Shown here one piece after another: positions 1-64,000 of a DNA stretch of 64,000 nt; position 1 is the first letter of the stretch; every line of letters starts with the position of its first letter. The DNA lies in contig LDXX01000002.1 of the NCBI GenBank assembly GCA_001442925.1, positions 1 to 64,000 on the forward strand, written 5' to 3'. The notes under the pieces are model-generated. The model worked only from the letters and a program-made list of their open reading frames with translations. It was not told the origin of the DNA and searched no databases. Both the position numbers and the translations under genes were made by a program. This stretch comes from Candidatus Kryptonium thompsonii (GTDB lineage Bacteria > Bacteroidota > Ignavibacteria > Kryptoniales > Kryptoniaceae).

Positions 1-62
1 TTTATCAAAGTGGTTACGCTGGCATTTATTATATCCAGATGGGAATGGGTTGGAATTTTTGA
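1..62 (+). CDS. C-terminal end of a barrel-like exported protein (partial)
   Basis: An open frame enters from the left edge and stops with TGA at 60-62. Its last residues (YQSGYAGIYYIQMGMGWNF) closely match the end of the protein at 1715-2344 (IIYQSGYGTPYVQYGLGWNF). It is therefore the tail of a paralogue in a tandem family. A final aromatic F after alternating hydrophobic residues is typical of outer-membrane beta-barrel strands, but no function can be given from 19 residues. Confidence 0.6.
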   Translation, partial: YQSGYAGIYYIQMGMGWNF

Positions 63-175
63 TTAGTGAACTTTATTTATGCTCATGTTCAGTATGTGCA
101 TCATTGAATTGGACATAGTGGCAGGGATATTTGTGAAGGGCATCAGCAAATTAAAAATTAAACTGGGGAGAATTT

Positions 176-1177
176 ATGAAGCTTTTAAAATTCGTTTTTA
201 TAGTTTTATTTGTAGCGGTAAACATTGCAATGGGTCAGGGGTATGGATTAGAATTTAGGATTGAATTAGAGAAAGATGTTTTCTTTGAGGGGGAGGAGAT
301 TATAATAACTACTTATCTTGAGAATAGGGGTAATGAGGAGGTCGAAGTTGAAAATTTTACCCTTGGGACAGCTTATGAGGGTGTTATGACTTTTATTTTA
401 TCAAATTCAGAGGGGGATACAGTAAAATTACCTTTGGTTTTTTTAACTGACTTGCGAAGTATATTAGAGAGGGTTAGCCCAGGTGAAACAATAGTATGTT
501 TTACTAATGGTGAGTTAAATTCGATGTTTGATTATCCTTTTTCTGAGCTTCCAGTTGGAGATTATACATTGGTGGCGAGGTTTGATAGTTATATTGTAAA
601 GAATGGACGCCGCGAGAGGATAATTCTTACTTCAAATGCTGTTCATTTTAAAATCATCCCACCTGAGGGGAAAGAGAAAGAGGCATACGATTTCTACTTT
701 AAATACCTTTTAGGTAATTTTGATATAAGGAGGGAAGGTAGCAAAGGGTTATCGAGGAGAGGGGAACTTGTCGATAAGAAAAATATGAGCAAGGAAGATT
801 TTATCAAAGGATTGGAAAGTTTTTTAAAGAGATTTCCGGAAAGTATTTATGCTCCTGTCGTTATGAAAAAATTGGCGATAGCTTATAGTCTTGCAGGTGG
901 TAGCAATAAATCGTATGATGAAAATCTTATTGATATTGCAATAAAATATCCAAACTCATACACAGCTTGGTGTGTGTTACGTTCAATTTGTTTAGGTAAA
1001 TTCGTAACCAAGGAAAATAAGAGCTTTCCCAATATTTATCGTGAGAGGTGGGATTTGGTGAGGGAGTTTAGTGAAAGATATCCTGATACGAGGATTGGTA
1101 AAGTGTGTAAAGAGATACTGGATGGGAGGATAGAGTTAAGAAATCGTGGTGCAAGCCTTGTTAGAGTAAGGAGATAA
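176..1177 (+). CDS. Exported protein of unknown function, probably truncated
   Basis: 333 aa with an N-terminal signal peptide (about residues 1-20, cut after AMGQ). Residues about 24-160 are beta-rich and loosely resemble BsuPI-type inhibitor or Ig-like domains (a weak impression). Residues 205-320 are helical and TPR-like (FLKRFPESIYAPVVMKKLA). Start ATG 176 follows a GGGGAGAA ribosome site. The frame ends in an odd basic tail (VRVRR). Coding character then continues in other frames from 1178 to 1606, up to an orphan T9SS sorting domain. The gene was therefore probably once longer and secreted by T9SS, and has lost its end through frameshifts. No specific activity can be assigned. Confidence 0.6.
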   Translation: MKLLKFVFIVLFVAVNIAMGQGYGLEFRIELEKDVFFEGEEIIITTYLENRGNEEVEVENFTLGTAYEGVMTFILSNSEGDTVKLPLVFLTDLRSILERVSPGETIVCFTNGELNSMFDYPFSELPVGDYTLVARFDSYIVKNGRRERIILTSNAVHFKIIPPEGKEKEAYDFYFKYLLGNFDIRREGSKGLSRRGELVDKKNMSKEDFIKGLESFLKRFPESIYAPVVMKKLAIAYSLAGGSNKSYDENLIDIAIKYPNSYTAWCVLRSICLGKFVTKENKSFPNIYRERWDLVREFSERYPDTRIGKVCKEILDGRIELRNRGASLVRVRR

Positions 1178-1309
1178 GGGCGACAAAGTGATTGAGGATT
1201 GTAGGTGGTACGCTTTCACGCAATGGAGATGTTTTATATCCAGTAAATATCGGAGAGGGTAAGAAGCCAGATTTGCTGAGGGAAGAGGGAAGTTGAGGAT
1301 AGTAGGGAG

Positions 1310-1606
1310 ATGTTCAAAGAGAAAGTGGAGGAGGTCCCCAAGGGATATGGTCTTAGTCAAAATTATCCGAATCCGTTTAACCCAGTGACAGAGATAAAGT
1401 TTGCGTTGCCGGAGGATGGATATGTAAAGCTTATTGTATATGATATACTTGGTCGTGAGGTTGCAAGGCTTGTAGATGGGGAAGTAAGAGCAGGTTATCA
1501 CACGGTAAGATGGGATGCAAGTAATATGTCAAGTGGAATTTATATTTATAGGATTATGGTTGGAAATAAGTTTACTGGTGCTAAAGGGATGCTGTTAATC
1601 AAATAG
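1310..1606 (+). CDS. Orphan T9SS type-A C-terminal sorting domain (gene fragment)
   Basis: 98 aa that is almost entirely a T9SS sorting domain: [17 protein letters not shown], then YVKLIVYDILGREVARLV and SGIYIYRIMV, ending GMLLIK. It has no signal peptide and no cargo domain, so alone it could not be exported. Upstream, 1195-1293 reads coherently in a different frame (VGGTLSRNGDVLYPVNIG), and 1179-1200 in a third. These look like pieces of one coding region broken by small indels after the gene at 176. It is best read as the decayed 3' end of that gene or of a neighbour. The family assignment is certain; whether it is expressed is not. Confidence 0.7.
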   Translation: MFKEKVEEVPKGYGLSQNYPNPFNPVTEIKFALPEDGYVKLIVYDILGREVARLVDGEVRAGYHTVRWDASNMSSGIYIYRIMVGNKFTGAKGMLLIK

Positions 1607-1714
1607 CTGATCATGTGCAGTGTTAGAGAGGATGGAGAGTGTGATAAGTTTGAATTTTAAAAAAAAGAGTTATATTAAAAATAGGTATATGAAAAATTAT
1701 TTTTTTGTAAGCCC

Positions 1715-2344
1715 GTGGTTTTTGGTATTTTTATATTAAGTTTTTTATTTTTGCCGATAAATTTTGCTTATGGTCAATGTGGGGATAAAGAGGCATATAA
1801 GTTTTTGGGAGTTCGGTTTGACGATAATATTTTTGATTCAAGATACATTAGTTTAGAAGGCAACGGTGATTTTTTATCAGGGGGTTTTATTGACACCACG
1901 AGGTATACAAGGGGTAAAGATAGCACAAATCGTATTGCATTTAAGAGGAATAGGGTTTATGTGGGTGTAGGAGATCCTTATCTAATTAATTTAGGTTTTA
2001 GGTATAGATTGTCGAAGAGTTGGTTTGTGGAGATGGAGAGTCCAACTTTTCCACTTCCGATGGCTTTTGCTTTTGGAGCTTCAACGAAGAGGTATGTTAA
2101 TCCATCTAATTTTATATTCTTTGATGTAGAAGCTAAAATTGTAGCAGGTTATGATTTATTACCTTATCACAGGTTTACATCGTTAAGTTTTTTCTCGCCT
2201 AGTCCTAGATTTGGGGTTGGATTGGTTGGTGGACTTGATATAGGGACGAAGGTAGACTTTTTGTTATATTTGAGGTTAGGCATTATTTACCAAAGTGGTT
2301 ATGGCACTCCATATGTTCAGTATGGATTGGGATGGAATTTTTAA
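1715..2344 (+). CDS. Exported beta-barrel-like protein
   Basis: 209 aa from a GTG at 1715; hydrophobic signal sequence ending near FAYGQ, then alternating aromatic/hydrophobic strands and a final phenylalanine (QYGLGWNF), as in small outer-membrane barrels. The end is nearly the same as the protein fragment at 1-62. An ATG at 1689 in another frame gives MKNYFFVSPWFLVF, itself a good signal-peptide start that runs to a stop at once. A single-base slip near 1730 may have separated the original start from the rest. Family unknown; role in the outer membrane is inferred from shape only. Confidence 0.55.
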   Translation: MVFGIFILSFLFLPINFAYGQCGDKEAYKFLGVRFDDNIFDSRYISLEGNGDFLSGGFIDTTRYTRGKDSTNRIAFKRNRVYVGVGDPYLINLGFRYRLSKSWFVEMESPTFPLPMAFAFGASTKRYVNPSNFIFFDVEAKIVAGYDLLPYHRFTSLSFFSPSPRFGVGLVGGLDIGTKVDFLLYLRLGIIYQSGYGTPYVQYGLGWNF

Positions 2345-2371
2345 AATAAACTTTAAAAAGAAGGGATAAAA

Positions 2372-2983
2372 ATGAGGGTTATTATCCTAATGTTTTTGAT
2401 ATTTCAATTTGCAGTGGCTCAAACTCGGTATATTACTCTGGGCAATGGAGGTTTAAATGCTACGGATGGAGGTTTTGAAAGATATAAAGGGGTTTTCATG
2501 AAACTTTCGGGGAAAAAAGGCATTGAAAGTGACGATTCTTTAAAATACAACTTGAATTTAAGCGTGGGTATAAGAGTTACAGCTATGATGATTGGTTATG
2601 CTTTTCTTCCTTTCTTGCCTATACCTCCTTCAGTTTCGATTGGGTTGAAAGCTTGGAGATCAGGCATAGTATTTTTTGAATATCCACTTTTATCTATAGG
2701 GGTAAGGAAGTACTTTTTTGGGGAAGGTTCGCCCCCTGCTTATTTATCAGTTGGTTTATTCCCAGCTCCAATTCTTTCTTATAAAAATGGAAGTTGGGAG
2801 TTAGGTAATATTGGTTTTGATGTGCAATGGGGTTGGGATTTTACAAATCCATATTCAGGTTTTATGGGTTCGCTGTCGTTTTGGCTTACGCATTCGCCAA
2901 AACTTACAAAAGAGGACCTTAAAACATTACTAGGTATTTCTGTGAGAATTGGATGGAATTTTAAAATTCAATTTAAAAAATAA
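2372..2983 (+). CDS. Exported beta-barrel-like protein
   Basis: 203 aa, ATG 2372, with AGAAGGGA ribosome site upstream. Signal peptide about 1-16 (ends FAVAQ). The mature part is rich in glycine and aromatic residues with alternating hydrophobic strands and ends SVRIGWNFKIQFKK, recalling the GWNF end of the two preceding proteins. It lies 27 bases after the 1715 gene and is probably co-transcribed. No domain is recognised; an outer-membrane barrel is inferred. Confidence 0.6.
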   Translation: MRVIILMFLIFQFAVAQTRYITLGNGGLNATDGGFERYKGVFMKLSGKKGIESDDSLKYNLNLSVGIRVTAMMIGYAFLPFLPIPPSVSIGLKAWRSGIVFFEYPLLSIGVRKYFFGEGSPPAYLSVGLFPAPILSYKNGSWELGNIGFDVQWGWDFTNPYSGFMGSLSFWLTHSPKLTKEDLKTLLGISVRIGWNFKIQFKK

Positions 2984-2997
2984 CGGAGGGTTAAAAC

Positions 2998-3807
2998 GTA
3001 GTTCATCAATATCTTGTAATTCAGGGGTATAATTTGTTAAGGATGACCTTAAGGGCAGATATCCCTGAGATAAGAGAGCACTTAGGTACAATGGATCCAT
3101 GGTATCGTGGTGATAGGCCATGGCAAAGAGGTTTTATTACAACAGGGGCATGGAGAGAGGATGAAGAAAATGTAGTAAATCCATATTCAATATGGCTCCC
3201 TACAGGAGCAATTCCACTTCCAACAGTAGATCATTTTTGGGATGCTGATCGTGGGGATGCTAGTGAAAATTGGTTGAGGGTATTAATACAGAATCAGCAT
3301 CGAAAAACCATTGGTCCTTATATGAATGCATATAAAAAAATTATAGCATATGCATATCCCAATAGAAGTTGGATATTAAAATATGCCCCTGGTACTAGCA
3401 ATATATACCAATATGATTTTCGCAGGCCAGATGGTTCAATAGTTACTTTTACTTTTTCTATCGCTATTGGTTTTGAATACAATTCATTAGTAGAACTGTA
3501 TAAAACTGGAAGGGCTTGGGTAGTTGGATATTATGATGTAACTGGTAGGTGGATTAATGCTGATATACGTCCAGATATACTTCCTTGTGAAGTTATTCTT
3601 ACCAAAGCCTATCGAGATAAGTTTGTTTGGGAAATTCTTGGCAGGATGTGCCATTTGCTTGGTGATATAAGTGTCCCTGCATATGCGCATGTTGATGAAC
3701 ATGCAAGCCGTAAGTTTTTGGTATTCAAATTGGTTCTGGACCTGACATAGAAGAGTAATTACACATATTGGGATGCACAGAAAGTGTATGAGCAATTTGG
3801 GGTATAA
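2998..3807 (+). pseudogene. Zinc-dependent phospholipase C-like protein, broken at both ends
   Basis: The open frame 2998-3750 contains HQYLVIQGYNLLRMTLRADI near the start, a WREDEENVVNPYS stretch, HFWDAD, and CHLLGDISVPAYAHVDEH. This histidine/aspartate pattern recalls the bacterial zinc-dependent phospholipase C / P1-nuclease-like family. A ribosome site (GGAGGG, 2984-2989) remains, but no start codon or signal peptide follows: the frame begins directly in the domain, and the first usable codon is TTG 3034. After the DEH motif the frame garbles, stops at 3748-3750, then reads on coherently (YTYWDAQKVYEQFG) to 3807. Signal peptide and C-terminus are lost, so this is a pseudogene. The remaining ligand histidines are well preserved. 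Confidence 0.6.
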
Positions 3808-3813
3808 AATATT

Positions 3814-3859
3814 GAGGCAGGTGGTTTTGTGAGCGTTAAAAATAGCTTTGGTGAAGTAG
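3814..3859 (+). pseudogene. T9SS sorting-domain tail remnant
   Basis: Reads EAGGFVSVK then, after a one-base slip, IALVK and stop. This is the usual end of T9SS domains in this window (AGGFVSVKKMVLVK). No sorting domain precedes it. The same tail, with the same downstream sequence, recurs at 19450-19491. Confidence 0.6.
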
Positions 3860-3922
3860 GGTTTAAGTGGGTAAGTTGGATGGGGACTTGACAAAATGAA
3901 ATTTTTTTTTAATTTTAATTGA

Positions 3923-3946
3923 GGGCGTATATCAATACGCCTGTAC
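3923..3946. repeat. Palindromic repeat, family A (copy 1)
   Basis: GGGCGTAT, a four-base loop and ATACGCC followed by TGTAC: an inverted repeat ending in a conserved GTAC-type tail. It matches the copy at 19556-19579 with one difference and is part of a larger duplicated block. Confidence 0.65.
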
Positions 3947-4004
3947 TTTCTGTTCTTGGGAAATACAGGGAGGGATTTTGGATGAATTTTGAAATCCACA
4001 AAAA

Positions 4005-4078
4005 TAACGGTGTGGGTTATGAACGCAGAGATAGGGGTGACAAGCGTCCGCTTACTTATGGATCTATTTCGAGATAAA
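4005..4078 (+). pseudogene. 3' remnant of a PD40 propeller lipoprotein gene
   Basis: Over about 70 bases this matches the last codons of the lipoprotein gene at 19645-20592 (GTGTGGGTTATGAACGCAGA, then CGTCCGCTTACTTATGGA), with a two-base insertion that breaks the frame. The rest of that gene is missing here, although the following gene (4106) is the near-twin of the gene that follows it in the other copy. A deletion inside a duplicated block explains this. Confidence 0.7.
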
Positions 4079-4105
4079 ACTTTTTCAAAATAAGAGGTGA
4101 AAGTT

Positions 4106-5110
4106 ATGTCCATTCAAAATTTCATTAAGGTTTCACAGATGATGTTGCTTGGTTTGCTAATTTTTGTTGGATGTAAAGATAACCCAGTTTCAGATGGTGG
4201 GTTTCCTGTTGAGCCTGGTCCAATTTTATTTATTTCCGATAAGAGTGGTTCATATCAACTTTACAGCATGAATGAGGATGGTTCAAATGTTCAGCAGTTG
4301 ACGAATGATCCGAATTTTCCAATACTCTATGCAAGGTGGTCCCCTGATGGGAAGAAAATAGCGGTTGTTTCAGTAGTGGGAGATAAAAGGACATATCCAG
4401 AATATAGGGGTGCAATTTTCATTATGGATGCGGATGGGAGGAATAGGTATCAATTGACTCAGCAATATGTTGTTGTAGATGATTCTACTTATGGGAGATT
4501 GATGTATGGAGGGGCATGGGAGCCAGTTTGGTCGCCTGATGGGAAGCAGATCGCATATTTAAGGTTGATGGTTCCAGAAGTATTTGGTAATTGGGATGTT
4601 TTCATAATAAATATTGATGGATCTAATGAGCGGAGAATTACTTCAACAATTAATTCTTTTGAGAGGGTATGGGATTGGGGAGGGAAAAATCAGGCGATAT
4701 TAATATCAGTTCATTCAAAGATTTTTATGTATACTCCAGATGGTAATATTTTAAGATCTTGGGAAAGTGATAGTTTGGCATACGGGAGCATAGCATATTC
4801 ATCAAAGGGGGATAAGGTAGCATATGTGGTGACTTTTTATCCTGTTTCAGATCACCAGAAAGGCATATTTGTAGAAGATTTGGATAGCGGTGTGATTAAA
4901 AACATTACTAAAGGTACAGATTATTACTGGGTTGTTAGCTGGTCACCTGATGATTCTTACATCCTTCTATGTGGGTCAAAAGGTGATGTTGACAAATGGG
5001 GGAGAACTGTAAATCGTATTTTAATTTTGAATTCAGATGGAAGTAATATTAGAGATATTACACCATTTGAAAATACATATATTCTACCTACAAGTTGGCG
5101 AAAGAGGTGA
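4106..5110 (+). CDS. PD40/TolB-like beta-propeller lipoprotein
   Basis: 334 aa from ATG 4106, preceded by AGAGGTG at 4093-4099; the GTG at 4097 lies inside that ribosome site and is not the start. Lipoprotein signal with lipobox FVGC (Cys23). Blade motifs such as RWSPDGKKIAVVS, VWSPDGKQIAYL and SWSPDDSYI mark a TolB-type propeller. Its near-identical paralogue is 20623-21615, which supports the chosen start. Such proteins sit on the envelope, often as binding scaffolds; ligand unknown. No T9SS tail is present, so export by the lipoprotein pathway is expected. A broken remnant of a second propeller gene lies just upstream. Confidence 0.8.
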   Translation: MSIQNFIKVSQMMLLGLLIFVGCKDNPVSDGGFPVEPGPILFISDKSGSYQLYSMNEDGSNVQQLTNDPNFPILYARWSPDGKKIAVVSVVGDKRTYPEYRGAIFIMDADGRNRYQLTQQYVVVDDSTYGRLMYGGAWEPVWSPDGKQIAYLRLMVPEVFGNWDVFIINIDGSNERRITSTINSFERVWDWGGKNQAILISVHSKIFMYTPDGNILRSWESDSLAYGSIAYSSKGDKVAYVVTFYPVSDHQKGIFVEDLDSGVIKNITKGTDYYWVVSWSPDDSYILLCGSKGDVDKWGRTVNRILILNSDGSNIRDITPFENTYILPTSWRKR

Positions 5111-5160
5111 TGCCTTTACATCTTTTTATGCTAAAAAAATTTTAAATGAGGTGAAAAGCA

Positions 5161-7506
5161 ATGAAGCGCAGAATACTTGCTATATTGCTTGCTTTAATTA
5201 CATCGGTAGTATTCTCACAGCAACTTATACCGATTCAGGACAAGAGTGGTAATAAGTTGCTTTTACAAATGAACCCATGGACAGGTTCTGCACACCGTGT
5301 TTATGGTCAATTGCCAAACATCAGCAGATATGGTTTCAGTTGGCTAAATCTTAACCTAATGAGCATAGAGAACCTGTCGAAGAAGTTCTTCTCAGATTAC
5401 GCCGGTATTCTAAAGATTAATCCAGACCAAACGAAATTAAGGAAGGCAGAGACGGATGGCAGAATGTGGTTTATTTCTTATGAGCAATCTATAAATGGTG
5501 TGCCTGTTTATGGGACTGAGATTGGCTACACAGTTAACCAGAGGGGTGATATAGTTGCGCTCGGCGCAGATGCATATCAAAATATATCTGTTTTAACAAC
5601 TCCACAAATAACAAAATCTAAAGCTGAGGAGATAGCCAAACGAGCATTTGGATTTGATTCAACTGCAATAGAGAAAGGATGTGAGCTTATAATTTATCCC
5701 AAACAGGGAAAAGACACGACGATTTTTTATTTGACATGGAAAATTACTTTATTTCGTGCTTATCCATTGCAAGAAATTATTTATTTTGTTGATGCTCAAA
5801 CTGGTGAGATAATAGAGGCCGAGAGCAATATTAAGGAAGGAGACTATCTCAGGGGTCAAGTAACAGGGGGTTATTGGTCTGTTCATGCGTGGGATTCTCC
5901 TGTAGATACAGGATTTAAGACCACGCACATAAAGGTGTGGGCAAAAGTATGGTGGGGTGATTGGTTAGTCTGGGAAGGAGATAGTGATGCCAATGGGAAT
6001 TATGATGCGGGGTATCTGCCAGAAACATGGGATTACTATATTCAGTTTGTTTTACAGAATGAATGGGTTCAAGTGCGGGATTACGTTAGTGGTAAACCTA
6101 TCACACAAGAAGTATGGTGCTCGCCAGGGATTGTAAACCTATATTGGGGCGCAACAGATGGAACAAATGTAAGATGGCATGCTTCGGTGATGCATGATTA
6201 TTTCAAGAATACGTTTAATTACACCGGCGTGTATTATCAGATGGGTGCATACATCAATTGTGGAGAGGGTATAAATGGTGCTGCTGATGGCACAAATATC
6301 TACTTTGGAAGCCAACCCGGACGGCAATGGGCGCGTTCAAGTGACGCTGTCTATCACGAGTACACACATAATGTTATTTATCATATTTATGGTGGCTGGA
6401 TTGGTTCTGGTAGCTATACTGAGGTGCCACCGCCTGGACCGCCTGAACCTGGACCGCCGAGCCCAGGTCCCCCTACCCAAGCGAAAGCTATGGACGAAGG
6501 CTTGGCCGATTACTTTGCTTGCACGGTAAATAATGATCCTCGTGTGGGTGAAGACGTTGGCGTTGATAGAAATCTTAATAATGATTACAAATGGAACCCA
6601 GACAGTAGCGCTCATTGGAACGGTCAGGTGATTGGTGGTGCTTGCTGGGACCTTCGCCAATCAGTAGTAGAGCCAAGTATCGCAGACAACCTTGTTTTCA
6701 GGGCGCTGCAAGTTTCGCCACATGCTCGTACATTTAGCGATTTTGAATACAATGTCTTTGTGGTGGACAAAGAGTACTACAACAGCTCTCACACTTCTCA
6801 GATTTATCAAGCGTTTTCCAAGCATGGGATCACGATACCAGCTTTAGTTGTTTCCATATCTGGTCCAACATATCTTAATGGCAATCAACTGGGAACTTAT
6901 ACGGCGACGGCCTCTGGTGGTGTTCCTCCTTATTCTTATCAATGGTGGAAGTTAGATATTGGAGATGGTGATTCATATGCCACAGCAACGCCGTCATCTC
7001 CTATATCGCCGATGAGACCTCCTGTGAACACATGGTATCCAATTGGAACGAACAGCCCAACTGTGAGCACGAGTAATCCAGCTTGGCTTGACTTTGAGCT
7101 CAAATGTGTTGTGACCGATGCTACAAATATCAGCGTAACATCCAATATTCTTTATGTCACTGTCGGCGGTTCAGGGAAAATTACTGCTGGCGATCTTTCG
7201 AAAAGTGAAATCAGCGTGCAAGAGATACCCACTGAATACGCATTACAGAACTACCCGAATCCTTTCAATCCAACAACGGAAATTAGATATCAAATGCCGG
7301 TCAGCGGTTTTGTTAGACTTTCTATTTTTGATGTTCTTGGTCGGGAGGTTGAAGTTCTTGTGGACGAGGCAAAACCTGCTGGCTCATATACTGTATCGTT
7401 TGATGCATCAAATTTGCCAAGTGGAGTTTACTTTGCAAGAATTTATGTTACATCAAGCGAAGGGAAGCCATTTGTTCAAACAATTAAGATGGTGTTAGCA
7501 AAATAA
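5161..7506 (+). CDS. Secreted M4/M36 (fungalysin-like) zinc metalloprotease with T9SS tail
   Basis: 781 aa. Signal peptide 1-19 (SVVFSQ), FTP/PepSY-type propeptide about 40-215 ([14 protein letters not shown]), catalytic domain about 300-560 with HEYTH (H399, E400, H403) and a probable third zinc ligand E446 in MDEGLADYF, an Ig-like domain about 567-670, and a T9SS sorting domain about 695-781 ([16 protein letters not shown], ending MVLAK). A proline-rich stretch (about 422-438, [10 protein letters not shown]) sits between the HExxH helix and the glutamate. The propeptide implies secretion as an inactive precursor and self-processing outside the cell. Start ATG follows GAGGTGAAAAGCA. Confidence 0.88.
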
Positions 7507-7534
7507 GATTGATGATTGGAATGTAGTTGGTTTT

Positions 7535-7612
7535 TTAAGTGGTGTTTACTTTTACAGGGTTAGTTTGAACGGTAAATATGTTGATGTTAAGAAGATGGTG
7601 TTGGTGAAGTAG
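7535..7612 (+). pseudogene. T9SS sorting-domain tail remnant
   Basis: 26 codons reading LSGVYFYRVSLNGKY, then VDVKKMVLVK and stop: the last two strands of a T9SS sorting domain with nothing before it. It lies 28 bases after the intact sorting domain of the metalloprotease, so it is left over from a second gene whose cargo part is gone. Confidence 0.7.
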
Positions 7613-7615
7613 TGT

Positions 7616-7639
7616 GGGCGTATGGCGATACGGCCGTAT
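7616..7639. repeat. Palindromic repeat, family A (copy 2)
   Basis: GGGCGTAT, GGCG loop, ATACGGCC, GTAT; same layout as the other family A copies with small changes. It directly follows the T9SS tail remnant. Confidence 0.55.
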
Positions 7640-7644
7640 GATGT

Positions 7645-7668
7645 GGGCAATTCGTGAATTGCCCCTAC
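7645..7668. repeat. Palindromic repeat, family A (copy 3)
   Basis: GGGCAATT, CGTG loop, AATTGCCC then CTAC: an exact eight-base stem with a different stem sequence but the same GGGC...GCCC ends and CTAC tail as its relatives. Confidence 0.6.
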
Positions 7669-7682
7669 GGGGTAAGGTTGAG

Positions 7683-7708
7683 AGGGGCATTTAATGAAAT
7701 GTTTTTAC
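7683..7708. repeat. Palindromic repeat, family A (copy 4, degenerate)
   Basis: GGGGCATTT, AATG, AAATGTTTTTAC: the left half is intact and the right half has drifted (TGTTTTT in place of TGCCCC). Confidence 0.4.
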
Positions 7709-7716
7709 ATGGGGAT

Positions 7717-7745
7717 TTGACTTTTGGGGTGAAGTTTGGTATGTT
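7717..7745 (+). promoter_or_regulatory. Sigma70-like promoter in gene-free DNA
   Basis: TTGACT at 7717-7722, a 17-base spacer, then TATGTT at 7740-7745. The same -35 and spacing recur at 8004 and 8321. No gene follows; a terminator-like hairpin lies about 55 bases downstream at 7802. Confidence 0.45.
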
Positions 7746-7801
7746 TGTGTAAATCCCTTGCATGGCTTTTCTCCCTTTTTAGTGGATCTCGTGAAGGATG
7801 G

Positions 7802-7828
7802 AGCCCCGGTGATGAGCTGAGGCTTTTG
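7802..7828 (+). terminator. Terminator-like hairpin (degenerate)
   Basis: AGCCCCGG, TGATGAG, CTGAGGCT then TTTGCTTTT. It matches the good terminator at 9061-9088 but with a weaker stem. With the promoter at 7717 it would delimit a transcript of about 75 bases. Confidence 0.4.
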
Positions 7829-7979
7829 CTTTTGTGTTTGTGTGAGTTGAGTATGAAAATATTTTTTAAGTCGGATACTCTCAGATTGTTAAGACTTTTC
7901 GTTAAATCATGAGGGGTGAGGATTGTTTTCTTGCTTTTTGTGGTTCAAATGTCCATCAACTTATGATGGAAGGGAAAAT

Positions 7980-8003
7980 GGGCATTTCATGAAATGTCCC
8001 TAC
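7980..8003. repeat. Palindromic repeat, family A (copy 5)
   Basis: GGGCATTT, CATG, AAATGTCCC then TAC, a near-perfect palindrome. It abuts the TTGACT box of the promoter at 8004. Confidence 0.6.
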
Positions 8004-8032
8004 TTGACTGTTGGTATGGGATTTATTATATT
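8004..8032 (+). promoter_or_regulatory. Sigma70-like promoter / CRISPR leader (copy 1)
   Basis: TTGACT at 8004-8009, 17-base spacer, TATATT at 8027-8032. The stretch from here to 8076 ends TTTATTTTATGGTGGG next to the first CRISPR-like repeat. It is clearly related to 8321-8394, which stands in front of another repeat. A conserved AT-rich sequence carrying a promoter beside the first repeat is what a CRISPR leader looks like. Confidence 0.5.
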
Positions 8033-8076
8033 ATAGTGTGTGAATTTTGATATGTTTAAGTTTTATTTTATGGTGG

Positions 8077-8242
8077 GTTTGGATTGAATTTGTGAGGGAT
8101 TGAAACAAAAAATGGCAATGGATGGATATATAAAACTAGGGAAGGTTTGAATCGAACCTATGAGGGATTGAAACTAAGAAAACTCACCCACTTGCCGTAC
8201 GCGTAGCCCGCAGTTTGAATTGAACCTGTGAGGGGGTGAATT
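8077..8242 (+). CRISPR. Small decayed CRISPR array, three repeats and two spacers
   Basis: Three 30-base repeats at 8077-8106, 8145-8174 and 8213-8242 share the start GTTTG and, in the first two, the end TGAGGGATTGAAAC. The repeats differ at several positions; the third ends GGGGGTGAATT. The two gaps, 8107-8144 and 8175-8212, are unrelated in sequence and both exactly 38 bases, the size of type I/III spacers. The GATTGAAAC end is typical of many type I-B and III repeats. No cas gene is in the window, so this is an orphan or relic array. Degeneration in repeat three fits the leader-distal end of an array read left to right. Confidence 0.7.
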
Positions 8243-8280
8243 AGGGCAATTTGTGAATTGAATTTGTGAGGATTGGGATA
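8243..8280. repeat. Half family A palindrome fused to a degenerate CRISPR-like repeat
   Basis: 8243-8262 contains GGGCAATT, TGTG, AATTGAA, the left part of a family A palindrome. It overlaps 8251-8280, where TGAATTGAATTTGTGAGGATT resembles a CRISPR repeat with one deleted base. A junction of two eroded repeats is the simplest reading. Confidence 0.35.
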
Positions 8281-8316
8281 AATGAAAATTAAATCAATAG
8301 CCCAAGCGGTGAACCG
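8281..8316 (+). terminator. Degenerate copy of the 9061 terminator region
   Basis: AATTAAATCAATAGCCC followed by GCGGTGAACCGGGGTTT mirrors 9047-9083 (AATTAAATCAGTAGCCCC, GGTGGTGAGCCGGGGCTTT). The stem here is weakened. It closes the first of two leader-to-terminator units. Confidence 0.4.
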
Positions 8317-8320
8317 GGGT

Positions 8321-8349
8321 TTGACTTTTGGTGAGAAATTTGTTACATT
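8321..8349 (+). promoter_or_regulatory. Sigma70-like promoter / CRISPR leader (copy 2)
   Basis: TTGACT at 8321-8326, 17-base spacer, TACATT at 8344-8349. The following bases to 8394 (GTTTAAGATTTATTTTATGG) match the leader copy before the array at 8077. It would transcribe the solo repeat at 8395 and the gene at 8456. Confidence 0.5.
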
Positions 8350-8394
8350 GCGGTGTGCGAATTCTTAGCACGTTTAAGATTTATTTTATGGTGG

Positions 8395-8424
8395 GTGAGA
8401 GTCGAACCTGTGAGTGGTTGAAAC
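8395..8424 (+). repeat. Solo CRISPR-like repeat upstream of a gene
   Basis: A 30-base element whose core TCGAACC and end GGTTGAAAC align without gaps to the repeat at 8145-8174, with about six differences. It follows the second leader copy and lies 31 bases before the start of the gene at 8456. Confidence 0.55.
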
Positions 8425-8455
8425 AGTAAAAACTTATGTTGAAGGAGGTAATAAT

Positions 8456-8983
8456 ATGAACTCGACTACGCACGGGAGAAGAAGTGCTTCCAAGATCATC
8501 GGTTGGCTCATGGTCCTTGGACTCTCCTTGTTCTTGGTTGCTTACGGCGCGACTCCTGATAACTCCCTTGGAACGTCGCCGAAAACATCCCAGCCCCAGT
8601 CGCCGGCGAGCAAGGTCAAGGCGTGTGACCTTTTGACCAAGGAAGAAGTGGAAGGGATTATCGGTCAGAAGATCGATAGCGTGGGTGTGCAACCAGGGTA
8701 CGGAAATTGCATCTACTATATAAGGGAGAAAGTCTTTGGGCAGGTCATGGCACTTCCCATCGTTACTGTTGGTTATTCAAAGAGCGATGTCCAATCTCGT
8801 TGGGATTATTGGTCTTCCACGTCGAAAAAGGAGGTTATTACCGGCGTTGGTGATGGAGCCATTTGGTCACCAGACTATGACTTTTTCGTCTGCCGGGTCA
8901 AGGGAGGATTGTTGATGATCTCAATAAAAGATAAGGACATGGCCATTAGGCTGGCGAAGAAGGCGATAACTCGGATAAAATAA
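8456..8983 (+). CDS. Exported DUF3558-like protein, atypical composition
   Basis: 175 aa from ATG 8456 with a strong AAGGAGGT site at 8442-8449; the open frame extends upstream to 8414 but only through the CRISPR-like repeat. A signal sequence or membrane anchor spans about 12-31 (IIGWLMVLGLSLFLVAYG), then a low-complexity S/P/Q linker, then CDLLTKEEVEGIIGQKI, the motif that opens DUF3558-type and related small exported domains; two cysteines (in KACDLL and GNCIYY) may pair. Codons are noticeably more GC-rich than in neighbouring genes (ATC, GTC, GCG, CCC), which suggests recent transfer. Flanked by a CRISPR-like leader and repeat upstream and a terminator at 9061. Function unknown. Confidence 0.65.
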   Translation: MNSTTHGRRSASKIIGWLMVLGLSLFLVAYGATPDNSLGTSPKTSQPQSPASKVKACDLLTKEEVEGIIGQKIDSVGVQPGYGNCIYYIREKVFGQVMALPIVTVGYSKSDVQSRWDYWSSTSKKEVITGVGDGAIWSPDYDFFVCRVKGGLLMISIKDKDMAIRLAKKAITRIK

Positions 8984-9060
8984 AGTTGTGATGCGATAGA
9001 TAAAGGAGTTTGTTCAAGTTACAACCGATGATATTTGGGATAGGTGAGAATTAAATCAGT

Positions 9061-9088
9061 AGCCCCGGTGGTGAGCCGGGGCTTTTTG
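9061..9088 (+). terminator. Rho-independent terminator
   Basis: AGCCCCGG, TGGTGAG, CCGGGGCT then TTTTTGTTTTT: a perfect eight-base GC-rich stem and a T run, 78 bases after the 8456 gene. Confidence 0.75.
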
Positions 9089-9190
9089 TTTTTTAGAACT
9101 TAAGGACAAGGTAAGGATTGAGTGTTAAAAGTTTAGCTGAGCCGTCAAGCTTAGCGAGTTTATTTTTTTACTTCTTTGCAATGGAATGAG

Positions 9191-9218
9191 GATGTTAAGA
9201 ATGGTTTTGGTGATGTAA
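9191..9218 (+). pseudogene. T9SS sorting-domain tail remnant
   Basis: GATGTTAAG then, after loss of two bases, ATGGTTTTGGTGATGTAA, matching the usual end of the sorting domain (DVKKMVLVK, stop). Nothing else of the domain remains. Confidence 0.4.
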
Positions 9219-9268
9219 GTGGGTTTGTTAGACTATTTAATTTGGGTGGTTGAAGGGGGCGATACTTC

Positions 9269-9297
9269 TTGACAGATTAAGGTTTGATTTTTATATT
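9269..9297 (+). promoter_or_regulatory. Sigma70-like promoter
   Basis: TTGACA at 9269-9274, 17-base spacer, TATATT at 9292-9297. It is the only good promoter in the 480-base gap before the lipoprotein gene at 9464, which it probably serves. Confidence 0.55.
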
Positions 9298-9320
9298 AAA
9301 ATGGGATATTTAGACAAATA

Positions 9321-9345
9321 GGGTCGTATAGTGATACGCCCGTAC
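9321..9345. repeat. Palindromic repeat, family A (copy 7)
   Basis: GGGTCGTAT, AGTG, ATACGCCC then GTAC. It lies about 20 bases after the promoter at 9269, so it would sit near the 5' end of that transcript. Confidence 0.55.
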
Positions 9346-9463
9346 ATTATAAATGTTGATATTTGAGGTTGGGAGATAGTATGGTGGTTTAAATTTTGGA
9401 TTTTAGGGCGGGTGGTTTTAAAAGGGCAAAACAAATAAGGATGTCGCAAAGAGGTGGGATTTT

Positions 9464-10696
9464 ATGAGAGTAATAATTTTTACAATTCTTATTTTCAATT
9501 TCATCGCTGGTTGTAATTTTCCAGGTGAGGTTAATGGGGATAAGGATGATGTCAGTCGTGGTCCTTTTGATGTGGCATACAGTGTTTTAGAAACTGGGGA
9601 TGGTTATATATTTGCGGGTCGCACTTGGGAGAAGGGGTATAATATTTGGGTTGTAAAGATTGATAAGCAGGGTAACATTTTGAGTCAAAACACATATGGG
9701 GAAGCTCAAAAAGACGAGGTCGCATATACTATGGACAGAGCAGCTGATGGTGGATATATCCTTGCTGGGTACAGTAAACTTTGGAGCAGTTTTAATATGA
9801 ATTCTTACATTTTAAAAATTAAGGCGGATGGTCAAAAGGAGTGGGAGATAGAGAGTAGTGGTTTTGTTCATAGCGAGATAAAAAATGTTAAGGCAACTTT
9901 AGATGGTGGGTTTGTAGCCGTTGGATATACTACGGATGAGAATAATAAGAAGAAGATTTATGTGGCGAAATTTAGCTCTAATGGTGTGAAGCAATGGGAA
10001 CGTTCATATTATTCATCTCATGGTGATGCAGTTGAAGGAAATTGGATTGAGGAAACAGGTGATGGGGGTTATATTGTTGTAGGTGCTGCGATTTCATTAG
10101 GGGGTTTGTTCCGCCTGAGGAGGGATTTGTATATTTTAGCGCTCGATCAAAATGGTGAAAGAGTTTGGGATAAAGTGTGGGGTGGAATTGGAACTCCAGA
10201 GGATGAGGCATACTGTATTCAGAAGACATCTGATGGCGGTTATATTCTTACGGGATATGTAGTTGAATATAATGAAGATGGAACAACAAACTATCAACTT
10301 TATGTAGTCAAGTTAAAAATTCAGGATAACTTAGTAGTAGAGTGGGTTAAGGTGTATGGTGGGGTGGAGCACGAAGTAGGTCATTACATTAGACAGACAA
10401 GCGATGGTGGTTACATTGTCGTTGGAACAGTAGATACACGGGATACATGGGTAAGTGATATTTACGTTTTAAAGTTGGATGGGAATGGTGAAAAGGTTTG
10501 GGAGAAAAGATTTGGTGGTGAGTATGAAGATGGGGGTAATTTTGTTATGGAGGCATCTGATGGTGGGTATATAATTGCTGGATTTCTTGGCAAGGCAATT
10601 ACTCCAGAGATGCACACAGAGGCATACATTATCAAGCTTGACGCAAATGGGAATGTATCTTGGCAAAGGGCATATACACGTTCCATTGGGCAATGA
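9464..10696 (+). CDS. Seven-bladed propeller lipoprotein
   Basis: 410 aa. Lipoprotein signal with lipobox IAGC (Cys17). Seven repeats of about 50 residues each carry a DGGYI(V/L)xG core followed by a strand ending WV(V/L)K(I/L)D and a GN(G/I)xxxW turn. This number and length indicate a seven-bladed beta-propeller, probably anchored in the outer membrane. There is no T9SS tail. ATG 9464 follows GAGGTGGG. The repeats are of the kind often annotated as delta-60 or quinoprotein-like; no cofactor site is apparent. The stop codon overlaps the first base of a CRISPR-like repeat. Confidence 0.75.
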   Translation: MRVIIFTILIFNFIAGCNFPGEVNGDKDDVSRGPFDVAYSVLETGDGYIFAGRTWEKGYNIWVVKIDKQGNILSQNTYGEAQKDEVAYTMDRAADGGYILAGYSKLWSSFNMNSYILKIKADGQKEWEIESSGFVHSEIKNVKATLDGGFVAVGYTTDENNKKKIYVAKFSSNGVKQWERSYYSSHGDAVEGNWIEETGDGGYIVVGAAISLGGLFRLRRDLYILALDQNGERVWDKVWGGIGTPEDEAYCIQKTSDGGYILTGYVVEYNEDGTTNYQLYVVKLKIQDNLVVEWVKVYGGVEHEVGHYIRQTSDGGYIVVGTVDTRDTWVSDIYVLKLDGNGEKVWEKRFGGEYEDGGNFVMEASDGGYIIAGFLGKAITPEMHTEAYIIKLDANGNVSWQRAYTRSIGQ

Positions 10697-10725
10697 AGCT
10701 TAATGGTCCTGTGAGGGATTGAAGC
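10696..10725 (+). repeat. Solo CRISPR-like repeat between genes
   Basis: The last 19 bases, CCTGTGAGGGATTGAAGC in core, match the CRISPR repeat ends at 8077-8174 with one change (GAAGC for GAAAC); the left part has drifted. It lies 26 bases before the start of the chimeric subtilase. Confidence 0.45.
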
Positions 10726-10751
10726 AATAATAATTAACTTGGGAGGTTGGC

Positions 10752-13421
10752 ATGAGGCAAAAAATTTTTATTTTATTTATTTTGCTTCTCTTTCTCTCTC
10801 CGTTTTTCTCTTTCCCGATGTCCTTTTCTCAAGAATTTCAACAATCAAACTCTAATTATCTTCGTAAAATAGTTCTCTTTAAAAAAGATTTTACTGATCA
10901 AACTCAAAAAGATAAAATAATTTCTCAATATGGAGGTATTAAATTAGGTGACCTTAAATTAATTAATGCTCAAGTTGTTCTTTTCCCTAATAAACAAAAA
11001 GTTGAAGCTTTAGCAAATCATCCAGCTATTTTATTGATTGAAGATGACCAAATTGTTAAAGCTCTTGATTTTGATGATACTTACAAAATTAATTCAACAT
11101 CCAGAGCCAATATCTTTCCTTCACAAGTAATACCTTGGAATATTCTTAGAATTAAAGCTCCTCAAGTTTGGAAAACAGGCAATAAAGGACAAAAAATAAA
11201 AGTTGCTGTTTTTGATACTGGAATTGATAAAAATCATCCTGATTTAAGAGTTAAAGGAGGTGTTAAACCAAGATTAGTGAACGGAGATCCTGTTTATTTT
11301 CCAGATTGGGAAGACTATAATGGTCATGGAACTGAAGTTGCTGGAGTTATTGCTGCTTTAGATAATAATATTGGTGTTGTTGGTGTTGCTCCTGAAGTTG
11401 AGCTTTATTCTGTTAAAGTTCTTGATGATAATGGTTATGGCTCAGGAGGAAATATTATTGATGGTCTTGAATGGGCAATTAATAATAAAATGGATGTTAT
11501 TAATATGAGTTTAGGTTGGTCAGGTTATTCGGAGACAGCTCACTTAGTTATTAAATGGGCTTATCAAGCTGGAATAGTTATGGTTGCTGGAAGTGGTAAT
11601 GAACCTAATAAAATTATTTATCCAGCTGGTTATCCTGAAGTAATTGCTGTTGGTGCTACTGATAAAGATAATAATGTTGCTTATTTTTCAGGTAGAGGTC
11701 AAGAACTTGATTTAGTTGCTCCTGGATTAGATATTTATACAACTAATTATAAAAATAGTAATCTTTGGAAAGGTTCTTCATATGCTTTAACCTTAGGAAC
11801 ATCTCATTCTACTCCTCATGTTACTGGTGTTGTTGCTTTACTTTTAAATACTCCAGTTGGTTCTTATGATTTTAATAATAATGGTAAATGGGATCCTGAT
11901 GAAGTAATGAAAAAACTAAAAGATAGAGCTAGAGACATTCTTGATCCTGGTTTTGATACTACTTCAGGCTATGGTTTAGTTGATGCTTATAATTCTATCT
12001 TACCTGGTGCTTATAGTTCTATTTTACCTTTGTGGTCTTTCAGGCAGGGGTTTTTTGATGTTAAGGAATATGTTATGAGCGATGTTAAAGGGATTAATAA
12101 TCCACAGCAATGGACTCCTTTTACGGTGAAAGGTAAATTAAACGAGGCTCGGCAGATTGCACAAAGTTATGCTAATGATGTTAAGTTAAGAGCCATTGGT
12201 GCTTTTGAAGGCATTGAGATTCCGTATGATTCTCTTGATGGTAAGGTATATTTTGCAAATTATGTTTTTTATTCGCCCTCTAAAGATAAGTATGTTTATG
12301 TTTGGAGTAATGCTATTGTTGGGTCTTATATTGATACTAGTTCAACACCAGAAAATACACTTGTTGATCTGCCGTCAAGTTTTATTGATAGTGATGTTGT
12401 CCTTGATAGTGCTGAAGCAAATGGTGGTTATGCGTTCAGAAGTGAACCTAATACAGTTACTGGAGTTATATATGATTTGAGAAATTATCCAGATGATGAT
12501 TTGGCGCCTGATACGGTAAATCCATATTGGAGGGTGACATATGTAAGGCAAGACACGATTTCTAATGGGGTGGGGATTTTGGTTATTTATCTTAATCCAT
12601 CGGATGGAAGGTTAGTGAAGAAGTTTCGCATTGTATTTAAACCTGTCACAGCGAAGGAAAGATTTAATGATGTTAATAGTTTAGCAGTAAGTTACGCAAG
12701 TGATGCCAGGCTTGTGTATGTTTTGGGGATTGAGGATACACTTGTTGATGGTAAATGTATGTTTTGGAATTATGGTTATAGGAGTAGTAGTGTTGGTAAA
12801 TTTAGCATTTGGTGGTATGCTGATTCTGCTAGAATTGATACTTTCTTTCTTGATTTACCGGGTATACCATTGAACAAGCCTTTGCAATTTAATTATTATA
12901 AGGATAGCAATGTCCTTGCTGGGGTTGGTGAGGCAAATGGTGGAGCTCAGTTTAGGAAAGATCATTTTTATGTTAATGTTTATTATCTTTATTCTCAATC
13001 TAGGGACACAGCTCAGATTTATTTTCACAGTATTTATGGGGGTTATTCCAATAGTAAAGGTGTGAGGGATAGTTTGGTTCTTTTCGTTCATCCTGTGACG
13101 GGTGCATTTGTTGGTTCATTCACCAAAGTTGAGAGAGATGAAGTGGCTGGGGTTCCGAGGAGTTTTGCGTTACATCAGAATTATCCGAATCCGTTTAATT
13201 CTATGACGACGATAAGTTATGAGATTCCGGTGAGGGCGAGTGTAAAGCTTGTTATTTACAATGTTCTTGGTCAGGAGGTTGTTACGCTTGTAAACGAGGT
13301 TCAGGAGCCTGGGAGGTATAATGTTAGGTTTGATGCGAGTGGTTTATCAAGTGGGGTGTATTTTTATAGACTTGAGGCTGGTGATTTTGTGAGTGTGAAG
13401 AAGATGGTGTTGGTGAAGTGA
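10752..13421 (+). CDS. Secreted subtilase (S8 serine protease) with T9SS tail; mosaic gene
   Basis: 889 aa. Signal peptide about 1-28, I9-type propeptide about 38-105, peptidase S8 domain about 125-415 with the full triad: D155 (VAVFDTGID), H192 (NGHGTEVAG) and S351 (GTSHSTPH). Residues about 430-800 are beta-rich and unassigned; the T9SS sorting domain is about 803-889 (NYPNPFNSMTTISYEI, ending MVLVK). Codon use changes abruptly near base 12035: before it, no AGG arginine or GGG glycine codon occurs and A/T-ending codons dominate; after it AGG, GGG and GCG are frequent, as in neighbours. The catalytic part therefore looks transferred from an AT-richer genome and joined in frame to a native C-terminal part. 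Confidence 0.88.
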   Translation: MRQKIFILFILLLFLSPFFSFPMSFSQEFQQSNSNYLRKIVLFKKDFTDQTQKDKIISQYGGIKLGDLKLINAQVVLFPNKQKVEALANHPAILLIEDDQIVKALDFDDTYKINSTSRANIFPSQVIPWNILRIKAPQVWKTGNKGQKIKVAVFDTGIDKNHPDLRVKGGVKPRLVNGDPVYFPDWEDYNGHGTEVAGVIAALDNNIGVVGVAPEVELYSVKVLDDNGYGSGGNIIDGLEWAINNKMDVINMSLGWSGYSETAHLVIKWAYQAGIVMVAGSGNEPNKIIYPAGYPEVIAVGATDKDNNVAYFSGRGQELDLVAPGLDIYTTNYKNSNLWKGSSYALTLGTSHSTPHVTGVVALLLNTPVGSYDFNNNGKWDPDEVMKKLKDRARDILDPGFDTTSGYGLVDAYNSILPGAYSSILPLWSFRQGFFDVKEYVMSDVKGINNPQQWTPFTVKGKLNEARQIAQSYANDVKLRAIGAFEGIEIPYDSLDGKVYFANYVFYSPSKDKYVYVWSNAIVGSYIDTSSTPENTLVDLPSSFIDSDVVLDSAEANGGYAFRSEPNTVTGVIYDLRNYPDDDLAPDTVNPYWRVTYVRQDTISNGVGILVIYLNPSDGRLVKKFRIVFKPVTAKERFNDVNSLAVSYASDARLVYVLGIEDTLVDGKCMFWNYGYRSSSVGKFSIWWYADSARIDTFFLDLPGIPLNKPLQFNYYKDSNVLAGVGEANGGAQFRKDHFYVNVYYLYSQSRDTAQIYFHSIYGGYSNSKGVRDSLVLFVHPVTGAFVGSFTKVERDEVAGVPRSFALHQNYPNPFNSMTTISYEIPVRASVKLVIYNVLGQEVVTLVNEVQEPGRYNVRFDASGLSSGVYFYRLEAGDFVSVKKMVLVK

Positions 13422-13460
13422 CTCACCCCCGACCCCTCTCTATAAATAGAGAGGGGGAAG
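13422..13460. repeat. Palindromic repeat, family B (copy 1)
   Basis: CTCACCCC lead, then CCCCTCTCTA, TAAA, TAGAGAGGGG and AAG. It begins directly at the stop codon of the subtilase. The hairpin could also work as a terminator though it lacks a T run. Confidence 0.65.
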
Positions 13461-13468
13461 ATTATTTG

Positions 13469-13497
13469 TTGACAAATACGATTTTTATAGTTAAATT
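13469..13497 (+). promoter_or_regulatory. Sigma70-like promoter
   Basis: TTGACA at 13469-13474, 17-base spacer, TAAATT at 13492-13497, in the gap upstream of the gene at 13657. Confidence 0.55.
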
Positions 13498-13656
13498 TTA
13501 AACAGTAAGCTAAGTTCTTTGAAAGTTCGAGTTAAGGTTTTTGAGATCTGGTAAGTTTAATTTGGAGAGGGAGCGATTGATAGGGTAGTGTTAATTTATT
13601 AATTCAAAAATAAGAAGTTAACAAGGGATTAAAAAACTAACAAGGCAGAGAACTTT

Positions 13657-16590
13657 ATGAGGTTATGTTTAATTTTTGTGTTGTTTTTCTTGTTGGTTTT
13701 AACAATTTCAAATGCACATGGATTAACCGGTAAATTAGCTCAAGAAAGTTATCAAGGCGTCATTCAAAATTTAAGGGGTGGGGTTAACACATTTGGATTT
13801 CAACCGAACATAGGGCAAGTTGGTAGTTTTGATGGCAAGAGGGTGGATGATGTATTGTTTTTCACAAGGCATAGTGGGATTGATTTGTATGTTAGGGGAA
13901 GTGGTGTAAGTTATGTGATAAGAGATGTGAGAGGGGTATTTCGTGACAGGGTCTTACACGAGAGAGTAAGAGCAATTCATGAGGTGCCGTTGTGGGAGAG
14001 GGAAATTGAGCAAGATACAATGATTTGGGCAAGAGTTGATTTAAATCTTGTTGGTGGTGTTGTAAGAGAAGAAATGATTGAATATTCAGAGCCGATGGAG
14101 GGTTATACGAATTATTATCTTGGACATTGTCCAGATGGAGTTTTGTTTGTTCCAAGTTATAGGGTAGTGAGGATAAAGGAGGTTTATCCGGGGGTAGATT
14201 GGGTATGGAGGATTGGGGAGGATGGGCAGTTGCATCATGAGTTTGAGGTTAAACCTGGGGCAGATGTAGGGAGGATAAAGCTTGAGGTTAAGTGGGCAGA
14301 TGTCCAGTTAAGTGAAGATGGAAGGAGGTTAAGGTTAAAAACTCCAGTTGGGGAGATAGAGGATGGGGAGGTAGTTGCGTATGATGAAGTTGGTAGGGTG
14401 GATGTTTTTTATGTTGTTGAAGGTGAGAAGCTTATATCATATGATGTTAAAGGTTTAACAAAAGGTAAGCTTGTGATAGATCCGCCGCTTGCAAGGCCTT
14501 GGGCTACTTATTATGGAGGGGGTAGTGAGGATTATGGTCTTTCTATTACCACGGATAGTTCTGGTAATGTATTTGTAACTGGATATACTTGGTCAACCAA
14601 TTTTCCAACACAAGACCCTGGTGGAGACGCATATTATCAAGGAACAAACGCAGGAGGTTATGATGTCTTCATTCTGAAGTTTACAAATTCTGGTGTAAGA
14701 CAGTGGACAACATATTATGGAGGAAATGACTATGATTATGGGCTTTCCATTACTACAGATGTCTCTGGTAATGTATTTGTAACTGGATATACTTGGTCAT
14801 CCAACTTTCCGACGCAGGATCCTGGTGGAGGTGCATATTATCAAGGAACAAGAGCGGGGGGGTGGGATGTGTTTATTCTGAGATTTACAAATTTAGGTAT
14901 AAGGCAGTGGGGAACTTATTATGGAGGAAATAGCGATGATCAGAGCCGTTCCATTACCACAGATTTTTTTGGTAATGTATTTGTAATTGGATATACTTGG
15001 TCAACCAATTTTCCAACGCAAGATCCTGGTGGAGGTGCATATTATCAGGGAACAAAGGCAGGAGGTTATGATGTCTTTATTCTAAGGTTTACAAATTCTG
15101 GTGTAAGACAGTGGGCAACATATTATGGAGGAAGCGATAATGATTATGGTTTTTCCATTACCACAGATGTTTCTGGGAATATATTTGTAACTGGAGAGAC
15201 TGCTTCAACCAATTTTCCAACACAGGACCCTGGTGGAGGTGCATATTATCAAGGAACAAACGCAGGTGCTCAGGATGCTTTTATTTTAAAATTTGAGGGA
15301 GGAGCTATATCGGGAAGTCTTTTAGTTTCACCTATTGAAGATTTTAATTCAAGCGGAATTCGTGGGGGACCATTTTCTCCATCAAGCAAGAAATATATGC
15401 TTTTAAATCCTGGGAATACCTCTGTAGACTGGTCTGTTACAAAAACAAAGGACTGGGTAAACATTTCAAAGACAGGTGGAACGCTTTCAGCAGGGGGAAG
15501 TGACTCGGTTATAGTTTCAATTGACAGCAGTGCAAATAGTTTATCACCGGGAACATACACTGACACGTTGAAGTTCATTGACATTACAAATAATGATACT
15601 ATAACAGTAGTGGTCAGGCTGAGCGTTAATCCTGTTCCTGGTTATCTTTTGGTTTCACCTGTTGAAGATTTTAATTCAAGTGGAATTCGTGGAGGGCCAT
15701 TCAGTCCATCAAGCAAAATATATATACTTTCAAGCAGTGGCGAGACTTCAGTAAGTTGGGAAGTCAGAAAGTCAAAGAACTGGATAAGTATTTTCCCGGC
15801 CCGGGGAATACTTTCTCCAGGTGATAGTGCGATAGTTATAGTTTCAATTAATAGCAACGCAAATAGTTTACCATCAGGGACATACATTGATACATTGAGG
15901 TTTATAAATACAACAAATGATAGTGGGAGTACATCAAGAGTTGTGAGATTAGTTGTTAATCCTGTTCCTGGTTATCTTTTGGTTTCACCTATTGAAGATT
16001 TTAATTCAAGCGGAATTCGCGGAGGGCCGTTCAGTCCATCAAGCAAGCAATATACACTTTCGAACACTGGTGAGACTTCAATAAACTGGGAAGTTAGAAA
16101 GTCAAAGGATTGGGTGAGTGTTTTACCAACCAAAGGGACACTTTTTCCGGGTGGTAATGCAGTAATTATAGTTTCAATTGATAGCGGTGCAAATAATTTA
16201 TCACCGGGGACATACATTGATACATTGAGGTTTATAAATACAACTAATGGTAGAGGGGATACTGTAAGAATAATTACCTTGACTGTTAATCCGCCTACTT
16301 TAGTCAGGGATGAGAAAGAGATACCGAAGGAATTTGCGCTTTATCAAAACTATCCTAATCCATTTAATCCGGTGACCACTATAGAGTTTGACATACCAAG
16401 GGAAAGTGAAGTTCTTTTTGAGATATTTAACTTGATGGGTGAGATGGTGCTTAAGTTAGTGAATGGAAAGCTTGAGGCGGGGAGATATAAAGTTAAGGTA
16501 GACTTTGGAGATATGCCAAGTGGAGTATATTTTTACAGGTTGAGGGCTGGAGGTTTTGTAAGTGTTAAGAAGATGGTGTTGGTGAAGTGA
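13657..16590 (+). CDS. Secreted SBBP propeller protein with BACON-like repeats and T9SS tail
   Basis: 977 aa. Signal peptide about 1-20; N-terminal domain about 45-275 of the type that precedes SBBP repeats (FQPNIGQV, NYYLGHCPDGV, YPGVDWVWR); four SBBP repeats about 280-545, each with W(A/T/G)TYYGG, SITTD and FILxFTN; three BACON/Ig-like repeats about 555-880 starting LLVSP(I/V)EDFNSSG; T9SS sorting domain about 890-977 ([16 protein letters not shown], ending MVLVK). Both repeat sets are also highly similar as DNA. Four SBBP blades are fewer than a closed propeller usually has. It is probably a cell-surface adhesion or binding protein; ligand unknown. Confidence 0.82.
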   Translation: MRLCLIFVLFFLLVLTISNAHGLTGKLAQESYQGVIQNLRGGVNTFGFQPNIGQVGSFDGKRVDDVLFFTRHSGIDLYVRGSGVSYVIRDVRGVFRDRVLHERVRAIHEVPLWEREIEQDTMIWARVDLNLVGGVVREEMIEYSEPMEGYTNYYLGHCPDGVLFVPSYRVVRIKEVYPGVDWVWRIGEDGQLHHEFEVKPGADVGRIKLEVKWADVQLSEDGRRLRLKTPVGEIEDGEVVAYDEVGRVDVFYVVEGEKLISYDVKGLTKGKLVIDPPLARPWATYYGGGSEDYGLSITTDSSGNVFVTGYTWSTNFPTQDPGGDAYYQGTNAGGYDVFILKFTNSGVRQWTTYYGGNDYDYGLSITTDVSGNVFVTGYTWSSNFPTQDPGGGAYYQGTRAGGWDVFILRFTNLGIRQWGTYYGGNSDDQSRSITTDFFGNVFVIGYTWSTNFPTQDPGGGAYYQGTKAGGYDVFILRFTNSGVRQWATYYGGSDNDYGFSITTDVSGNIFVTGETASTNFPTQDPGGGAYYQGTNAGAQDAFILKFEGGAISGSLLVSPIEDFNSSGIRGGPFSPSSKKYMLLNPGNTSVDWSVTKTKDWVNISKTGGTLSAGGSDSVIVSIDSSANSLSPGTYTDTLKFIDITNNDTITVVVRLSVNPVPGYLLVSPVEDFNSSGIRGGPFSPSSKIYILSSSGETSVSWEVRKSKNWISIFPARGILSPGDSAIVIVSINSNANSLPSGTYIDTLRFINTTNDSGSTSRVVRLVVNPVPGYLLVSPIEDFNSSGIRGGPFSPSSKQYTLSNTGETSINWEVRKSKDWVSVLPTKGTLFPGGNAVIIVSIDSGANNLSPGTYIDTLRFINTTNGRGDTVRIITLTVNPPTLVRDEKEIPKEFALYQNYPNPFNPVTTIEFDIPRESEVLFEIFNLMGEMVLKLVNGKLEAGRYKVKVDFGDMPSGVYFYRLRAGGFVSVKKMVLVK
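15318..16293 (+). repeat. Three tandem coding repeats of about 325 bases
   Basis: Units start near 15318, 15646 and 15969, each opening with CTTTTGGTTTCACCT-type sequence followed by GAAGATTTTAATTCAAG and encoding one BACON-like domain. The units are close enough in DNA to recombine and change copy number. Confidence 0.65.
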
Positions 16591-16630
16591 CTCACCCCCA
16601 ACCCCTCTCTATAAAATAGAGAGGGGAGAA
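16591..16630. repeat. Palindromic repeat, family B (copy 2)
   Basis: CTCACCCC, then CCCCTCTCTATAAAATAGAG and AGGGG. As in copy 1 it starts directly after the stop codon of a T9SS gene. Confidence 0.65.
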
Positions 16631-16645
16631 GTTGAAGTTTGTGAA

Positions 16646-16685
16646 CTCACCCCTTGCCCCTCTCTAAAGTTTAGAGAGGGGGATA
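16646..16685. repeat. Palindromic repeat, family B (copy 3)
   Basis: CTCACCCC, TTG, CCCCTCTCTAAA, GTTTAGAGAGGGGG. It is a second copy 15 bases after copy 2 with a longer stem (CCCTCTCTAAA/TTTAGAGAGGG). Confidence 0.65.
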
Positions 16686-16728
16686 ATTTAATGTGGTGGG
16701 GTGAAGGTTGTTTCGTTAGTTTTGCCTC

Positions 16729-16757
16729 TTGACAAATTGTTTTTGAGTTGTTAAATT
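16729..16757 (+). promoter_or_regulatory. Sigma70-like promoter of the caspase-like gene
   Basis: TTGACA at 16729-16734, 17-base spacer, TAAATT at 16752-16757, 39 bases before the start codon at 16796. Confidence 0.65.
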
Positions 16758-16795
16758 TTTTGGCAAAAAGTATAAAATAAGGTAAAAGGAGTCCT

Positions 16796-19312
16796 ATGAA
16801 AAAAATTTTAGCTTTAATGTTAATTTTTTTGCTAAGTTTTTCATTGCTTTCTCAAGAGCGGGGTATAGGGTTGAGGGAGGATGGTAGGCCGAGTTTGCAG
16901 AGTTTTTATCGTGAATCATGGGCTCTTGTGGTTGGGATAAACGATTATCTTAGGGCACCAAAGCTCAGGTATGCGGTAAATGATGCGAAGGCAATTGTGG
17001 ATATTCTCGTCAACAGTTATGGTTTCAAGCGTGAGAATGTGATTGAGTTGTATGATAAAGATGCTACAAAGGAGAACATAATGCGAGCTTTTGATCGTTT
17101 GAGGAGATTAGCAAGCGAAAATGATAGAGTTTTTATATTTTTTGCTGGTCATGGTATTACGGAGGTTTTGTTAGATGGTAGGGAAAGGGGTTTTATTTTG
17201 CCTTATGAGGGTTCAAAGGCAGAGGTTCTTACGACAGCTATTTCGACGGATCAATTGAATGAGATAAGTTTGTTTATAAAGGCGAAGCATTTGTTTATAG
17301 TTATGGATGCTTGTTATGGTGGATTGATATTTGCGAGGGCACAGCCTATATCAGCTGAGGCGTTGGATTATGTTAAGATAATTTCGACAAGGGTGGCGCG
17401 TAAAGCGTTGACAGCAGGAGGTAGGGATCAGCCGGTGTTTGACACTGGACCTGGAGGGCATAGTATTTTCACATATTATTTTGTTGATGGTTTAAAGACG
17501 ATGAGCGCAGATTTAAATCGGGATGGTATAATAACGACGAGTGAGCTTATGGATTATGTTGGGCCGAGGGTTACAGCTGAGTCGAAGGGGGTACAGACGC
17601 CGGAGTATGGCGTACTTTTGGGGGATAAGGGAGGTGATTTTGTTTTCATACCTGTTGGTGTAGTTGATGTTAGTATGGGGATGGACGTTGCTTTGAAACC
17701 GGGAAGGTTGACGATAGTTTCCAATGTGGATGGGGCGGACGTTTATGTAGACAATCGTATGATTGGTAAACTTGAAGGGAATAAGTTCACATTGGATTTA
17801 AAACCTGGAAAGCATTTGGTTGAGTTGAGAAAAGATAGATACACTTCAGCAAGGGGTGAAGTTCTAATTTCTCCGGGGGAGGCAAAAGAGGTTAAATTTA
17901 CTCTTTCAAGGTCAACTTTTTCAGTTAATGTAAAGACCGAACCAGAAGATGCCTTGGTTTATGTAAATGATAAGTTGCTTGGTAAAGGTTCATTTAGAGC
18001 GGATGTTGAGGCTGGTAAGGTTAAGTTTAGAGTTGAGAGAGAAGGATATGAAGCGGTAGAAAGGGAGGTTGTTGTAGATAGGGACGATTTGGAACTTAAA
18101 TTTGTTTTGAATCGAATTGTGGTTTGGACAAAAATGAGGCTTAATGGTAACTCTGTGCTTTCAGTTGCGTTTGAGGGTGATTATGTTTGGCTTGGGACAA
18201 CTAATGGTTTGGTTAAGTTAAATAGGTTTACAGGTGAGAAGATTAATTATAATAAGTCAACTTCAGGTTTACCGAGTGATTATGTTCGTGCAATATTAAT
18301 AGATTCTCAAGGCCACAAGTGGATAGGGACGTATGGAGGGCTTGCAAAGTTTGATGGAGTTAGATGGACTGTTTATAACACATCAAATTTAGGTTTACCG
18401 AGCGATAATGTTTACGCGATTGCAGTAGATTCCGATGGCAACAAATGGATTGGGACAGGTAAAGGGCTTGCAAAGTTTGATGGGGTTAGATGGACTGTTT
18501 ACAACACTTCCAATTCAGATTTACCGAGTGATAATGTTTATGCGATAGCGATAGATGGTCAGGGCAACAAATGGATTGGAACATGGGGAGGTGGCGTAGC
18601 GAAGTTTGATGGAGTGAAATGGACTCTGTATAACACTTCGAATTCAGGTTTACCAAGTAACAATGTTTATACGATAGTAATAGATTCTAATGGTAATAAA
18701 TGGATCGGAACAGATGGGGGAGTAGCAAAGTTTGATGGTGCAAATTGGATCGTTTATAATGCTTCAAATTCAGGTTTACCGAGTGATAACATTTACGCTA
18801 TAGCGATGGATTCCGAGGGTACCAAGTGGATTGGGACAAACGGTGGAGTTACAGTATACCGAGAAAACGGGGTGAAACCATTTCCCAAACCATATGCTTA
18901 TTTTTACAGTAATAAACTTGATTTTGGGAAACTTTATTTAGGTGAAATTAATCGTTTAGGTCTCAAAGTTAGTAATGATGGTGGCTCTGAATTAAAGATT
19001 ACCGATGTAAGTGTAAAAAGTAGTTCGTTTAAATTCTTAGGTAAACTGCCGATAGTTCTAAATCCAGGGGATTCTGTTAATTTGAGTTTTTTGTTTAGTC
19101 CAAGTTCCGTGGGTTTCTATGTTGATACGGTATTGGTTTACAGCAACTCACATTCTGATAGCGTTTTCAAAGTTATTTTAGTTGGATCGGGCGAAGGAAG
19201 TATGGATAGAGATGCAGCAGGGATAATCAAAGCCCCTGGGGAAGAAATGCTTTTAGCGTTGGGTTTTGGTCTTTTGTTGTTATTATTAATTTTAATACTT
19301 GGAAGTGGGTAA
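16796..19312 (+). CDS. Caspase-family (C14) protease with PEGA, propeller, ASH-like and membrane segments
   Basis: 838 aa. Signal peptide 1-19 (LLSQ). Caspase-like domain about 38-285 with the catalytic pair H119 (FFAGHG) and C173 (MDACYGG). Two PEGA domains about 300-440 (IVSNVDGADVYVDN; VKTEPEDALVYVND). Six propeller repeats about 450-690 with W(L/I)GTxxGxxKFDG, as in sensor-kinase periplasmic propellers. An ASH/Ig-like domain about 700-800 (DFGKLYLGEI, NPGDSVNLSF). A C-terminal membrane helix (about 817-835) with only a few residues after it. No T9SS tail. The layout suggests an envelope-anchored, metacaspase-like protease with ligand-binding modules outside. ATG follows AAAAGGAG. Substrate unknown. 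Confidence 0.85.
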   Translation: MKKILALMLIFLLSFSLLSQERGIGLREDGRPSLQSFYRESWALVVGINDYLRAPKLRYAVNDAKAIVDILVNSYGFKRENVIELYDKDATKENIMRAFDRLRRLASENDRVFIFFAGHGITEVLLDGRERGFILPYEGSKAEVLTTAISTDQLNEISLFIKAKHLFIVMDACYGGLIFARAQPISAEALDYVKIISTRVARKALTAGGRDQPVFDTGPGGHSIFTYYFVDGLKTMSADLNRDGIITTSELMDYVGPRVTAESKGVQTPEYGVLLGDKGGDFVFIPVGVVDVSMGMDVALKPGRLTIVSNVDGADVYVDNRMIGKLEGNKFTLDLKPGKHLVELRKDRYTSARGEVLISPGEAKEVKFTLSRSTFSVNVKTEPEDALVYVNDKLLGKGSFRADVEAGKVKFRVEREGYEAVEREVVVDRDDLELKFVLNRIVVWTKMRLNGNSVLSVAFEGDYVWLGTTNGLVKLNRFTGEKINYNKSTSGLPSDYVRAILIDSQGHKWIGTYGGLAKFDGVRWTVYNTSNLGLPSDNVYAIAVDSDGNKWIGTGKGLAKFDGVRWTVYNTSNSDLPSDNVYAIAIDGQGNKWIGTWGGGVAKFDGVKWTLYNTSNSGLPSNNVYTIVIDSNGNKWIGTDGGVAKFDGANWIVYNASNSGLPSDNIYAIAMDSEGTKWIGTNGGVTVYRENGVKPFPKPYAYFYSNKLDFGKLYLGEINRLGLKVSNDGGSELKITDVSVKSSSFKFLGKLPIVLNPGDSVNLSFLFSPSSVGFYVDTVLVYSNSHSDSVFKVILVGSGEGSMDRDAAGIIKAPGEEMLLALGFGLLLLLLILILGSG

Positions 19313-19369
19313 ATTTTAACATATAACTATAGACTTTTGATGTGGTACGATTAAGGTTGAGTGAGGTGA

Positions 19370-19410
19370 CTCACCCCTTGACCTCCTCTATATAAAATAG
19401 AGAGGGGGAT
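19370..19410. repeat. Palindromic repeat, family B (copy 4)
   Basis: CTCACCCC, TTGA, CCTCCTCTATATAAAATAGA, GAGGGGG; stem with one bulge. Confidence 0.6.
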
Positions 19411-19449
19411 CATTTAATTTAGTGGGAAGTATAAAATAAGGAGTTTGTG

Positions 19450-19491
19450 GCGGGTGGTTTTGTGAGTGTTAAGATAGCTTTGGTGAAGTAA
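19450..19491 (+). pseudogene. T9SS sorting-domain tail remnant
   Basis: 14 codons reading AGGFVSVKIALVK and stop, an isolated sorting-domain end. It and the following 100 bases match 3814-3960, marking the start of a duplicated block. Confidence 0.65.
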
Positions 19492-19555
19492 GGTTTAAGT
19501 AGGTAAGTTGGGTGGAGGGCTTGACAAAATGAAAATTTTTTTAAATTTTAATTGA

Positions 19556-19579
19556 GGGCGTATATCAATACGCCCGTAC
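19556..19579. repeat. Palindromic repeat, family A (copy 8)
   Basis: GGGCGTAT, ATCA, ATACGCCC then GTAC: the most perfect copy in the window, identical to copy 1 except for one base in the right arm. Confidence 0.65.
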
Positions 19580-19644
19580 TTTCTGTTCTTGGGAAATAAT
19601 AGTAGAAAAAGTAACCGAGGTTAAATTAAGAAGAAGGGAATGCC

Positions 19645-20592
19645 ATGTTAAATTTCAGGTTTTTACTTCAAGTAGTTTTGCATATTGTGATTGTTTTTGT
19701 TGTAATTGGATCTGGGCTTTCATGCCACGGAGGTAATTCTGTTGTACCACCAATCCCAAAACCACCTGTTTATCCAAGAATTGATGACTCTCCTGCTTGG
19801 TCGCCGGATGGGGAGCGCATCATTTATTATCATTACGGTATATCGCACATTAACATTGACGGTTCTTACGATATTAATCCTGATTCAGTTGGTTTATGGA
19901 TGATAAACGCAGATGGGACAAATCCTCGGTTGATACTCAAAGGCATGGGGAAATGTGCAAGGTGGAGTCCAGATGGTAATTGGATTGTTTTTGAAATGGA
20001 TGGTCAGATTTACAAAGCACGGATTGTGGGAGATAAGGTTGATTCAATAGTTCAGCTGACCACTGAAGGGCGAAATTTTTTCCCCGCCTGGAGTTCTGAT
20101 GGGAGGTGGATTGTTTATACAGGTGATTCAAGTGAAATTTGGGTGATGCGAAGTGATGGGACAGAGAAAAGGCGTATTGTTGCTGAAGGTATGATGCCAG
20201 ATTTGTCGCCGAATGGAAATTCCATTATTTTTGTGGGGCTAGGACCATCGATTTGTCGAGTTAATCTCTCGGATACATCTAAAATTTTTAGATTGATAGT
20301 TTTAACTCGAACTCCTTATGCTCCTGATCGCGGTTTGGGGCATCCTCGCTACTCCCCTGATGGGGCGAAGATAGTGTTTGACAGCGATGGTATTTGGATA
20401 ATGAATTCTGATGCTACAAATCTAAAGTATCTTGGCCTTGGAGATTCCCCATCTTGGTCCCCTGATGGGCAAAAGATTGTTTACATTGGTAGTTCAGGTA
20501 AAGAAATTGATTCGACTAATGGAACGGTGTGGGTTATGAACGCAGATGGAAGTGATAAACGTCCGCTTACTTATGGACCTATTCCAAGGTAA
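19645..20592 (+). CDS. PD40/TolB-like six-bladed propeller lipoprotein
   Basis: 315 aa. Lipoprotein signal with lipobox GLSC (Cys27). Six blade motifs in order: AWSPDGERI, RWSPDGNWI, AWSSDGRWI, DLSPNGNSI, YSPDGAKI and SWSPDGQKI, matching the six blades of a TolB-type propeller. ATG follows AAGAAGGGAATGCC. It is followed 30 bases later by another propeller lipoprotein; the pair is probably one transcript. Its 3' end has a broken copy at 4005-4078. Ligand unknown. Confidence 0.8.
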   Translation: MLNFRFLLQVVLHIVIVFVVIGSGLSCHGGNSVVPPIPKPPVYPRIDDSPAWSPDGERIIYYHYGISHINIDGSYDINPDSVGLWMINADGTNPRLILKGMGKCARWSPDGNWIVFEMDGQIYKARIVGDKVDSIVQLTTEGRNFFPAWSSDGRWIVYTGDSSEIWVMRSDGTEKRRIVAEGMMPDLSPNGNSIIFVGLGPSICRVNLSDTSKIFRLIVLTRTPYAPDRGLGHPRYSPDGAKIVFDSDGIWIMNSDATNLKYLGLGDSPSWSPDGQKIVYIGSSGKEIDSTNGTVWVMNADGSDKRPLTYGPIPR

Positions 20593-20622
20593 AGCTTTTC
20601 CAAAATAAGAAGTAAAAAAACT

Positions 20623-21615
20623 ATGTCCATTCAAAATTTCATTAAGGTTTCGCGGGTGATTTTACTTGATTTGTTAATTTTTGTTGGGTGTAAAGATAAC
20701 CCTGTTTCAGATGGTGGATTTCCTGTTGAGCCTGGTCCAATTCTATTTATTTCCGATAAGAGTGGTTCATATCAACTTTACAGCATGAATGAGGATGGTT
20801 CAAATGTTCAGCAGTTGACGAATGATCCAAATTTTCCAATACTTGATGCGAGGTGGTCTCCTGATGGGAAGAAGATAGCGGTTGTTTCCCTGGTTGGAGA
20901 TGAAAGGACACATCCATCATTTCGTCCGGCAATTTTCATTATGGATGCGGATGGGAGGAACAGGTATCAATTAACTCAGCAATGGGTTTATGTAGATGAT
21001 TCTACTTATGGGAGATTGATGTATGGAGGGGCGTGGGGGCCAGTTTGGTCACCTGATGGGAAGCAAATTGCATATGTAAGGCAGATGGTTCCTGAGGCGA
21101 TTGGTAATTATGATATTTTTATAATTAACATAGATGGATATAATGAGCGAAGAATTACTTCAACGATTAGTTCTTCTGAGATAGTGCTTGATTGGGGAGG
21201 GAAAAATCAAACAATATTAGTGCGGATAATGGTTGGTTTTTCTCCGTTTACAAAGATTCTTATGTATACTCCAGATGGGGCTGTTTTAAGGTCTTGGGAA
21301 AGTGACAGTTTGGGATACATGAGTATGGCATATTCATCAAGGGGGGATAAGGTGGCATACGTAGTGGATTTTTATCCTGCTTCAGATCATCAGGATAGCA
21401 TATTTGTAGAAGATTTGGATAGCGGTGCAATTAAAAACATTACTAAAGGTACAGCTAAATTTTATTGGGTTGTTAGTTGGTCGCCTGACGATTTTTACGT
21501 TTTAGTTAGAGTATCGAATAGAATTTTAATTTTAAATTCAGATGGGAATGGCTTCAAAGATATTACCCCTTTTGAATCAGAAGATCTCTATCCTGTAAGT
21601 TGGCGAAAGAGGTGA
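20623..21615 (+). CDS. PD40/TolB-like propeller lipoprotein, twin of 4106-5110
   Basis: 330 aa, lipobox FVGC (Cys23), start ATG 20623. It is the near-identical paralogue of the gene at 4106. The first 60 residues differ at only a few positions, and similarity runs in DNA from before the start through the stop and into GAGGTGATGCCTT. Compared with the twin it lacks a few residues near the C-terminus (a GDVDKWG segment) and has diverged in the middle. It is the second gene of a three-gene run of propeller lipoproteins. Confidence 0.8.
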   Translation: MSIQNFIKVSRVILLDLLIFVGCKDNPVSDGGFPVEPGPILFISDKSGSYQLYSMNEDGSNVQQLTNDPNFPILDARWSPDGKKIAVVSLVGDERTHPSFRPAIFIMDADGRNRYQLTQQWVYVDDSTYGRLMYGGAWGPVWSPDGKQIAYVRQMVPEAIGNYDIFIINIDGYNERRITSTISSSEIVLDWGGKNQTILVRIMVGFSPFTKILMYTPDGAVLRSWESDSLGYMSMAYSSRGDKVAYVVDFYPASDHQDSIFVEDLDSGAIKNITKGTAKFYWVVSWSPDDFYVLVRVSNRILILNSDGNGFKDITPFESEDLYPVSWRKR

Positions 21616-21682
21616 TGCCTTGTGAGATAAAAGCTATGTGTTATGCTAACGCGAAATTAAAACAAATAAGAAGGGAATATTG

Positions 21683-22558
21683 ATGCAATTTTTAATCGTA
21701 ATAAAAAGAATAACTGCAGTAATTTTTATTTCATTATATTTATTTTCATGCAATACGATAGAGCCACCGCCACCTCCGAAATATCAATCTATTGATGAAT
21801 CTCCAGCTTGGAGTCCTGATGGTAAATGGATTGCTTATTACCATTTTAACTCCAATCCTGATGACAGTTTATATCCAACGGGGTTATACATAATAGATAC
21901 AAGTGGGAGTAATCGTAGGCTTATTATAGCTGGTCGTGCTTATAATCCGGATTGGTCACCTGATGGTTCTCTGCTAGCATTTGATGTGGGAAGAATTTTC
22001 ATTACAAATGTTTATACTGGCGAATTGAAGCAATTAACTTTTGGCAGTGGACAGCACTTTCCACAGTGGTCACCGGATGGAAAATATATTGCATTTGAAG
22101 ATGTTATAAATACTCCTCCAGATACTGCTGGAATTTGGATTATAAATGTCAATACGCTTGAAATGAGATATTTTGATAGAGGGGGAACACCTGATTGGTC
22201 GCCTGATAATACTTCTCTTGTGTATAAAAGTCTTGAAGGCATTACAATCGGGAAAATTGATGGTACAAGTTTTAAAACAATACTTCCGATTAAGAAAGAA
22301 ACAGGATGCCCCCGTTGGTCTCCGGATGGGACTACAATCGCTTACATAAGAGATAAACCAATTTGGGCCACAATTTGGTTAATGGATACTGAGGGTGGTA
22401 ATCAACGAGAACTTGTTAGTAATTGTTATTCTTCTCCGCCTTCTTGGTCGCCAGATTCAAGAAAGATTGCGTTCCAAAATCTAAATCCGGAGAAAAATAA
22501 AATAGTGATATGGATCATTAACATTGATGGTTCAGGGTTAAAACAAATAACCTATTGA
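21683..22558 (+). CDS. PD40/TolB-like six-bladed propeller lipoprotein
   Basis: 291 aa from ATG 21683 (a TTG one codon earlier is possible), with AGAAGGGA ribosome site. Lipobox LFSC (Cys23), then a short proline run (EPPPPPK). Six blade motifs: AWSPDGKWI, DWSPDGSLL, QWSPDGKYI, DWSPDNTSL, RWSPDGTTI and SWSPDSRKI. It is a paralogue of the 19645 gene; the DESPAWSPDG opening is shared. It ends the run of three; the composition is slightly less G-rich than its neighbours. Confidence 0.8.
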   Translation: MQFLIVIKRITAVIFISLYLFSCNTIEPPPPPKYQSIDESPAWSPDGKWIAYYHFNSNPDDSLYPTGLYIIDTSGSNRRLIIAGRAYNPDWSPDGSLLAFDVGRIFITNVYTGELKQLTFGSGQHFPQWSPDGKYIAFEDVINTPPDTAGIWIINVNTLEMRYFDRGGTPDWSPDNTSLVYKSLEGITIGKIDGTSFKTILPIKKETGCPRWSPDGTTIAYIRDKPIWATIWLMDTEGGNQRELVSNCYSSPPSWSPDSRKIAFQNLNPEKNKIVIWIINIDGSGLKQITY

Positions 22559-22657
22559 TAAAACAATGTAAGAAAGAATATTTTGGTAAAGATATAAAAA
22601 CTGTTCAAGCGTGTGATATAATTTGGGTTGAACTTGTGCGGGGCGAAGCATTTCCTC

Positions 22658-22686
22658 TTGACTTTTCTTTCTTTTTAATGTATAAT
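22658..22686 (+). promoter_or_regulatory. Strong sigma70-like promoter in a gene-poor gap
   Basis: TTGACT at 22658-22663, 17-base spacer, TATAAT at 22681-22686, the best -10 box in the window. Only a very small frame (22716-22814) follows. Confidence 0.6.
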
Positions 22687-22715
22687 TGTATGCAGTGAGT
22701 TTTGCAAAGGAAATC

Positions 22716-22814
22716 ATGGATCTGAAATTAAGTTCAGGTTTCATTGAAATCATTGACTTAAGTGCTGGAAGGATTAAAGTAATATTTTCATGCGATTTTA
22801 ATGTTCTAAAATAG
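22716..22814 (+). CDS. Possible 32-residue small protein
   Basis: ATG 22716 follows AAAGGA with five bases between, and the whole sits 30 bases after the promoter at 22658. The product (MDLKLSSGFIEIIDLSAGR, then IKVIFSC, ending FNVLK) has no recognised family. It may be a small protein or the N-terminal stub of a longer gene cut by the rearrangement that left the recombinase remnant at 23001. The 22559-23000 gap holds nothing else I can support. Confidence 0.3.
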   Translation: MDLKLSSGFIEIIDLSAGRIKVIFSCDFNVLK

Positions 22815-23000
22815 GAATTTATTTCAAGAGAATATAGTTTGCGATTATAAAGCAATAGAAAGTTACGTCCTTCCTGAATTTCACCCTTGATAAAAAGCCT
22901 TCTGAAATAACTGATTAGGACATCAATAATCCCTTAATTTATTTAGTTGCCTGTAGTTTTAAGTCAAGATTAATTTGTAAAGACTCTTTCGTCCATTGGT

Positions 23001-23338
23001 AATATAAAACACAAGGTAATCTTAATGCTTGTATATTCTGCTGGATTAAGATTTAGCGAAAAGGAAGAAAGGGTAGGTATACAATGCTCTTGGGAAAAGC
23101 ATTAGAAGTCTTAAAAAAATACCGAAAGGGATATAGAGCTCAGAAGTGGTTGGTTGAAGGCACGAGGTTAGAGAGATACACTTCAATAGAATCTGTTCAA
23201 AAAGTTTTTAAACATGCCTGTAATAAGGTGGGGATAGAAAAGATGTTAGTATTCACGCTGAGGTATATGCAGGGGTTATCAGGGCTAAAAATAATAAAAC
23301 ACAAAAAATCCAAGTCAAATAAAAAGCTCGTTAGATAA
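23001..23338 (+). pseudogene. Tyrosine recombinase (integrase) remnant
   Basis: 23001-23059 reads NIKHKVILMLVYSAGLRFSE, the box I region of XerC/phage-type recombinases. It is then joined to KGRKGRYTMLLGKALEVLKK, ending YRKGYRAQKWLVEG, read from 23058 in a new frame, and on through YTSIESVQKVFKHACNKVG. The catalytic HxLRHSFATHLLE region has collapsed to TLRYMQGL, as if a segment between two LR codon pairs was deleted, and the end (KKLVR) is degenerate. The catalytic His-Leu-Arg-His motif and the active tyrosine context are missing. A dead integrase, probably from a mobile element; it lies next to the cytochrome fragment of foreign appearance. Confidence 0.65.
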
Positions 23339-23376
23339 CTTAAATCCAAAACTAAACAAAATGGAGGTTATAATAG

Positions 23377-23977
23377 ATGAAGGTAAATAAGAAAAGCAAG
23401 GGGATCTGGTGGTTTAGCCAGGGTTGGTATGGGCGAAGTAGTTTGCCTACGGATAAGTCAGCCAATAAAGGGAGACGACTATTATCCTTGCTACACGGTT
23501 TGATTATATTAACCGTGTTTCTATCTACTGCGTGGGTGCCGTATGAATTTTCGCAATCAGTAAAGGCATCTAAGTCAAAGTTGATCGAGCGTGGAAGGTA
23601 TCTTGTGAAGATAGCTGGTTGTAACGACTGTCACACGGCTGGCTATCCTGAGGCAGGGGGGTGAGATCCCAGAAGAGCAATGGTTGACAGGTAGTCAACT
23701 TGGTTGGCGTGGTCCTTGGGGAACAACTTATCCGACCAATCTGAGGTTGTACATGCAGGATATCTCTGAAGAGCAGTGGATCCAGGTAGCAAAGACAGCA
23801 CAGTTTCGACCGCCAATGCCTTGGTTTACTCTTCGCGACATGACCACGGAAGATCTTCGGGCAATCTATCAATTCATTAGATACTTAGGTCCTGCTGGTG
23901 AACCTGCTCCGGCTTATGTTCCACCTAATCAGGAGCCCAAGGGTCCATACATTCTATTTCCTAAGCCACCGGAATAA
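23377..23977 (+). pseudogene. c-type cytochrome, split by a frameshift
   Basis: Two frames join into one about 199-aa protein. The first (23377-23664) has a membrane anchor about 35-55 and the heme site CNDCH (C82, C85, H86). The second (to 23977) continues EIPEEQWLTGSQLGW and ends KGPYILFPKPPE, with FRPPMPWF offering a methionine axial ligand and DLRAIYQFIRYLGP the last helix of the fold. Reading five instead of six G in the run at 23656-23661 restores the frame. GC content and codons are unlike the neighbours. It may be a pseudogene, a slippage-controlled gene, or a sequencing error. Confidence 0.65.
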
Positions 23978-23987
23978 TCTTACAGCT

Positions 23988-24049
23988 TGGAGCTAACTAA
24001 GGTGTTCAACACTGGCGGGCGCGGGCAAGTCGCGCCCGGGTTAGCTCCA
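23988..24049. repeat. Nested inverted repeat downstream of the cytochrome
   Basis: Outer arms TGGAGCTAAC and GTTAGCTCCA (ten bases, exact) enclose GTGTTCAACAC and a strong hairpin CGGGCGCG, seven bases, CGCGCCCG. There is no T run. It could act as a terminator, or mark the boundary of the element that carried the cytochrome. Confidence 0.55.
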
Positions 24050-24140
24050 CTTTGAATGTCATTCTAAAATTTAAAGTCATTTTGTCAATATACCATTGGG
24101 AAGTTTTGAATTAGAAAAAATCATTTAAGGAGGAAAGTAA

Positions 24141-24611
24141 ATGGAATTTATAGTAATTAACAGAAGCTTTGGACGAGATTCAAAAAATCTTGTTAATGAA
24201 ATTAATCTAAAAAGTTTTCAAGGAGCTATGTCGGCATTAGAAACATTTTATTATTCATTTTTAACAATAAATAAAATATGGGTTCCACATGATTTGATCC
24301 AGTTAAACAATCCTTTAGGTGGGATAATTCGCGAAATCGATAATATTTCAAACCTTTATTATAAAATATTTACAAGCGAGGCAAATGTTTGGGTTGAGTT
24401 TTACGATATTATTTCATATCGGTTTAATGAATGCGTCGTATTTGCTGGGAGAGAAAAAGGTCTTTTTTCGAGCGACGAAAATATTATTGAACTTAACATA
24501 AGAACAACAAGATTTTTCGCTTATATTAATGGAAGTTGGGGGCAAGTACATCATCACGGCTCTATAGATGATCCAGAATTATTAAAAAAATATCAAGCAG
24601 CTATTAAATAA
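24141..24611 (+). CDS. Hypothetical protein with SnoaL/NTF2-like C-terminal end
   Basis: 156 aa, no signal peptide, ATG 24141 after AAGGAGGAAAG. The C-terminal third (RTTRFFAYINGSWGQVHHHG, then SIDDPELLKKYQAAIK) resembles the end of SnoaL-like/NTF2-fold proteins, where W-x-x-V-H-x-H closes the sheet. The N-terminal part is not recognised. Probably cytoplasmic. The gene stands alone between the cytochrome remnant and a 300-base gap. Confidence 0.55.
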   Translation: MEFIVINRSFGRDSKNLVNEINLKSFQGAMSALETFYYSFLTINKIWVPHDLIQLNNPLGGIIREIDNISNLYYKIFTSEANVWVEFYDIISYRFNECVVFAGREKGLFSSDENIIELNIRTTRFFAYINGSWGQVHHHGSIDDPELLKKYQAAIK

Positions 24612-24915
24612 TGGCAAAATATAAATTTGGGGTGATTATACTATTATGGAAAAGGTAGCAAAGCGTATAAGATGATACTTCAAGAAAGGACGATTTCACC
24701 CATCTGTAAACCATTAAGCGAAGTTAGTTTAATTTAATGAATGGGGAAGCTAAAATATCAAATTTAAATTTTGATTTTGTTTGAACTTTTGTTTAGATTT
24801 TAATTAGTGTAAATCTCAACTGTAAGGGGTTAAGATAGGCGTAGAATAAAAAATAGAAGAGAAAAACGCACTTTGGAAGCATAAAGAATTTCACAAAATA
24901 GAAAGAGGTTCGTTT
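24612..24915. other. Intergenic gap, nothing recognised
   Basis: 304 AT-rich bases between two + strand genes. I see no frame of note, no RNA structure and no copy of the palindromic repeats; no promoter with the usual spacing was found. Confidence 0.5.
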
Positions 24916-25785
24916 ATGAGGCAACCTCTGAGATCATTTTTAATAACACTTTTTCTGGCTGTTGCTTTGGATTTTATTTTGGTAACGACCTCCTTCCCTC
25001 AGCAAGATACTACTTCCAAAAAGCCCGTTAAGCTAATTCTTAAAGACGGATCTGAGCTAATTGGAACGATCGTTAGCGAAGATTCTCTATCAATTAGTTT
25101 TAAAACTCTTGGCAACATTTCGATAATAATTCCCCGAGAGCAAGTGAAAGATTTAAAACATCTTTCAAATCATATTGTTATTGATGATCCCAATCACACA
25201 CGCTTGCTGCTTGCTCCTACTGCTAGGCCACTTGCTTCAGGACAAGGTTACTTTTCAGCTTACGAAATTTTCTTCCCTCTTGTTGCTGTTGGTGTCACTG
25301 ATTTTATTATGTTTGCAGGTGGTATGTCGCTTTTTCCAGGGGCTGAGAGTCAACTCTTCTATTTCGCTACGAAAGTAACTCCAATTCAAATAGGTAAGCT
25401 TGATGTTGCGGGAGGAGTTTTATACATTAATACTACTTCAAGAAGTTCCGATGGGGTGGGAATCTTATATGGTGTAACATCATACGGTAATCCGAACACA
25501 TCACTTACATTTGGACTTGGCTGGGGATTCCATCGTGGTAGGATCGCTGATAAACTGATCATACTTCTGGGTGGGGAACTCCGCACATCAAATAATGCTA
25601 AATTAATTACAGAAAACTGGTTCCCGCCAAATTCTGATATAGCATTTCTCTCGTTTGGTGTGCGCTTCTTTGGAGAAGATTTGGCTGCAGATTTGGGTTT
25701 CATTTATCCAGCTGGTTCTAAAATTACTGGATTTCCTTTCATCCCTTGGCTTGGGTTTGTCTACAATTTTGGCACAGCAAAATGA
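24916..25785 (+). CDS. Exported protein with Sm-like N-terminal domain and beta-barrel
   Basis: 289 aa. Signal peptide about 1-30 (SFPQQ). Residues about 38-82 (VKLILKDGSELIGTIVSED, then IIIPREQVKDL) form a small SH3/Sm-like unit common in exported FCB proteins. The remainder has alternating hydrophobic strands with glycine-aromatic turns (TFGLGWGFHRG, LSFGVRFFGED, GFVYNFGTAK), as in a small outer-membrane barrel. Start ATG follows AGAAAGAGG. Function unknown. Confidence 0.6.
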   Translation: MRQPLRSFLITLFLAVALDFILVTTSFPQQDTTSKKPVKLILKDGSELIGTIVSEDSLSISFKTLGNISIIIPREQVKDLKHLSNHIVIDDPNHTRLLLAPTARPLASGQGYFSAYEIFFPLVAVGVTDFIMFAGGMSLFPGAESQLFYFATKVTPIQIGKLDVAGGVLYINTTSRSSDGVGILYGVTSYGNPNTSLTFGLGWGFHRGRIADKLIILLGGELRTSNNAKLITENWFPPNSDIAFLSFGVRFFGEDLAADLGFIYPAGSKITGFPFIPWLGFVYNFGTAK

Positions 25786-25854
25786 GTTTTAGGTCAATGG
25801 CGATGTTCTTGGAAAAAGTTAAAACTAATTTTTACTAACTAAAGGAATTTCGCA

Positions 25855-27153
25855 ATGTGTGATATTTTAATTGCAACGCCCAGAGCAACAAAGGAAAACA
25901 TTATGATATTTGCGAAAAACAGTGATAGAGATCCCAATGAAGCTCAGATTATAGAGTTTATACCAAGACAAAAACATGTGGAGAATAAAGTTAAATTAAC
26001 TTACGTTGAATTTCCGCAGGTCGAGGAAACTTATGCTGTAATTTTGTCCCGACCTTGGTGGATGTATGGGGCGGAGATGGGAGTTAATGAATTTGGTTTA
26101 ACAATTGGAAATACCGCTGTCTTCACTAAAGAGAAAAGAGAAAAGGTTGGAATTTTGGGAATGGACATTATAAGGTTAGCCTTAGAAAGAGCTAAAAGCT
26201 CAAAGGAAGCTTTAGAGTTTATAATTTCAATAATAGAAAATTATGGACAGGGAGGGAATGGGAGTTACGAACATAGACTTTATTATCACAACTCATTCAT
26301 AATTGTTGATCCAAAAGATGCGTGGGTGTTAGAAACCGCTGGAAAGAATTGGGTTGTGAAAAAGATAGAAGATGTTTATACCATTTCAAATGCTTTGACC
26401 ATCCGAGATGATTGGGACCTAGCTTCTCAGAGTGTTGAGAAACTTAGGCAAAAGAACAAAAATTTTAGTTTTAGCAAATATTTCTCAGATAGGTTCTACA
26501 CATATTTTTCTCATGGCAAAGATAGGAGAACTTTTACATATAAAAAGTTGGACGAAAAGAAAGGAGAGATAACATTAGAGTATGTAATGGAGGTATTATC
26601 TTCGCATCAGATTGAAGATTTTAGCCCCGAAAAGGGTTCGATGAGAGATATATGCATGCACTACGGTGGTTTAACAAGACCTTCCCAAACTGCATCTTCG
26701 CAAATATCTTTGCTTGGTGAAAATTTTCAAGTTCACTACTTTACAGGCACTTCTCTTCCATGTTTAAGTGTATTTAAGCCGATATATTTTGAAGGAGGTG
26801 TTCCTGAACTTGGAGAAAGACCAACGAATAAATATAGCTCTAAGAACTATTGGTGGCGTTTTGAGGTTTTGCATAGAAAAATTCAGACGAATTACAGGAC
26901 TTATATTGCTGACTTTTTAAAGGATAAAAATGAACTGCAATTGAAGATAATTGAGAAAGAAGTTGATTTTAGAAAGAAATACTTGGAAGGCAAAGTTGAT
27001 AAATGCGAGTTGTCGGGGTTAACTAAATGGGCTTTTGATGAGGAGGAAAAACTTTTGGAAAAATGGAACGATATCGTAAAGGTTGGAAAATTACCTTTGT
27101 TTTATTCTATGAATTGGGGTAGAGTAAATAAAAAGGCTGGGTTGATTTTCTGA
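25855..27153 (+). CDS. Secernin/C69-like Ntn hydrolase
   Basis: 432 aa without signal peptide. It begins MCDILIATPRATK, then FAKNSDRDPNEAQ: the pattern of the C69/secernin family, in which the cysteine after the initiator methionine becomes the N-terminal nucleophile. Further family features are GAEMGVNEFGLTIGNTAV and VDPKDAWVLETAGKNW. The length fits secernins (about 410-430). Likely a cytoplasmic dipeptidase or amidohydrolase; substrate unknown. ATG follows AAAGGAATTTCGCA. Stands alone. Confidence 0.8.
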   Translation: MCDILIATPRATKENIMIFAKNSDRDPNEAQIIEFIPRQKHVENKVKLTYVEFPQVEETYAVILSRPWWMYGAEMGVNEFGLTIGNTAVFTKEKREKVGILGMDIIRLALERAKSSKEALEFIISIIENYGQGGNGSYEHRLYYHNSFIIVDPKDAWVLETAGKNWVVKKIEDVYTISNALTIRDDWDLASQSVEKLRQKNKNFSFSKYFSDRFYTYFSHGKDRRTFTYKKLDEKKGEITLEYVMEVLSSHQIEDFSPEKGSMRDICMHYGGLTRPSQTASSQISLLGENFQVHYFTGTSLPCLSVFKPIYFEGGVPELGERPTNKYSSKNYWWRFEVLHRKIQTNYRTYIADFLKDKNELQLKIIEKEVDFRKKYLEGKVDKCELSGLTKWAFDEEEKLLEKWNDIVKVGKLPLFYSMNWGRVNKKAGLIF

Positions 27154-27265
27154 AACTTTTGTTTGTGTCAACTTCTTTAAAATAAAGCGTGGGATAAAAA
27201 TTCGTTAAGTGGTGAATTGCTTGCTTTCTGATGTCAGGGGGTTCAGAGGTGAGCACAAAATTTAT

Positions 27266-27294
27266 TTGGAAGATTTATCTTTGTAGCATAACTT
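27266..27294 (+). promoter_or_regulatory. Possible sigma70-like promoter
   Basis: TTGGAA at 27266-27271, 17-base spacer, TAACTT at 27289-27294, about 50 bases before the DJ-1/PfpI gene. Weak boxes, right spacing. Confidence 0.35.
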
Positions 27295-27341
27295 TAATTG
27301 CTTCTTAAAAATGTAGCTAAAACAAATCTTGAGGGTAAGCG

Positions 27342-27860
27342 ATGAGATTAGAGGGTAAAAGTGCGGTTATCTTTGTTGAAGACCTTGTTGAGGAAATAGA
27401 ACTTCTTTATCCAAAGTATAGGTTAATTGAAGAAGGAGTTAAGGTTAAAGTTGCGGGCCCAGAAGTTAGAGTTTTCAAAGGGAAGAATGGTTATCCGATC
27501 AAGGCAGATGTTAGTTTTGACGAGATAAATGTTAATGATTATGATGTACTTGTGATTCCTGGAGGATATGCGCCGGATAGAATCAGGCGAAATAAGACAG
27601 CGCTCGAATTGACGAGAAAATTTTATGAATCTGGTAAAGTTGTTGCTTTTATTTGTCACGCTGGTTGGGTTCCAATTTCTGCTGGAATTTTGCGAGGTAA
27701 AAAGGTTACGGGATTTTTCTCAATAAAAGATGACCTTGTAAATGCTGGGGCAGAATATATTGATAGTGAAGTTGTGATTGATGGAAATTTGATAAGTTCA
27801 AGAACCCCTGATGATTTGCCCGCATTTTGTAGAGCTATAATCTCTGCTCTTTCTGATTGA
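27342..27860 (+). CDS. DJ-1/PfpI family protein
   Basis: 172 aa, complete single-domain member. Conserved elements: acidic residue before the nucleophile region (EEIELLYP, E18), VIPGGYAPDRIR, and the nucleophile elbow AFICHAGW with C105-H106. The family includes PfpI-type peptidases/glyoxalase-like deglycases; the sequence does not decide which. Cytoplasmic. ATG follows GAGGGTAAGCG. The next gene (AmrS) starts 50 bases downstream, so co-transcription is possible. Confidence 0.85.
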   Translation: MRLEGKSAVIFVEDLVEEIELLYPKYRLIEEGVKVKVAGPEVRVFKGKNGYPIKADVSFDEINVNDYDVLVIPGGYAPDRIRRNKTALELTRKFYESGKVVAFICHAGWVPISAGILRGKKVTGFFSIKDDLVNAGAEYIDSEVVIDGNLISSRTPDDLPAFCRAIISALSD

Positions 27861-27910
27861 AACTTAAATTATATTGAGTGTGTTGCAATTAGTGAAAGTA
27901 TAAAAGAAAA

Positions 27911-28981
27911 ATGAGGCCTTTTATGTTGGGCGAGGTTCAGACATTAAAAGATGTTTTAACGCGTAATTCAAAGGAGGGGGAACTTTATAGAAAGATTGAT
28001 GATAAGCGAATTGAATGCTTTGCATGTGGGCATAGGTGTAAAATTTCAGATGGAAGGGACGGGATTTGCAGGGTGAGATTTAATGTCGGTGGGAAACTCT
28101 ATGTTCCGTGGGGATATGTTACATCACTTGCACTTGACCCGATAGAGAAAAAACCTTTCTTTCATGTTTATCCGGGAAGTTATACTTTGAGTTTTGGCAT
28201 GCTTGGTTGTGATTTTCACTGCGATTATTGTCAAAACTGGGTGACTTCTCAAGCTTTGCGTGATCCTGTTGCAGGAGCTATGCCTGATTTTATCAGCCCT
28301 GAGGAAATAGTAGAGATTGCCCTTAAATATAAAAGCAGGATCATAACAAGTACATACAATGAGCCATTAATCACATCTGAGTGGAGCGTTGGGATTTTGA
28401 AGCTCGCAAGTCAGTATGGAATACGCGGGGCATATGTCTCAAATGGAAACGCAACTCCTGAAGTTCTTGATTATTTAAGACCCTATGTTGATTTTTACAA
28501 AGTTGATTTGAAAACTTTCAATGATTTGAATTATAGAAAGCTTGGTGGAAGGTTAAATGTTGTGCTTGATACGATCAAGATGCTTGTTGAAAAAGGTTTT
28601 TGGGTTGAAATTGTGACGCTTGTTGTTCCTGGGTTTAATGATTCTGAAGCTGAGTTGAGAGATATTGCGAGGTTTATAGCGAGCGTTTCACCGAATATCC
28701 CATGGCATGTAACTGCTTTTCATAAGGATTATAAAATGACAGATCCAGATAATACAAGACCGGAGCAGTTGATAAGGGCTGCTGAGATAGGCTATGAAGA
28801 AGGATTAAGATTTGTCTATGCTGGAAATATACCTGGCTATGTTGATAAATATGAGAACACTTATTGTTTCAATTGCGGAGCCTTGCTTGTTGAAAGATTT
28901 GGTTTTAGAGTGTTAAAAAATAAAATCAAGGAAGGAAAGTGTTATAAATGCGGAACTATTATTCCGGGTTATTGGGATTAG
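27911..28981 (+). CDS. amrS: AmmeMemoRadiSam-type radical SAM protein (AmrS)
   Basis: 356 aa. Radical SAM cluster motif C100-x3-C104-x2-C107 (GCDFHCDYCQNW) preceded by YTLSFGMLG. A cysteine set near the N-terminus (CFACGHRCKISDG...C) and another at the C-terminus (CFNCG, CYKCGTIIPGYW) are as expected of the AmrS group; TSTYNEPLITSEW and YKVDLKTF are family signatures. The modification it catalyses is not settled from the sequence; partners AmrA/AmrB (AMMECR1 and Memo-like) are not in this window. Its last 34 bases overlap the start of the TonB receptor, suggesting translational coupling. Confidence 0.85.
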   Translation: MRPFMLGEVQTLKDVLTRNSKEGELYRKIDDKRIECFACGHRCKISDGRDGICRVRFNVGGKLYVPWGYVTSLALDPIEKKPFFHVYPGSYTLSFGMLGCDFHCDYCQNWVTSQALRDPVAGAMPDFISPEEIVEIALKYKSRIITSTYNEPLITSEWSVGILKLASQYGIRGAYVSNGNATPEVLDYLRPYVDFYKVDLKTFNDLNYRKLGGRLNVVLDTIKMLVEKGFWVEIVTLVVPGFNDSEAELRDIARFIASVSPNIPWHVTAFHKDYKMTDPDNTRPEQLIRAAEIGYEEGLRFVYAGNIPGYVDKYENTYCFNCGALLVERFGFRVLKNKIKEGKCYKCGTIIPGYWD

Positions 28982-31431
28982 TTTTAATTTTTCTTGTTTG
29001 TTCCAGTTTGTTTGCGCAAGAAGCAAGGATAAAGGGGAAAGTTGTGGATTTCGAAACGGCTGAGCCAATTCCTAATGCAAATGTAGTTATCATCGGAACT
29101 AGATTTGGTGCTTCAACCAATTTAAGGGGAGAATTTGAAATAAGTCTTAAGCCGGGGATTTACGATGTTGAGGTGAGGGTTATTGGTTATCAAAGTGAGA
29201 GAAAGAAAGTTGATGTTGTAAGGGGTGGCGAAACATTTATTGAGTTTCGACTGAGGCAAGGATATATAGAACTTGAAGGAGTTGAAGTGCTTGCGGATTA
29301 CAAAACCCGTCGTGCTGTCGATGTTAGACCAAGTGTAATTGAGGTTGAGCCTAAAGATGTTAAGGTAAGTGCTGGCTTTGGGGAGGATGTTTTTAGGATG
29401 TTAAGAACTTTGCCAGGGGTTTTTGCACCGTCTGATTTCGCAACACATTTCGTTGTCCGCGGCGGTTCACCAGATGAAAACTTGATAATTATAGATGGGG
29501 TTGAAATATACAATCCATATCGTCTTTACGGTTTTGTTAGCATGTTCAATCCCGATCTTGTAAGCGATTTCAATTTTATGGCAGGTGGATTTCCCGCTAA
29601 ATATGGGGATAGATTATCGGCTGTCCTTGATGTATCAAGTCGCGATGGAAGTAGGGATAAAATTTTCTCAAGCATGATTAATATCAATCTGACGAATGCA
29701 AATTTGATTTTTGAGGGGAGGCTTCCCTTAAATGGCTCATGGATATTCTCGACACGAAGAACTTATTACGATCTTGTGCTTGGTCCAATCGCTAAAAAAA
29801 CTGGGCTTGTCAGCGGAGATGTCACATTTCCAAATTTTTATGATTTTCATACTAAGTTAAGTTTTCATCCGTTCGACAAAAATAAAGTAGATCTTTTTTG
29901 GATTTATAGCAGAGATGCGATGGATGTTATAACAGGTGAAAATCTTGATAGGCCAGATAGCATCGCTGTGAATGATCTATCCTACAATAAAACTTTTGCT
30001 TTTTCATGGACTTACTCGCCGAGTAAAAATTTAGTTGCAAAGTTCATAACATCTTTATATAGAAATTCGGGCGAAAGTAAATTTGGCGGAGAAGTTTTGG
30101 ATCCTTCGTATGATTTTGATAAGAGGGTTGTTTCAGATGATGCGGTATTTTTTAAGATTGAGACATGGTCGAATTATATGATTCAAAAGTTTTCGACATC
30201 GTTCGATTTAAGTTATGAGCTGGGGAAGAATTTATTTGAGTTTGGAGTTGGGTTGAATCGCGTTGCTTCAGAGTTGAAGTATATTTTGAAAATGGATGAG
30301 AATTTAAAAATGTTCCTCATATCGCTTGGATTTTTCTCGGCACCGGAATTTTTCAAGTATTCCGAGTCTTACGATCGCTTTTATTTCTATGCTCAAGATA
30401 GAATAAGGTTAAGCAGAAAACTTTCCATACAGCCGGGATTGAGGATTGAGCATTATGGGATCATCAAGAAAAATTATCTTTCACCCCGATTAAATTTGCT
30501 CTATAACATTGATGCGTTAATGAGTTTGAGATTTGCTTATGGGTGGTATTATCAGTCTCCCGGGTACGAGAAAATTTATGATCAAAATACATTTTTTGAT
30601 TTCACTAAAGCAGAAAATTTAAATGCCGAAAGAGCCAAGCATTATATTTTGGGAGTTGAGCGTTGGCTTGCCCCTGAGGTTCTTATGAGGGTTGAGGGTT
30701 ACTATAAAGATTTTGATAACTTAATTGTAAGAAAGCGTGTGAATGGAACGAGGTGGGTAGCCGATAGAATTCCAAACTATCCACCTACGGATATCAGAGG
30801 GTGGAGCGAGCCATATCAAGTATTTGTGAATGATTCAGTTACATCTATACCTGTCAATAAAGGTGATGGGAAAGCCTATGGGTTTGAAGTCTTTATCGAA
30901 AAGAGGGAGACACGACATAGTAAAATTTATGGATGGCTTTCTTATTCTTTCTCTGTTGCAAAGAGAAAAATTTATGATGTTGAATTACCATTTATGTTTG
31001 ATCAAAGGCATACATTTAACATCGTTTTAAATTGGAAGATAAGCAAAAAGTTTAATTTAGGTTTGACATGGATGTACGGTTCAAATTATCCTTATACAGA
31101 GCCGATTGGGTTGAAGCCGAGAATTCTTGTGACAGATACTGTTGTTAAAATAATGACTGTAAGGGATAGGGTTTTGCTTGATCTTGATTTTGGAGGGTTG
31201 AGCAATTTCTTTAACGCTCGAAAACCACCGTATCATCGTCTTGATGTAAGGGTTACATATAACGCTAAGTTCTGGAACGCTGATTGGAGTTTTTATTTAG
31301 ATGTTGTGAATGTCTATAACAGAAGAAATGTCGTTGCTTATGATTTTAGCATTTCGAAAGGTGAGATAAAACGAAAACCTATATCGATGCTTCCAATTTT
31401 GCCGACTTTTGGAATAAGTGTTAAATTTTAG
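28948..31431 (+). CDS. TonB-dependent outer-membrane receptor
   Basis: 827 aa. Signal peptide about 1-23 (SSLFAQ), carboxypeptidase-regulatory-like domain about 25-110 (IKGKVVDFETAEPIPNANVV), plug about 125-225 (RTLPGVFAPSDFATHFVVRG, IIDGVEIYNPYRLYG), then a 22-strand-type barrel ending in ISVKF. The CarboxypepD_reg domain plus plug is the SusC/Cna-B-type layout of FCB receptors. There is no SusD partner nearby, so the substrate is open. The start overlaps amrS by 34 bases; the desulfurase follows within 40 bases, so the genes probably form an operon. Confidence 0.85.
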   Translation: MRNYYSGLLGLVLIFLVCSSLFAQEARIKGKVVDFETAEPIPNANVVIIGTRFGASTNLRGEFEISLKPGIYDVEVRVIGYQSERKKVDVVRGGETFIEFRLRQGYIELEGVEVLADYKTRRAVDVRPSVIEVEPKDVKVSAGFGEDVFRMLRTLPGVFAPSDFATHFVVRGGSPDENLIIIDGVEIYNPYRLYGFVSMFNPDLVSDFNFMAGGFPAKYGDRLSAVLDVSSRDGSRDKIFSSMININLTNANLIFEGRLPLNGSWIFSTRRTYYDLVLGPIAKKTGLVSGDVTFPNFYDFHTKLSFHPFDKNKVDLFWIYSRDAMDVITGENLDRPDSIAVNDLSYNKTFAFSWTYSPSKNLVAKFITSLYRNSGESKFGGEVLDPSYDFDKRVVSDDAVFFKIETWSNYMIQKFSTSFDLSYELGKNLFEFGVGLNRVASELKYILKMDENLKMFLISLGFFSAPEFFKYSESYDRFYFYAQDRIRLSRKLSIQPGLRIEHYGIIKKNYLSPRLNLLYNIDALMSLRFAYGWYYQSPGYEKIYDQNTFFDFTKAENLNAERAKHYILGVERWLAPEVLMRVEGYYKDFDNLIVRKRVNGTRWVADRIPNYPPTDIRGWSEPYQVFVNDSVTSIPVNKGDGKAYGFEVFIEKRETRHSKIYGWLSYSFSVAKRKIYDVELPFMFDQRHTFNIVLNWKISKKFNLGLTWMYGSNYPYTEPIGLKPRILVTDTVVKIMTVRDRVLLDLDFGGLSNFFNARKPPYHRLDVRVTYNAKFWNADWSFYLDVVNVYNRRNVVAYDFSISKGEIKRKPISMLPILPTFGISVKF

Positions 31432-31466
31432 CTGTGCCTGTTTTAAATAAACTAAATTTGAATGAT

Positions 31467-32642
31467 ATGAGGCGAGTTTACCTTGATCATAGTGCAACTA
31501 CGCCAGTTGATCCTGCTGTTGTTAGTGCTATGACTCCATATTTTAATGAAATTTTTGGCAATCCATCTTCAGTTCATCAATTTGGCAGAGAAGCTAAGGT
31601 TGCTATAGAGGAAGCGAGAGGGAAGATAGCAGATTTTATAAATGCAGAGCCATCTGAGATAATTTTCACAAGTGGGGGGACTGAATCGGATAATTTTGCG
31701 ATTTTGGGCGTGGCGCTTGCGGGTTTTAAAAGGGGAAAGAATCATATAATAACTTCTAAGATTGAACATCACGCCGTGCTTGATGTGTGTATTTATTTGC
31801 AAAAAAACGGTTTTGATGTGACATTTTTAGAAGTGGGGAGCGATGGTATAGTTGATCCTGATGATGTGAGAAAATCGATAACTTCAAGAACTTGCCTTGT
31901 AACTGTAATGCATGTGAATAATGAAATTGGAACAATACAACCTATCCAAGAAATAGGCAAAATAGCACAGGAATATAATATCCCGTTCCATACGGATGCA
32001 GTTCAATCTTTAGGAAAAATTGAGGTTGATGTTAAGAATTTAAATGTTGATTTGCTTTCGGCGTCAGCTCATAAAATTTATGGTCCGAAGGGCGTGGGAT
32101 TTCTTTATGTTAGAAAGGGGATATACATTGAAAAGTTTCATCACGGCGGTTCGCAGGAAGCTGGAAGAAGAGCGGGGACGGAAGCTGTCCCGTTGATAGT
32201 TGGTTTTGGAAAGGCGGTTGAGATTTGTGCCGAGAGGATGAAGTACGATTATGAACATGTAAGTATGTTGAAGGAGCGTATGGTAAAGGGAATATATGAA
32301 TCTGGATTTGATGAATTTTTAATTTTGAACAGTCCGCTTGATAAAACGATACCACATATCTTGAATTTTTCAGTAAATTCAAGTAAAATTGAAGTAGATG
32401 CAGATGCTTTAATTTATGGTTTTGATTTGAGAGGAGTTGCCGTTTCAAATGGTTCAGCGTGCACATCTGGGAGTTTGAAACCGTCTCATGTTATACTTGC
32501 TCTTGGAAGGGATGAAAAGACCGCTCTTGCTACGGTTAGATTTTCTTTTGGACGAGGAAACACTGTTGATGATGTCGATTATGCGGTTGAGGTATTTGCG
32601 GAGATAGTTCGAAGTTTTGTGGAGAAGGTTGCTTTAAAATAA
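31467..32642 (+). CDS. Cysteine desulfurase (NifS/IscS type)
   Basis: 391 aa. PLP-dependent enzyme that takes sulfur from L-cysteine for Fe-S and other thio-cofactors. Evidence: VYLDHSATTPVDP start, TSGGTESDN, HHAVL, PLP lysine K203 in SASAHKIYGPKG, and the active cysteine C332 in SNGSACTSGSLKPSHV on the mobile loop. A GTG at 31434 would add 11 residues, but family members begin just before YLD, so ATG 31467 is preferred, although neither has a clear ribosome site. No iscU or nifU follows. It may be coupled to the receptor gene upstream. Confidence 0.9.
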   Translation: MRRVYLDHSATTPVDPAVVSAMTPYFNEIFGNPSSVHQFGREAKVAIEEARGKIADFINAEPSEIIFTSGGTESDNFAILGVALAGFKRGKNHIITSKIEHHAVLDVCIYLQKNGFDVTFLEVGSDGIVDPDDVRKSITSRTCLVTVMHVNNEIGTIQPIQEIGKIAQEYNIPFHTDAVQSLGKIEVDVKNLNVDLLSASAHKIYGPKGVGFLYVRKGIYIEKFHHGGSQEAGRRAGTEAVPLIVGFGKAVEICAERMKYDYEHVSMLKERMVKGIYESGFDEFLILNSPLDKTIPHILNFSVNSSKIEVDADALIYGFDLRGVAVSNGSACTSGSLKPSHVILALGRDEKTALATVRFSFGRGNTVDDVDYAVEVFAEIVRSFVEKVALK

Positions 32643-32656
32643 AAAATTTTGGGCTC

Positions 32657-33295
32657 ATGAGAATTTTTCGAAAGAAGAGTTTAGTCGTTTTCGTAATTTT
32701 AGCGTTGCTAGTTTATGATTTTTATCCAAGTTTAGCTTATGCGCAGAAAGAGAAAGTAAAGGTTGGATTTATTGGATTTAAGTTTGAAGGCGTTGGCGTT
32801 AAAGTGCAGAGGGATATAACGAACAGCGTTTTATATTTGCTTGCTGGAAAGCCGTCGGTTGAGATCGTTTCTCCTGAGGAGGCGGTATCAATAGTTGGAA
32901 GTGAAAAAATTAACTCTGTTTTATCTTTACCTTCGGAGAACGATGTTGTCATCCTTTCGCATATGCTTGGGGTTGATTATTTGTTTTTCGGTAATTTTGT
33001 GAACCAAGGAAAAGATACAAATGATGTTGTGCTTTATGGAACTTTTGAATGTTTTGATAGGCCAAAAAGAAGATTTCACACAGTTGAGATAACATGGAGA
33101 TATGAGGATATCGATAGCGAGGTTAAAAAAATAGACAAGGAATTTATCAGCAAGGTGTTGCCAAAGAGTGGGGGTGTATTTACAAGTTTATTTTTTATAA
33201 TAGTTCTGGGTTTGGTTATAATCGGGACTTATACGCTTGTATGGGGTTTAGGTGGAGAATCTCAGGAAGCTGGGGCGCCACCTGTGGCACAGTAG
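32657..33295 (+). CDS. Exported protein with C-terminal membrane helix
   Basis: 212 aa. Signal peptide about 1-29 (SLAYAQ), a mixed alpha/beta domain about 32-155 (VKVGFIGFKFEGVGVKVQRD, LLAGKPSVEIVSPEEA, LGVDYLFFGNFV) resembling the N-terminal domain of TolB/CsgG-type periplasmic proteins, then a membrane helix about 174-195 and a short tail. Starts 15 bases after the desulfurase. Function unknown; the CsgG/TolB resemblance is an impression, not an assignment. Confidence 0.6.
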   Translation: MRIFRKKSLVVFVILALLVYDFYPSLAYAQKEKVKVGFIGFKFEGVGVKVQRDITNSVLYLLAGKPSVEIVSPEEAVSIVGSEKINSVLSLPSENDVVILSHMLGVDYLFFGNFVNQGKDTNDVVLYGTFECFDRPKRRFHTVEITWRYEDIDSEVKKIDKEFISKVLPKSGGVFTSLFFIIVLGLVIIGTYTLVWGLGGESQEAGAPPVAQ

Positions 33296-33326
33296 GCACA
33301 GTAAAAAACTTAGTATGGTGAGATTT

Positions 33327-33827
33327 ATGTTTTGCAAGCTTTTAACACCACTTTTAATCTGCTTCGCATTTATTTCATGTAGAGAGGGATATTTAGCAGA
33401 TGGCAAGGGTTTTGTTTCATATGAGGTTTCCTTCAACGCAGATAAAAGTTATATAATAAATGAGGCAACATTCATCTTGCAGTTGTATGAATATACACTT
33501 GAGATCGTTGATCCCACGAAAGATTATTATGTTGTGCAGACATATTGGAGGGTTCGTGATGGTCAAATTCCATTTGGTTCAGATACGGTTGAAGCTTTAT
33601 TTAGAGATAGAGTGTTAGTTCATGTTGTTCCGCGGGGAAGAAGTAGTTTTTATTTCAGGACTTATCAGGTTTACAACATTGTGTTTCAGTTTGAGTTTCA
33701 GGTGAAGATGGGAGCTAATAATTGGGTTAAGTTTTCACCTCCGAAAGATTATTTAAAGGAGTATTCCGATATAATCAAGGAGTTGAAGATTAGAATGTTA
33801 AAGTATGGTCCAAGTCCAGGGGGATAA
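33327..33827 (+). CDS. Small lipoprotein of unknown function
   Basis: 166 aa from ATG 33327 with GGTGAG just before it; an ATG at 33315 would add four residues. Lipobox FISC (MFCKLLTPLLICFAFISC, Cys18). The mature part is beta-rich (IINEATFILQLYEYTLEIVD, YFRTYQVYNIVFQFEFQVKM). The preceding gene ends 31 bases upstream, so the two probably act together at the envelope. No family recognised. Confidence 0.6.
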   Translation: MFCKLLTPLLICFAFISCREGYLADGKGFVSYEVSFNADKSYIINEATFILQLYEYTLEIVDPTKDYYVVQTYWRVRDGQIPFGSDTVEALFRDRVLVHVVPRGRSSFYFRTYQVYNIVFQFEFQVKMGANNWVKFSPPKDYLKEYSDIIKELKIRMLKYGPSPGG

Positions 33828-33871
33828 AAGCAATTTTATTTATTGGTAGTTTTGTTAATTCTTAATAAATC

Positions 33872-33900
33872 TTGCATTTTTAAGCGGGAATGATTATATT
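33872..33900 (+). promoter_or_regulatory. Promoter of the tRNA-ribosomal protein cluster
   Basis: TTGCAT at 33872-33877, 17-base spacer, TATATT at 33895-33900, 38 bases before the first tRNA. Confidence 0.65.
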
Positions 33901-33937
33901 TATGATTGCTCTTTAGGTTTAGTTCTTTGTAAAATTA

Positions 33938-34010
33938 GCTGGCGTAGCTCAGTTGGTAGAGCAGCTGACTTGTAATCAGCAGGTCCGGGGTTCAAATCCC
34001 CGCGCCAGCT
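33938..34010 (+). tRNA. tRNA-Thr (anticodon TGT)
   Basis: 73 bases; acceptor GCTGGCG pairs with CGCCAGC, anticodon stem GCTGA/TCAGC with loop CTTGTAA, T-arm GGTTCAAATCC. CCA is not encoded. Confidence 0.95.
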
Positions 34011-34019
34011 CGGTTTGAA

Positions 34020-34108
34020 GTGGGTGGGCGCCGGAGTTGGAGAGCCGGGCTGGGCTGTAAACCCAGTGGCGTGAAGCCTGAGGGGGTTCGAATCCCTCCC
34101 CACCCACA
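34020..34108 (+). tRNA. tRNA-Tyr (anticodon GTA)
   Basis: 89 bases; acceptor GTGGGTG/CACCCAC, anticodon stem CTGGG/CCCAG with loop CTGTAAA, a long variable arm as expected for bacterial tRNA-Tyr, T-arm GGTTCGAATCC. Confidence 0.95.
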
Positions 34109-34115
34109 TCAAAGG

Positions 34116-34188
34116 GCGGGTGTAGCTCAGATGGTAGAGCGCCAGCCTTCCAAGCTGGTGGTCGCGGGTTCGAGTCCCGTCGCCCGCT
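34116..34188 (+). tRNA. tRNA-Gly (anticodon TCC)
   Basis: 73 bases; acceptor GCGGGTG/CGCCCGC with one G-T pair, anticodon stem CCAGC/GCTGG, loop CTTCCAA, T-arm GGTTCGAGTCC. Confidence 0.95.
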
Positions 34189-34192
34189 CAAG

Positions 34193-34265
<73 letters not shown>

Positions 34266-34304
34266 CATGTTTTGTGAATTTAAAATAAATCCATATATTT
34301 GTAG

Positions 34305-34469
34305 ATGGCTAAATCCGAAGGTCGGGAGATTATCACGCTTGAGTGTAGTGTGTGCAAGCGCAGGAATTACACAACTACGAAGAATCGTAGAAAACACCCT
34401 GAAAGGGTGGAGTATAAAAAATATTGTAAATTCTGTAATAAGCATACTATTCACAAAGAAACACGCTAA
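34305..34469 (+). CDS. rpmG: Ribosomal protein L33
   Basis: 54 aa: [20 protein letters not shown], then [20 protein letters not shown], ending HTIHKETR. The four zinc-ribbon cysteines C14, C17, C41 and C44 are all present, so this is the zinc-binding form. It sits between tRNA-Thr and tRNA-Trp, its usual bacterial position. Ribosome site is weak (a TTTGTAG stretch). Confidence 0.93.
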
Positions 34470-34476
34470 GCAGAAC

Positions 34477-34549
34477 ACGTCCGTAGCTCAACTGGTAGAG
34501 CAGCGGTCTCCAAAACCGCAGGTTGGGGGTTCGAGTCCCTCCGGACGTG
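34477..34549 (+). tRNA. tRNA-Trp (anticodon CCA)
   Basis: 73 bases; acceptor ACGTCCG/CGGACGT, anticodon stem GCGGT/ACCGC, loop CTCCAAA, T-arm GGTTCGAGTCC; discriminator G. Lies between rpmG and secE, as usual. Confidence 0.95.
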
Positions 34550-34585
34550 CTAATTTTTATTTTTAAAAATCATTCGTTTATCCTG

Positions 34586-34768
34586 ATGCGTGAAAAGATA
34601 ATTAACTTTTTCTCTGATATTTACAAGGAGATGCAGAAAGTTACCTGGCAAAAGCAAGATGAGTTAATTGAATCGACGAAGGTTGTCTTGGTTGCTTGCT
34701 TAATTTTTACCGTTATAGTTTGGGCGATTGATATCATCATTACTGAAATTTTAAAAGTTATATTCTAA
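34586..34768 (+). CDS. secE: Preprotein translocase subunit SecE
   Basis: 60 aa from ATG 34586; longer upstream frames only run through tRNA-Trp. Amphipathic N-terminal helix with KEMQKVTWQKQDELIESTKV, the SecE signature, then one membrane helix (about 34-55). The single-helix form is the usual short bacterial type. It stabilises SecY in the translocon. nusG follows ten bases later. Confidence 0.93.
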   Translation: MREKIINFFSDIYKEMQKVTWQKQDELIESTKVVLVACLIFTVIVWAIDIIITEILKVIF

Positions 34769-34778
34769 GAGAATTGTG

Positions 34779-35312
34779 ATGGCGAGAAAGTGGTATGCTG
34801 TGAGGACATATTCTGGGCATGAAAATCGTGTTAAGAAGTTTATTGAAAATGAAATTGCCGAGGGAAAATTAAAAGATAAGATCTTTAATGTTTTAGTTCC
34901 AACTGAGAAAGTAACTGTCGTCAAAGAAGGTCGAAAAAGATCGCGCGTTAAAGCATTTTTCCCAGGGTATATTCTTATTGAAGCCGAAATGGATGATGAA
35001 GTTAAAAACTTTATTCGCAGCGTTCCATCTGTTGTTAGTTTTGTTGGTCCCAAAGGAAATCCAGTGCCTTTAAGAGAAGATGAGGTTGAAAGATTTGTTG
35101 GGAAAGGAGAGGAAGTTGGAGAGGTTGAAAGGGTTGATGTTCCATTCAGGGTTGGTGATTCGGTTAAAGTAATCGATGGACCATTTGCGGATTTCAGTGG
35201 TATAGTGCAAGAGGTTAACTCTGGGAAGATGAAGTTGAAAGTTATGATCAACATTTTTGGTCGCAAGACCCCTGTTGAGCTTGATTTTGCTCAAGTTGAA
35301 ATTGAAAAGTAA
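34779..35312 (+). CDS. nusG: Transcription termination/antitermination factor NusG
   Basis: 177 aa from ATG 34779 (the GTG immediately before is unlikely). NGN domain about 1-110 (KWYAVRTYSGHENRVKKFIE, FFPGYILIE) and KOW domain about 123-177 (VGDSVKVIDGPFADFSG). Binds RNA polymerase and couples transcription to ribosomes or Rho. Standard position between secE and rplK. Confidence 0.95.
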   Translation: MARKWYAVRTYSGHENRVKKFIENEIAEGKLKDKIFNVLVPTEKVTVVKEGRKRSRVKAFFPGYILIEAEMDDEVKNFIRSVPSVVSFVGPKGNPVPLREDEVERFVGKGEEVGEVERVDVPFRVGDSVKVIDGPFADFSGIVQEVNSGKMKLKVMINIFGRKTPVELDFAQVEIEK

Positions 35313-35335
35313 ATAAAAAATAATTTTTTGAGAAA

Positions 35336-35761
35336 ATGGCTAAAAAAGTAGTCGGGTATGTTAAACTTCAAATCCCCGGGGGACAGGCAACCCCTGCGCC
35401 ACCTGTTGGACCTGCTTTAGGTCAGCGTGGTATAAATATAATGGAGTTCTGCAAGCAGTTTAATGCTCGAACCCAAGATAAAATGGGTTTGATTTTACCT
35501 GTTATCGTAACGATTTATTCTGATAAATCGTTTACATTTGTTGTAAAAACTCCGCCAGCATCTGTATTGCTTAAGAAAGCCGCAGGTATTGAAAAGGGTT
35601 CTTCTGAACCGAAGCGTGTTAAGGTTGGGAAAGTAACGCGTCAGCAGATAAAGGAAATAGCTCAAATGAAGATGCCGGATTTGAACACGACTGATCTTGA
35701 AGCAGCTATGCGCATAATTGAAGGGACTGCGAAAAGTATGGGGATTGAGGTAGTTGATTAA
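35336..35761 (+). CDS. rplK: Ribosomal protein L11
   Basis: 141 aa, full length. [20 protein letters not shown] is the L11 signature; C-terminal rRNA-binding domain ends [13 protein letters not shown]. Part of the GTPase-associated centre of the large subunit. The rplK-rplA pair is separated by 20 bases. Confidence 0.97.
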
Positions 35762-35781
35762 AAATTAATTTAGAAAGAGAA

Positions 35782-36486
35782 ATGGCAAAACATAGCAAAA
35801 GGTATTTGGAAGCATTAAAAAAGATTGATAAGTCGAAAGCATATCCACTTGAGGAGGCAATTCAAAAAGTAAAGGAAACCGCAACTGCCAAATTTGATGA
35901 AACAGTGGATATAGCAATTCGTCTTGGGGTTGACCCAAGGCATGCTGATCAAATTGTTCGTGGGACTGTTGTTTTGCCTTATGGGACAGGGAAAAAAGTT
36001 CGCGTTTTGGTTTTAACAAAGCAACCTGACAAGGAAAAGGAGGCTATTGAGGCTGGAGCTGATTATGTTGGATTTGACGAGTATATAAATAAGATAAAGG
36101 AAGGATGGACGGATGTTGATGTTATAATTGCAACGCCTGAAGTTATGGGTGAAGTTGGAAAGCTTGGTAAAATTCTTGGACCGCGTGGATTGATGCCAAA
36201 TCCCAAGAGCGGAACCGTTACAAACGATGTAGCTAAAGCTGTTAAAGAAGCGAAAGCTGGTAGAGTTGAATTTAGGGTTGATAAGGCGGGAAATATACAT
36301 GTGTCTGTTGGAAAAGTTTCTTTTGAAAATGAGAAGTTATATGAGAATATAAAAACTTTGCTCTCGACAATAATTAAATTAAGACCAGCATCTGTTAAGG
36401 GCCAGTATGTGAAGAATATTACGCTTTCAAGCACAATGGGCCCAGGGATAAAGGTTGATAAGAATTCAGTTATGAATTTATCATAA
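35782..36486 (+). CDS. rplA: Ribosomal protein L1
   Basis: 234 aa, full length (family about 230). [20 protein letters not shown] at the start and [15 protein letters not shown] in the middle are L1 signatures; ends [19 protein letters not shown]. Forms the mobile stalk near the E site and often represses its own operon by binding the leader mRNA. Confidence 0.97.
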
Positions 36487-36579
36487 ATGGGTTGCTTCTA
36501 AGCCAACATCTCTGGAAGAAGAGAAACGCACTCTTTAAACAGGAGATATTTTTATACTTAAAAAATTTTCGAGGTCAGA
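36487..36579 (+). promoter_or_regulatory. Candidate L10(L12) autoregulatory leader
   Basis: The 93-base gap between rplA and rplJ contains GGTTGCTTCTAAGCCAAC and CTCTGGAAGAAGAG, two short hairpins ahead of GGAGATATT. L10-L12 complexes often repress translation by binding such leaders in this position. Structure read by eye only. Confidence 0.35.
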
Positions 36580-37110
36580 ATGAAAAAGGAAGAGAAGAGT
36601 AAAATAATTGAGGAGATAAGCGAAAAAATTTCTAAATCGAAGGGACTTGTCCTTGCTGATTTTACAAGGATGACGGTTGCTGAAGTAAATGAGTTGAGAA
36701 GGGAGTTAAAAAGTGCTGGCGTTGATTATAAAGTGGTGAAGAATACACTGTTAAAGATAGCCATGCAAAATGTTGGTGGATACGATGGGTTGTTTAAATA
36801 CCTTGAAGGTCCGACTGCGGTTGCGTTTGGGTATGATGATCCGATTACCCCTGTTAGGTTGATAAAGAAGATAAAGGGTAAAATTGAAAAGCCATCTGTT
36901 AAGGCAATTTTTATTGAAGGACAGGTTTACGATGGTTCTAAGCTTGATGAACTTGCAAATTTGCCTTCGAAGTCCGATATTATTGCTGGGATAATTGGAA
37001 GCGTGATAGCGCCAGCAAGTGGTATTGTTTGGACATTGAATGCTGTTTTGTCTGAGCTTGTTCTTGTAATCGATGCAATTGCTAAAAAGCTCGAAGAAAA
37101 AGGTTCATAA
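36580..37110 (+). CDS. rplJ: Ribosomal protein L10
   Basis: 176 aa. SKGLVLADFTRMTVAEVNEL and YKVVKNTLLKIAM in the rRNA-binding N-terminal domain; long C-terminal helix (LSELVLVIDAIAKKLEEKGS) that binds L7/L12 dimers. Followed 37 bases later by rplL. Confidence 0.96.
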   Translation: MKKEEKSKIIEEISEKISKSKGLVLADFTRMTVAEVNELRRELKSAGVDYKVVKNTLLKIAMQNVGGYDGLFKYLEGPTAVAFGYDDPITPVRLIKKIKGKIEKPSVKAIFIEGQVYDGSKLDELANLPSKSDIIAGIIGSVIAPASGIVWTLNAVLSELVLVIDAIAKKLEEKGS

Positions 37111-37147
37111 GTAATTTTTTAAAAACAAAAAATAACACGAGGAGAAA

Positions 37148-37543
37148 ATGCCATCACCAATAGTGGAAGAGATAGTAGAAAGGATTGAGAAATTAACACT
37201 TCTTGAGGCTGTTGAGCTAAAGAAAATCCTTGAGGAAAAATTTGGCGTTTCAGCAGCAGCGGTTGCAGCTCCTGTTGTAGCTGGAGTTCCCGGAGCAGCA
37301 CCGGCAGCAGCGCAACCTGCTGCAGAAGAGAAAACTGAATTTGATGTCATACTTGTGAATCCGGGTGCTCAGAAACTTAATGTTATAAAAATCGTCAGAC
37401 AAATTACAGGTCTCGGTTTGAAAGAGGCAAAGGACCTTGTTGATAGCGCACCGAAACCAATTAAGGAAGGCGTATCAAAGGAGGAAGCTGAAAAGATCAA
37501 AAAGGAACTTGAAGAAGCCGGAGCACAAGTTCAACTCAAATAA
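37148..37543 (+). CDS. rplL: Ribosomal protein L7/L12
   Basis: 131 aa. N-terminal dimerisation helices ([20 protein letters not shown]), alanine/proline-rich hinge ([20 protein letters not shown]), C-terminal factor-binding domain ([30 protein letters not shown]). The stalk protein recruits translation GTPases. Confidence 0.97.
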
Positions 37544-37588
37544 ATTCTATTTTCAATTAAAAATTTGAAGCAGGAACTTTTAAAATTT

Positions 37589-37650
37589 ACAAGCCGATAA
37601 TCACCTAAAAGTGATGAACTTTTAGGGTTATCGGCTTGTTGCCTTTTTAG
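37589..37650 (+). terminator. Hairpin between rplL and rpoB (terminator or attenuator)
   Basis: ACAAGCCGATA pairs with TATCGGCTTGT and the inner CCTAAAAG with CTTTTAGG, making a stem of about 20 pairs with a small interior mismatch, followed by TGCCTTTTT. Partial termination here would adjust RNA polymerase relative to ribosomal protein synthesis. Confidence 0.7.
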
Positions 37651-37687
37651 AATTTTTAAAATTAAAATTTCAAGGAGTGAGGGAAAA

Positions 37688-40600
37688 TTGGCGAAGAAAA
37701 GAGAAATTACAGCGACGGGGAGAATATCGTTTGGAAAGATTAAAAATGTGATTGACTATCCGGATCTGCTTGAAATCCAGTTAAAATCTTATAAGGAGTT
37801 TTTGCAGGAGGATGTCCCACCCAGCAAAAGAGAGAACAAAGGGTTACAAGCTGTTTTTAAAGCAAACTTTCCGATAATGGATTCAAAGGAAATTTATGTG
37901 CTTGATTTTATTGAATATTATCTCGATAAGCCAAAGTTTACAATAGAGGAATGCAAAGAGCGCGGGTTAACATACGCTGTGCCATTGAAAGCTAAATTGC
38001 GCCTTTCATCAAAGCTTGATCCGAGTCATGCCGATTATGTGGAGACAATTGAACAGGATGTCTTCCTTGGAAATCTCCCTTATATGACTGAAAGAGGAAC
38101 ATTTATTATAAACGGAGCTGAAAGGGTTGTTGTAAATCAGCTTCAAAGATCCCCTGGTGTTTTCTTTGATGAGACCGTTTTTCCAAATGGTTTAAAGACT
38201 TATCAGGCGCAAATAATTCCTTTGAAAGGTTCGTGGATTGAGTTTACGACTGATGTTACCGATATGATGTATGTTTACATTGACAGAAAAAGGAAGTTTT
38301 ATGTGACAACTTTATTAAGGGCACTTGGTTTTTCTTCAGATGAAGAAATTTTAAAATTGTTCGATCTCGTAGAGGAAATACCTGTTAATAGTTCAACAGT
38401 CTCGAAGTTGGTTGGTAAAGTAGTCGCGACAGATGTTTTTGATCGTAAGACAGGTGAGATAATTATTACGAGAAATTCCGAGATCACAGCTAATGATATT
38501 GAAAGAGTTCGAGCCGCTGGCATAAAAGAGTTGCTTGTGTGGAGAGAAGAGGATTCGGATATGAAGGATATAATTTTAAAGACCATGGATAAAGATACCA
38601 TAAAGTCGGAAAAGGATGCGGTCGAACATATTTATAAACAGCTGCGTCTCGGGGAAATACAAGATGCGGAGACGGCGAGAAGTATAATTGAGAAGTGGTT
38701 CTTTAACCCGAAGCGTTATGATCTAAGCATAGTTGGAAGATACAAGATAAATTCACGCCTTAATCTTAATGTTCCGTTGACGGAGGTAACTTTAACGAAA
38801 GATGATATTGTTGCGATAATAAAGTATCTAGTTAAGTTACAAAGTGGCAAAGAAAGAATAGATGATGTTGACCATCTTGGAAATCGTAGAGTTAGAACGG
38901 TTGCGGAACAACTTGCGCAAGTTTTAAATGCTGCTTTCGCTAGGTTGGGGCGAACGATAAAAGAGCGTTTAAATCTGAGAGAAGCGGAGAAAATTACACC
39001 ACAAGATCTTGTCAATTCAAGGATAATAGCTAACGCTTTAAACGCATTCTTTGGAACGAGCCAGCTTTCACAATTTATGGATCAGACAAATCCACTGGCT
39101 GAAATCACACATAAGAGAAGGGTCAGTGCCCTTGGTCCAGGTGGATTAACGAGGGAGAGAGCGGGTATTGAGGTCCGAGATGTTCACTATACTCAATACG
39201 GAAGGTTGTGCCCGATTGAGACTCCAGAAGGTCCAAATATTGGTCTCATAGCTTCGCTTGCTGTTTTCGCGAGAATAAATGAGTTTGGTTTTATTGAAAC
39301 ACCGTATAGAAAGGTGAAAAATGGTCGTGTGACGAATGAAGTTGAATATTTAACTGCGGATGAGGAGGAAAGAGTTATAATTGCACAGGCAAACGCTCCA
39401 ATTGATTCCAATGGGAGATTTCTTGTTGATAAAATTAAAGCGAGGAAAGGTGGAGACTTCGTCGTTGTATCTCCTGAAGAAGTTCAATATATGGACATTT
39501 CGCCGAATCAGATTGTTAGTGTCTCAGCATCACTTATTCCATTTCTTGAGCATGATGATGCAAACCGCGCCCTTATGGGTTCAAACATGCAAAGGCAGGC
39601 AGTTCCACTTTTGAGGCCTGAAGCGCCACTTGTTGGAACAGGGTTTGAAGATAAGGTTGCTCGCGATTCAAGGATGGTAATAGTAGCTGAAGGTGATGGC
39701 GTGGTAAAATATGTTGATGCAACTAAGATTGTAGTTGAGTATGATCATAAAAAGGGAAGCATTGAAGAGATTTTAAGCTTTGATGATAAATATACGGTTG
39801 AATACAAGTTAACTAAATTCGCAAGGTCAAACCAAGATACCTGTATAAATCAAAAGCCAATTGTGAAAGTTGGTCAAAGGGTCAAGGCTGGAGATATTCT
39901 AGCTGATGGACCTGCGATTGATCACGGTGAGCTTGCACTTGGTAGAAATGTTCTTGTTGCTTTCATGCCATGGAGAGGTTATAACTTTGAGGATGCTATT
40001 ATTGTGAGCGAAAAACTGGTAGCAGAAGATGCCTTCACATCAGTTCATATAGAAGAGTTTGAGCTATCTGTCCATGACACTCGCCGTGGTGAGGAGGAAT
40101 TTACAAGGGAAATTCCAAATGTAAGTGAGGAGGCGATCAAAGACCTTGATGAGAACGGAATAGTTAAGGTTGGAACCTATGTCAAAGAGGGGGATATTTT
40201 GATCGGTAAGATAACGCCGAAGGCGGAAACCGAACCAACTCCAGAGGAAAAACTTTTGAGGGCTATATTTGGTGAAAAGGCTGGTGAGGTGAAAGATGCG
40301 TCTTTGAGAGCGAGTCCTGGTTTGAAAGGAGTTGTTATAGCAACGAAGCTTTTCCAGCGAAAGAAAAAAGATGCGGAGTCGAAAAAGCAAGAAAAGAAAC
40401 TTTTGGATGGCATAGAGAGAAAGCGGAAGAAGTTAATCGCTGAAACAAAGGAAAAACTTGCGGAAAAACTTGGGTTGTTGCTCGAGGGTGAAACATCACT
40501 TGGAATAAGAAATAAGAAAGGTGAAGTTGTCATAAGAAGTGGCGTTAGCTTGAAGCCTGAGGTATTTAAGTCGCGCATCGACGAGCTTGATGACCTTGAT

Positions 40601-41470
40601 TACGATGCTGAATGGGTCGAAAGCCCGAGGAAAAATATGTTGAAGAAGCAACTTTATGAAAATTATTTGAAGAAGCTGCAAGATATTGAGACGCAGGCGA
40701 AGATTGAAAGATATAAAGTTCAAGTTGACGAACTTCAGCCTGGGGTTGTGCAGCTTGCGCGAGTTTATGTCGCGAAGAAGAGGAAATTGCAAGTTGGGGA
40801 TAAGATGGCAGGTCGCCATGGAAACAAAGGTGTTATAGCGAAAGTTGCACCTGTTGAAGATATGCCTTTCCTTCCAGATGGAACTCCAGTTGATATAGTG
40901 TTAAATCCATTGGGCGTTCCTTCAAGAATGAATTTGGGACAGTTATTTGAAACGGCTCTTGGTTGGGCTGCTAAGAAGCTTGGTGTTAAATATGCAAGCC
41001 CGATATTTGACGGGGCAACTTGGGAAGATATTCAAGAAGAGTTAAGGAAAGCAGGTTTGCCCGAAACTGGAAAAATAAGGCTTTATGACGGAAGAACAGG
41101 TGAGCCATTTGATCAGGAAGTTACAGTTGGATATATTTACATGATGAAACTCATCCATATGGTTGAAGACAAGATTCACGCAAGATCAATTGGACCTTAC
41201 TCACTTATTACTCAACAACCATTGGGCGGAAAAGCACAATTTGGTGGACAGCGACTTGGAGAGATGGAGGTATGGGCTCTCGAGGCTTATGGTGCAGCTT
41301 ATACATTGCAAGAAATGTTAACTTATAAATCCGATGATATCCAAGGTCGCTCAAAGGCATACGAAGCAATTGTAAAAGGTGATAATTTGCCAGAGCCTGG
41401 GATACCTGAATCGTTCAATGTTCTCGTTCGTGAGCTTCAGGGTCTTGGTCTTGATGTGAGAATCGAATAA
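37688..41470 (+). CDS. rpoB: DNA-directed RNA polymerase beta subunit
   Basis: 1260 aa from a TTG start at 37688, with AAGGAG ten bases upstream (37673-37678) and [18 protein letters not shown] as a normal N-terminus. Conserved blocks: [40 protein letters not shown] (the rifampicin region), [19 protein letters not shown], and C-terminal [20 protein letters not shown]. The residues of the rifampicin pocket are the usual ones. With RpoC it forms the catalytic centre. rpoC follows after 30 bases. Confidence 0.98.
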
Positions 41471-41500
41471 AAAATAAATTTTCTCAGGAGGTTTTTAAAA

Positions 41501-44500
41501 ATGGAAAAACTGCAGGTTTTAAAAGAAGGACTTTTACGGAAAAAGCAGATTTCAAAAGTTTCAATTAAATTAGCTAGCCCTGACACGATATTACAGTGGT
41601 CTCGTGGTGAGGTTACAAAGCCTGAGACGATAAATTACAGAACATATAAACCCGAAAGAGATGGTCTTTTCTGTGAAAAGATATTCGGACCTGTAAAAGA
41701 TTGGGAATGTCATTGTGGAAAATACAAGAGGATAAGGTATCGTGGTGTTGTATGCGATAGATGTGGCGTTGAGGTTACGCAGAGAAGTGTAAGGCGTGAA
41801 AGAATGGGGCATATTGAACTTGCTGTTCCAGTTGTGCATATATGGTATTTGAGATCTGTTCCGAGCAAGATTGGTTCATTGCTTGGGATGTCAACCAAGG
41901 ACCTTGAGAAAATAGTTTATTACGAGTCATATGTTGTGATAAAGCCTGGAAAGACGGGATTAAAAGAGAAAGATTTGATCACAGAGGAACAATATCAGGA
42001 AATACTTGAGAAGTTTCCTGATAACGATAAATTGCCAGATGATCATCCTGATAAGTTTATTGCAAAGATGGGTGGTGAAGCGATAAGAGATCTTTTGAGA
42101 AACATTGATATTGAAGAATTATCAAACGAGTTGAAGGCTCAGCTCGCTCAGGAAACTTCTGAGCAAAAGAAGTATGAAATTTTAAAGCGTTTAAAAGTAG
42201 TTGAGGCTTTTAATCAGAAAGTAGTTGTGAAAGGTAAGGAAGAGTTTATCAATAAGCCTGAGTGGATGGTTTTGACGATAATACCAGTTATCCCACCAGA
42301 ATTGAGACCACTTGTTCCTCTTGAAGGAGGTAGGTTCGCTACAAGTGATTTGAATGACCTTTATCGCAGAGTTATAATCAGAAACAACAGGTTGAAGAGG
42401 TTAAAGGAGATAAAAGCGCCTGAAATAATTCTCAGGAACGAGAAACGAATGCTTCAAGAGGCGGTTGATGCGTTGCTTGATAATTCGAGACGTGTGAACG
42501 CGGTAAAGGCGGACACTAATAGACCTCTTAAATCTTTATCTGACATTTTGAAGGGTAAACAGGGTAGATTCAGACAGAATTTACTTGGTAAGAGGGTTGA
42601 TTACTCGGGTCGTTCTGTTATAGTTGTTGGACCTGAGTTAAAGCTTCATCAGTGTGGATTGCCCAAGGATATGGCGGTTGAGTTATTCAAACCATTTTTG
42701 ATTCGCAAGTTAATGGAGCGTGGTTATGCGAAGGCTGCTCGCACTGCTAAGAAAATAATTGAAAGGAAAGATCCAATTATTTGGGAAATTTTGGAGAAAG
42801 TTGTTGAAGGTCATCCAGTTCTTTTGAATCGTGCGCCGACTTTGCACCGTCTTGGAATTCAGGCATTTCAACCAGTTTTAACAGACGCAAAAGCAATTCA
42901 ATTACATCCGCTTGTTTGTGTTGCTTTCAACGCTGATTTCGACGGCGACCAAATGGCGGTTCACGTCCCGCTTTCTTACGAAGCTCAACTCGAAGCAAGG
43001 ATATTGATGCTTTCAAGCCATAACCTGCTTAAGCCAGCTGATGGTAAACCGATTACAATTGCAACGCAGGATATTGTGCTTGGTCTCTATTATCTGACGA
43101 AAGAACGAGCTGGGGAACCAGGTGAAGGTAAAACTTTCTCTTCTCCTGAAGAGGTTATAATTGCGCATAATAGTGGAAAACTTGGGCTCCATGCGAAGAT
43201 CAAAGTTAGAATTTTAAATCAGGAAACAGGTAAATATGAGCTTGTCGAAACCACAACGGGTAGAGTTATCTTCAATCAAATAGTTCCGAAAGGGATTGGG
43301 TTTATAAACGAGGTTTTGACAAAGAAGAAACTTACAAACTTGATAGCGAAAATTTACAATAAGTTTGGAAATGTTATAACTGCCGAGTTTCTTGATGAAA
43401 TGAAGGATATGGGATTTTATTATGCGACAAAGTCGGGAATTTCAATCGGCATTCCAGATGTGATTGTTCCAGAGGAAAAGGAGCAGATAATAGCTGAATA
43501 TCAGAGGAGGGTTGATATTCATCATAGGGATCACCTTGCTGGAGAAATTACCGATACAGAAAGATACAACAAAGTTATCGACGAATGGTCAGCCGCGACT
43601 GAAAAAGTTGCGAAGGTTTTGTTTGAGAAGCTTTCGAAAATAAATCAAGGATTTAACCCGCTTTTCGTCATGCTTGATTCAGGTGCGCGTGGTTCGAAGG
43701 ATCAGATAAGGCAGCTTGGCGGAATGCGCGGATTGATGCAGAAGCCTCAGAAAGGTATGACAGGACAGCCTTATGAAATGATCGAGCACCCCATTCTTTC
43801 CAACTTCCGTGAAGGTCTTTCAATTTGGGAATACTTCCTTTCAACTCACGGTGCAAGAAAAGGTCTCGCTGATACAGCTTTGAAAACATCCGATGCTGGT
43901 TATCTTACAAGACGTCTCGTTGATGTAGCTCAAGATGTCGTCGTGACGGAAGAAGATTGCGGTACAGTTAGAGGAATTACTATGACGGCCCTCAAAGAGG
44001 AGGGTGGAGAAGAGGTTATGGTGTCACTTGCAGACAGAATCGTTGGAAGAGTTGCTTTGCATGATATTTATCATCCCATCACGGGTGAAATTATCGTCGA
44101 ATCTGGTCATGAAATCACCGAGGAACTTGCTCAAAAGATTGAAGAAGCTGGAATTGATGAAGTTGAAGTTCGTTCCGTTCTCACATGCGAATCCAAATAT
44201 GGAGTGTGCGTGAAATGTTACGGTAGAAATCTCGCTACTGGAAGGATGGTTGAAGTTGGTGAGGCTGTTGGAATAATCGCAGCTCAATCAATAGGTGAGC
44301 CTGGAACACAGCTTACGCTTAGAACTTTCCATACAGGTGGTAGCGTAGCTGGTGCAGGTTATAGATCTTCAAAGATCTTAGCTAAGAATAGTGGAAAGGT
44401 CAGATTTGTAAACATCAAGTATATCGAATATGAGAAGATGGACGAATATGAGCATGAAACTGTCTTGCGTGTCATTTCCAGGCATGGATATTTACTTATT

Positions 44501-45844
44501 GAAGATGAAAAAAGTGGGATTGCTAGAAAGTATGCGGTACCATACGCTTCTGATTTGAAAGTGAGAGATGGTCAATTTGTTGAGAAAGGTGCTGAACTTT
44601 ATGAAACTGACCCATATAATTCGCTTATACTCGCAGAAAAATCTGGACGAGTTGAACTTATTGATTTCATTCCTGATGTCACATATCGTGAGGAAGCTGA
44701 TGAAACAACTGGACATATGCAGAGGGTTATAATTGAAGCTAAAGATAAAACCAAGGTTCCAAAAATTAAAATCACCACTCCAGAAGGTGAGGAATATTAT
44801 CAACCAATCCCAGTAAGAGCACTTGTGGATGAAAACCTTAACGATGGTGTAAATATCAAAGCTGGAGATATCATAGCAAAGATTCCGAGGGAGCAGGCTA
44901 AGATAAGAGACATAACGGGTGGTTTGCCAAAAGTTGTAAATCTTTTTGAAGCCAGAACCCCCAATAACCCAGCTGAACTCGCTGAAATTGATGGGGTTGT
45001 AAGCGTAAGAGCTGAGAAGAACTATTACATTGTTAGGATAACAAGCGATGATGGGCAGTTTAAGAAAGAATATCAGATACCGCAGACGAAGCACTTGCTT
45101 GTTGAGGATGGCGATCGCGTTTATGCTGGCGATAGGTTAACAGATGGTCCAATTGACCCGCATAAAATTTTGAGTATAAAGGGTCTTAATGCAGTGCAAC
45201 AATATCTCGTTAATGAAATTCAGGATGTTTACAGAAATGAGGGCGTTGAGATAAATGACAAGCATATAGAGGTCATTGTAAGGCAGATGATGAGAAAGGT
45301 TAAGATTACGAATCCTGGTGACACTAAGTTTCTTGAAAGAGACATTGTTGATAAAGATGTCGTTGATGAAGAAAACGACAGAATTAGAGGTATGGTGGTT
45401 ATAACAAGCAAAGGTGATTCGAAGTTTAAGGTTGGACAATTAAAATCGAGAAATGAGGTTGAAAGGGAGAATGAGAACTTAAAGAGGAAAAAGAAAAAAC
45501 CAGCTGAATATCGTCCTGCGAAAGGTGCGGAGTTTGAGCCTATACTGCTTGGTATAACGAGCGCTGCTCTTACATCGGAAAGCTGGATTTCAGCTGCTTC
45601 ATTCCAAGAGACAACTCGTGTTTTAACGGATGCAGCTATAGAAGCAAAAGTTGACTACTTGCGTGGTTTGAAAGAAAATGTTGTCGTTGGACAGTTGATC
45701 CCAGCTGGTACTGGATTTAGAAATGATAAGAAGGATTACCGTGATGTTAGAGTGATGCCTAAGGAAGGTGTGAAGGAATTTGAAAAAGTCGAAGAAGAGA
45801 AGGAGAAAGCTCAAATCTTAGAGAAGAAAGCGGAATCACTTTAA
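41501..45844 (+). CDS. rpoC: DNA-directed RNA polymerase beta' subunit
   Basis: 1447 aa. N-terminal zinc finger CHCGKYK...CDRCGVEV, catalytic magnesium loop NADFDGD at residues 477-483, second zinc site [15 protein letters not shown], bridge/trigger region with TLRTFHTGG, and the C-terminal [23 protein letters not shown] follows CAGGAGGTTT. The tail after residue 1420 is a charged, lysine/glutamate-rich extension. A strong terminator ends the operon 38 bases later. Confidence 0.98.
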
Positions 45845-45881
45845 AAAAGTTAACTTTTGGAAGTAAAGAGATGTTAATATA

Positions 45882-45912
45882 AGCGGCGGTTGTTTCAACC
45901 GTCGCTTTTTTG
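45882..45912 (+). terminator. Rho-independent terminator of the rpoBC operon
   Basis: AGCGGCGGTTG, TTT, CAACCGTCGCT, then TTTTTT. Eleven-pair stem with one mismatch and a clear T run. Confidence 0.88.
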
Positions 45913-45938
45913 TTAAAAACAAAGGATGTTTTTCCAGG

Positions 45939-48200
45939 ATGCCTAAAAGTTCTCAGGCGAAAGGTCTTGTTATAGTTGAATCCCCAGCCAAAGCAAAAAC
46001 CATTGGCAAGTATCTTGGGGGTGAGTTTATAGTTGAAGCATCTGTTGGTCATGTTAAAGACCTTCCGCAAAAACCAAGGGATGAATCGAGACTTGGGATA
46101 GATATTGATAAAGGATATAAACCCAGATATGTTGTGATAAGCGGGAAGAAGGAAATTCTCAAGAGGTTAAAGGACCTTGCAAGCAAGGTAAGCAAAGTCA
46201 TCATTGCAACTGACCCAGATAGAGAAGGTGAGGCAATTGCGTGGCATATAAAAACAGAAATCGAAGATGTAAACCCTAATGTAAAACGTGTCCTCTTCAC
46301 CGAGATAACCAAGAACGGAATTGAAAAAGGGATGCAAAATCCCCGCGATATTGATATGAACCTTGTTGAAGCTCAGCAGGCTAGGCGCGTTCTTGATAGG
46401 ATTGTCGGTTATAGAATTAGCCCGTTTTTAAAAAAGGTTGTGAACGATAAGATCTCTTTATCCGCTGGAAGAGTGCAGTCGGTTGCACTTCGTTTGGTTT
46501 GTGAACGTGAAGAAGAGATAAGAAATTTCAAACCCGAAGAATACTGGACGATTGAAGCGGAGTTTCAAACTCGAGAAGGGGAAATTTTAAAGGCAAAATT
46601 ATTTAAGCTAAACGGTGAAGACCCCAAGATTCCTAATAAAGAGACAGCAGAAAAAATTTTAGATGACTTAAGGGGTAAGAATTTTGTAATTTCAGATATT
46701 AGGAAAAAGGAGATTTTACGAAATCCGCCCCCACCATTTATCACAAGCACACTCCAGCAAGAAGCGAGCAATAAACTTCGTTTTTCACCGAAAAAAACAA
46801 TGATGCTTGCTCAACAACTCTATGAGGGAGTTGAACTTGGTGATGAAGGAAGAGTTGGATTGATAACATATATGAGGACCGATTCAACAAGGTTAAGCGA
46901 TGAAGCGGTAAGTGCTGTAAGAGAGTACATTTATAACAATTATGGGAAAGAGTATCTGCCTCAGACTCCAAGAGTTTTCAAAAAGTCGAAGGTAAGCCAA
47001 GATGCTCACGAGGCAATAAGACCAACTTATATGAAGTATGAACCAAGAGTTGTTAAAAAATATCTCAGTGAGGATCTGTTCGCTCTTTACGAGTTGATTT
47101 GGAATAGGTTTGTTGCTTGTCAAATGTCTTCAGCAGTGCTTGAGCAAACAGTTGTTGATATAACTGCAGATAATTATCTTTTCAGGGCGACTGGTTCGAC
47201 AGTCAAGTTTAATGGTTACATGCAAATTTATGAAGAAACAAAGATCGAGTCGGAAGAGAAAGAAGAAAAGGAAGTTAAGATACCTGTTAAGATAAATGTC
47301 GGTGAAGTTTTAAATCTTACAAACCTTATTCCCGAGCAACATTTTACAAAACCGCCAGCAAGATATACCGAAGCATCACTTGTTAAAGAACTTGAAGCAA
47401 GAGGCATTGGAAGACCGAGCACTTATGCTACTATAGTTAGCACAATTCTTGAGCGTGGATATGTTGAATTACAGGATAGGAAACTTGTTCCAACTGATCT
47501 CGGCTTTGCTGTGAATAAAATCCTTACTGCTAAATTTCCCGATGTCGTTGATTATAAGTTTACAGCAAGAATGGAAGAAGATTTAGATGAGATAGCTTCT
47601 GGAAGGAAAGGATATTTTGAGGTCGTTGATTCATTTTTCAAACCGTTTGATAAACATTTAAGAGAACTTGAAGAAAAGAAGGATGAGATAAGAGAGTTAA
47701 TCCAAGAGGAAACTGACATAGTTTGCGATAGGTGTGGTTCTAAGATGGTCGTCAAAGTTGATAGGGATGGTAAATATCTTGCTTGTTCAAATCTAAGTTG
47801 TAAAAATACACTGGCTTTTCCTCAAAATGGAGTAATTGAAGAGACAAGGATTTGTCCTCAATGTGGTGGAAGATTGATTTTGAGGCGTGGGAAATTTGGT
47901 AAATTTTATGGGTGCGAAAATTATCCGTCGTGCAGATATACTGAATCAATAACAACAGGGATAAAATGTCCTGAATGTGGGATTGGAGAACTTGTTGAAA
48001 GAAAAAGTAAGCGAAAGAGAATTTTCTACGCTTGTTCAAATTATCCGAATTGCGATTTTATACTTTGGGATAAACCGGTAAATAAGCCTTGTCCTGAGTG
48101 TGGTTATCCTTTAATTGTTAAATCCCGACGCAAAACCGCTTCATATAAATGCCCTCGATGCAATGCACAGATAACAGAAGTATCAGAATCACTTAACTGA
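45939..48200 (+). CDS. topA: DNA topoisomerase I
   Basis: 753 aa type IA enzyme that relaxes negative supercoils. Toprim domain about 10-120 (GLVIVESPAKAKTIGKYLGG, ATDPDREGEAIAWH), catalytic tyrosine Y311 in GLITYMRTDSTRLS, and ARGIGRPSTYA. Four C-terminal zinc-ribbon modules begin near residue 590 (CDRCGSKM, CPQCGGRL, CPECGIGE, CPECGYPL), the first three ending in CSN/CEN-type pairs. Start ATG 45939. The 3' end overlaps the convergent lipoprotein gene by 12 bases. Confidence 0.96.
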   Translation: MPKSSQAKGLVIVESPAKAKTIGKYLGGEFIVEASVGHVKDLPQKPRDESRLGIDIDKGYKPRYVVISGKKEILKRLKDLASKVSKVIIATDPDREGEAIAWHIKTEIEDVNPNVKRVLFTEITKNGIEKGMQNPRDIDMNLVEAQQARRVLDRIVGYRISPFLKKVVNDKISLSAGRVQSVALRLVCEREEEIRNFKPEEYWTIEAEFQTREGEILKAKLFKLNGEDPKIPNKETAEKILDDLRGKNFVISDIRKKEILRNPPPPFITSTLQQEASNKLRFSPKKTMMLAQQLYEGVELGDEGRVGLITYMRTDSTRLSDEAVSAVREYIYNNYGKEYLPQTPRVFKKSKVSQDAHEAIRPTYMKYEPRVVKKYLSEDLFALYELIWNRFVACQMSSAVLEQTVVDITADNYLFRATGSTVKFNGYMQIYEETKIESEEKEEKEVKIPVKINVGEVLNLTNLIPEQHFTKPPARYTEASLVKELEARGIGRPSTYATIVSTILERGYVELQDRKLVPTDLGFAVNKILTAKFPDVVDYKFTARMEEDLDEIASGRKGYFEVVDSFFKPFDKHLRELEEKKDEIRELIQEETDIVCDRCGSKMVVKVDRDGKYLACSNLSCKNTLAFPQNGVIEETRICPQCGGRLILRRGKFGKFYGCENYPSCRYTESITTGIKCPECGIGELVERKSKRKRIFYACSNYPNCDFILWDKPVNKPCPECGYPLIVKSRRKTASYKCPRCNAQITEVSESLN

Positions 48201-48788
48201 ACTGTTGTGCAACATAGGTAAAACTTTCATAGGTATTGGGGGAGTATAGCCTCTTGTAAGAAAAACATAGTATGTTTGAAATGAACCACTTATCTGAATT
48301 ACCTTCGTTTTCGGTTGCCATGTTTCTGGGTCTATTTCCTTAGGTCTAAGTTCAAAATTTCCAGCGATGGTGTGAAGTGATAAGTTGTGTGAAGTAAGGT
48401 TTAAAATCCCTGTGCCTATTGGGTTCGCTGGATTTTGGAGCGAATCAACGGTGGCAGTCGAATAGACAATATTCGCAGAGTCAATGTAAATAGCCATCAT
48501 TTCGATGGGCGTTTTTGTAGCGTCGTATGTTTGTGGTGCCTGTGTTCCGGTTGAAAATTTGAACCCAATTGCGATAGTATTTGCAGGTTTCCCACCGCTG
48601 TATCTTGTCCCAAGCAAACTCATAACCTTCGCTGAATCATCATACACCGCTATAACCGAGTCCATCTTAAAAGATTGGTTATCAACCGTAATATTGATGT
48701 AAGGCAGAATTTGACTCTCTTGCTCTTTTGTGCATGAGGAGAGGGCAAGTAAAATTAAAGTTAGCAAAAATGTGAATTTAAGTTTCAT
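48189..48788 (-). CDS. Small lipoprotein of unknown function
   Basis: 199 aa, lipobox LSSC (Cys19 in LLALSSCTKEQ). The mature part is beta-rich: INITVDNQSFKMDSVIAVYD, AIGFKFSTGTQAPQTYDAT, with a late VIQISGSFQTYYVFL strand. This pattern is common in exported FCB lipoproteins that carry a single immunoglobulin-like or DUF6252-like domain; I do not assign a family. The start overlaps the stop of the upstream CpoB-like gene by four bases (ATGA), so the two are translationally coupled. Convergent with topA. Confidence 0.65.
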   Translation of the reverse strand: MKLKFTFLLTLILLALSSCTKEQESQILPYINITVDNQSFKMDSVIAVYDDSAKVMSLLGTRYSGGKPANTIAIGFKFSTGTQAPQTYDATKTPIEMMAIYIDSANIVYSTATVDSLQNPANPIGTGILNLTSHNLSLHTIAGNFELRPKEIDPETWQPKTKVIQISGSFQTYYVFLTRGYTPPIPMKVLPMLHNSSVK

Positions 48789-49753
48789 AGTCTCTCTAAT
48801 CTGTCTTTGGCTTTTTTGGCGACCGGGCTTTTTGGATATTCTTTTATTACTCGGCTCATATATTCCTTCGCTTCCTTAATCTTTCCGAGCGCTGCATAGC
48901 ATCTCCCAAGCATGTATAAAGCATCCGGGGCTTTGGCTGACTTCGTCTGTGCGACATAGTTGAAGTATTCAATCGCTTTTTCATATTGTTTTAACGCAAA
49001 GTAGTTTTCACCGAGCCAATAAGCTACGTTTATCTTTAAATTTGTTTCAACACTGCTTCGTAATAATGTATCAAAGTAAGCAATGGATGTTTTATATCGG
49101 CGATTTTTGAATTCTCTAAGAGCGAGGTTATAATAGTTTCTAAACTGTTTTTCTGTTATCTCAATTTTGGGCGTTTCAGGTGTAATTCCAGGGTAAGCTA
49201 ATTTAACTTCTCCGCCAACTGTAGCTGGTGGAGTTTCGGTGGGTTTCGTTGCAACTTTTGTTTCAAGTTCTGCAAGTTTTGCCTGTAAGTCTCTTATTTG
49301 CTTTTTATATTCCGTGATTTCACTGTCGCGCTTTGCAATTTCATTTCTTAATTCCATCTCGCTTGCGCCTGGCTGTGGCAATGCTTCATATTGTGCAAGT
49401 TTTGCTGAAAGATCGCGGTTTTTTTGTTTCTCTGCTTCAAGTTGTTGTCCCAGTTCAGAAATTTTAGCTGTTAATTGTGTATTGCTTTCTTGAAGCGAGC
49501 GCAAGTTTTTTTCTAATTCATTCTTTTCACTTTGAAGCTTGGCATTTTGATCCTGCAGTTTAGCAATTTGTTCCCTTAAAGACTTATTTTCCTCGGATAG
49601 GGTAGTTACATACGATGTATCAACACCTTCTGTTGCTTCCTCCACCACACCCCCGTAAATATCTTCTTGTTCAGCTGTCGATGCACATCCCTGAATTAAA
49701 AATGAAACCCATACCCCAGTAATTAGAATGAAAAAGAAATTCATTATTTTCAT
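48785..49753 (-). CDS. CpoB/YbgF-like lipoprotein with coiled coil and TPR
   Basis: 322 aa. Lipobox IQGC (Cys23), long coiled coil about 50-170 (SLREQIAKLQDQNAKLQSEK), a proline/threonine linker, then TPR repeats about 205-320 (YYNLALREFKNRRYKTSIAY, EKAIEYFNYVAQTKSAKAPD). The last part matches the tol-pal YbgF/CpoB layout, where the coiled coil makes trimers and the TPRs contact division or envelope partners. tolB/pal are not adjacent. A promoter lies upstream at 49786-49814. Confidence 0.75.
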   Translation of the reverse strand: MKIMNFFFILITGVWVSFLIQGCASTAEQEDIYGGVVEEATEGVDTSYVTTLSEENKSLREQIAKLQDQNAKLQSEKNELEKNLRSLQESNTQLTAKISELGQQLEAEKQKNRDLSAKLAQYEALPQPGASEMELRNEIAKRDSEITEYKKQIRDLQAKLAELETKVATKPTETPPATVGGEVKLAYPGITPETPKIEITEKQFRNYYNLALREFKNRRYKTSIAYFDTLLRSSVETNLKINVAYWLGENYFALKQYEKAIEYFNYVAQTKSAKAPDALYMLGRCYAALGKIKEAKEYMSRVIKEYPKSPVAKKAKDRLERL

Positions 49754-49785
49754 TGCTTTCCAATCCTCTTTTTTGGTTTTGATTT

Positions 49786-49814
49786 AAGATAAAAAAGTAT
49801 TGCTTAAAAGTCAA
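49786..49814 (-). promoter_or_regulatory. Sigma70-like promoter of the CpoB-like gene
   Basis: On the minus strand: TTGACT (49814-49809), 17-base spacer, TATCTT (49791-49786), 32 bases before the start codon. Confidence 0.6.
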
Positions 49815-49934
49815 GTGTGCAGGCATAGATGGGTTACGATAAATTTTTTAGGGATGAGTTTTGCTGGGTTTGGAATGGATTTTGTTGAAAATTGATTTTA
49901 TTGGTGAAATTTTATAAATTTATATAGGAAAAAT

Positions 49935-50018
49935 GGAGGGTTAGCCTAATTGGTAAGGCGGCGGTCTTGAAAACCGCTGGGCTTCGCGCCCTTGGGGGTT
50001 CGAGTCCCTCACCCTCCG
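49935..50018 (+). tRNA. tRNA-Ser (anticodon TGA)
   Basis: 84 bases; acceptor GGAGGGT/ACCCTCC, anticodon stem GCGGT/ACCGC with loop CTTGAAA, long variable arm (GGGCTTCGCGCCC), T-arm GGTTCGAGTCC. Class II structure fits serine. Confidence 0.94.
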
Positions 50019-50131
50019 CACCTTCTTCCCAATGTGATTTGCATCACACTTAGGATGTTTAATATTTGCAAAATTTAAGTGAAGCCAAAATCAAAAATTT
50101 ATTAAGGTTTTCTAATTTAGCCAAGTTACTC

Positions 50132-50160
50132 TTGACAGTGTGGACTAATTTTATTATATT
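50132..50160 (+). promoter_or_regulatory. Sigma70-like promoter
   Basis: TTGACA at 50132-50137, 17-base spacer, TATATT at 50155-50160, 50 bases before the secreted protein gene at 50210. Confidence 0.7.
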
Positions 50161-50209
50161 TCCATTGAAAGAACCGAAAATAAATTAAAAAAACAGTTGA
50201 GAGGTAGCC

Positions 50210-51919
50210 ATGAGAAAATTGATCTTAACTGCTTTTTTAATTTTTATTTTTGCAGGGTTATCTTTCTCACAAGTGAGAATAGGTTGGCATCAATCAAGTA
50301 TTGAAATTGATGCGGGTGTCACTGATCAAAAGGTTTTCGTTGTTTTAGAGAACAAGTATGCTCCTAATACTTATGGTGTTTGGTCTTTTCAAGTTAATAT
50401 AATGTATCCTGCTGCTATGAATATAGATACTGCTGGTGTCACTTTATATCCCAATAGTTTATCTTCAAATTTTAGCATTTCAAAAAATAAGAGATCTGCT
50501 AATGCCTCCGATCCCGATACTATTAGCGTTCTGGTTTCTGGCAGAACAAAGTCGCGAATGTTTCAGCCAGGCTATAACTCAAGTGTTCTTGCCGTTACAT
50601 TGCCATCTTTATCCAACGGTTCATATAGCCTTACTTTGATCAGTGCTTCAGCAGTTATAAGAAAGTATCCAGGTGGCGGGGGTACTCCGAGCACAGTTAC
50701 GCCTACCTTAAATCCTGCGACAATAAATATCACAGCGACGACATTTACACCGCCAACTTCTTCACCAACATTTACACCAGCTGGGTATTCTAAAGATCGT
50801 AAATATGGGGATATAAACTGGGATAACTCTGTTAATGTTGCTGATGTAACTGGACTTGCAGATGTGGTGGTTGGAAATTATGGCAATGTAATCGTAAATG
50901 ATCCGCAAAGTAGCTATCAATTTAGAGATGCAAATAGTGATGGCACGCAAGATAGATATTTTTATGAATCAACAAATGGTGAATCTCCGCTCCAATATGA
51001 TAATCAAAACCCAGATAATGCAGATAGAACAGCTGCTGATGTTAATGGTGGGGATGGAACTCTTGATCTTATGGATCTTGCAACATTAGAGGATGCGGTG
51101 GTAAGTGGTGTATGGCCAAGCTATGCAATAAGTGCAATTGCGGGTTCTCCTGTGTTTAAAGTTAATGACAAAGGTTTTGGCAGTGGTGCAGTTCTTGCGA
51201 AGTTTGATGAAGGCGGTAAAAAGGTAAATGCTAATGGAATTTTAAAGTTTGAGGTATTTAATCCGGGTACAAAGACAAGCAAAGTAAGAGTTAAACTTGA
51301 AAATAATGAGGCTTTGTTAAGAGGATTACAGATAGAGTTGACATCTTCAGTTCTACCTGGAAAGATTGATGTATGGAAGATGCCCGATGCCAATGGATTG
51401 TCCGTTGATTGGAAGAGAAATGAATTTAACAAAATTGTAATTCTTGTTTACGCTGATGGTGGAAAGTATATAAAAACAGGAGAAAGTGTTTTACTTACAA
51501 TAGTAGTACCAAATGTTACGGTGGAACAATTTTTAAGTGCTGAACCTAAGGTTATAGCAAGCGTTGCGAATTTAGGTGCTGATTTGTTATACGATGTTTC
51601 CCAATTTAGTGATGTAGTTCCACTTGATTATATGCTTTATCAGAACTATCCAAATCCATTTAACCCAGGGACGGAGATAAGGTTTGATATCCCTGAGTAT
51701 TCAAGTGTTAAGATAATTGTTTGGAATGTTCTTGGTCAAAAAGTTAGGACATTGGTTGAAGCAAATCTTGATCCTGGAAGGAAGAGTGTAAAATGGGATG
51801 GAAGGGATGAGCAGGGTAATCCTGTTGGCTCTGGCGTCTATTTCTATACGATGTATGCAAGATCGCTTGAGGATGGGAGAGAGTTTACAATGACGAGGAA
51901 AGCGATACTTATGAAGTGA
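50210..51919 (+). CDS. Secreted protein with cohesin-like and dockerin-like parts and T9SS tail
   Basis: 569 aa. Signal peptide about 1-20 (LSFSQ). Residues about 22-175 are a cohesin-like beta domain (VWSFQVNIMYPAAM). A threonine/proline linker about 175-195 precedes two dockerin-type calcium loops: GDINWDNSVNVADVTGLADV (from about 200) and ADVNGGDGTLDLMDLATLED (from about 275). A T9SS/FlgD-like sorting domain lies at about 477-569 ([34 protein letters not shown], ending AILMK). Calcium-stabilised surface attachment is inferred; partner unknown. ATG follows TTGAGAGGTAGCC. Confidence 0.8.
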   Translation: MRKLILTAFLIFIFAGLSFSQVRIGWHQSSIEIDAGVTDQKVFVVLENKYAPNTYGVWSFQVNIMYPAAMNIDTAGVTLYPNSLSSNFSISKNKRSANASDPDTISVLVSGRTKSRMFQPGYNSSVLAVTLPSLSNGSYSLTLISASAVIRKYPGGGGTPSTVTPTLNPATINITATTFTPPTSSPTFTPAGYSKDRKYGDINWDNSVNVADVTGLADVVVGNYGNVIVNDPQSSYQFRDANSDGTQDRYFYESTNGESPLQYDNQNPDNADRTAADVNGGDGTLDLMDLATLEDAVVSGVWPSYAISAIAGSPVFKVNDKGFGSGAVLAKFDEGGKKVNANGILKFEVFNPGTKTSKVRVKLENNEALLRGLQIELTSSVLPGKIDVWKMPDANGLSVDWKRNEFNKIVILVYADGGKYIKTGESVLLTIVVPNVTVEQFLSAEPKVIASVANLGADLLYDVSQFSDVVPLDYMLYQNYPNPFNPGTEIRFDIPEYSSVKIIVWNVLGQKVRTLVEANLDPGRKSVKWDGRDEQGNPVGSGVYFYTMYARSLEDGREFTMTRKAILMK

Positions 51920-51943
51920 TGTAAAAATTACCTTGGTTTTATC

Positions 51944-51990
51944 AAACCCCTTGCTTTCCAGGTTATTCTTGGAGGGCAAGGGGTTTTTTA
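51944..51990 (+). terminator. Rho-independent terminator
   Basis: AAACCCCTTGC pairs with GCAAGGGGTTT, followed by a T run; the CCAGG/TTGGAGG loop is long. Located 24 bases after the dockerin-like gene. Confidence 0.8.
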
Positions 51991-52066
51991 TTTGGTTTTA
52001 ATCAAATTTATTGTTAAATTTTTCCACCTGTAATTTCGAAAAACAAATTTTGAAAAGTGTTTGAAT

Positions 52067-52426
52067 ATGTATAGTGTTCTTGTTGCTATTGAGGTGATAA
52101 TTGCGATTCTCTTGATCATTGCGGTTTTGCTTCAGGCAGGTAGAGGTGGAGGTCTTGCTGGGGCTTTCGGTGGCGCAGGATTTGGAACTGTTTTTGGTAT
52201 TAGGAGAACCGCTGATTTTTTAAGCAAGGCAACTATTACGTTGGGTGCGATCTTTCTTCTTCTTGCTATTGTGATCAATCTTTTCTTTCTCCCCGGAAAA
52301 ACTCCTGAAAGTGTCCGGGAGAGCGTAATTCAACAGAGGGCTAAATCAGTCCCTCCAGTTAGTGTTCCTGCGGCTCAACCTACTCAATCTCAACCAGCTA
52401 CTGTTCCGCAGGGACAAAATAAGTAA
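52067..52426 (+). CDS. secG: Preprotein translocase subunit SecG
   Basis: 119 aa from ATG 52067. Two membrane helices (about 4-26 and 56-76) flank LQAGRGGGLAGAFGGAG, the SecG signature; the C-terminal tail is a proline/glutamine-rich extension. Works with SecY and SecE in protein export. Confidence 0.9.
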   Translation: MYSVLVAIEVIIAILLIIAVLLQAGRGGGLAGAFGGAGFGTVFGIRRTADFLSKATITLGAIFLLLAIVINLFFLPGKTPESVRESVIQQRAKSVPPVSVPAAQPTQSQPATVPQGQNK

Positions 52427-52492
52427 TTTTTAAATGTTGTGGCATTGGGTACCTTCAGTATAGTGATGATTGAAATTTAACAAAGAAATTTT

Positions 52493-55400
52493 ATGGGAAA
52501 TTATGGCTTAAATGTTATAGGTGGGATATTTGAGTTTTTTTATGTTCTTTTGCCCGTTCTTTCTATTACAATCCTTGCTTATAAATTCGCATCTGAGACC
52601 GGTAGAAGGACTGGGTCTTCACTTCTTTTCTTTTCCTTAGTTTTTTACTTCATAGCTGTATATGAATCTTTTTACATAACAGCGAGATTTGGGGTCATAG
52701 TAAGCACTGAACTTATTTTTCTACAAGCGATTTACATTTCCGCTGGTGTTTTCTTTGCCTCTGGGGTTGTTTCATTGCGTAATTTCTTTGTGAGGTTCAC
52801 AGGACTTGGGGATTTAAGTTTAAGTTCTACTTTTAAAAGAATTTTGATAATTGTGTTCATTTTTGTTGTTTTGATGTTGCCCTATTTTTTGACACAGGCT
52901 TACGAAGGTGATCTTTATCTCTTTAATGATGTTCTTTATATCTTCATTCAGTTGCAATTTTTTATTTCGTATTTCCTTCTCGGGGATATAATGATGATGA
53001 ATAAGGGTGTGTGTGAAAAAGCACCTCGTAGAAGTAGATGGATTAGGGTAGCGTCTCTTTATTACCTTATCGAGCCAATTTTATGGCTGTGGTTATTGAA
53101 TTCAAATCTTCCCAACTCAATACTTGATAAAACTTATTTTGCCACGGAAGTAGCTGGGGCTCTTGTATCAGGATTCTTAACATTTAACATACTTCATATT
53201 TTAATTTCCCACCTGCCATTATTACTTGATAAGTATAGGTCGAGATATATCGCCGTATTAAAATCTGGAATTGTGAAACGGCTAACTATAATGTTAGTTC
53301 TTGCGGGGGTTACGGTGATTTTATTTGGAACGCTTGCAACCGGTGTATATTTTGATTTGCAGGATCAAGTTTTTGCAAGCAGAGTTTCAAAGGATTTTGA
53401 TGTAATAAAAGTTTTTGCACGACAGACCGAGAGGGAGCTCGAAAGTTTAATTTTAAGAATTAGTTTCATTGCTGAAAGAGGTTTAAGCAGTGAAAAGGTG
53501 AAAGATACCGCAAAAAGTTTAAAGGAAAGATACGCTGAGATTGTATCAAATATATTTTTCTTCGATAAGGAGGGCAAAATTTATTACTCTTACCCTGGGG
53601 TTGTGGAGCTCACTTTACCGAAGAAATTTGTGAGGGGAGAATTTGTAGCGACACCAATTTTAAATGATAAAAGTGGCTCTCATTCGTTTATTTTGTATCC
53701 ATACTTTGATAAGGACGGTAATTTTTTAGGGGGAATAGGGGTAGAATTTAATTTTGAAAATTTGCGTGGTAATTTGAAGAAAGTTACTGAGGGAAGTTCA
53801 AGGATTCTATTTCTTGATTCACAGCTAAGGATAATCTCTGCTGACGATACAAAAGTCCTTGGTGACAATTTTATCAGATTTTTAAAATCACAAATAGATT
53901 CACCATTAAATATAAAAACTGAGGATTTGGTTAAGCTTGGTAACTTTCGCGAGAGGGTTTATAAAAATTCGAGGCGGACTATTTTAAACGTCTCAGTGGT
54001 GCCATTACAATTCAATTCGGATAAAATTTTTATAATCGATTATCATTTTCTCGATGATTTTAAAATTTTTGATGTTTTGCCGGGGTCAGCTTTAGGAGGA
54101 ATTGCTTTAGCTTCAATTGGAGTTTTGATAAGTTTTATTCTTGTTTTGTTTTTGAATTTCAAGTTTTCTGAGCATTTGGAGTTTGAAATTGAGAAGAGGA
54201 CAATGGAGCTTTTGAAGTCCGAAGAAAAATACAGGTCAATTGTTGAAAATCCATTTTTTGGAGCTTATTTGATGGATACTTCGGGGTTTAAATATGTCAA
54301 TGATAAGTTCTGTGAGATTTTCGGATATAGCAAAGATGAAATATTAAATTTGAAAGATTACCCTATATTAATTCATCCTGAAGATAGGGAAAGATTAAAT
54401 CAGCAACTTAGGAAGAGATTAAAGGGTGAATTTGAGGTGAATAAGTGGAGTGCAAGGGGTTTGAGAAAAGATGGGCAAGTTATTTTTATTGAAGGTTATA
54501 CAAAGCGAGTTGAGTATGAGGGTAAGCCTGCAGCTCAGGGGATGATAATAGATGTGACGGAGGAAATTAAGAGAAGGGAAGCTCTTCAGCAAGCGCAAAA
54601 ACTTGAAGCCCTTGGCACGCTTGCAGGTGGCATCGCTCACGATTTTAATAATATTTTACAAATTGTAATTGGCGCTGCTCAACTTCTTAAAATGAAGGTG
54701 AAGGATTCTGAATATGCAAAGTGGATTGATACAATTGAGACAACGGCTTTGCGAGGGGCTGAGCTTGCAAGACGACTTCTCACGTTTTCACGAAAGAAGC
54801 CAACCGGGGAAATGAGACCTATTGATATACATCGCTTGATTGAGGATTCAGTGAAGGTATTTAGAGAGACTTTCCCGAGAAACATTGAAATAGAAACGCA
54901 CTTCAATGCAGAGAATCACATAATACTTGGGGAAGAGGCGCAAGTTCAACAAGTTATTCTCAATCTTGCTATAAATGCAAGAGATGCAATGCCCGAGGGA
55001 GGTAAGTTAATTTTTAGAACTGAGAATAGGGTTGGAGATGGACTTAATGGAAAGTCTGATGTTGAATATTTGGTTATGCATGTAATTGACACTGGTATTG
55101 GTATGACGGAGGAAGTGAAACGAAGGATTTTTGAGCCATTCTTCACAACTAAACCCCCTGGGAAAGGAACGGGGCTTGGGCTCTCAACTGTTTATGGAAT
55201 TGTAAAATCGTATGATGGATTTATAAAAGTTTATAGCGAGGTTGGAAAGGGAACAAAATTTTCAGTATATATCCCTGCATATAAAGAAAGAAAAGAAAAA
55301 GATGAAGCAAGAAAGAAAGAAGAAGTAAAAGTGAAAAAAACTGGGACTTTACTTTTGATTGATGATGAGGAAGATATAAGGTTTGCTGGGAAAGAGTTGC

Positions 55401-55696
55401 TTGAGGCTGAGGGATTTAAAGTTTATACTGCTGGCGATGGGATTGAAGGGTTGAACATTTATAGAGAGCACAAAGGTGAAATTGATCTTGTCATTCTTGA
55501 TCTTAATATGCCGAAGATGAGCGGTAAAGAGACGCTTTCACAGCTTCTCTTGATAGATCCAAATGTGAAAGTGATAATTTCCACGGGGTATATTACTGAA
55601 TCAGAGAAAGAGGAAGTCGAAGGAGTAGCTGGTTTCGTTGAGAAACCGTTTGATATAAACAAGCTACTTAAAATGATAAGCGAAGCTTTGAAGTAG
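52493..55696 (+). CDS. Hybrid sensor histidine kinase with PAS and receiver domains
   Basis: 1067 aa. About seven membrane helices in residues 1-255, then a helix near 265-285, an extracytoplasmic sensor domain about 290-525 (Cache-like: [18 protein letters not shown]), another helix about 535-555, PAS about 575-690 ([20 protein letters not shown]), HisKA with phospho-acceptor H716 ([14 protein letters not shown]), HATPase_c about 815-945 ([29 protein letters not shown]), and a receiver with D1003 ([13 protein letters not shown]). The receiver may be a phosphate sink or act on a separate phosphotransferase. No response regulator gene is adjacent; the signal is unknown. Confidence 0.88.
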
Positions 55697-55733
55697 AAAT
55701 TTTGGTTTGATTTTGTTTTGGGGTTTTAAATTT

Positions 55734-55762
55734 TTGAAAAATCTCGCATTTTTTGGTATATT
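55734..55762 (+). promoter_or_regulatory. Sigma70-like promoter
   Basis: TTGAAA at 55734-55739, 17-base spacer, TATATT at 55757-55762, 42 bases before the TPR lipoprotein gene. Confidence 0.6.
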
Positions 55763-55804
55763 TAAGGGAAAACTTTTTAAAAATTAATTCATAAATGAAG
55801 CAAC

Positions 55805-57271
55805 ATGTCCAAAACAAAATCAGTTTTGTTTTTATTTGGGCTCATTGGCATTTTAATCTACATTTCAACCACGGGATTTCAATGTGCAAGTCCTGAGGTT
55901 ACAGGGGCAAAGGTTTACATGCAGAGGCAGGATTGGGTAAATGCTGAAAAGCAGCTTTTGAAAGAAGTTGAGAATAATCCTAAAAATGATGAAGCTTGGT
56001 TTTTGCTTGGTTATGTTAGAGGTGAACAGAAGAATTATAAGGGAATGATCGAGGCGTTCAACAAGTCGCTTGAGGTTTCAAATCGATTTGAAAAAGATAT
56101 TAACAATTACAAGCTCAAATATTGGGTTGATAACTTTAACGCTGGTGTAGCTTATTTCACGAGGTTTAGCAATAATCGTGATTCAGTTGTTTACATTGAC
56201 AAGGCGATTGAGTCTTTTAAAACTTGCACCGAGATAATTCCTGACAGCGCAGCAGCTTACAAAAACCTTGCCTATAGTTATCTTGCGAAGGGAGATATTG
56301 ACCCAGCGGTTGATCCACTCAAGAAAGCGATTGAACTTTCCAATGGACAGGATGTTGATGCGATGAAGATGCTTGGAAAAATTTACTATGATTACGCTTC
56401 GCGTCATACATTTAAGTTTGAGGATCCCTCAAATAAGCGCGATATAAGGGTTGGGATGTCTAAAAGTGAAGTTCAGTCGAGTTTTGGGACACCTGATTCA
56501 GTTGTTAAGCCTAAAGTTCAGGAGCCAGTAAAAGGTAGGAAGCCGGTTAAACCAGCACCTCAGCAACCTCAGCCAGAGAAGTGGGTTTATTCAAAATATG
56601 GGCTGACAATTGAATTTGAAAATGAAGCCGTTAAAGCGATCTATTTCAAGGGAGAAAAGTATGAAAGTGGTGGAGTGACGGTTGCGCTTGATTCAACTGA
56701 GTTTTATGCAGCAAGAGAGTGGTATGATAAAGCAATTGAAGTTTTTAATAAGGTTAGAAATCTTACTCCTTCAGATGAGGAGACGCTCGCTTTCTTGTCA
56801 AATGCTTACATAAACGCCGGGCGTAGCGATGAAGCGCTTGAAGCTTTTCGTGCATCGGTTGAGGCTCAGCCAGGAAACAAATATTTCCATTACAATTATG
56901 GTGTCCTTCTTCTTAGAGCGGAGCAGTTTGAAGACGCTATAAGGGAATTCAAAGCTGCGGTTGATCTTGACCCGAATTATAAAGAGGCAGTTTATAACCT
57001 TGGGGCTGCTTATGTTAACTGGGGAGTTAAGTTAAAACAACAGGCGGAGGATCTTGCTTTAAGGCAGAATCTTGAAGAGCAAGCGAAATATGAAGCGATG
57101 TCAAAGGATAAATTTAGGCAGGCGCTTCCATATCTTGAAAGGTTGACTGAAATTGATCCTAATGATGTTTTCATTTGGGAGCTTATCGGGAAGATTTACG
57201 CAAACCTTGGAGAAGTTGAAAAAGCTGAACAGGCTTTTAAGAAAGCGGATGAGTTGAGGAGTAAACAATAG
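55805..57271 (+). CDS. TPR lipoprotein with an inserted BamE/SmpA-like domain
   Basis: 488 aa. Signal with cysteine C27 in TTGFQCASPE, an atypical lipobox (Gln before Cys). TPR units about 30-200 (AWFLLGYVRGEQKNYKGMIE), then residues 212-285 (IRVGMSKSEVQSSFGTPDSV, KWVYSKYGLTIEFENEAVKA), which match the SmpA/OmlA/BamE fold, then further TPRs about 305-485 (YFHYNYGVLLLRAEQFEDAI, ELIGKIYANLGEVEKAEQAF). A proline-rich loop interrupts the BamE-like part. It may be an assembly scaffold in the outer membrane. ATG 55805 has only a weak ribosome site. Confidence 0.8.
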   Translation: MSKTKSVLFLFGLIGILIYISTTGFQCASPEVTGAKVYMQRQDWVNAEKQLLKEVENNPKNDEAWFLLGYVRGEQKNYKGMIEAFNKSLEVSNRFEKDINNYKLKYWVDNFNAGVAYFTRFSNNRDSVVYIDKAIESFKTCTEIIPDSAAAYKNLAYSYLAKGDIDPAVDPLKKAIELSNGQDVDAMKMLGKIYYDYASRHTFKFEDPSNKRDIRVGMSKSEVQSSFGTPDSVVKPKVQEPVKGRKPVKPAPQQPQPEKWVYSKYGLTIEFENEAVKAIYFKGEKYESGGVTVALDSTEFYAAREWYDKAIEVFNKVRNLTPSDEETLAFLSNAYINAGRSDEALEAFRASVEAQPGNKYFHYNYGVLLLRAEQFEDAIREFKAAVDLDPNYKEAVYNLGAAYVNWGVKLKQQAEDLALRQNLEEQAKYEAMSKDKFRQALPYLERLTEIDPNDVFIWELIGKIYANLGEVEKAEQAFKKADELRSKQ

Positions 57272-57289
57272 TCGTTAAGTTTGCAAATT

Positions 57290-57325
57290 AAAGGGCAGGC
57301 AAAAATTTTGCCTGCCCTTTTTATT
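57290..57325 (+). terminator. Rho-independent terminator
   Basis: AAAGGGCAGGCAAAA pairs with TTTTGCCTGCCCTTT across a one-base loop, then TTATTT. Fifteen-pair stem 18 bases after the TPR gene. Confidence 0.88.
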
Positions 57326-57348
57326 TACAATAAACTGGGGTGATAAAA

Positions 57349-58491
57349 ATGGGATTCTCGACGGATGCAATTCATTTTGGGCAGAAGCCAGATAAAGAAT
57401 CTTTTTCGGTTATACCGCCAATTTATCTTGCAACAACTTATGCGAGAAAGTTTGAGGATAGGGATGCTCCGTATGTTTACTCGCGAACGCAAAATCCAAA
57501 TCGTAAAATGCTTGAAGAAAACATCGCAAGGCTTGAAAGCGGGAAATATGGATTCGCTTTTTCATCTGGGGTAGCCGCTGTGACAGCGGTTATGCAACTT
57601 TTGAAGCCGGGTGATCATGTTATAACGACAAAAAATATCTACGGTGGCACATTGAGGGTTTTTAAAGAGATGCAGAAATGGGGTATTAAATTTTCATTTG
57701 TTGATATTACTCAGGTTGAAAATGTCGCAAATGAGCTTAGAAGGGAAACGAAAATGATTTTTGCTGAGACGCCTTCAAATCCTTTCTTGTATATCACGGA
57801 TCTTCGAAAATTGGTTGAGATTCGGGATTCGTTTAATAGAGAAATTTTGATTGCGGTTGACAACACATTTATGACGCCGTATCTTCAAAGGCCCCTTGAG
57901 TTTGGATGTGATATAGTTATTCATAGTAGCACGAAATTTTTAAATGGTCATAGCGATGTCGTCGGTGGAATTGTTGTAACAAATAGAGATGAAATTCAAA
58001 AACCACTTTGGTATATTCAGAGGGCATTTGGAGCTGTTCCAAGTCCGTTTGACTGTTGGCTTCTTTTAAGATCTATAAAAACGCTTGCGGTTAGAATGAA
58101 TCAGCATTGTTTCAACGCTAAAAGGGTTGCCATTTTTCTCGCTTCTCATCCAAAGGTTAAGAGAGTTTTTTACCCTGGGCTTCCTTCGCATCCACAGTAT
58201 GAGCTTGCGCAATCGCAGATGAAGGACTTTGGCGGTATAGTTACAATTGAACTTGAATCGATCGAGGTTGTTAGGAAATTTCTTGGCCATTTGAAAATTT
58301 TCACACTTGCTGAGTCCCTTGGCGGGGTTGAGAGTTTAATAAATCACTCGTGGAGCATGAGCCATTCCTCAGTGCCTGAGGAGGAGAAAAGGGAGCTTGG
58401 TTTAACGGAGGGGGTTTTGAGACTTTCGGTTGGGATTGAAGATGTTGAAGATTTGCTTTTAGATCTTGAGCAAGCCCTTGATAAAGTTTGA
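57349..58491 (+). CDS. Trans-sulfuration PLP enzyme (cystathionine gamma-synthase/lyase or methionine gamma-lyase type)
   Basis: 380 aa from ATG 57349 with GGGGTGA before it (a GTG at 57340 is part of that site). Cys/Met metabolism PLP family: PPIYLATTYAR, YSRTQNPNRKMLEENIARLE, SSGVAAVTAVM, PLP lysine K196 in SSTKFLNGHSDVVGG, and GVESLINHSWSMSHSSVPEE. The family includes CGS, cystathionine lyases, methionine gamma-lyase and O-acetylhomoserine sulfhydrylases; sequence alone does not separate them here. Stands alone between a terminator and the aminopeptidase gene. Confidence 0.9.
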   Translation: MGFSTDAIHFGQKPDKESFSVIPPIYLATTYARKFEDRDAPYVYSRTQNPNRKMLEENIARLESGKYGFAFSSGVAAVTAVMQLLKPGDHVITTKNIYGGTLRVFKEMQKWGIKFSFVDITQVENVANELRRETKMIFAETPSNPFLYITDLRKLVEIRDSFNREILIAVDNTFMTPYLQRPLEFGCDIVIHSSTKFLNGHSDVVGGIVVTNRDEIQKPLWYIQRAFGAVPSPFDCWLLLRSIKTLAVRMNQHCFNAKRVAIFLASHPKVKRVFYPGLPSHPQYELAQSQMKDFGGIVTIELESIEVVRKFLGHLKIFTLAESLGGVESLINHSWSMSHSSVPEEEKRELGLTEGVLRLSVGIEDVEDLLLDLEQALDKV

Positions 58492-58546
58492 AACTATATC
58501 GTTTTTCATTCCGTCCAAATTTACAAAAAAATTTTAAGGTTGGAGA

Positions 58547-61039
58547 ATGAAAAAATTTAAGATTTTTGTTTCACTGGTTTTAATCTTTGCTTTGTTTTTC
58601 AATCTATCCCTTGCACAACGACCGAGAATTTACTACAAATCGCCGACACCACCGCCTGAACATCCAACAAGGGAAAGAACTTATGACGTTATCCATATAA
58701 AAATTGAGGTTAAACTTGATGAAAAACAGAAAACAGTTGATGGAAAAGTCACCACAAAATTTGTCCCGCTTCGTCCCGATTTTAAAGTTTTTGAGCTTGA
58801 TGCGGCTGAGATGAAAATTGGAAAAGTTTATTTTGTTAATGGTAAGCCTTTAAACTTTGATTTTGATTCACTTGCTCAGAAGTTAAAAATTTACCTTGAT
58901 CGTGCCTATTCATTTAGAGATACACTCTCGGTTGTTGTTGAATATTTTGTTTCAAATCCACGAAAGGGATTATACTTCATCCAGCCTGATTCGGCTTATC
59001 CTGACAAGCCTTATCAAATTTGGTCTCAAGGTCAGCCTGAGGATAATCACTATTGGTTCCCGTGTTATGACTTCCCAAATGATAAAGCTACAAGCGAAGT
59101 TATTGCGACTGTAAATAAAAATTTCGTAGTAATTTCAAATGGTAAACTTCTTTCCGTTAAAGAGGATAGAAAGCGAGGTTTGAAAACATATCACTGGTTT
59201 ATGGATAAACCCCATTCGAGCTATTTAATTTCAATTGTTGCTGGTGAATATGTAAAGCTTCAGGATTATTACCTTGATATTCCCCTTGAGTATTATGTTT
59301 ATAAAACAAACGCAAAGTATGCTAAACTTTCGTTTGAGAAAACACCTGAGATAATGAAGTTCTTTTCCGAAAAGATCGGTTATAAATATCCGTATAACAA
59401 GTACGCCCAGACGATAGTAGAAGATTTTATCTACGGTGGGATGGAAAATATAACTGCGACGACGCTGACAAGCACAACGATTCATGATGAAAGAGCACAT
59501 CTTGATGTTTCAAGCGATGGGCTTGTCGCTCATGAGATGGCTCATCAATGGTGGGGGGACCTTTTGACTTGTAGAAGTTGGGAACATGCGTGGTTGAACG
59601 AAGGGTTTGCGACTTATTTCACTGCGCTTTACTTTGAATATGCACGGGGGAAGGATGAGTTTCAATATAGCGTTTACAACATGCAAAGGACAGCAAAATT
59701 TGCCGATATGAGCGATAAAAAGCCAACAGTGTGGAATAGATACTTTGATCCAACAGATCTTTTTGGACCCCACATATATCAACGAGGTGGAGCAATTCTA
59801 AATATGATAAGGTTTATTCTGGGGGACGAACTTTTCTGGAAGGCAATAAATTATTATGCGAGAAAGTATGAATATCAAAATGTTGAAACAAACGATTTTA
59901 AAATAGCAATTGAAGAGGCTACGGGATATAATTTGAAATGGTTTTTTGATCAATGGCTTTATAAAGCTGGATATCCAATTTTTGAGGTAAGTTATGTTTA
60001 CAATGATACGACGAAAACTCTCAGATTAACGGTTGAGCAAATTCAAGTTGCTGATTCGCTTACCCCTGAAGTTTTCAAGACACCCGTTGATGTTGAGATA
60101 ACGACAAAGGAGAGCAGTAAAACTTATAGAATTTTTATCAGTGAGCGAAAACAGACTTTTGATTTCAGTGTTAATAGTAAACCTTTGATGGTGATATTTG
60201 ACAAGGGGAATTGGATTTTGAAAGATTTATTTTTTGAAAAGTCAAAGGATGAGTTAATTTATCAAGCGTTAAATGCCAGCGAGATGATCGATAGATTATG
60301 GGCTGTTCAGGAACTTGGGAGGATGGTGGATAAGAAGGATGTTGTCGATGTGATGATGAAACTCATTAAGAGCGGTGAATTTTATGCGGTGAGGCAGGAA
60401 GCGATAAATAATCTTGGGAAATTAAAAGATGAAAGCACGGCGAGATTTTTGATAGATGTGTTTAAAAATGAGCAGGATTCAAAGGTTAGGAGAAGTATAG
60501 TTGAAGCTTTGAAAGAGTTTAAATTTGATTTCGTTGCGAAATTTTTGGCGGAAGTTATAGAAAATGATAAAAGTTATTATGTCATCGCTTCAGCCGTTAA
60601 TTCGCTTGCATTGATCGACTCCGTAAATAGAATGAGCGTTATAAAAAATGCACTTGCGATGGATTCTCATCAGGAAATAATCAGGACGACCGCATTGAGA
60701 CGGTTAAGTGATTTTAAAAACACCAAGTATGAAAAGGAAGCGATTGATATACTTAAGAAATATTCGGTTCGTGGCAACCATCCTTCGGTTAGAATAACTG
60801 CGATTTCAACTCTTTCAATTTTTGCTGATAAGGAACCGAGCATAAAAGATTTTATCTTCGGTATGGTGAATACGCCTGAATTTTTCGTTAGGATGGTGAT
60901 TTACAATGTTCTTGGAGATATAGGTGATCAAGAAGTTCTGAATTATTTGAAACTTGCAGAAAAGAAGGAGTTAGATGGTAGAATGCTTCAAGCCATTTGG
61001 GATGCTATCGCAAGGTTGGAGCGAAAGTTGAAGGGGTAG
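58547..61039 (+). CDS. Exported M1-family zinc aminopeptidase with HEAT-like C-terminus
   Basis: 830 aa. Signal peptide about 1-23 (LSLAQR). M1 N-terminal beta domain, exopeptidase motif GGMEN (residues 297-301), zinc site HEMAHQWWG with H329, E330, H333, and third ligand E352 in WLNEGFATYF. Residues about 580-830 are alpha-helical repeats (AVRQEAINNLGKLKDESTAR), as in HEAT/ARM domains of M1 enzymes. Removes N-terminal residues from peptides in the periplasm or at the surface. No T9SS tail. ATG follows AAGGTTGGAGA. Confidence 0.92.
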   Translation: MKKFKIFVSLVLIFALFFNLSLAQRPRIYYKSPTPPPEHPTRERTYDVIHIKIEVKLDEKQKTVDGKVTTKFVPLRPDFKVFELDAAEMKIGKVYFVNGKPLNFDFDSLAQKLKIYLDRAYSFRDTLSVVVEYFVSNPRKGLYFIQPDSAYPDKPYQIWSQGQPEDNHYWFPCYDFPNDKATSEVIATVNKNFVVISNGKLLSVKEDRKRGLKTYHWFMDKPHSSYLISIVAGEYVKLQDYYLDIPLEYYVYKTNAKYAKLSFEKTPEIMKFFSEKIGYKYPYNKYAQTIVEDFIYGGMENITATTLTSTTIHDERAHLDVSSDGLVAHEMAHQWWGDLLTCRSWEHAWLNEGFATYFTALYFEYARGKDEFQYSVYNMQRTAKFADMSDKKPTVWNRYFDPTDLFGPHIYQRGGAILNMIRFILGDELFWKAINYYARKYEYQNVETNDFKIAIEEATGYNLKWFFDQWLYKAGYPIFEVSYVYNDTTKTLRLTVEQIQVADSLTPEVFKTPVDVEITTKESSKTYRIFISERKQTFDFSVNSKPLMVIFDKGNWILKDLFFEKSKDELIYQALNASEMIDRLWAVQELGRMVDKKDVVDVMMKLIKSGEFYAVRQEAINNLGKLKDESTARFLIDVFKNEQDSKVRRSIVEALKEFKFDFVAKFLAEVIENDKSYYVIASAVNSLALIDSVNRMSVIKNALAMDSHQEIIRTTALRRLSDFKNTKYEKEAIDILKKYSVRGNHPSVRITAISTLSIFADKEPSIKDFIFGMVNTPEFFVRMVIYNVLGDIGDQEVLNYLKLAEKKELDGRMLQAIWDAIARLERKLKG

Positions 61040-61049
61040 TATTTGAAAT

Positions 61050-61078
61050 TTGATTGGAAGTTATAGATTTTTTATCTT
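61050..61078 (+). promoter_or_regulatory. Sigma70-like promoter
   Basis: TTGATT at 61050-61055, 17-base spacer, TATCTT at 61073-61078, 30 bases before the start codon at 61109. Confidence 0.55.
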
Positions 61079-61108
61079 TACGAGTGAGAAAATAATTATT
61101 GCTAATTT

Positions 61109-62458
61109 ATGCCCAAGATCGAAAAAGGGTTCAAAATAACATCGGCGGTTAAGAAAGAGATAGAGCAAATTGTTGACGAAAAGCTCTCAGCAAATTATGC
61201 AACCAAGGCTGATGTCGATGATCTGAAACAGGTGGTTAAGTTGCTCGTTGAAGCGCAGAAGGAATTGACAGTAAAAGTATCAGAGCTTGCAGAGGCTCAG
61301 AGAAAGACAGAGGAGAGACTTAATTCACTTGCTCAAAGGGTTGAGGAACTCGCCGAGGCTCAGAAGAGAACGGAGGAGAGGCTTAATGCCCTTGCTCAGA
61401 GGGTTGAAGAACTCACAGTGGCGCAAAGGAGGACTGAGGAAAGGCTTAATTCACTTGCTCAGAGGATTGAAGAACTCGCAGAAGCACAGAGGAAGACGGA
61501 GGAAAGGTTAGATGCATTTGAGAAGACGACCGAGGAGAACTTTAGGAAAGTGTGGGAGGCTATAAATCAGCTTGCTGAAGCACAGAGAAAGACGGAAGCA
61601 AGGGTTAATGAACTTGCTGAAGCCCAGAAGAGGACAGAGGAGAGGTTAAATGCATTTGAGAAGGCGACTGAGGAAAACTTCAAAAGAGTATGGGAGGCTA
61701 TAAATCAGTTCGCTGAGGCGCAGAGGAGAACCGAGGAAAGACTCAATGCTCTTGCTCAAAGGGTTGAGGAACTTGCTGAAGCACAGAGAAAGACGGAAGC
61801 AAGAGTTAATGAGCTTGCTGAGGCCCAGAGGAGGACGGAGGAGAGGTTAGATGCGTTTGAGAAGGCGACTGAGGAAAATTTCAAAAGAGTATGGGAGGCT
61901 ATAAATCAACTTGCCGAGGCGCAGAGGAGGACGGAAGAAAGGGTTAATGAGCTTGCTGAAGCACAGAAAAGGACGGAGGAAAGACTTGAATCTCTTGCTA
62001 AGAGAGTTGAGCAATTAACGGAAGAAGTTAGGGCGATCGTTGGCGAGATTAGAGATCTTAAAAAGAGATTTGGCGATTTATCCGATGCAGTTGGTTTCGG
62101 TCTTGAAGATAGAGCATTTAAGTCCTTGCCAAAGCTTTTAAAAAGAGATTATGGTATTGAGGTGGAAGGGAGACTGTTAAGAAGATTTGTTAAAGATGCT
62201 AAAGGAAGAGATATTGAGGTTAACATATTTGGTAAGGGTACAAAAGATGGTGTTCAAATTACAATAATTGGTGAGTGCAAGAGCCAGCTGTCTAAGAATA
62301 ATGTCATAAGTTTTATAGAAGATAGATTGGCAAGATTTGAAGGCGTCTATGAGAATATATTCCCCGTAATAGTAACCTATATGATAAGTGAGCCTGATGT
62401 CGAAGATTTCGTCAGGGAAAAGGGAATTGCGCTTTATTACTCTTACGATTTCGATTAA
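61109..62458 (+). CDS. DUF3782-like coiled-coil protein with PD-(D/E)XK-type C-terminus
   Basis: 449 aa, no signal peptide. N-terminal helical part 1-50 ([20 protein letters not shown]), then about 280 residues of near-perfect 21-residue (three-heptad) repeats such as [20 protein letters not shown], then a globular domain about 335-449. The latter has D368 in [10 protein letters not shown] and E389-x-K391 in IIGECKSQ, which fits a PD-(D/E)XK nuclease core. This is the layout of DUF3782 proteins common in thermophiles. Function unproven; a dimeric or trimeric nuclease on a long coiled coil is inferred. Convergent with the Crp/Fnr gene, overlapping by four bases. Confidence 0.8.
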
Positions 62459-63138
62459 CCACAAATTTGTTTAAGTTTTTCAGGTTTTTTGATAATTATC
62501 TTTTTGCCTTGAATTTCGATCAAATCCTCGTCCTGAAGCTTCCTCAAAGCTCGTGAAATTGTCTCCGATATTGTCCCAAGGTATGTTGCAAGCATAGATC
62601 TTGAGAGATTTAAATTTATCTCATTTTTACCAGAGTTTTTATATTTATTGTAAAGATATTCAGCCAACCGTGTGACCACATCTTTAAGAGTTAAATTTTC
62701 AATTTGCTGATTTAAGCTCATCAATCTTTCTGCAAACCCATGTAACATCTTAAGGCATATTTTGGAGTTCTCGTTTATTATTCTCAAAAATTCTTCCTTA
62801 GGGATAAAAATAAGAACGGAATTTTCTATCGCCTGAGCATTCGCAGGGTAGATATTTCCTTCTTCTCTATCACTTATAAACATCGGTATCTCAGCAAATG
62901 AGTTAAACGGCTCAATTATATGTAAAGTTATCTCTCTACCATCAGGGTTTGATTTATAAACTCTCACAGCACCTTTCACGACTATGTAAAATCCATAGTA
63001 GACATCACCCTCAAGAAAAATAATATCCCCTTTTTTAAAATTCATCAGCTTGGATATTTTCATGAATTTCCTTAATTCATCTGTGCTAAGTTCTGAAAAG
63101 AAGGGTATATCTCTTATCATTTCAGGGTTTTCAATCAT
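62455..63138 (-). CDS. Crp/Fnr-family transcriptional regulator
   Basis: 227 aa. Cyclic-nucleotide-binding fold about 15-135 ([20 protein letters not shown]), dimer helix about 135-165, and winged helix about 170-225 ([20 protein letters not shown]). There is no N-terminal cysteine cluster (it starts [14 protein letters not shown]), so it is not an oxygen-sensing Fnr of the iron-sulfur type. Downstream of an NnrS-like gene on the same strand, it could be a DNR/NnrR-like nitric-oxide regulator; that is inference. Promoter at 63174-63203. Confidence 0.85.
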
Positions 63139-63173
63139 CGCATGAGAAAATTTTGATTTTCATACTCACTTTA

Positions 63174-63203
63174 AATATATGTATGCGCTTTTTAATTTTT
63201 CAA
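63174..63203 (-). promoter_or_regulatory. Sigma70-like promoter of the Crp/Fnr gene
   Basis: Minus strand: TTGAAA (63203-63198), 18-base spacer, TATATT (63179-63174), 35 bases before the start codon. Confidence 0.5.
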
Positions 63204-63249
63204 ATTGGAATGCTTATATATTGATTGTGTGAATGCTATGGGTGGGGGA

Positions 63250-64000
63250 TTATCTCATTTTGAAGGTCTTTCGCAGATTTATGAAGAGAAGAACTAATGA
63301 AAGAATCGCAATAAATCCAGAAGTTCCAAAAAGATAAAGCATAAATTGAGCGAGGGTTTGCATTGGACCAGATAAATATAGTGGAATAAGCATTGGTATA
63401 ACCCTAAATGAAACGGCGATATTTCCGAAGATGAATGTAAGAAAAACAATTTTTGTACTTGCAATTTTGCTTTTGTGCATAAAACCTGGTAGCATCCGTT
63501 GAGCCATGCCAAGTATCAACAACGAAATAAAGCCAGCAAGAAACGAATGTCTCACAGGATCAACTCCGTAATGAACCGATAGACCAAGTAATAAAATTAA
63601 CCTTGCAAGCATATCAAGAAATAAACTGATCACGAGCCATAAATAAGCGGAATAAATTAAAAGTTCAAACTTGCCAAATTCACCATAATCTGAATAACCC
63701 TTTCTTGGCTTTTTACCTACACTTGGTTCTTCAACCCTATCCCTTCTCCAAAATGGTGATTTAGCGAGAGCTTTGTCCGGTAAAAAAATTCGTTGAATTA
63801 TCCCCGATGAAAACAACAGCGATATGATTGTAAGATCGATGAGCAATGCAGTTAAATTTAAATCGATGTTTATCAATTGAATTGGGGCTGAGATAAATTC
63901 ATGGAGTATGGCGATCGCAAGATAGAAATAACCAATGTATTTGATAGATTTTGTCGGTGGTTTCAAGTGAATGTAAAGTGGGAAGTTTAAAATTGAAAGG
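63250..64000 (-). CDS. NnrS-like membrane protein (N-terminus beyond the window)
   Basis: At least 249 aa. The frame has a TTG at 63966 but stays open to the right edge (coding IHLKPPTKSIKYIGYF), so the start is outside the window. About six membrane helices are visible. GVDPVRHSFLAGFISLLILG followed by MAQRMLPGFMHK is the NnrS signature, with the conserved histidine and arginine of this heme-copper membrane family linked to nitric oxide stress. Ends KTFKMR at 63250; the Crp/Fnr regulator follows 110 bases later with its own promoter. Confidence 0.8.
   Translation of the reverse strand, partial: LSILNFPLYIHLKPPTKSIKYIGYFYLAIAILHEFISAPIQLINIDLNLTALLIDLTIISLLFSSGIIQRIFLPDKALAKSPFWRRDRVEEPSVGKKPRKGYSDYGEFGKFELLIYSAYLWLVISLFLDMLARLILLLGLSVHYGVDPVRHSFLAGFISLLILGMAQRMLPGFMHKSKIASTKIVFLTFIFGNIAVSFRVIPMLIPLYLSGPMQTLAQFMLYLFGTSGFIAILSLVLLFINLRKTFKMR

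Follow-up and report, generated by a model that had tools for sequence, protein, structure and literature searches.

The stretch of DNA analysed here (the window) comprises the first 64 kb of contig C2 of the 2.59-Mb genome of Candidatus Kryptonium thompsonii, a bacterium of hot springs. Among genes for secreted proteins with type IX sorting tails it carries a short group of CRISPR repeats, spacers and leaders, followed by an open reading frame (ORF), with the following layout:

8003-8076, forward strand: leader 1, truncated; a core promoter (TTGACT, 17 nt, TATATT) running up to the first repeat, without the upstream module
8077-8106, forward strand: repeat R1, leader-proximal; four differences from the main-array repeat, handle intact
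8107-8144, forward strand: spacer 1, 38 nt, without a convincing protospacer
8145-8174, forward strand: repeat R2; one difference from the main-array repeat, assigned to Rfam CRISPR-DR2
8175-8212, forward strand: spacer 2, 38 nt, without a convincing protospacer
8213-8242, forward strand: repeat R3, degenerate, likely the terminal repeat; five differences, 3' end altered
8321-8394, forward strand: leader 2, truncated; a core promoter (TTGACT, 17 nt, TACATT), without the upstream module
8395-8424, forward strand: solitary repeat R5; five differences, handle GTTGAAAC
8456-8983, forward strand: orphan ORF of 175 aa with a signal-like hydrophobic N-terminal stretch and a Shine-Dalgarno sequence (GGAGG); possibly a gene driven by leader 2

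The three 30-nt repeats starting at 8077, 8145 and 8213 and the two unrelated 38-nt spacers between them are as an earlier note on this DNA had described them, and its placing of the array among secreted-protein genes is likewise borne out by the sorting-tail genes around the locus. Leader 2 and R5 (8321-8424) lie about 80 nt downstream of the three-repeat array and, once they are counted, the feature spans 8003-8424, more than was first reported. A repeat-like stretch at 8251 was not counted as a further repeat, given that 11 of its 30 positions differ.

The same repeat, GTTTGAATCGAACCTGTGAGGGATTGAAAC, occurs in at least 96 copies in a main array on another contig of this genome (G000:C7:122410-128747), which reaches the contig end. 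R1, R2 and R3 are each 25-29/30 identical to it, being direct repeats of a length usual for CRISPR (~23-50 nt), and differ from it at four, one and five positions, respectively, as R5 does at five; R1 and R2 differ from each other at five positions, and the best pair among the three repeats is 25/30 identical. With up to 3 mismatches allowed, shuffled windows gave an expectation of zero matches to the repeat pattern, R2 scored 42.5 bits against the Rfam CRISPR-DR2 gathering score of 37, and leader 1 with R1 matched the leader of the main array at E = 1e-32 (leader 2 with R5, E = 7e-21), so that a chance resemblance is excluded. Within this genome the repeat is confined to the window locus and the main array, and the leader to three copies (main leader, leader 1 and leader 2); a dispersed non-CRISPR element, which the earlier note had named as one of two findings that would count against an array, is thereby ruled out.

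Directly upstream of the main array on C7 lies a cas operon (L051) encoding Cas6, Cas10/Csm1, Csm2, RAMP proteins and two CARF-family proteins, together with Cas8b, a DevR/Cas7-type protein, Cas5, Cas3, Cas4, Cas1b and Cas2. It is a full subtype I-B plus III-A set, in agreement with the combined I-B/III-A locus described for 'Candidatus Kryptonia' (PMC4737851). The description of the array as lacking cas genes thus holds for the locus and fails for the genome, in which the search for a cas locus with a matching repeat led to this operon and its array of 96 or more repeats. An orphan array left behind by a lost system is ruled out by the operon, and because both it and the matching main array are still present, the window array is read as a secondary array of a surviving system. 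Homology of repeat and leader, a spacer length of 38 nt within the 34-39 nt range of the main array and the cas operon in the genome all assign it to the cell's own system, of which it represents a genuine remnant, though one of an already known kind. With the Kryptonia locus (PMC4737851; here G000:C7) it shares repeat sequence, spacer length, leader core and orientation, and it differs from the C7 main array in having two spacers rather than 95 or more, mutated repeats, leaders reduced to a promoter core and no adjacent cas genes. The separation from cas genes and the degenerate repeats recall CRISPR arrays of the orphan or degenerate type (review: PMC8616872), from which it is set apart by a cognate cas operon that is still in the genome.

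The leaders are informative about the state of the array. The core of the main leader (TTGACT, 17 nt, TATATT, and on to the first repeat) is 89% identical to leader 1, which stands upstream of R1 with its upstream module missing, and 80% identical to leader 2; in both window leaders the -35 and -10 boxes are 17 nt apart and the core promoters look intact. Thirteen other leaders were taken for comparison (that of G004:C9 was left out, as it lay on the wrong strand in the alignment), and these reach ~155 nt beyond the core in the upstream direction, where they share a conserved module, CCGAGAACC ... CTCTGACAC ... TTGTCAGGGAGGTTCTCGG ... GTTAACA. In a multiple alignment this module is 48-100% identical pairwise among the 13 genus leaders and at background, 23-35%, in both window leaders, whose local alignment scores for the module (17 and 20) compare with shuffle medians of 18 and 15 and with 109 for a true leader. 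Point mutation cannot account for this loss next to cores that retain 80-89% identity; the module has been either replaced or deleted. Its position upstream of the promoter, its conservation and its presence with arrays in unrelated neighbourhoods suggest that the module may be an acquisition signal, and the loss shared by both window leaders makes it a candidate for this role in the I-B/III-A system. We know of no dissection of a leader from this group, and a search of the literature for motifs in I-B leaders returned nothing. Both leaders break off at the -35 box and the sequences that flank them differ, a pattern that the reading preferred below leaves unaccounted for and that counts against it. 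A short palindrome before leader 1 was considered as a common insertion behind the truncation and rejected, being rare (two genome copies at up to 2 mismatches). In a scan of named genomes a matching leader was also found in Candidatus Chrysopegis kryptomonas JGI-23 and in one Kryptonia MAG, and leader-bearing secondary arrays recur within the genus.

Few spacers at a site away from the cas genes would also be expected if Cas1-Cas2 had integrated off target, outside CRISPR loci, and had thereby started a new array. Such integration duplicates a local target site and brings no leader; the two copies of the native leader at this locus refute that origin in its simple form and leave it a negligible chance.

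The locus is best explained as a secondary array, now decayed, that belongs to the subtype I-B/III-A CRISPR system of the same cell (probability about 0.85). In CRISPR adaptation each new repeat is a copy of the leader-proximal repeat, and the private changes of R1 consequently imply that no spacer was gained after R1 had mutated. The terminal repeat is probably R3, the 3' end of which is gone. That the array is instead a minor one that still acquires and uses spacers could be argued from the nearly perfect R2, the two promoters with their 17-nt spacing and the cas genes available in trans; it is very improbable, in view of an R1 with four changes that is more mutated than R2, the degenerate R3 and R5 and the absence of the upstream module from both leaders. 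The idea of a relic with drifted repeats that has probably ceased to acquire spacers, put forward in the earlier note, therefore gains support from R1 and the truncated leader; what it had missed was the I-B/III-A system of the same genome, the truncated leader in front of the array and the second leader-repeat unit.

Under the decayed-array explanation, loss of the upstream leader module and mutation of the leader-proximal repeat would have ended spacer acquisition by Cas1-Cas2. Judging from the sequence, the array might still be transcribed from its retained core promoters, and Cas6, supplied in trans from the operon on C7, could set free a spacer-1 crRNA at the least; both steps are possible because neither core promoter has been lost and R1 and R2 retain their ATTGAAAC handles. 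The locus shows a course that the decay of secondary arrays takes in a thermophilic lineage, the promoter being kept and the conserved upstream module lost, and it offers a natural case for asking whether worn-out arrays supply distant cas genes with crRNAs or whether the leaders of CRISPR arrays turn into ordinary promoters.

The two spacers are unique and of uniform length, and neither the main array nor those arrays that were read from relatives contain a related spacer. When the region was compared with 31 genomes (its own and those of 30 relatives), none of the matches listed covered a spacer only, and among these matches the spacers were seen in no genus relative; the conserved gaps that the earlier note would have taken as evidence against spacers were not encountered there. 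That they record old invaders of the lineage, as had been proposed, was not confirmed, no convincing protospacer having emerged from the collections compared. Among phages and plasmids both spacers had short, chance-level matches only, and four exact half-spacer scans of IMG/VR matched two contigs, one (L128) sharing 22 consecutive bases with spacer 1 (~30/38 by eye), a weak lead only, and the other 18 bases with spacer 2.

Small arrays without cas genes are also known from archaeal viruses, and the locus might be the remnant of a mini-CRISPR array from an integrated virus or plasmid that turned the Cas proteins of the host on competing elements. Like the window locus, the arrays of the archaeal viruses SPV1 and SPV2 have 1-2 spacers, host-like leaders and stand-alone repeats and lack cas genes (PMC6858448), and the adjoining ORF 8456-8983 is foreign in composition and without relatives found. 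In addition, a contig of G001 that bears ParA contains a gene whose 3' end is matched by window positions 9061-9169 and which likewise comes after a solitary leader. The window array differs from the viral ones in lying on a bacterial chromosome and in its decayed repeats, truncated leader and a solitary repeat, R5, that has a leader, whereas the stand-alone viral repeats have none (PMC6858448). Moreover, of ten proteins scanned near the locus, several of them products of secreted-protein genes with sorting tails, none was recognised as coming from a virus, plasmid or integrase gene. A mobile-element origin, the main rival reading, is considered quite unlikely.

The gene that precedes the array ends in a stretch (window positions 7306-7511) that is 85% identical to the 3' end of a gene preceding an array (array B) in G003 and G001, where leader and upstream gene end stand in the same order. 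Descent of the two sites from a common ancestor is possible; it is not established, since the upstream proteins are related in their C-terminal parts only, sorting tails form a large paralogous family and the core of leader 1 is slightly closer to the own main leader (89%) than to that of array B (86%). Directly behind the upstream gene (5161-7506), positions 7530-7610 hold a remnant of a second sorting-tail coding end, and related stretches are present at other places in this genome as well as in relatives. On the other side of the locus, 9061-9174 preserves part of the 3' end of a gene of which G001 has an intact version (126 aa, L111:5570-5950), with a further copy at G000:C10:63078-63176 (94%).

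A different fate is conceivable for the second leader. The ATG of ORF 8456-8983 follows the end of R5 by 31 nt, behind a GGAGG ribosome site and downstream of the TTGACT-17-TACATT promoter, so leader 2 and R5 might now serve as promoter and 5' untranslated region of this ORF and no longer as part of a CRISPR. The same order recurs on G001:C16, where a solitary leader and degenerate repeats precede an ORF and then the gene whose 3' end matches 9061-9169, and ORFs directly follow the arrays at G003:C12 and G005:C258. The arrangement may, however, be incidental, and the ORF, for which no family match and no relatives were found, may be no gene; its GC3 of 58.5% (21-36% in neighbours) suggests that it may be foreign, or not a gene. 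Reuse as a promoter is regarded as rather unlikely, and it is compatible with a decayed secondary array for the rest of the locus. More doubtful still is the fuller proposal that leader and single repeat were co-opted for a horizontally acquired secreted-protein gene whose transcript, through a possible Cas6 site, would tie its expression to immunity; if this were true, the gene would follow the regulation of a CRISPR leader.

Several observations were made beside the locus. A second case is on the minus strand of G001:C16 (L111:7439-7515), where all repeats behind the leader are degenerate and bear insertions and an ORF of 389 aa comes next. At G003:C12 (L106:18730-18890 and 19560-19680) several repeats carry palindromic insertions (CCCTAAGGGATCC...) that differ in length and share one internal site, between CCTGT and TGAGGG. 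Two spacers of the main array (L052:6361 and L052:7153) contain a promoter-like sequence, TCTTGACAAATTG, which resembles the intergenic promoter at window positions 16716-16758; they were perhaps taken from virus promoters similar to those of the host. In the C7 cas operon a single protein (L051:8021-9739) combines a Csm6/NE0113-type CARF domain, a sigma-54 AAA+ activator domain and a Fis-type HTH, and is possibly a transcription activator controlled by cyclic oligoadenylate; proteins with CARF and NtrC-like AAA+ domains (RtcR-like) were described in 2014 as not typically near cas genes (PMC4012209). The start of a 572-aa ORF in G002 (L114:8667-10385) resembles this protein.
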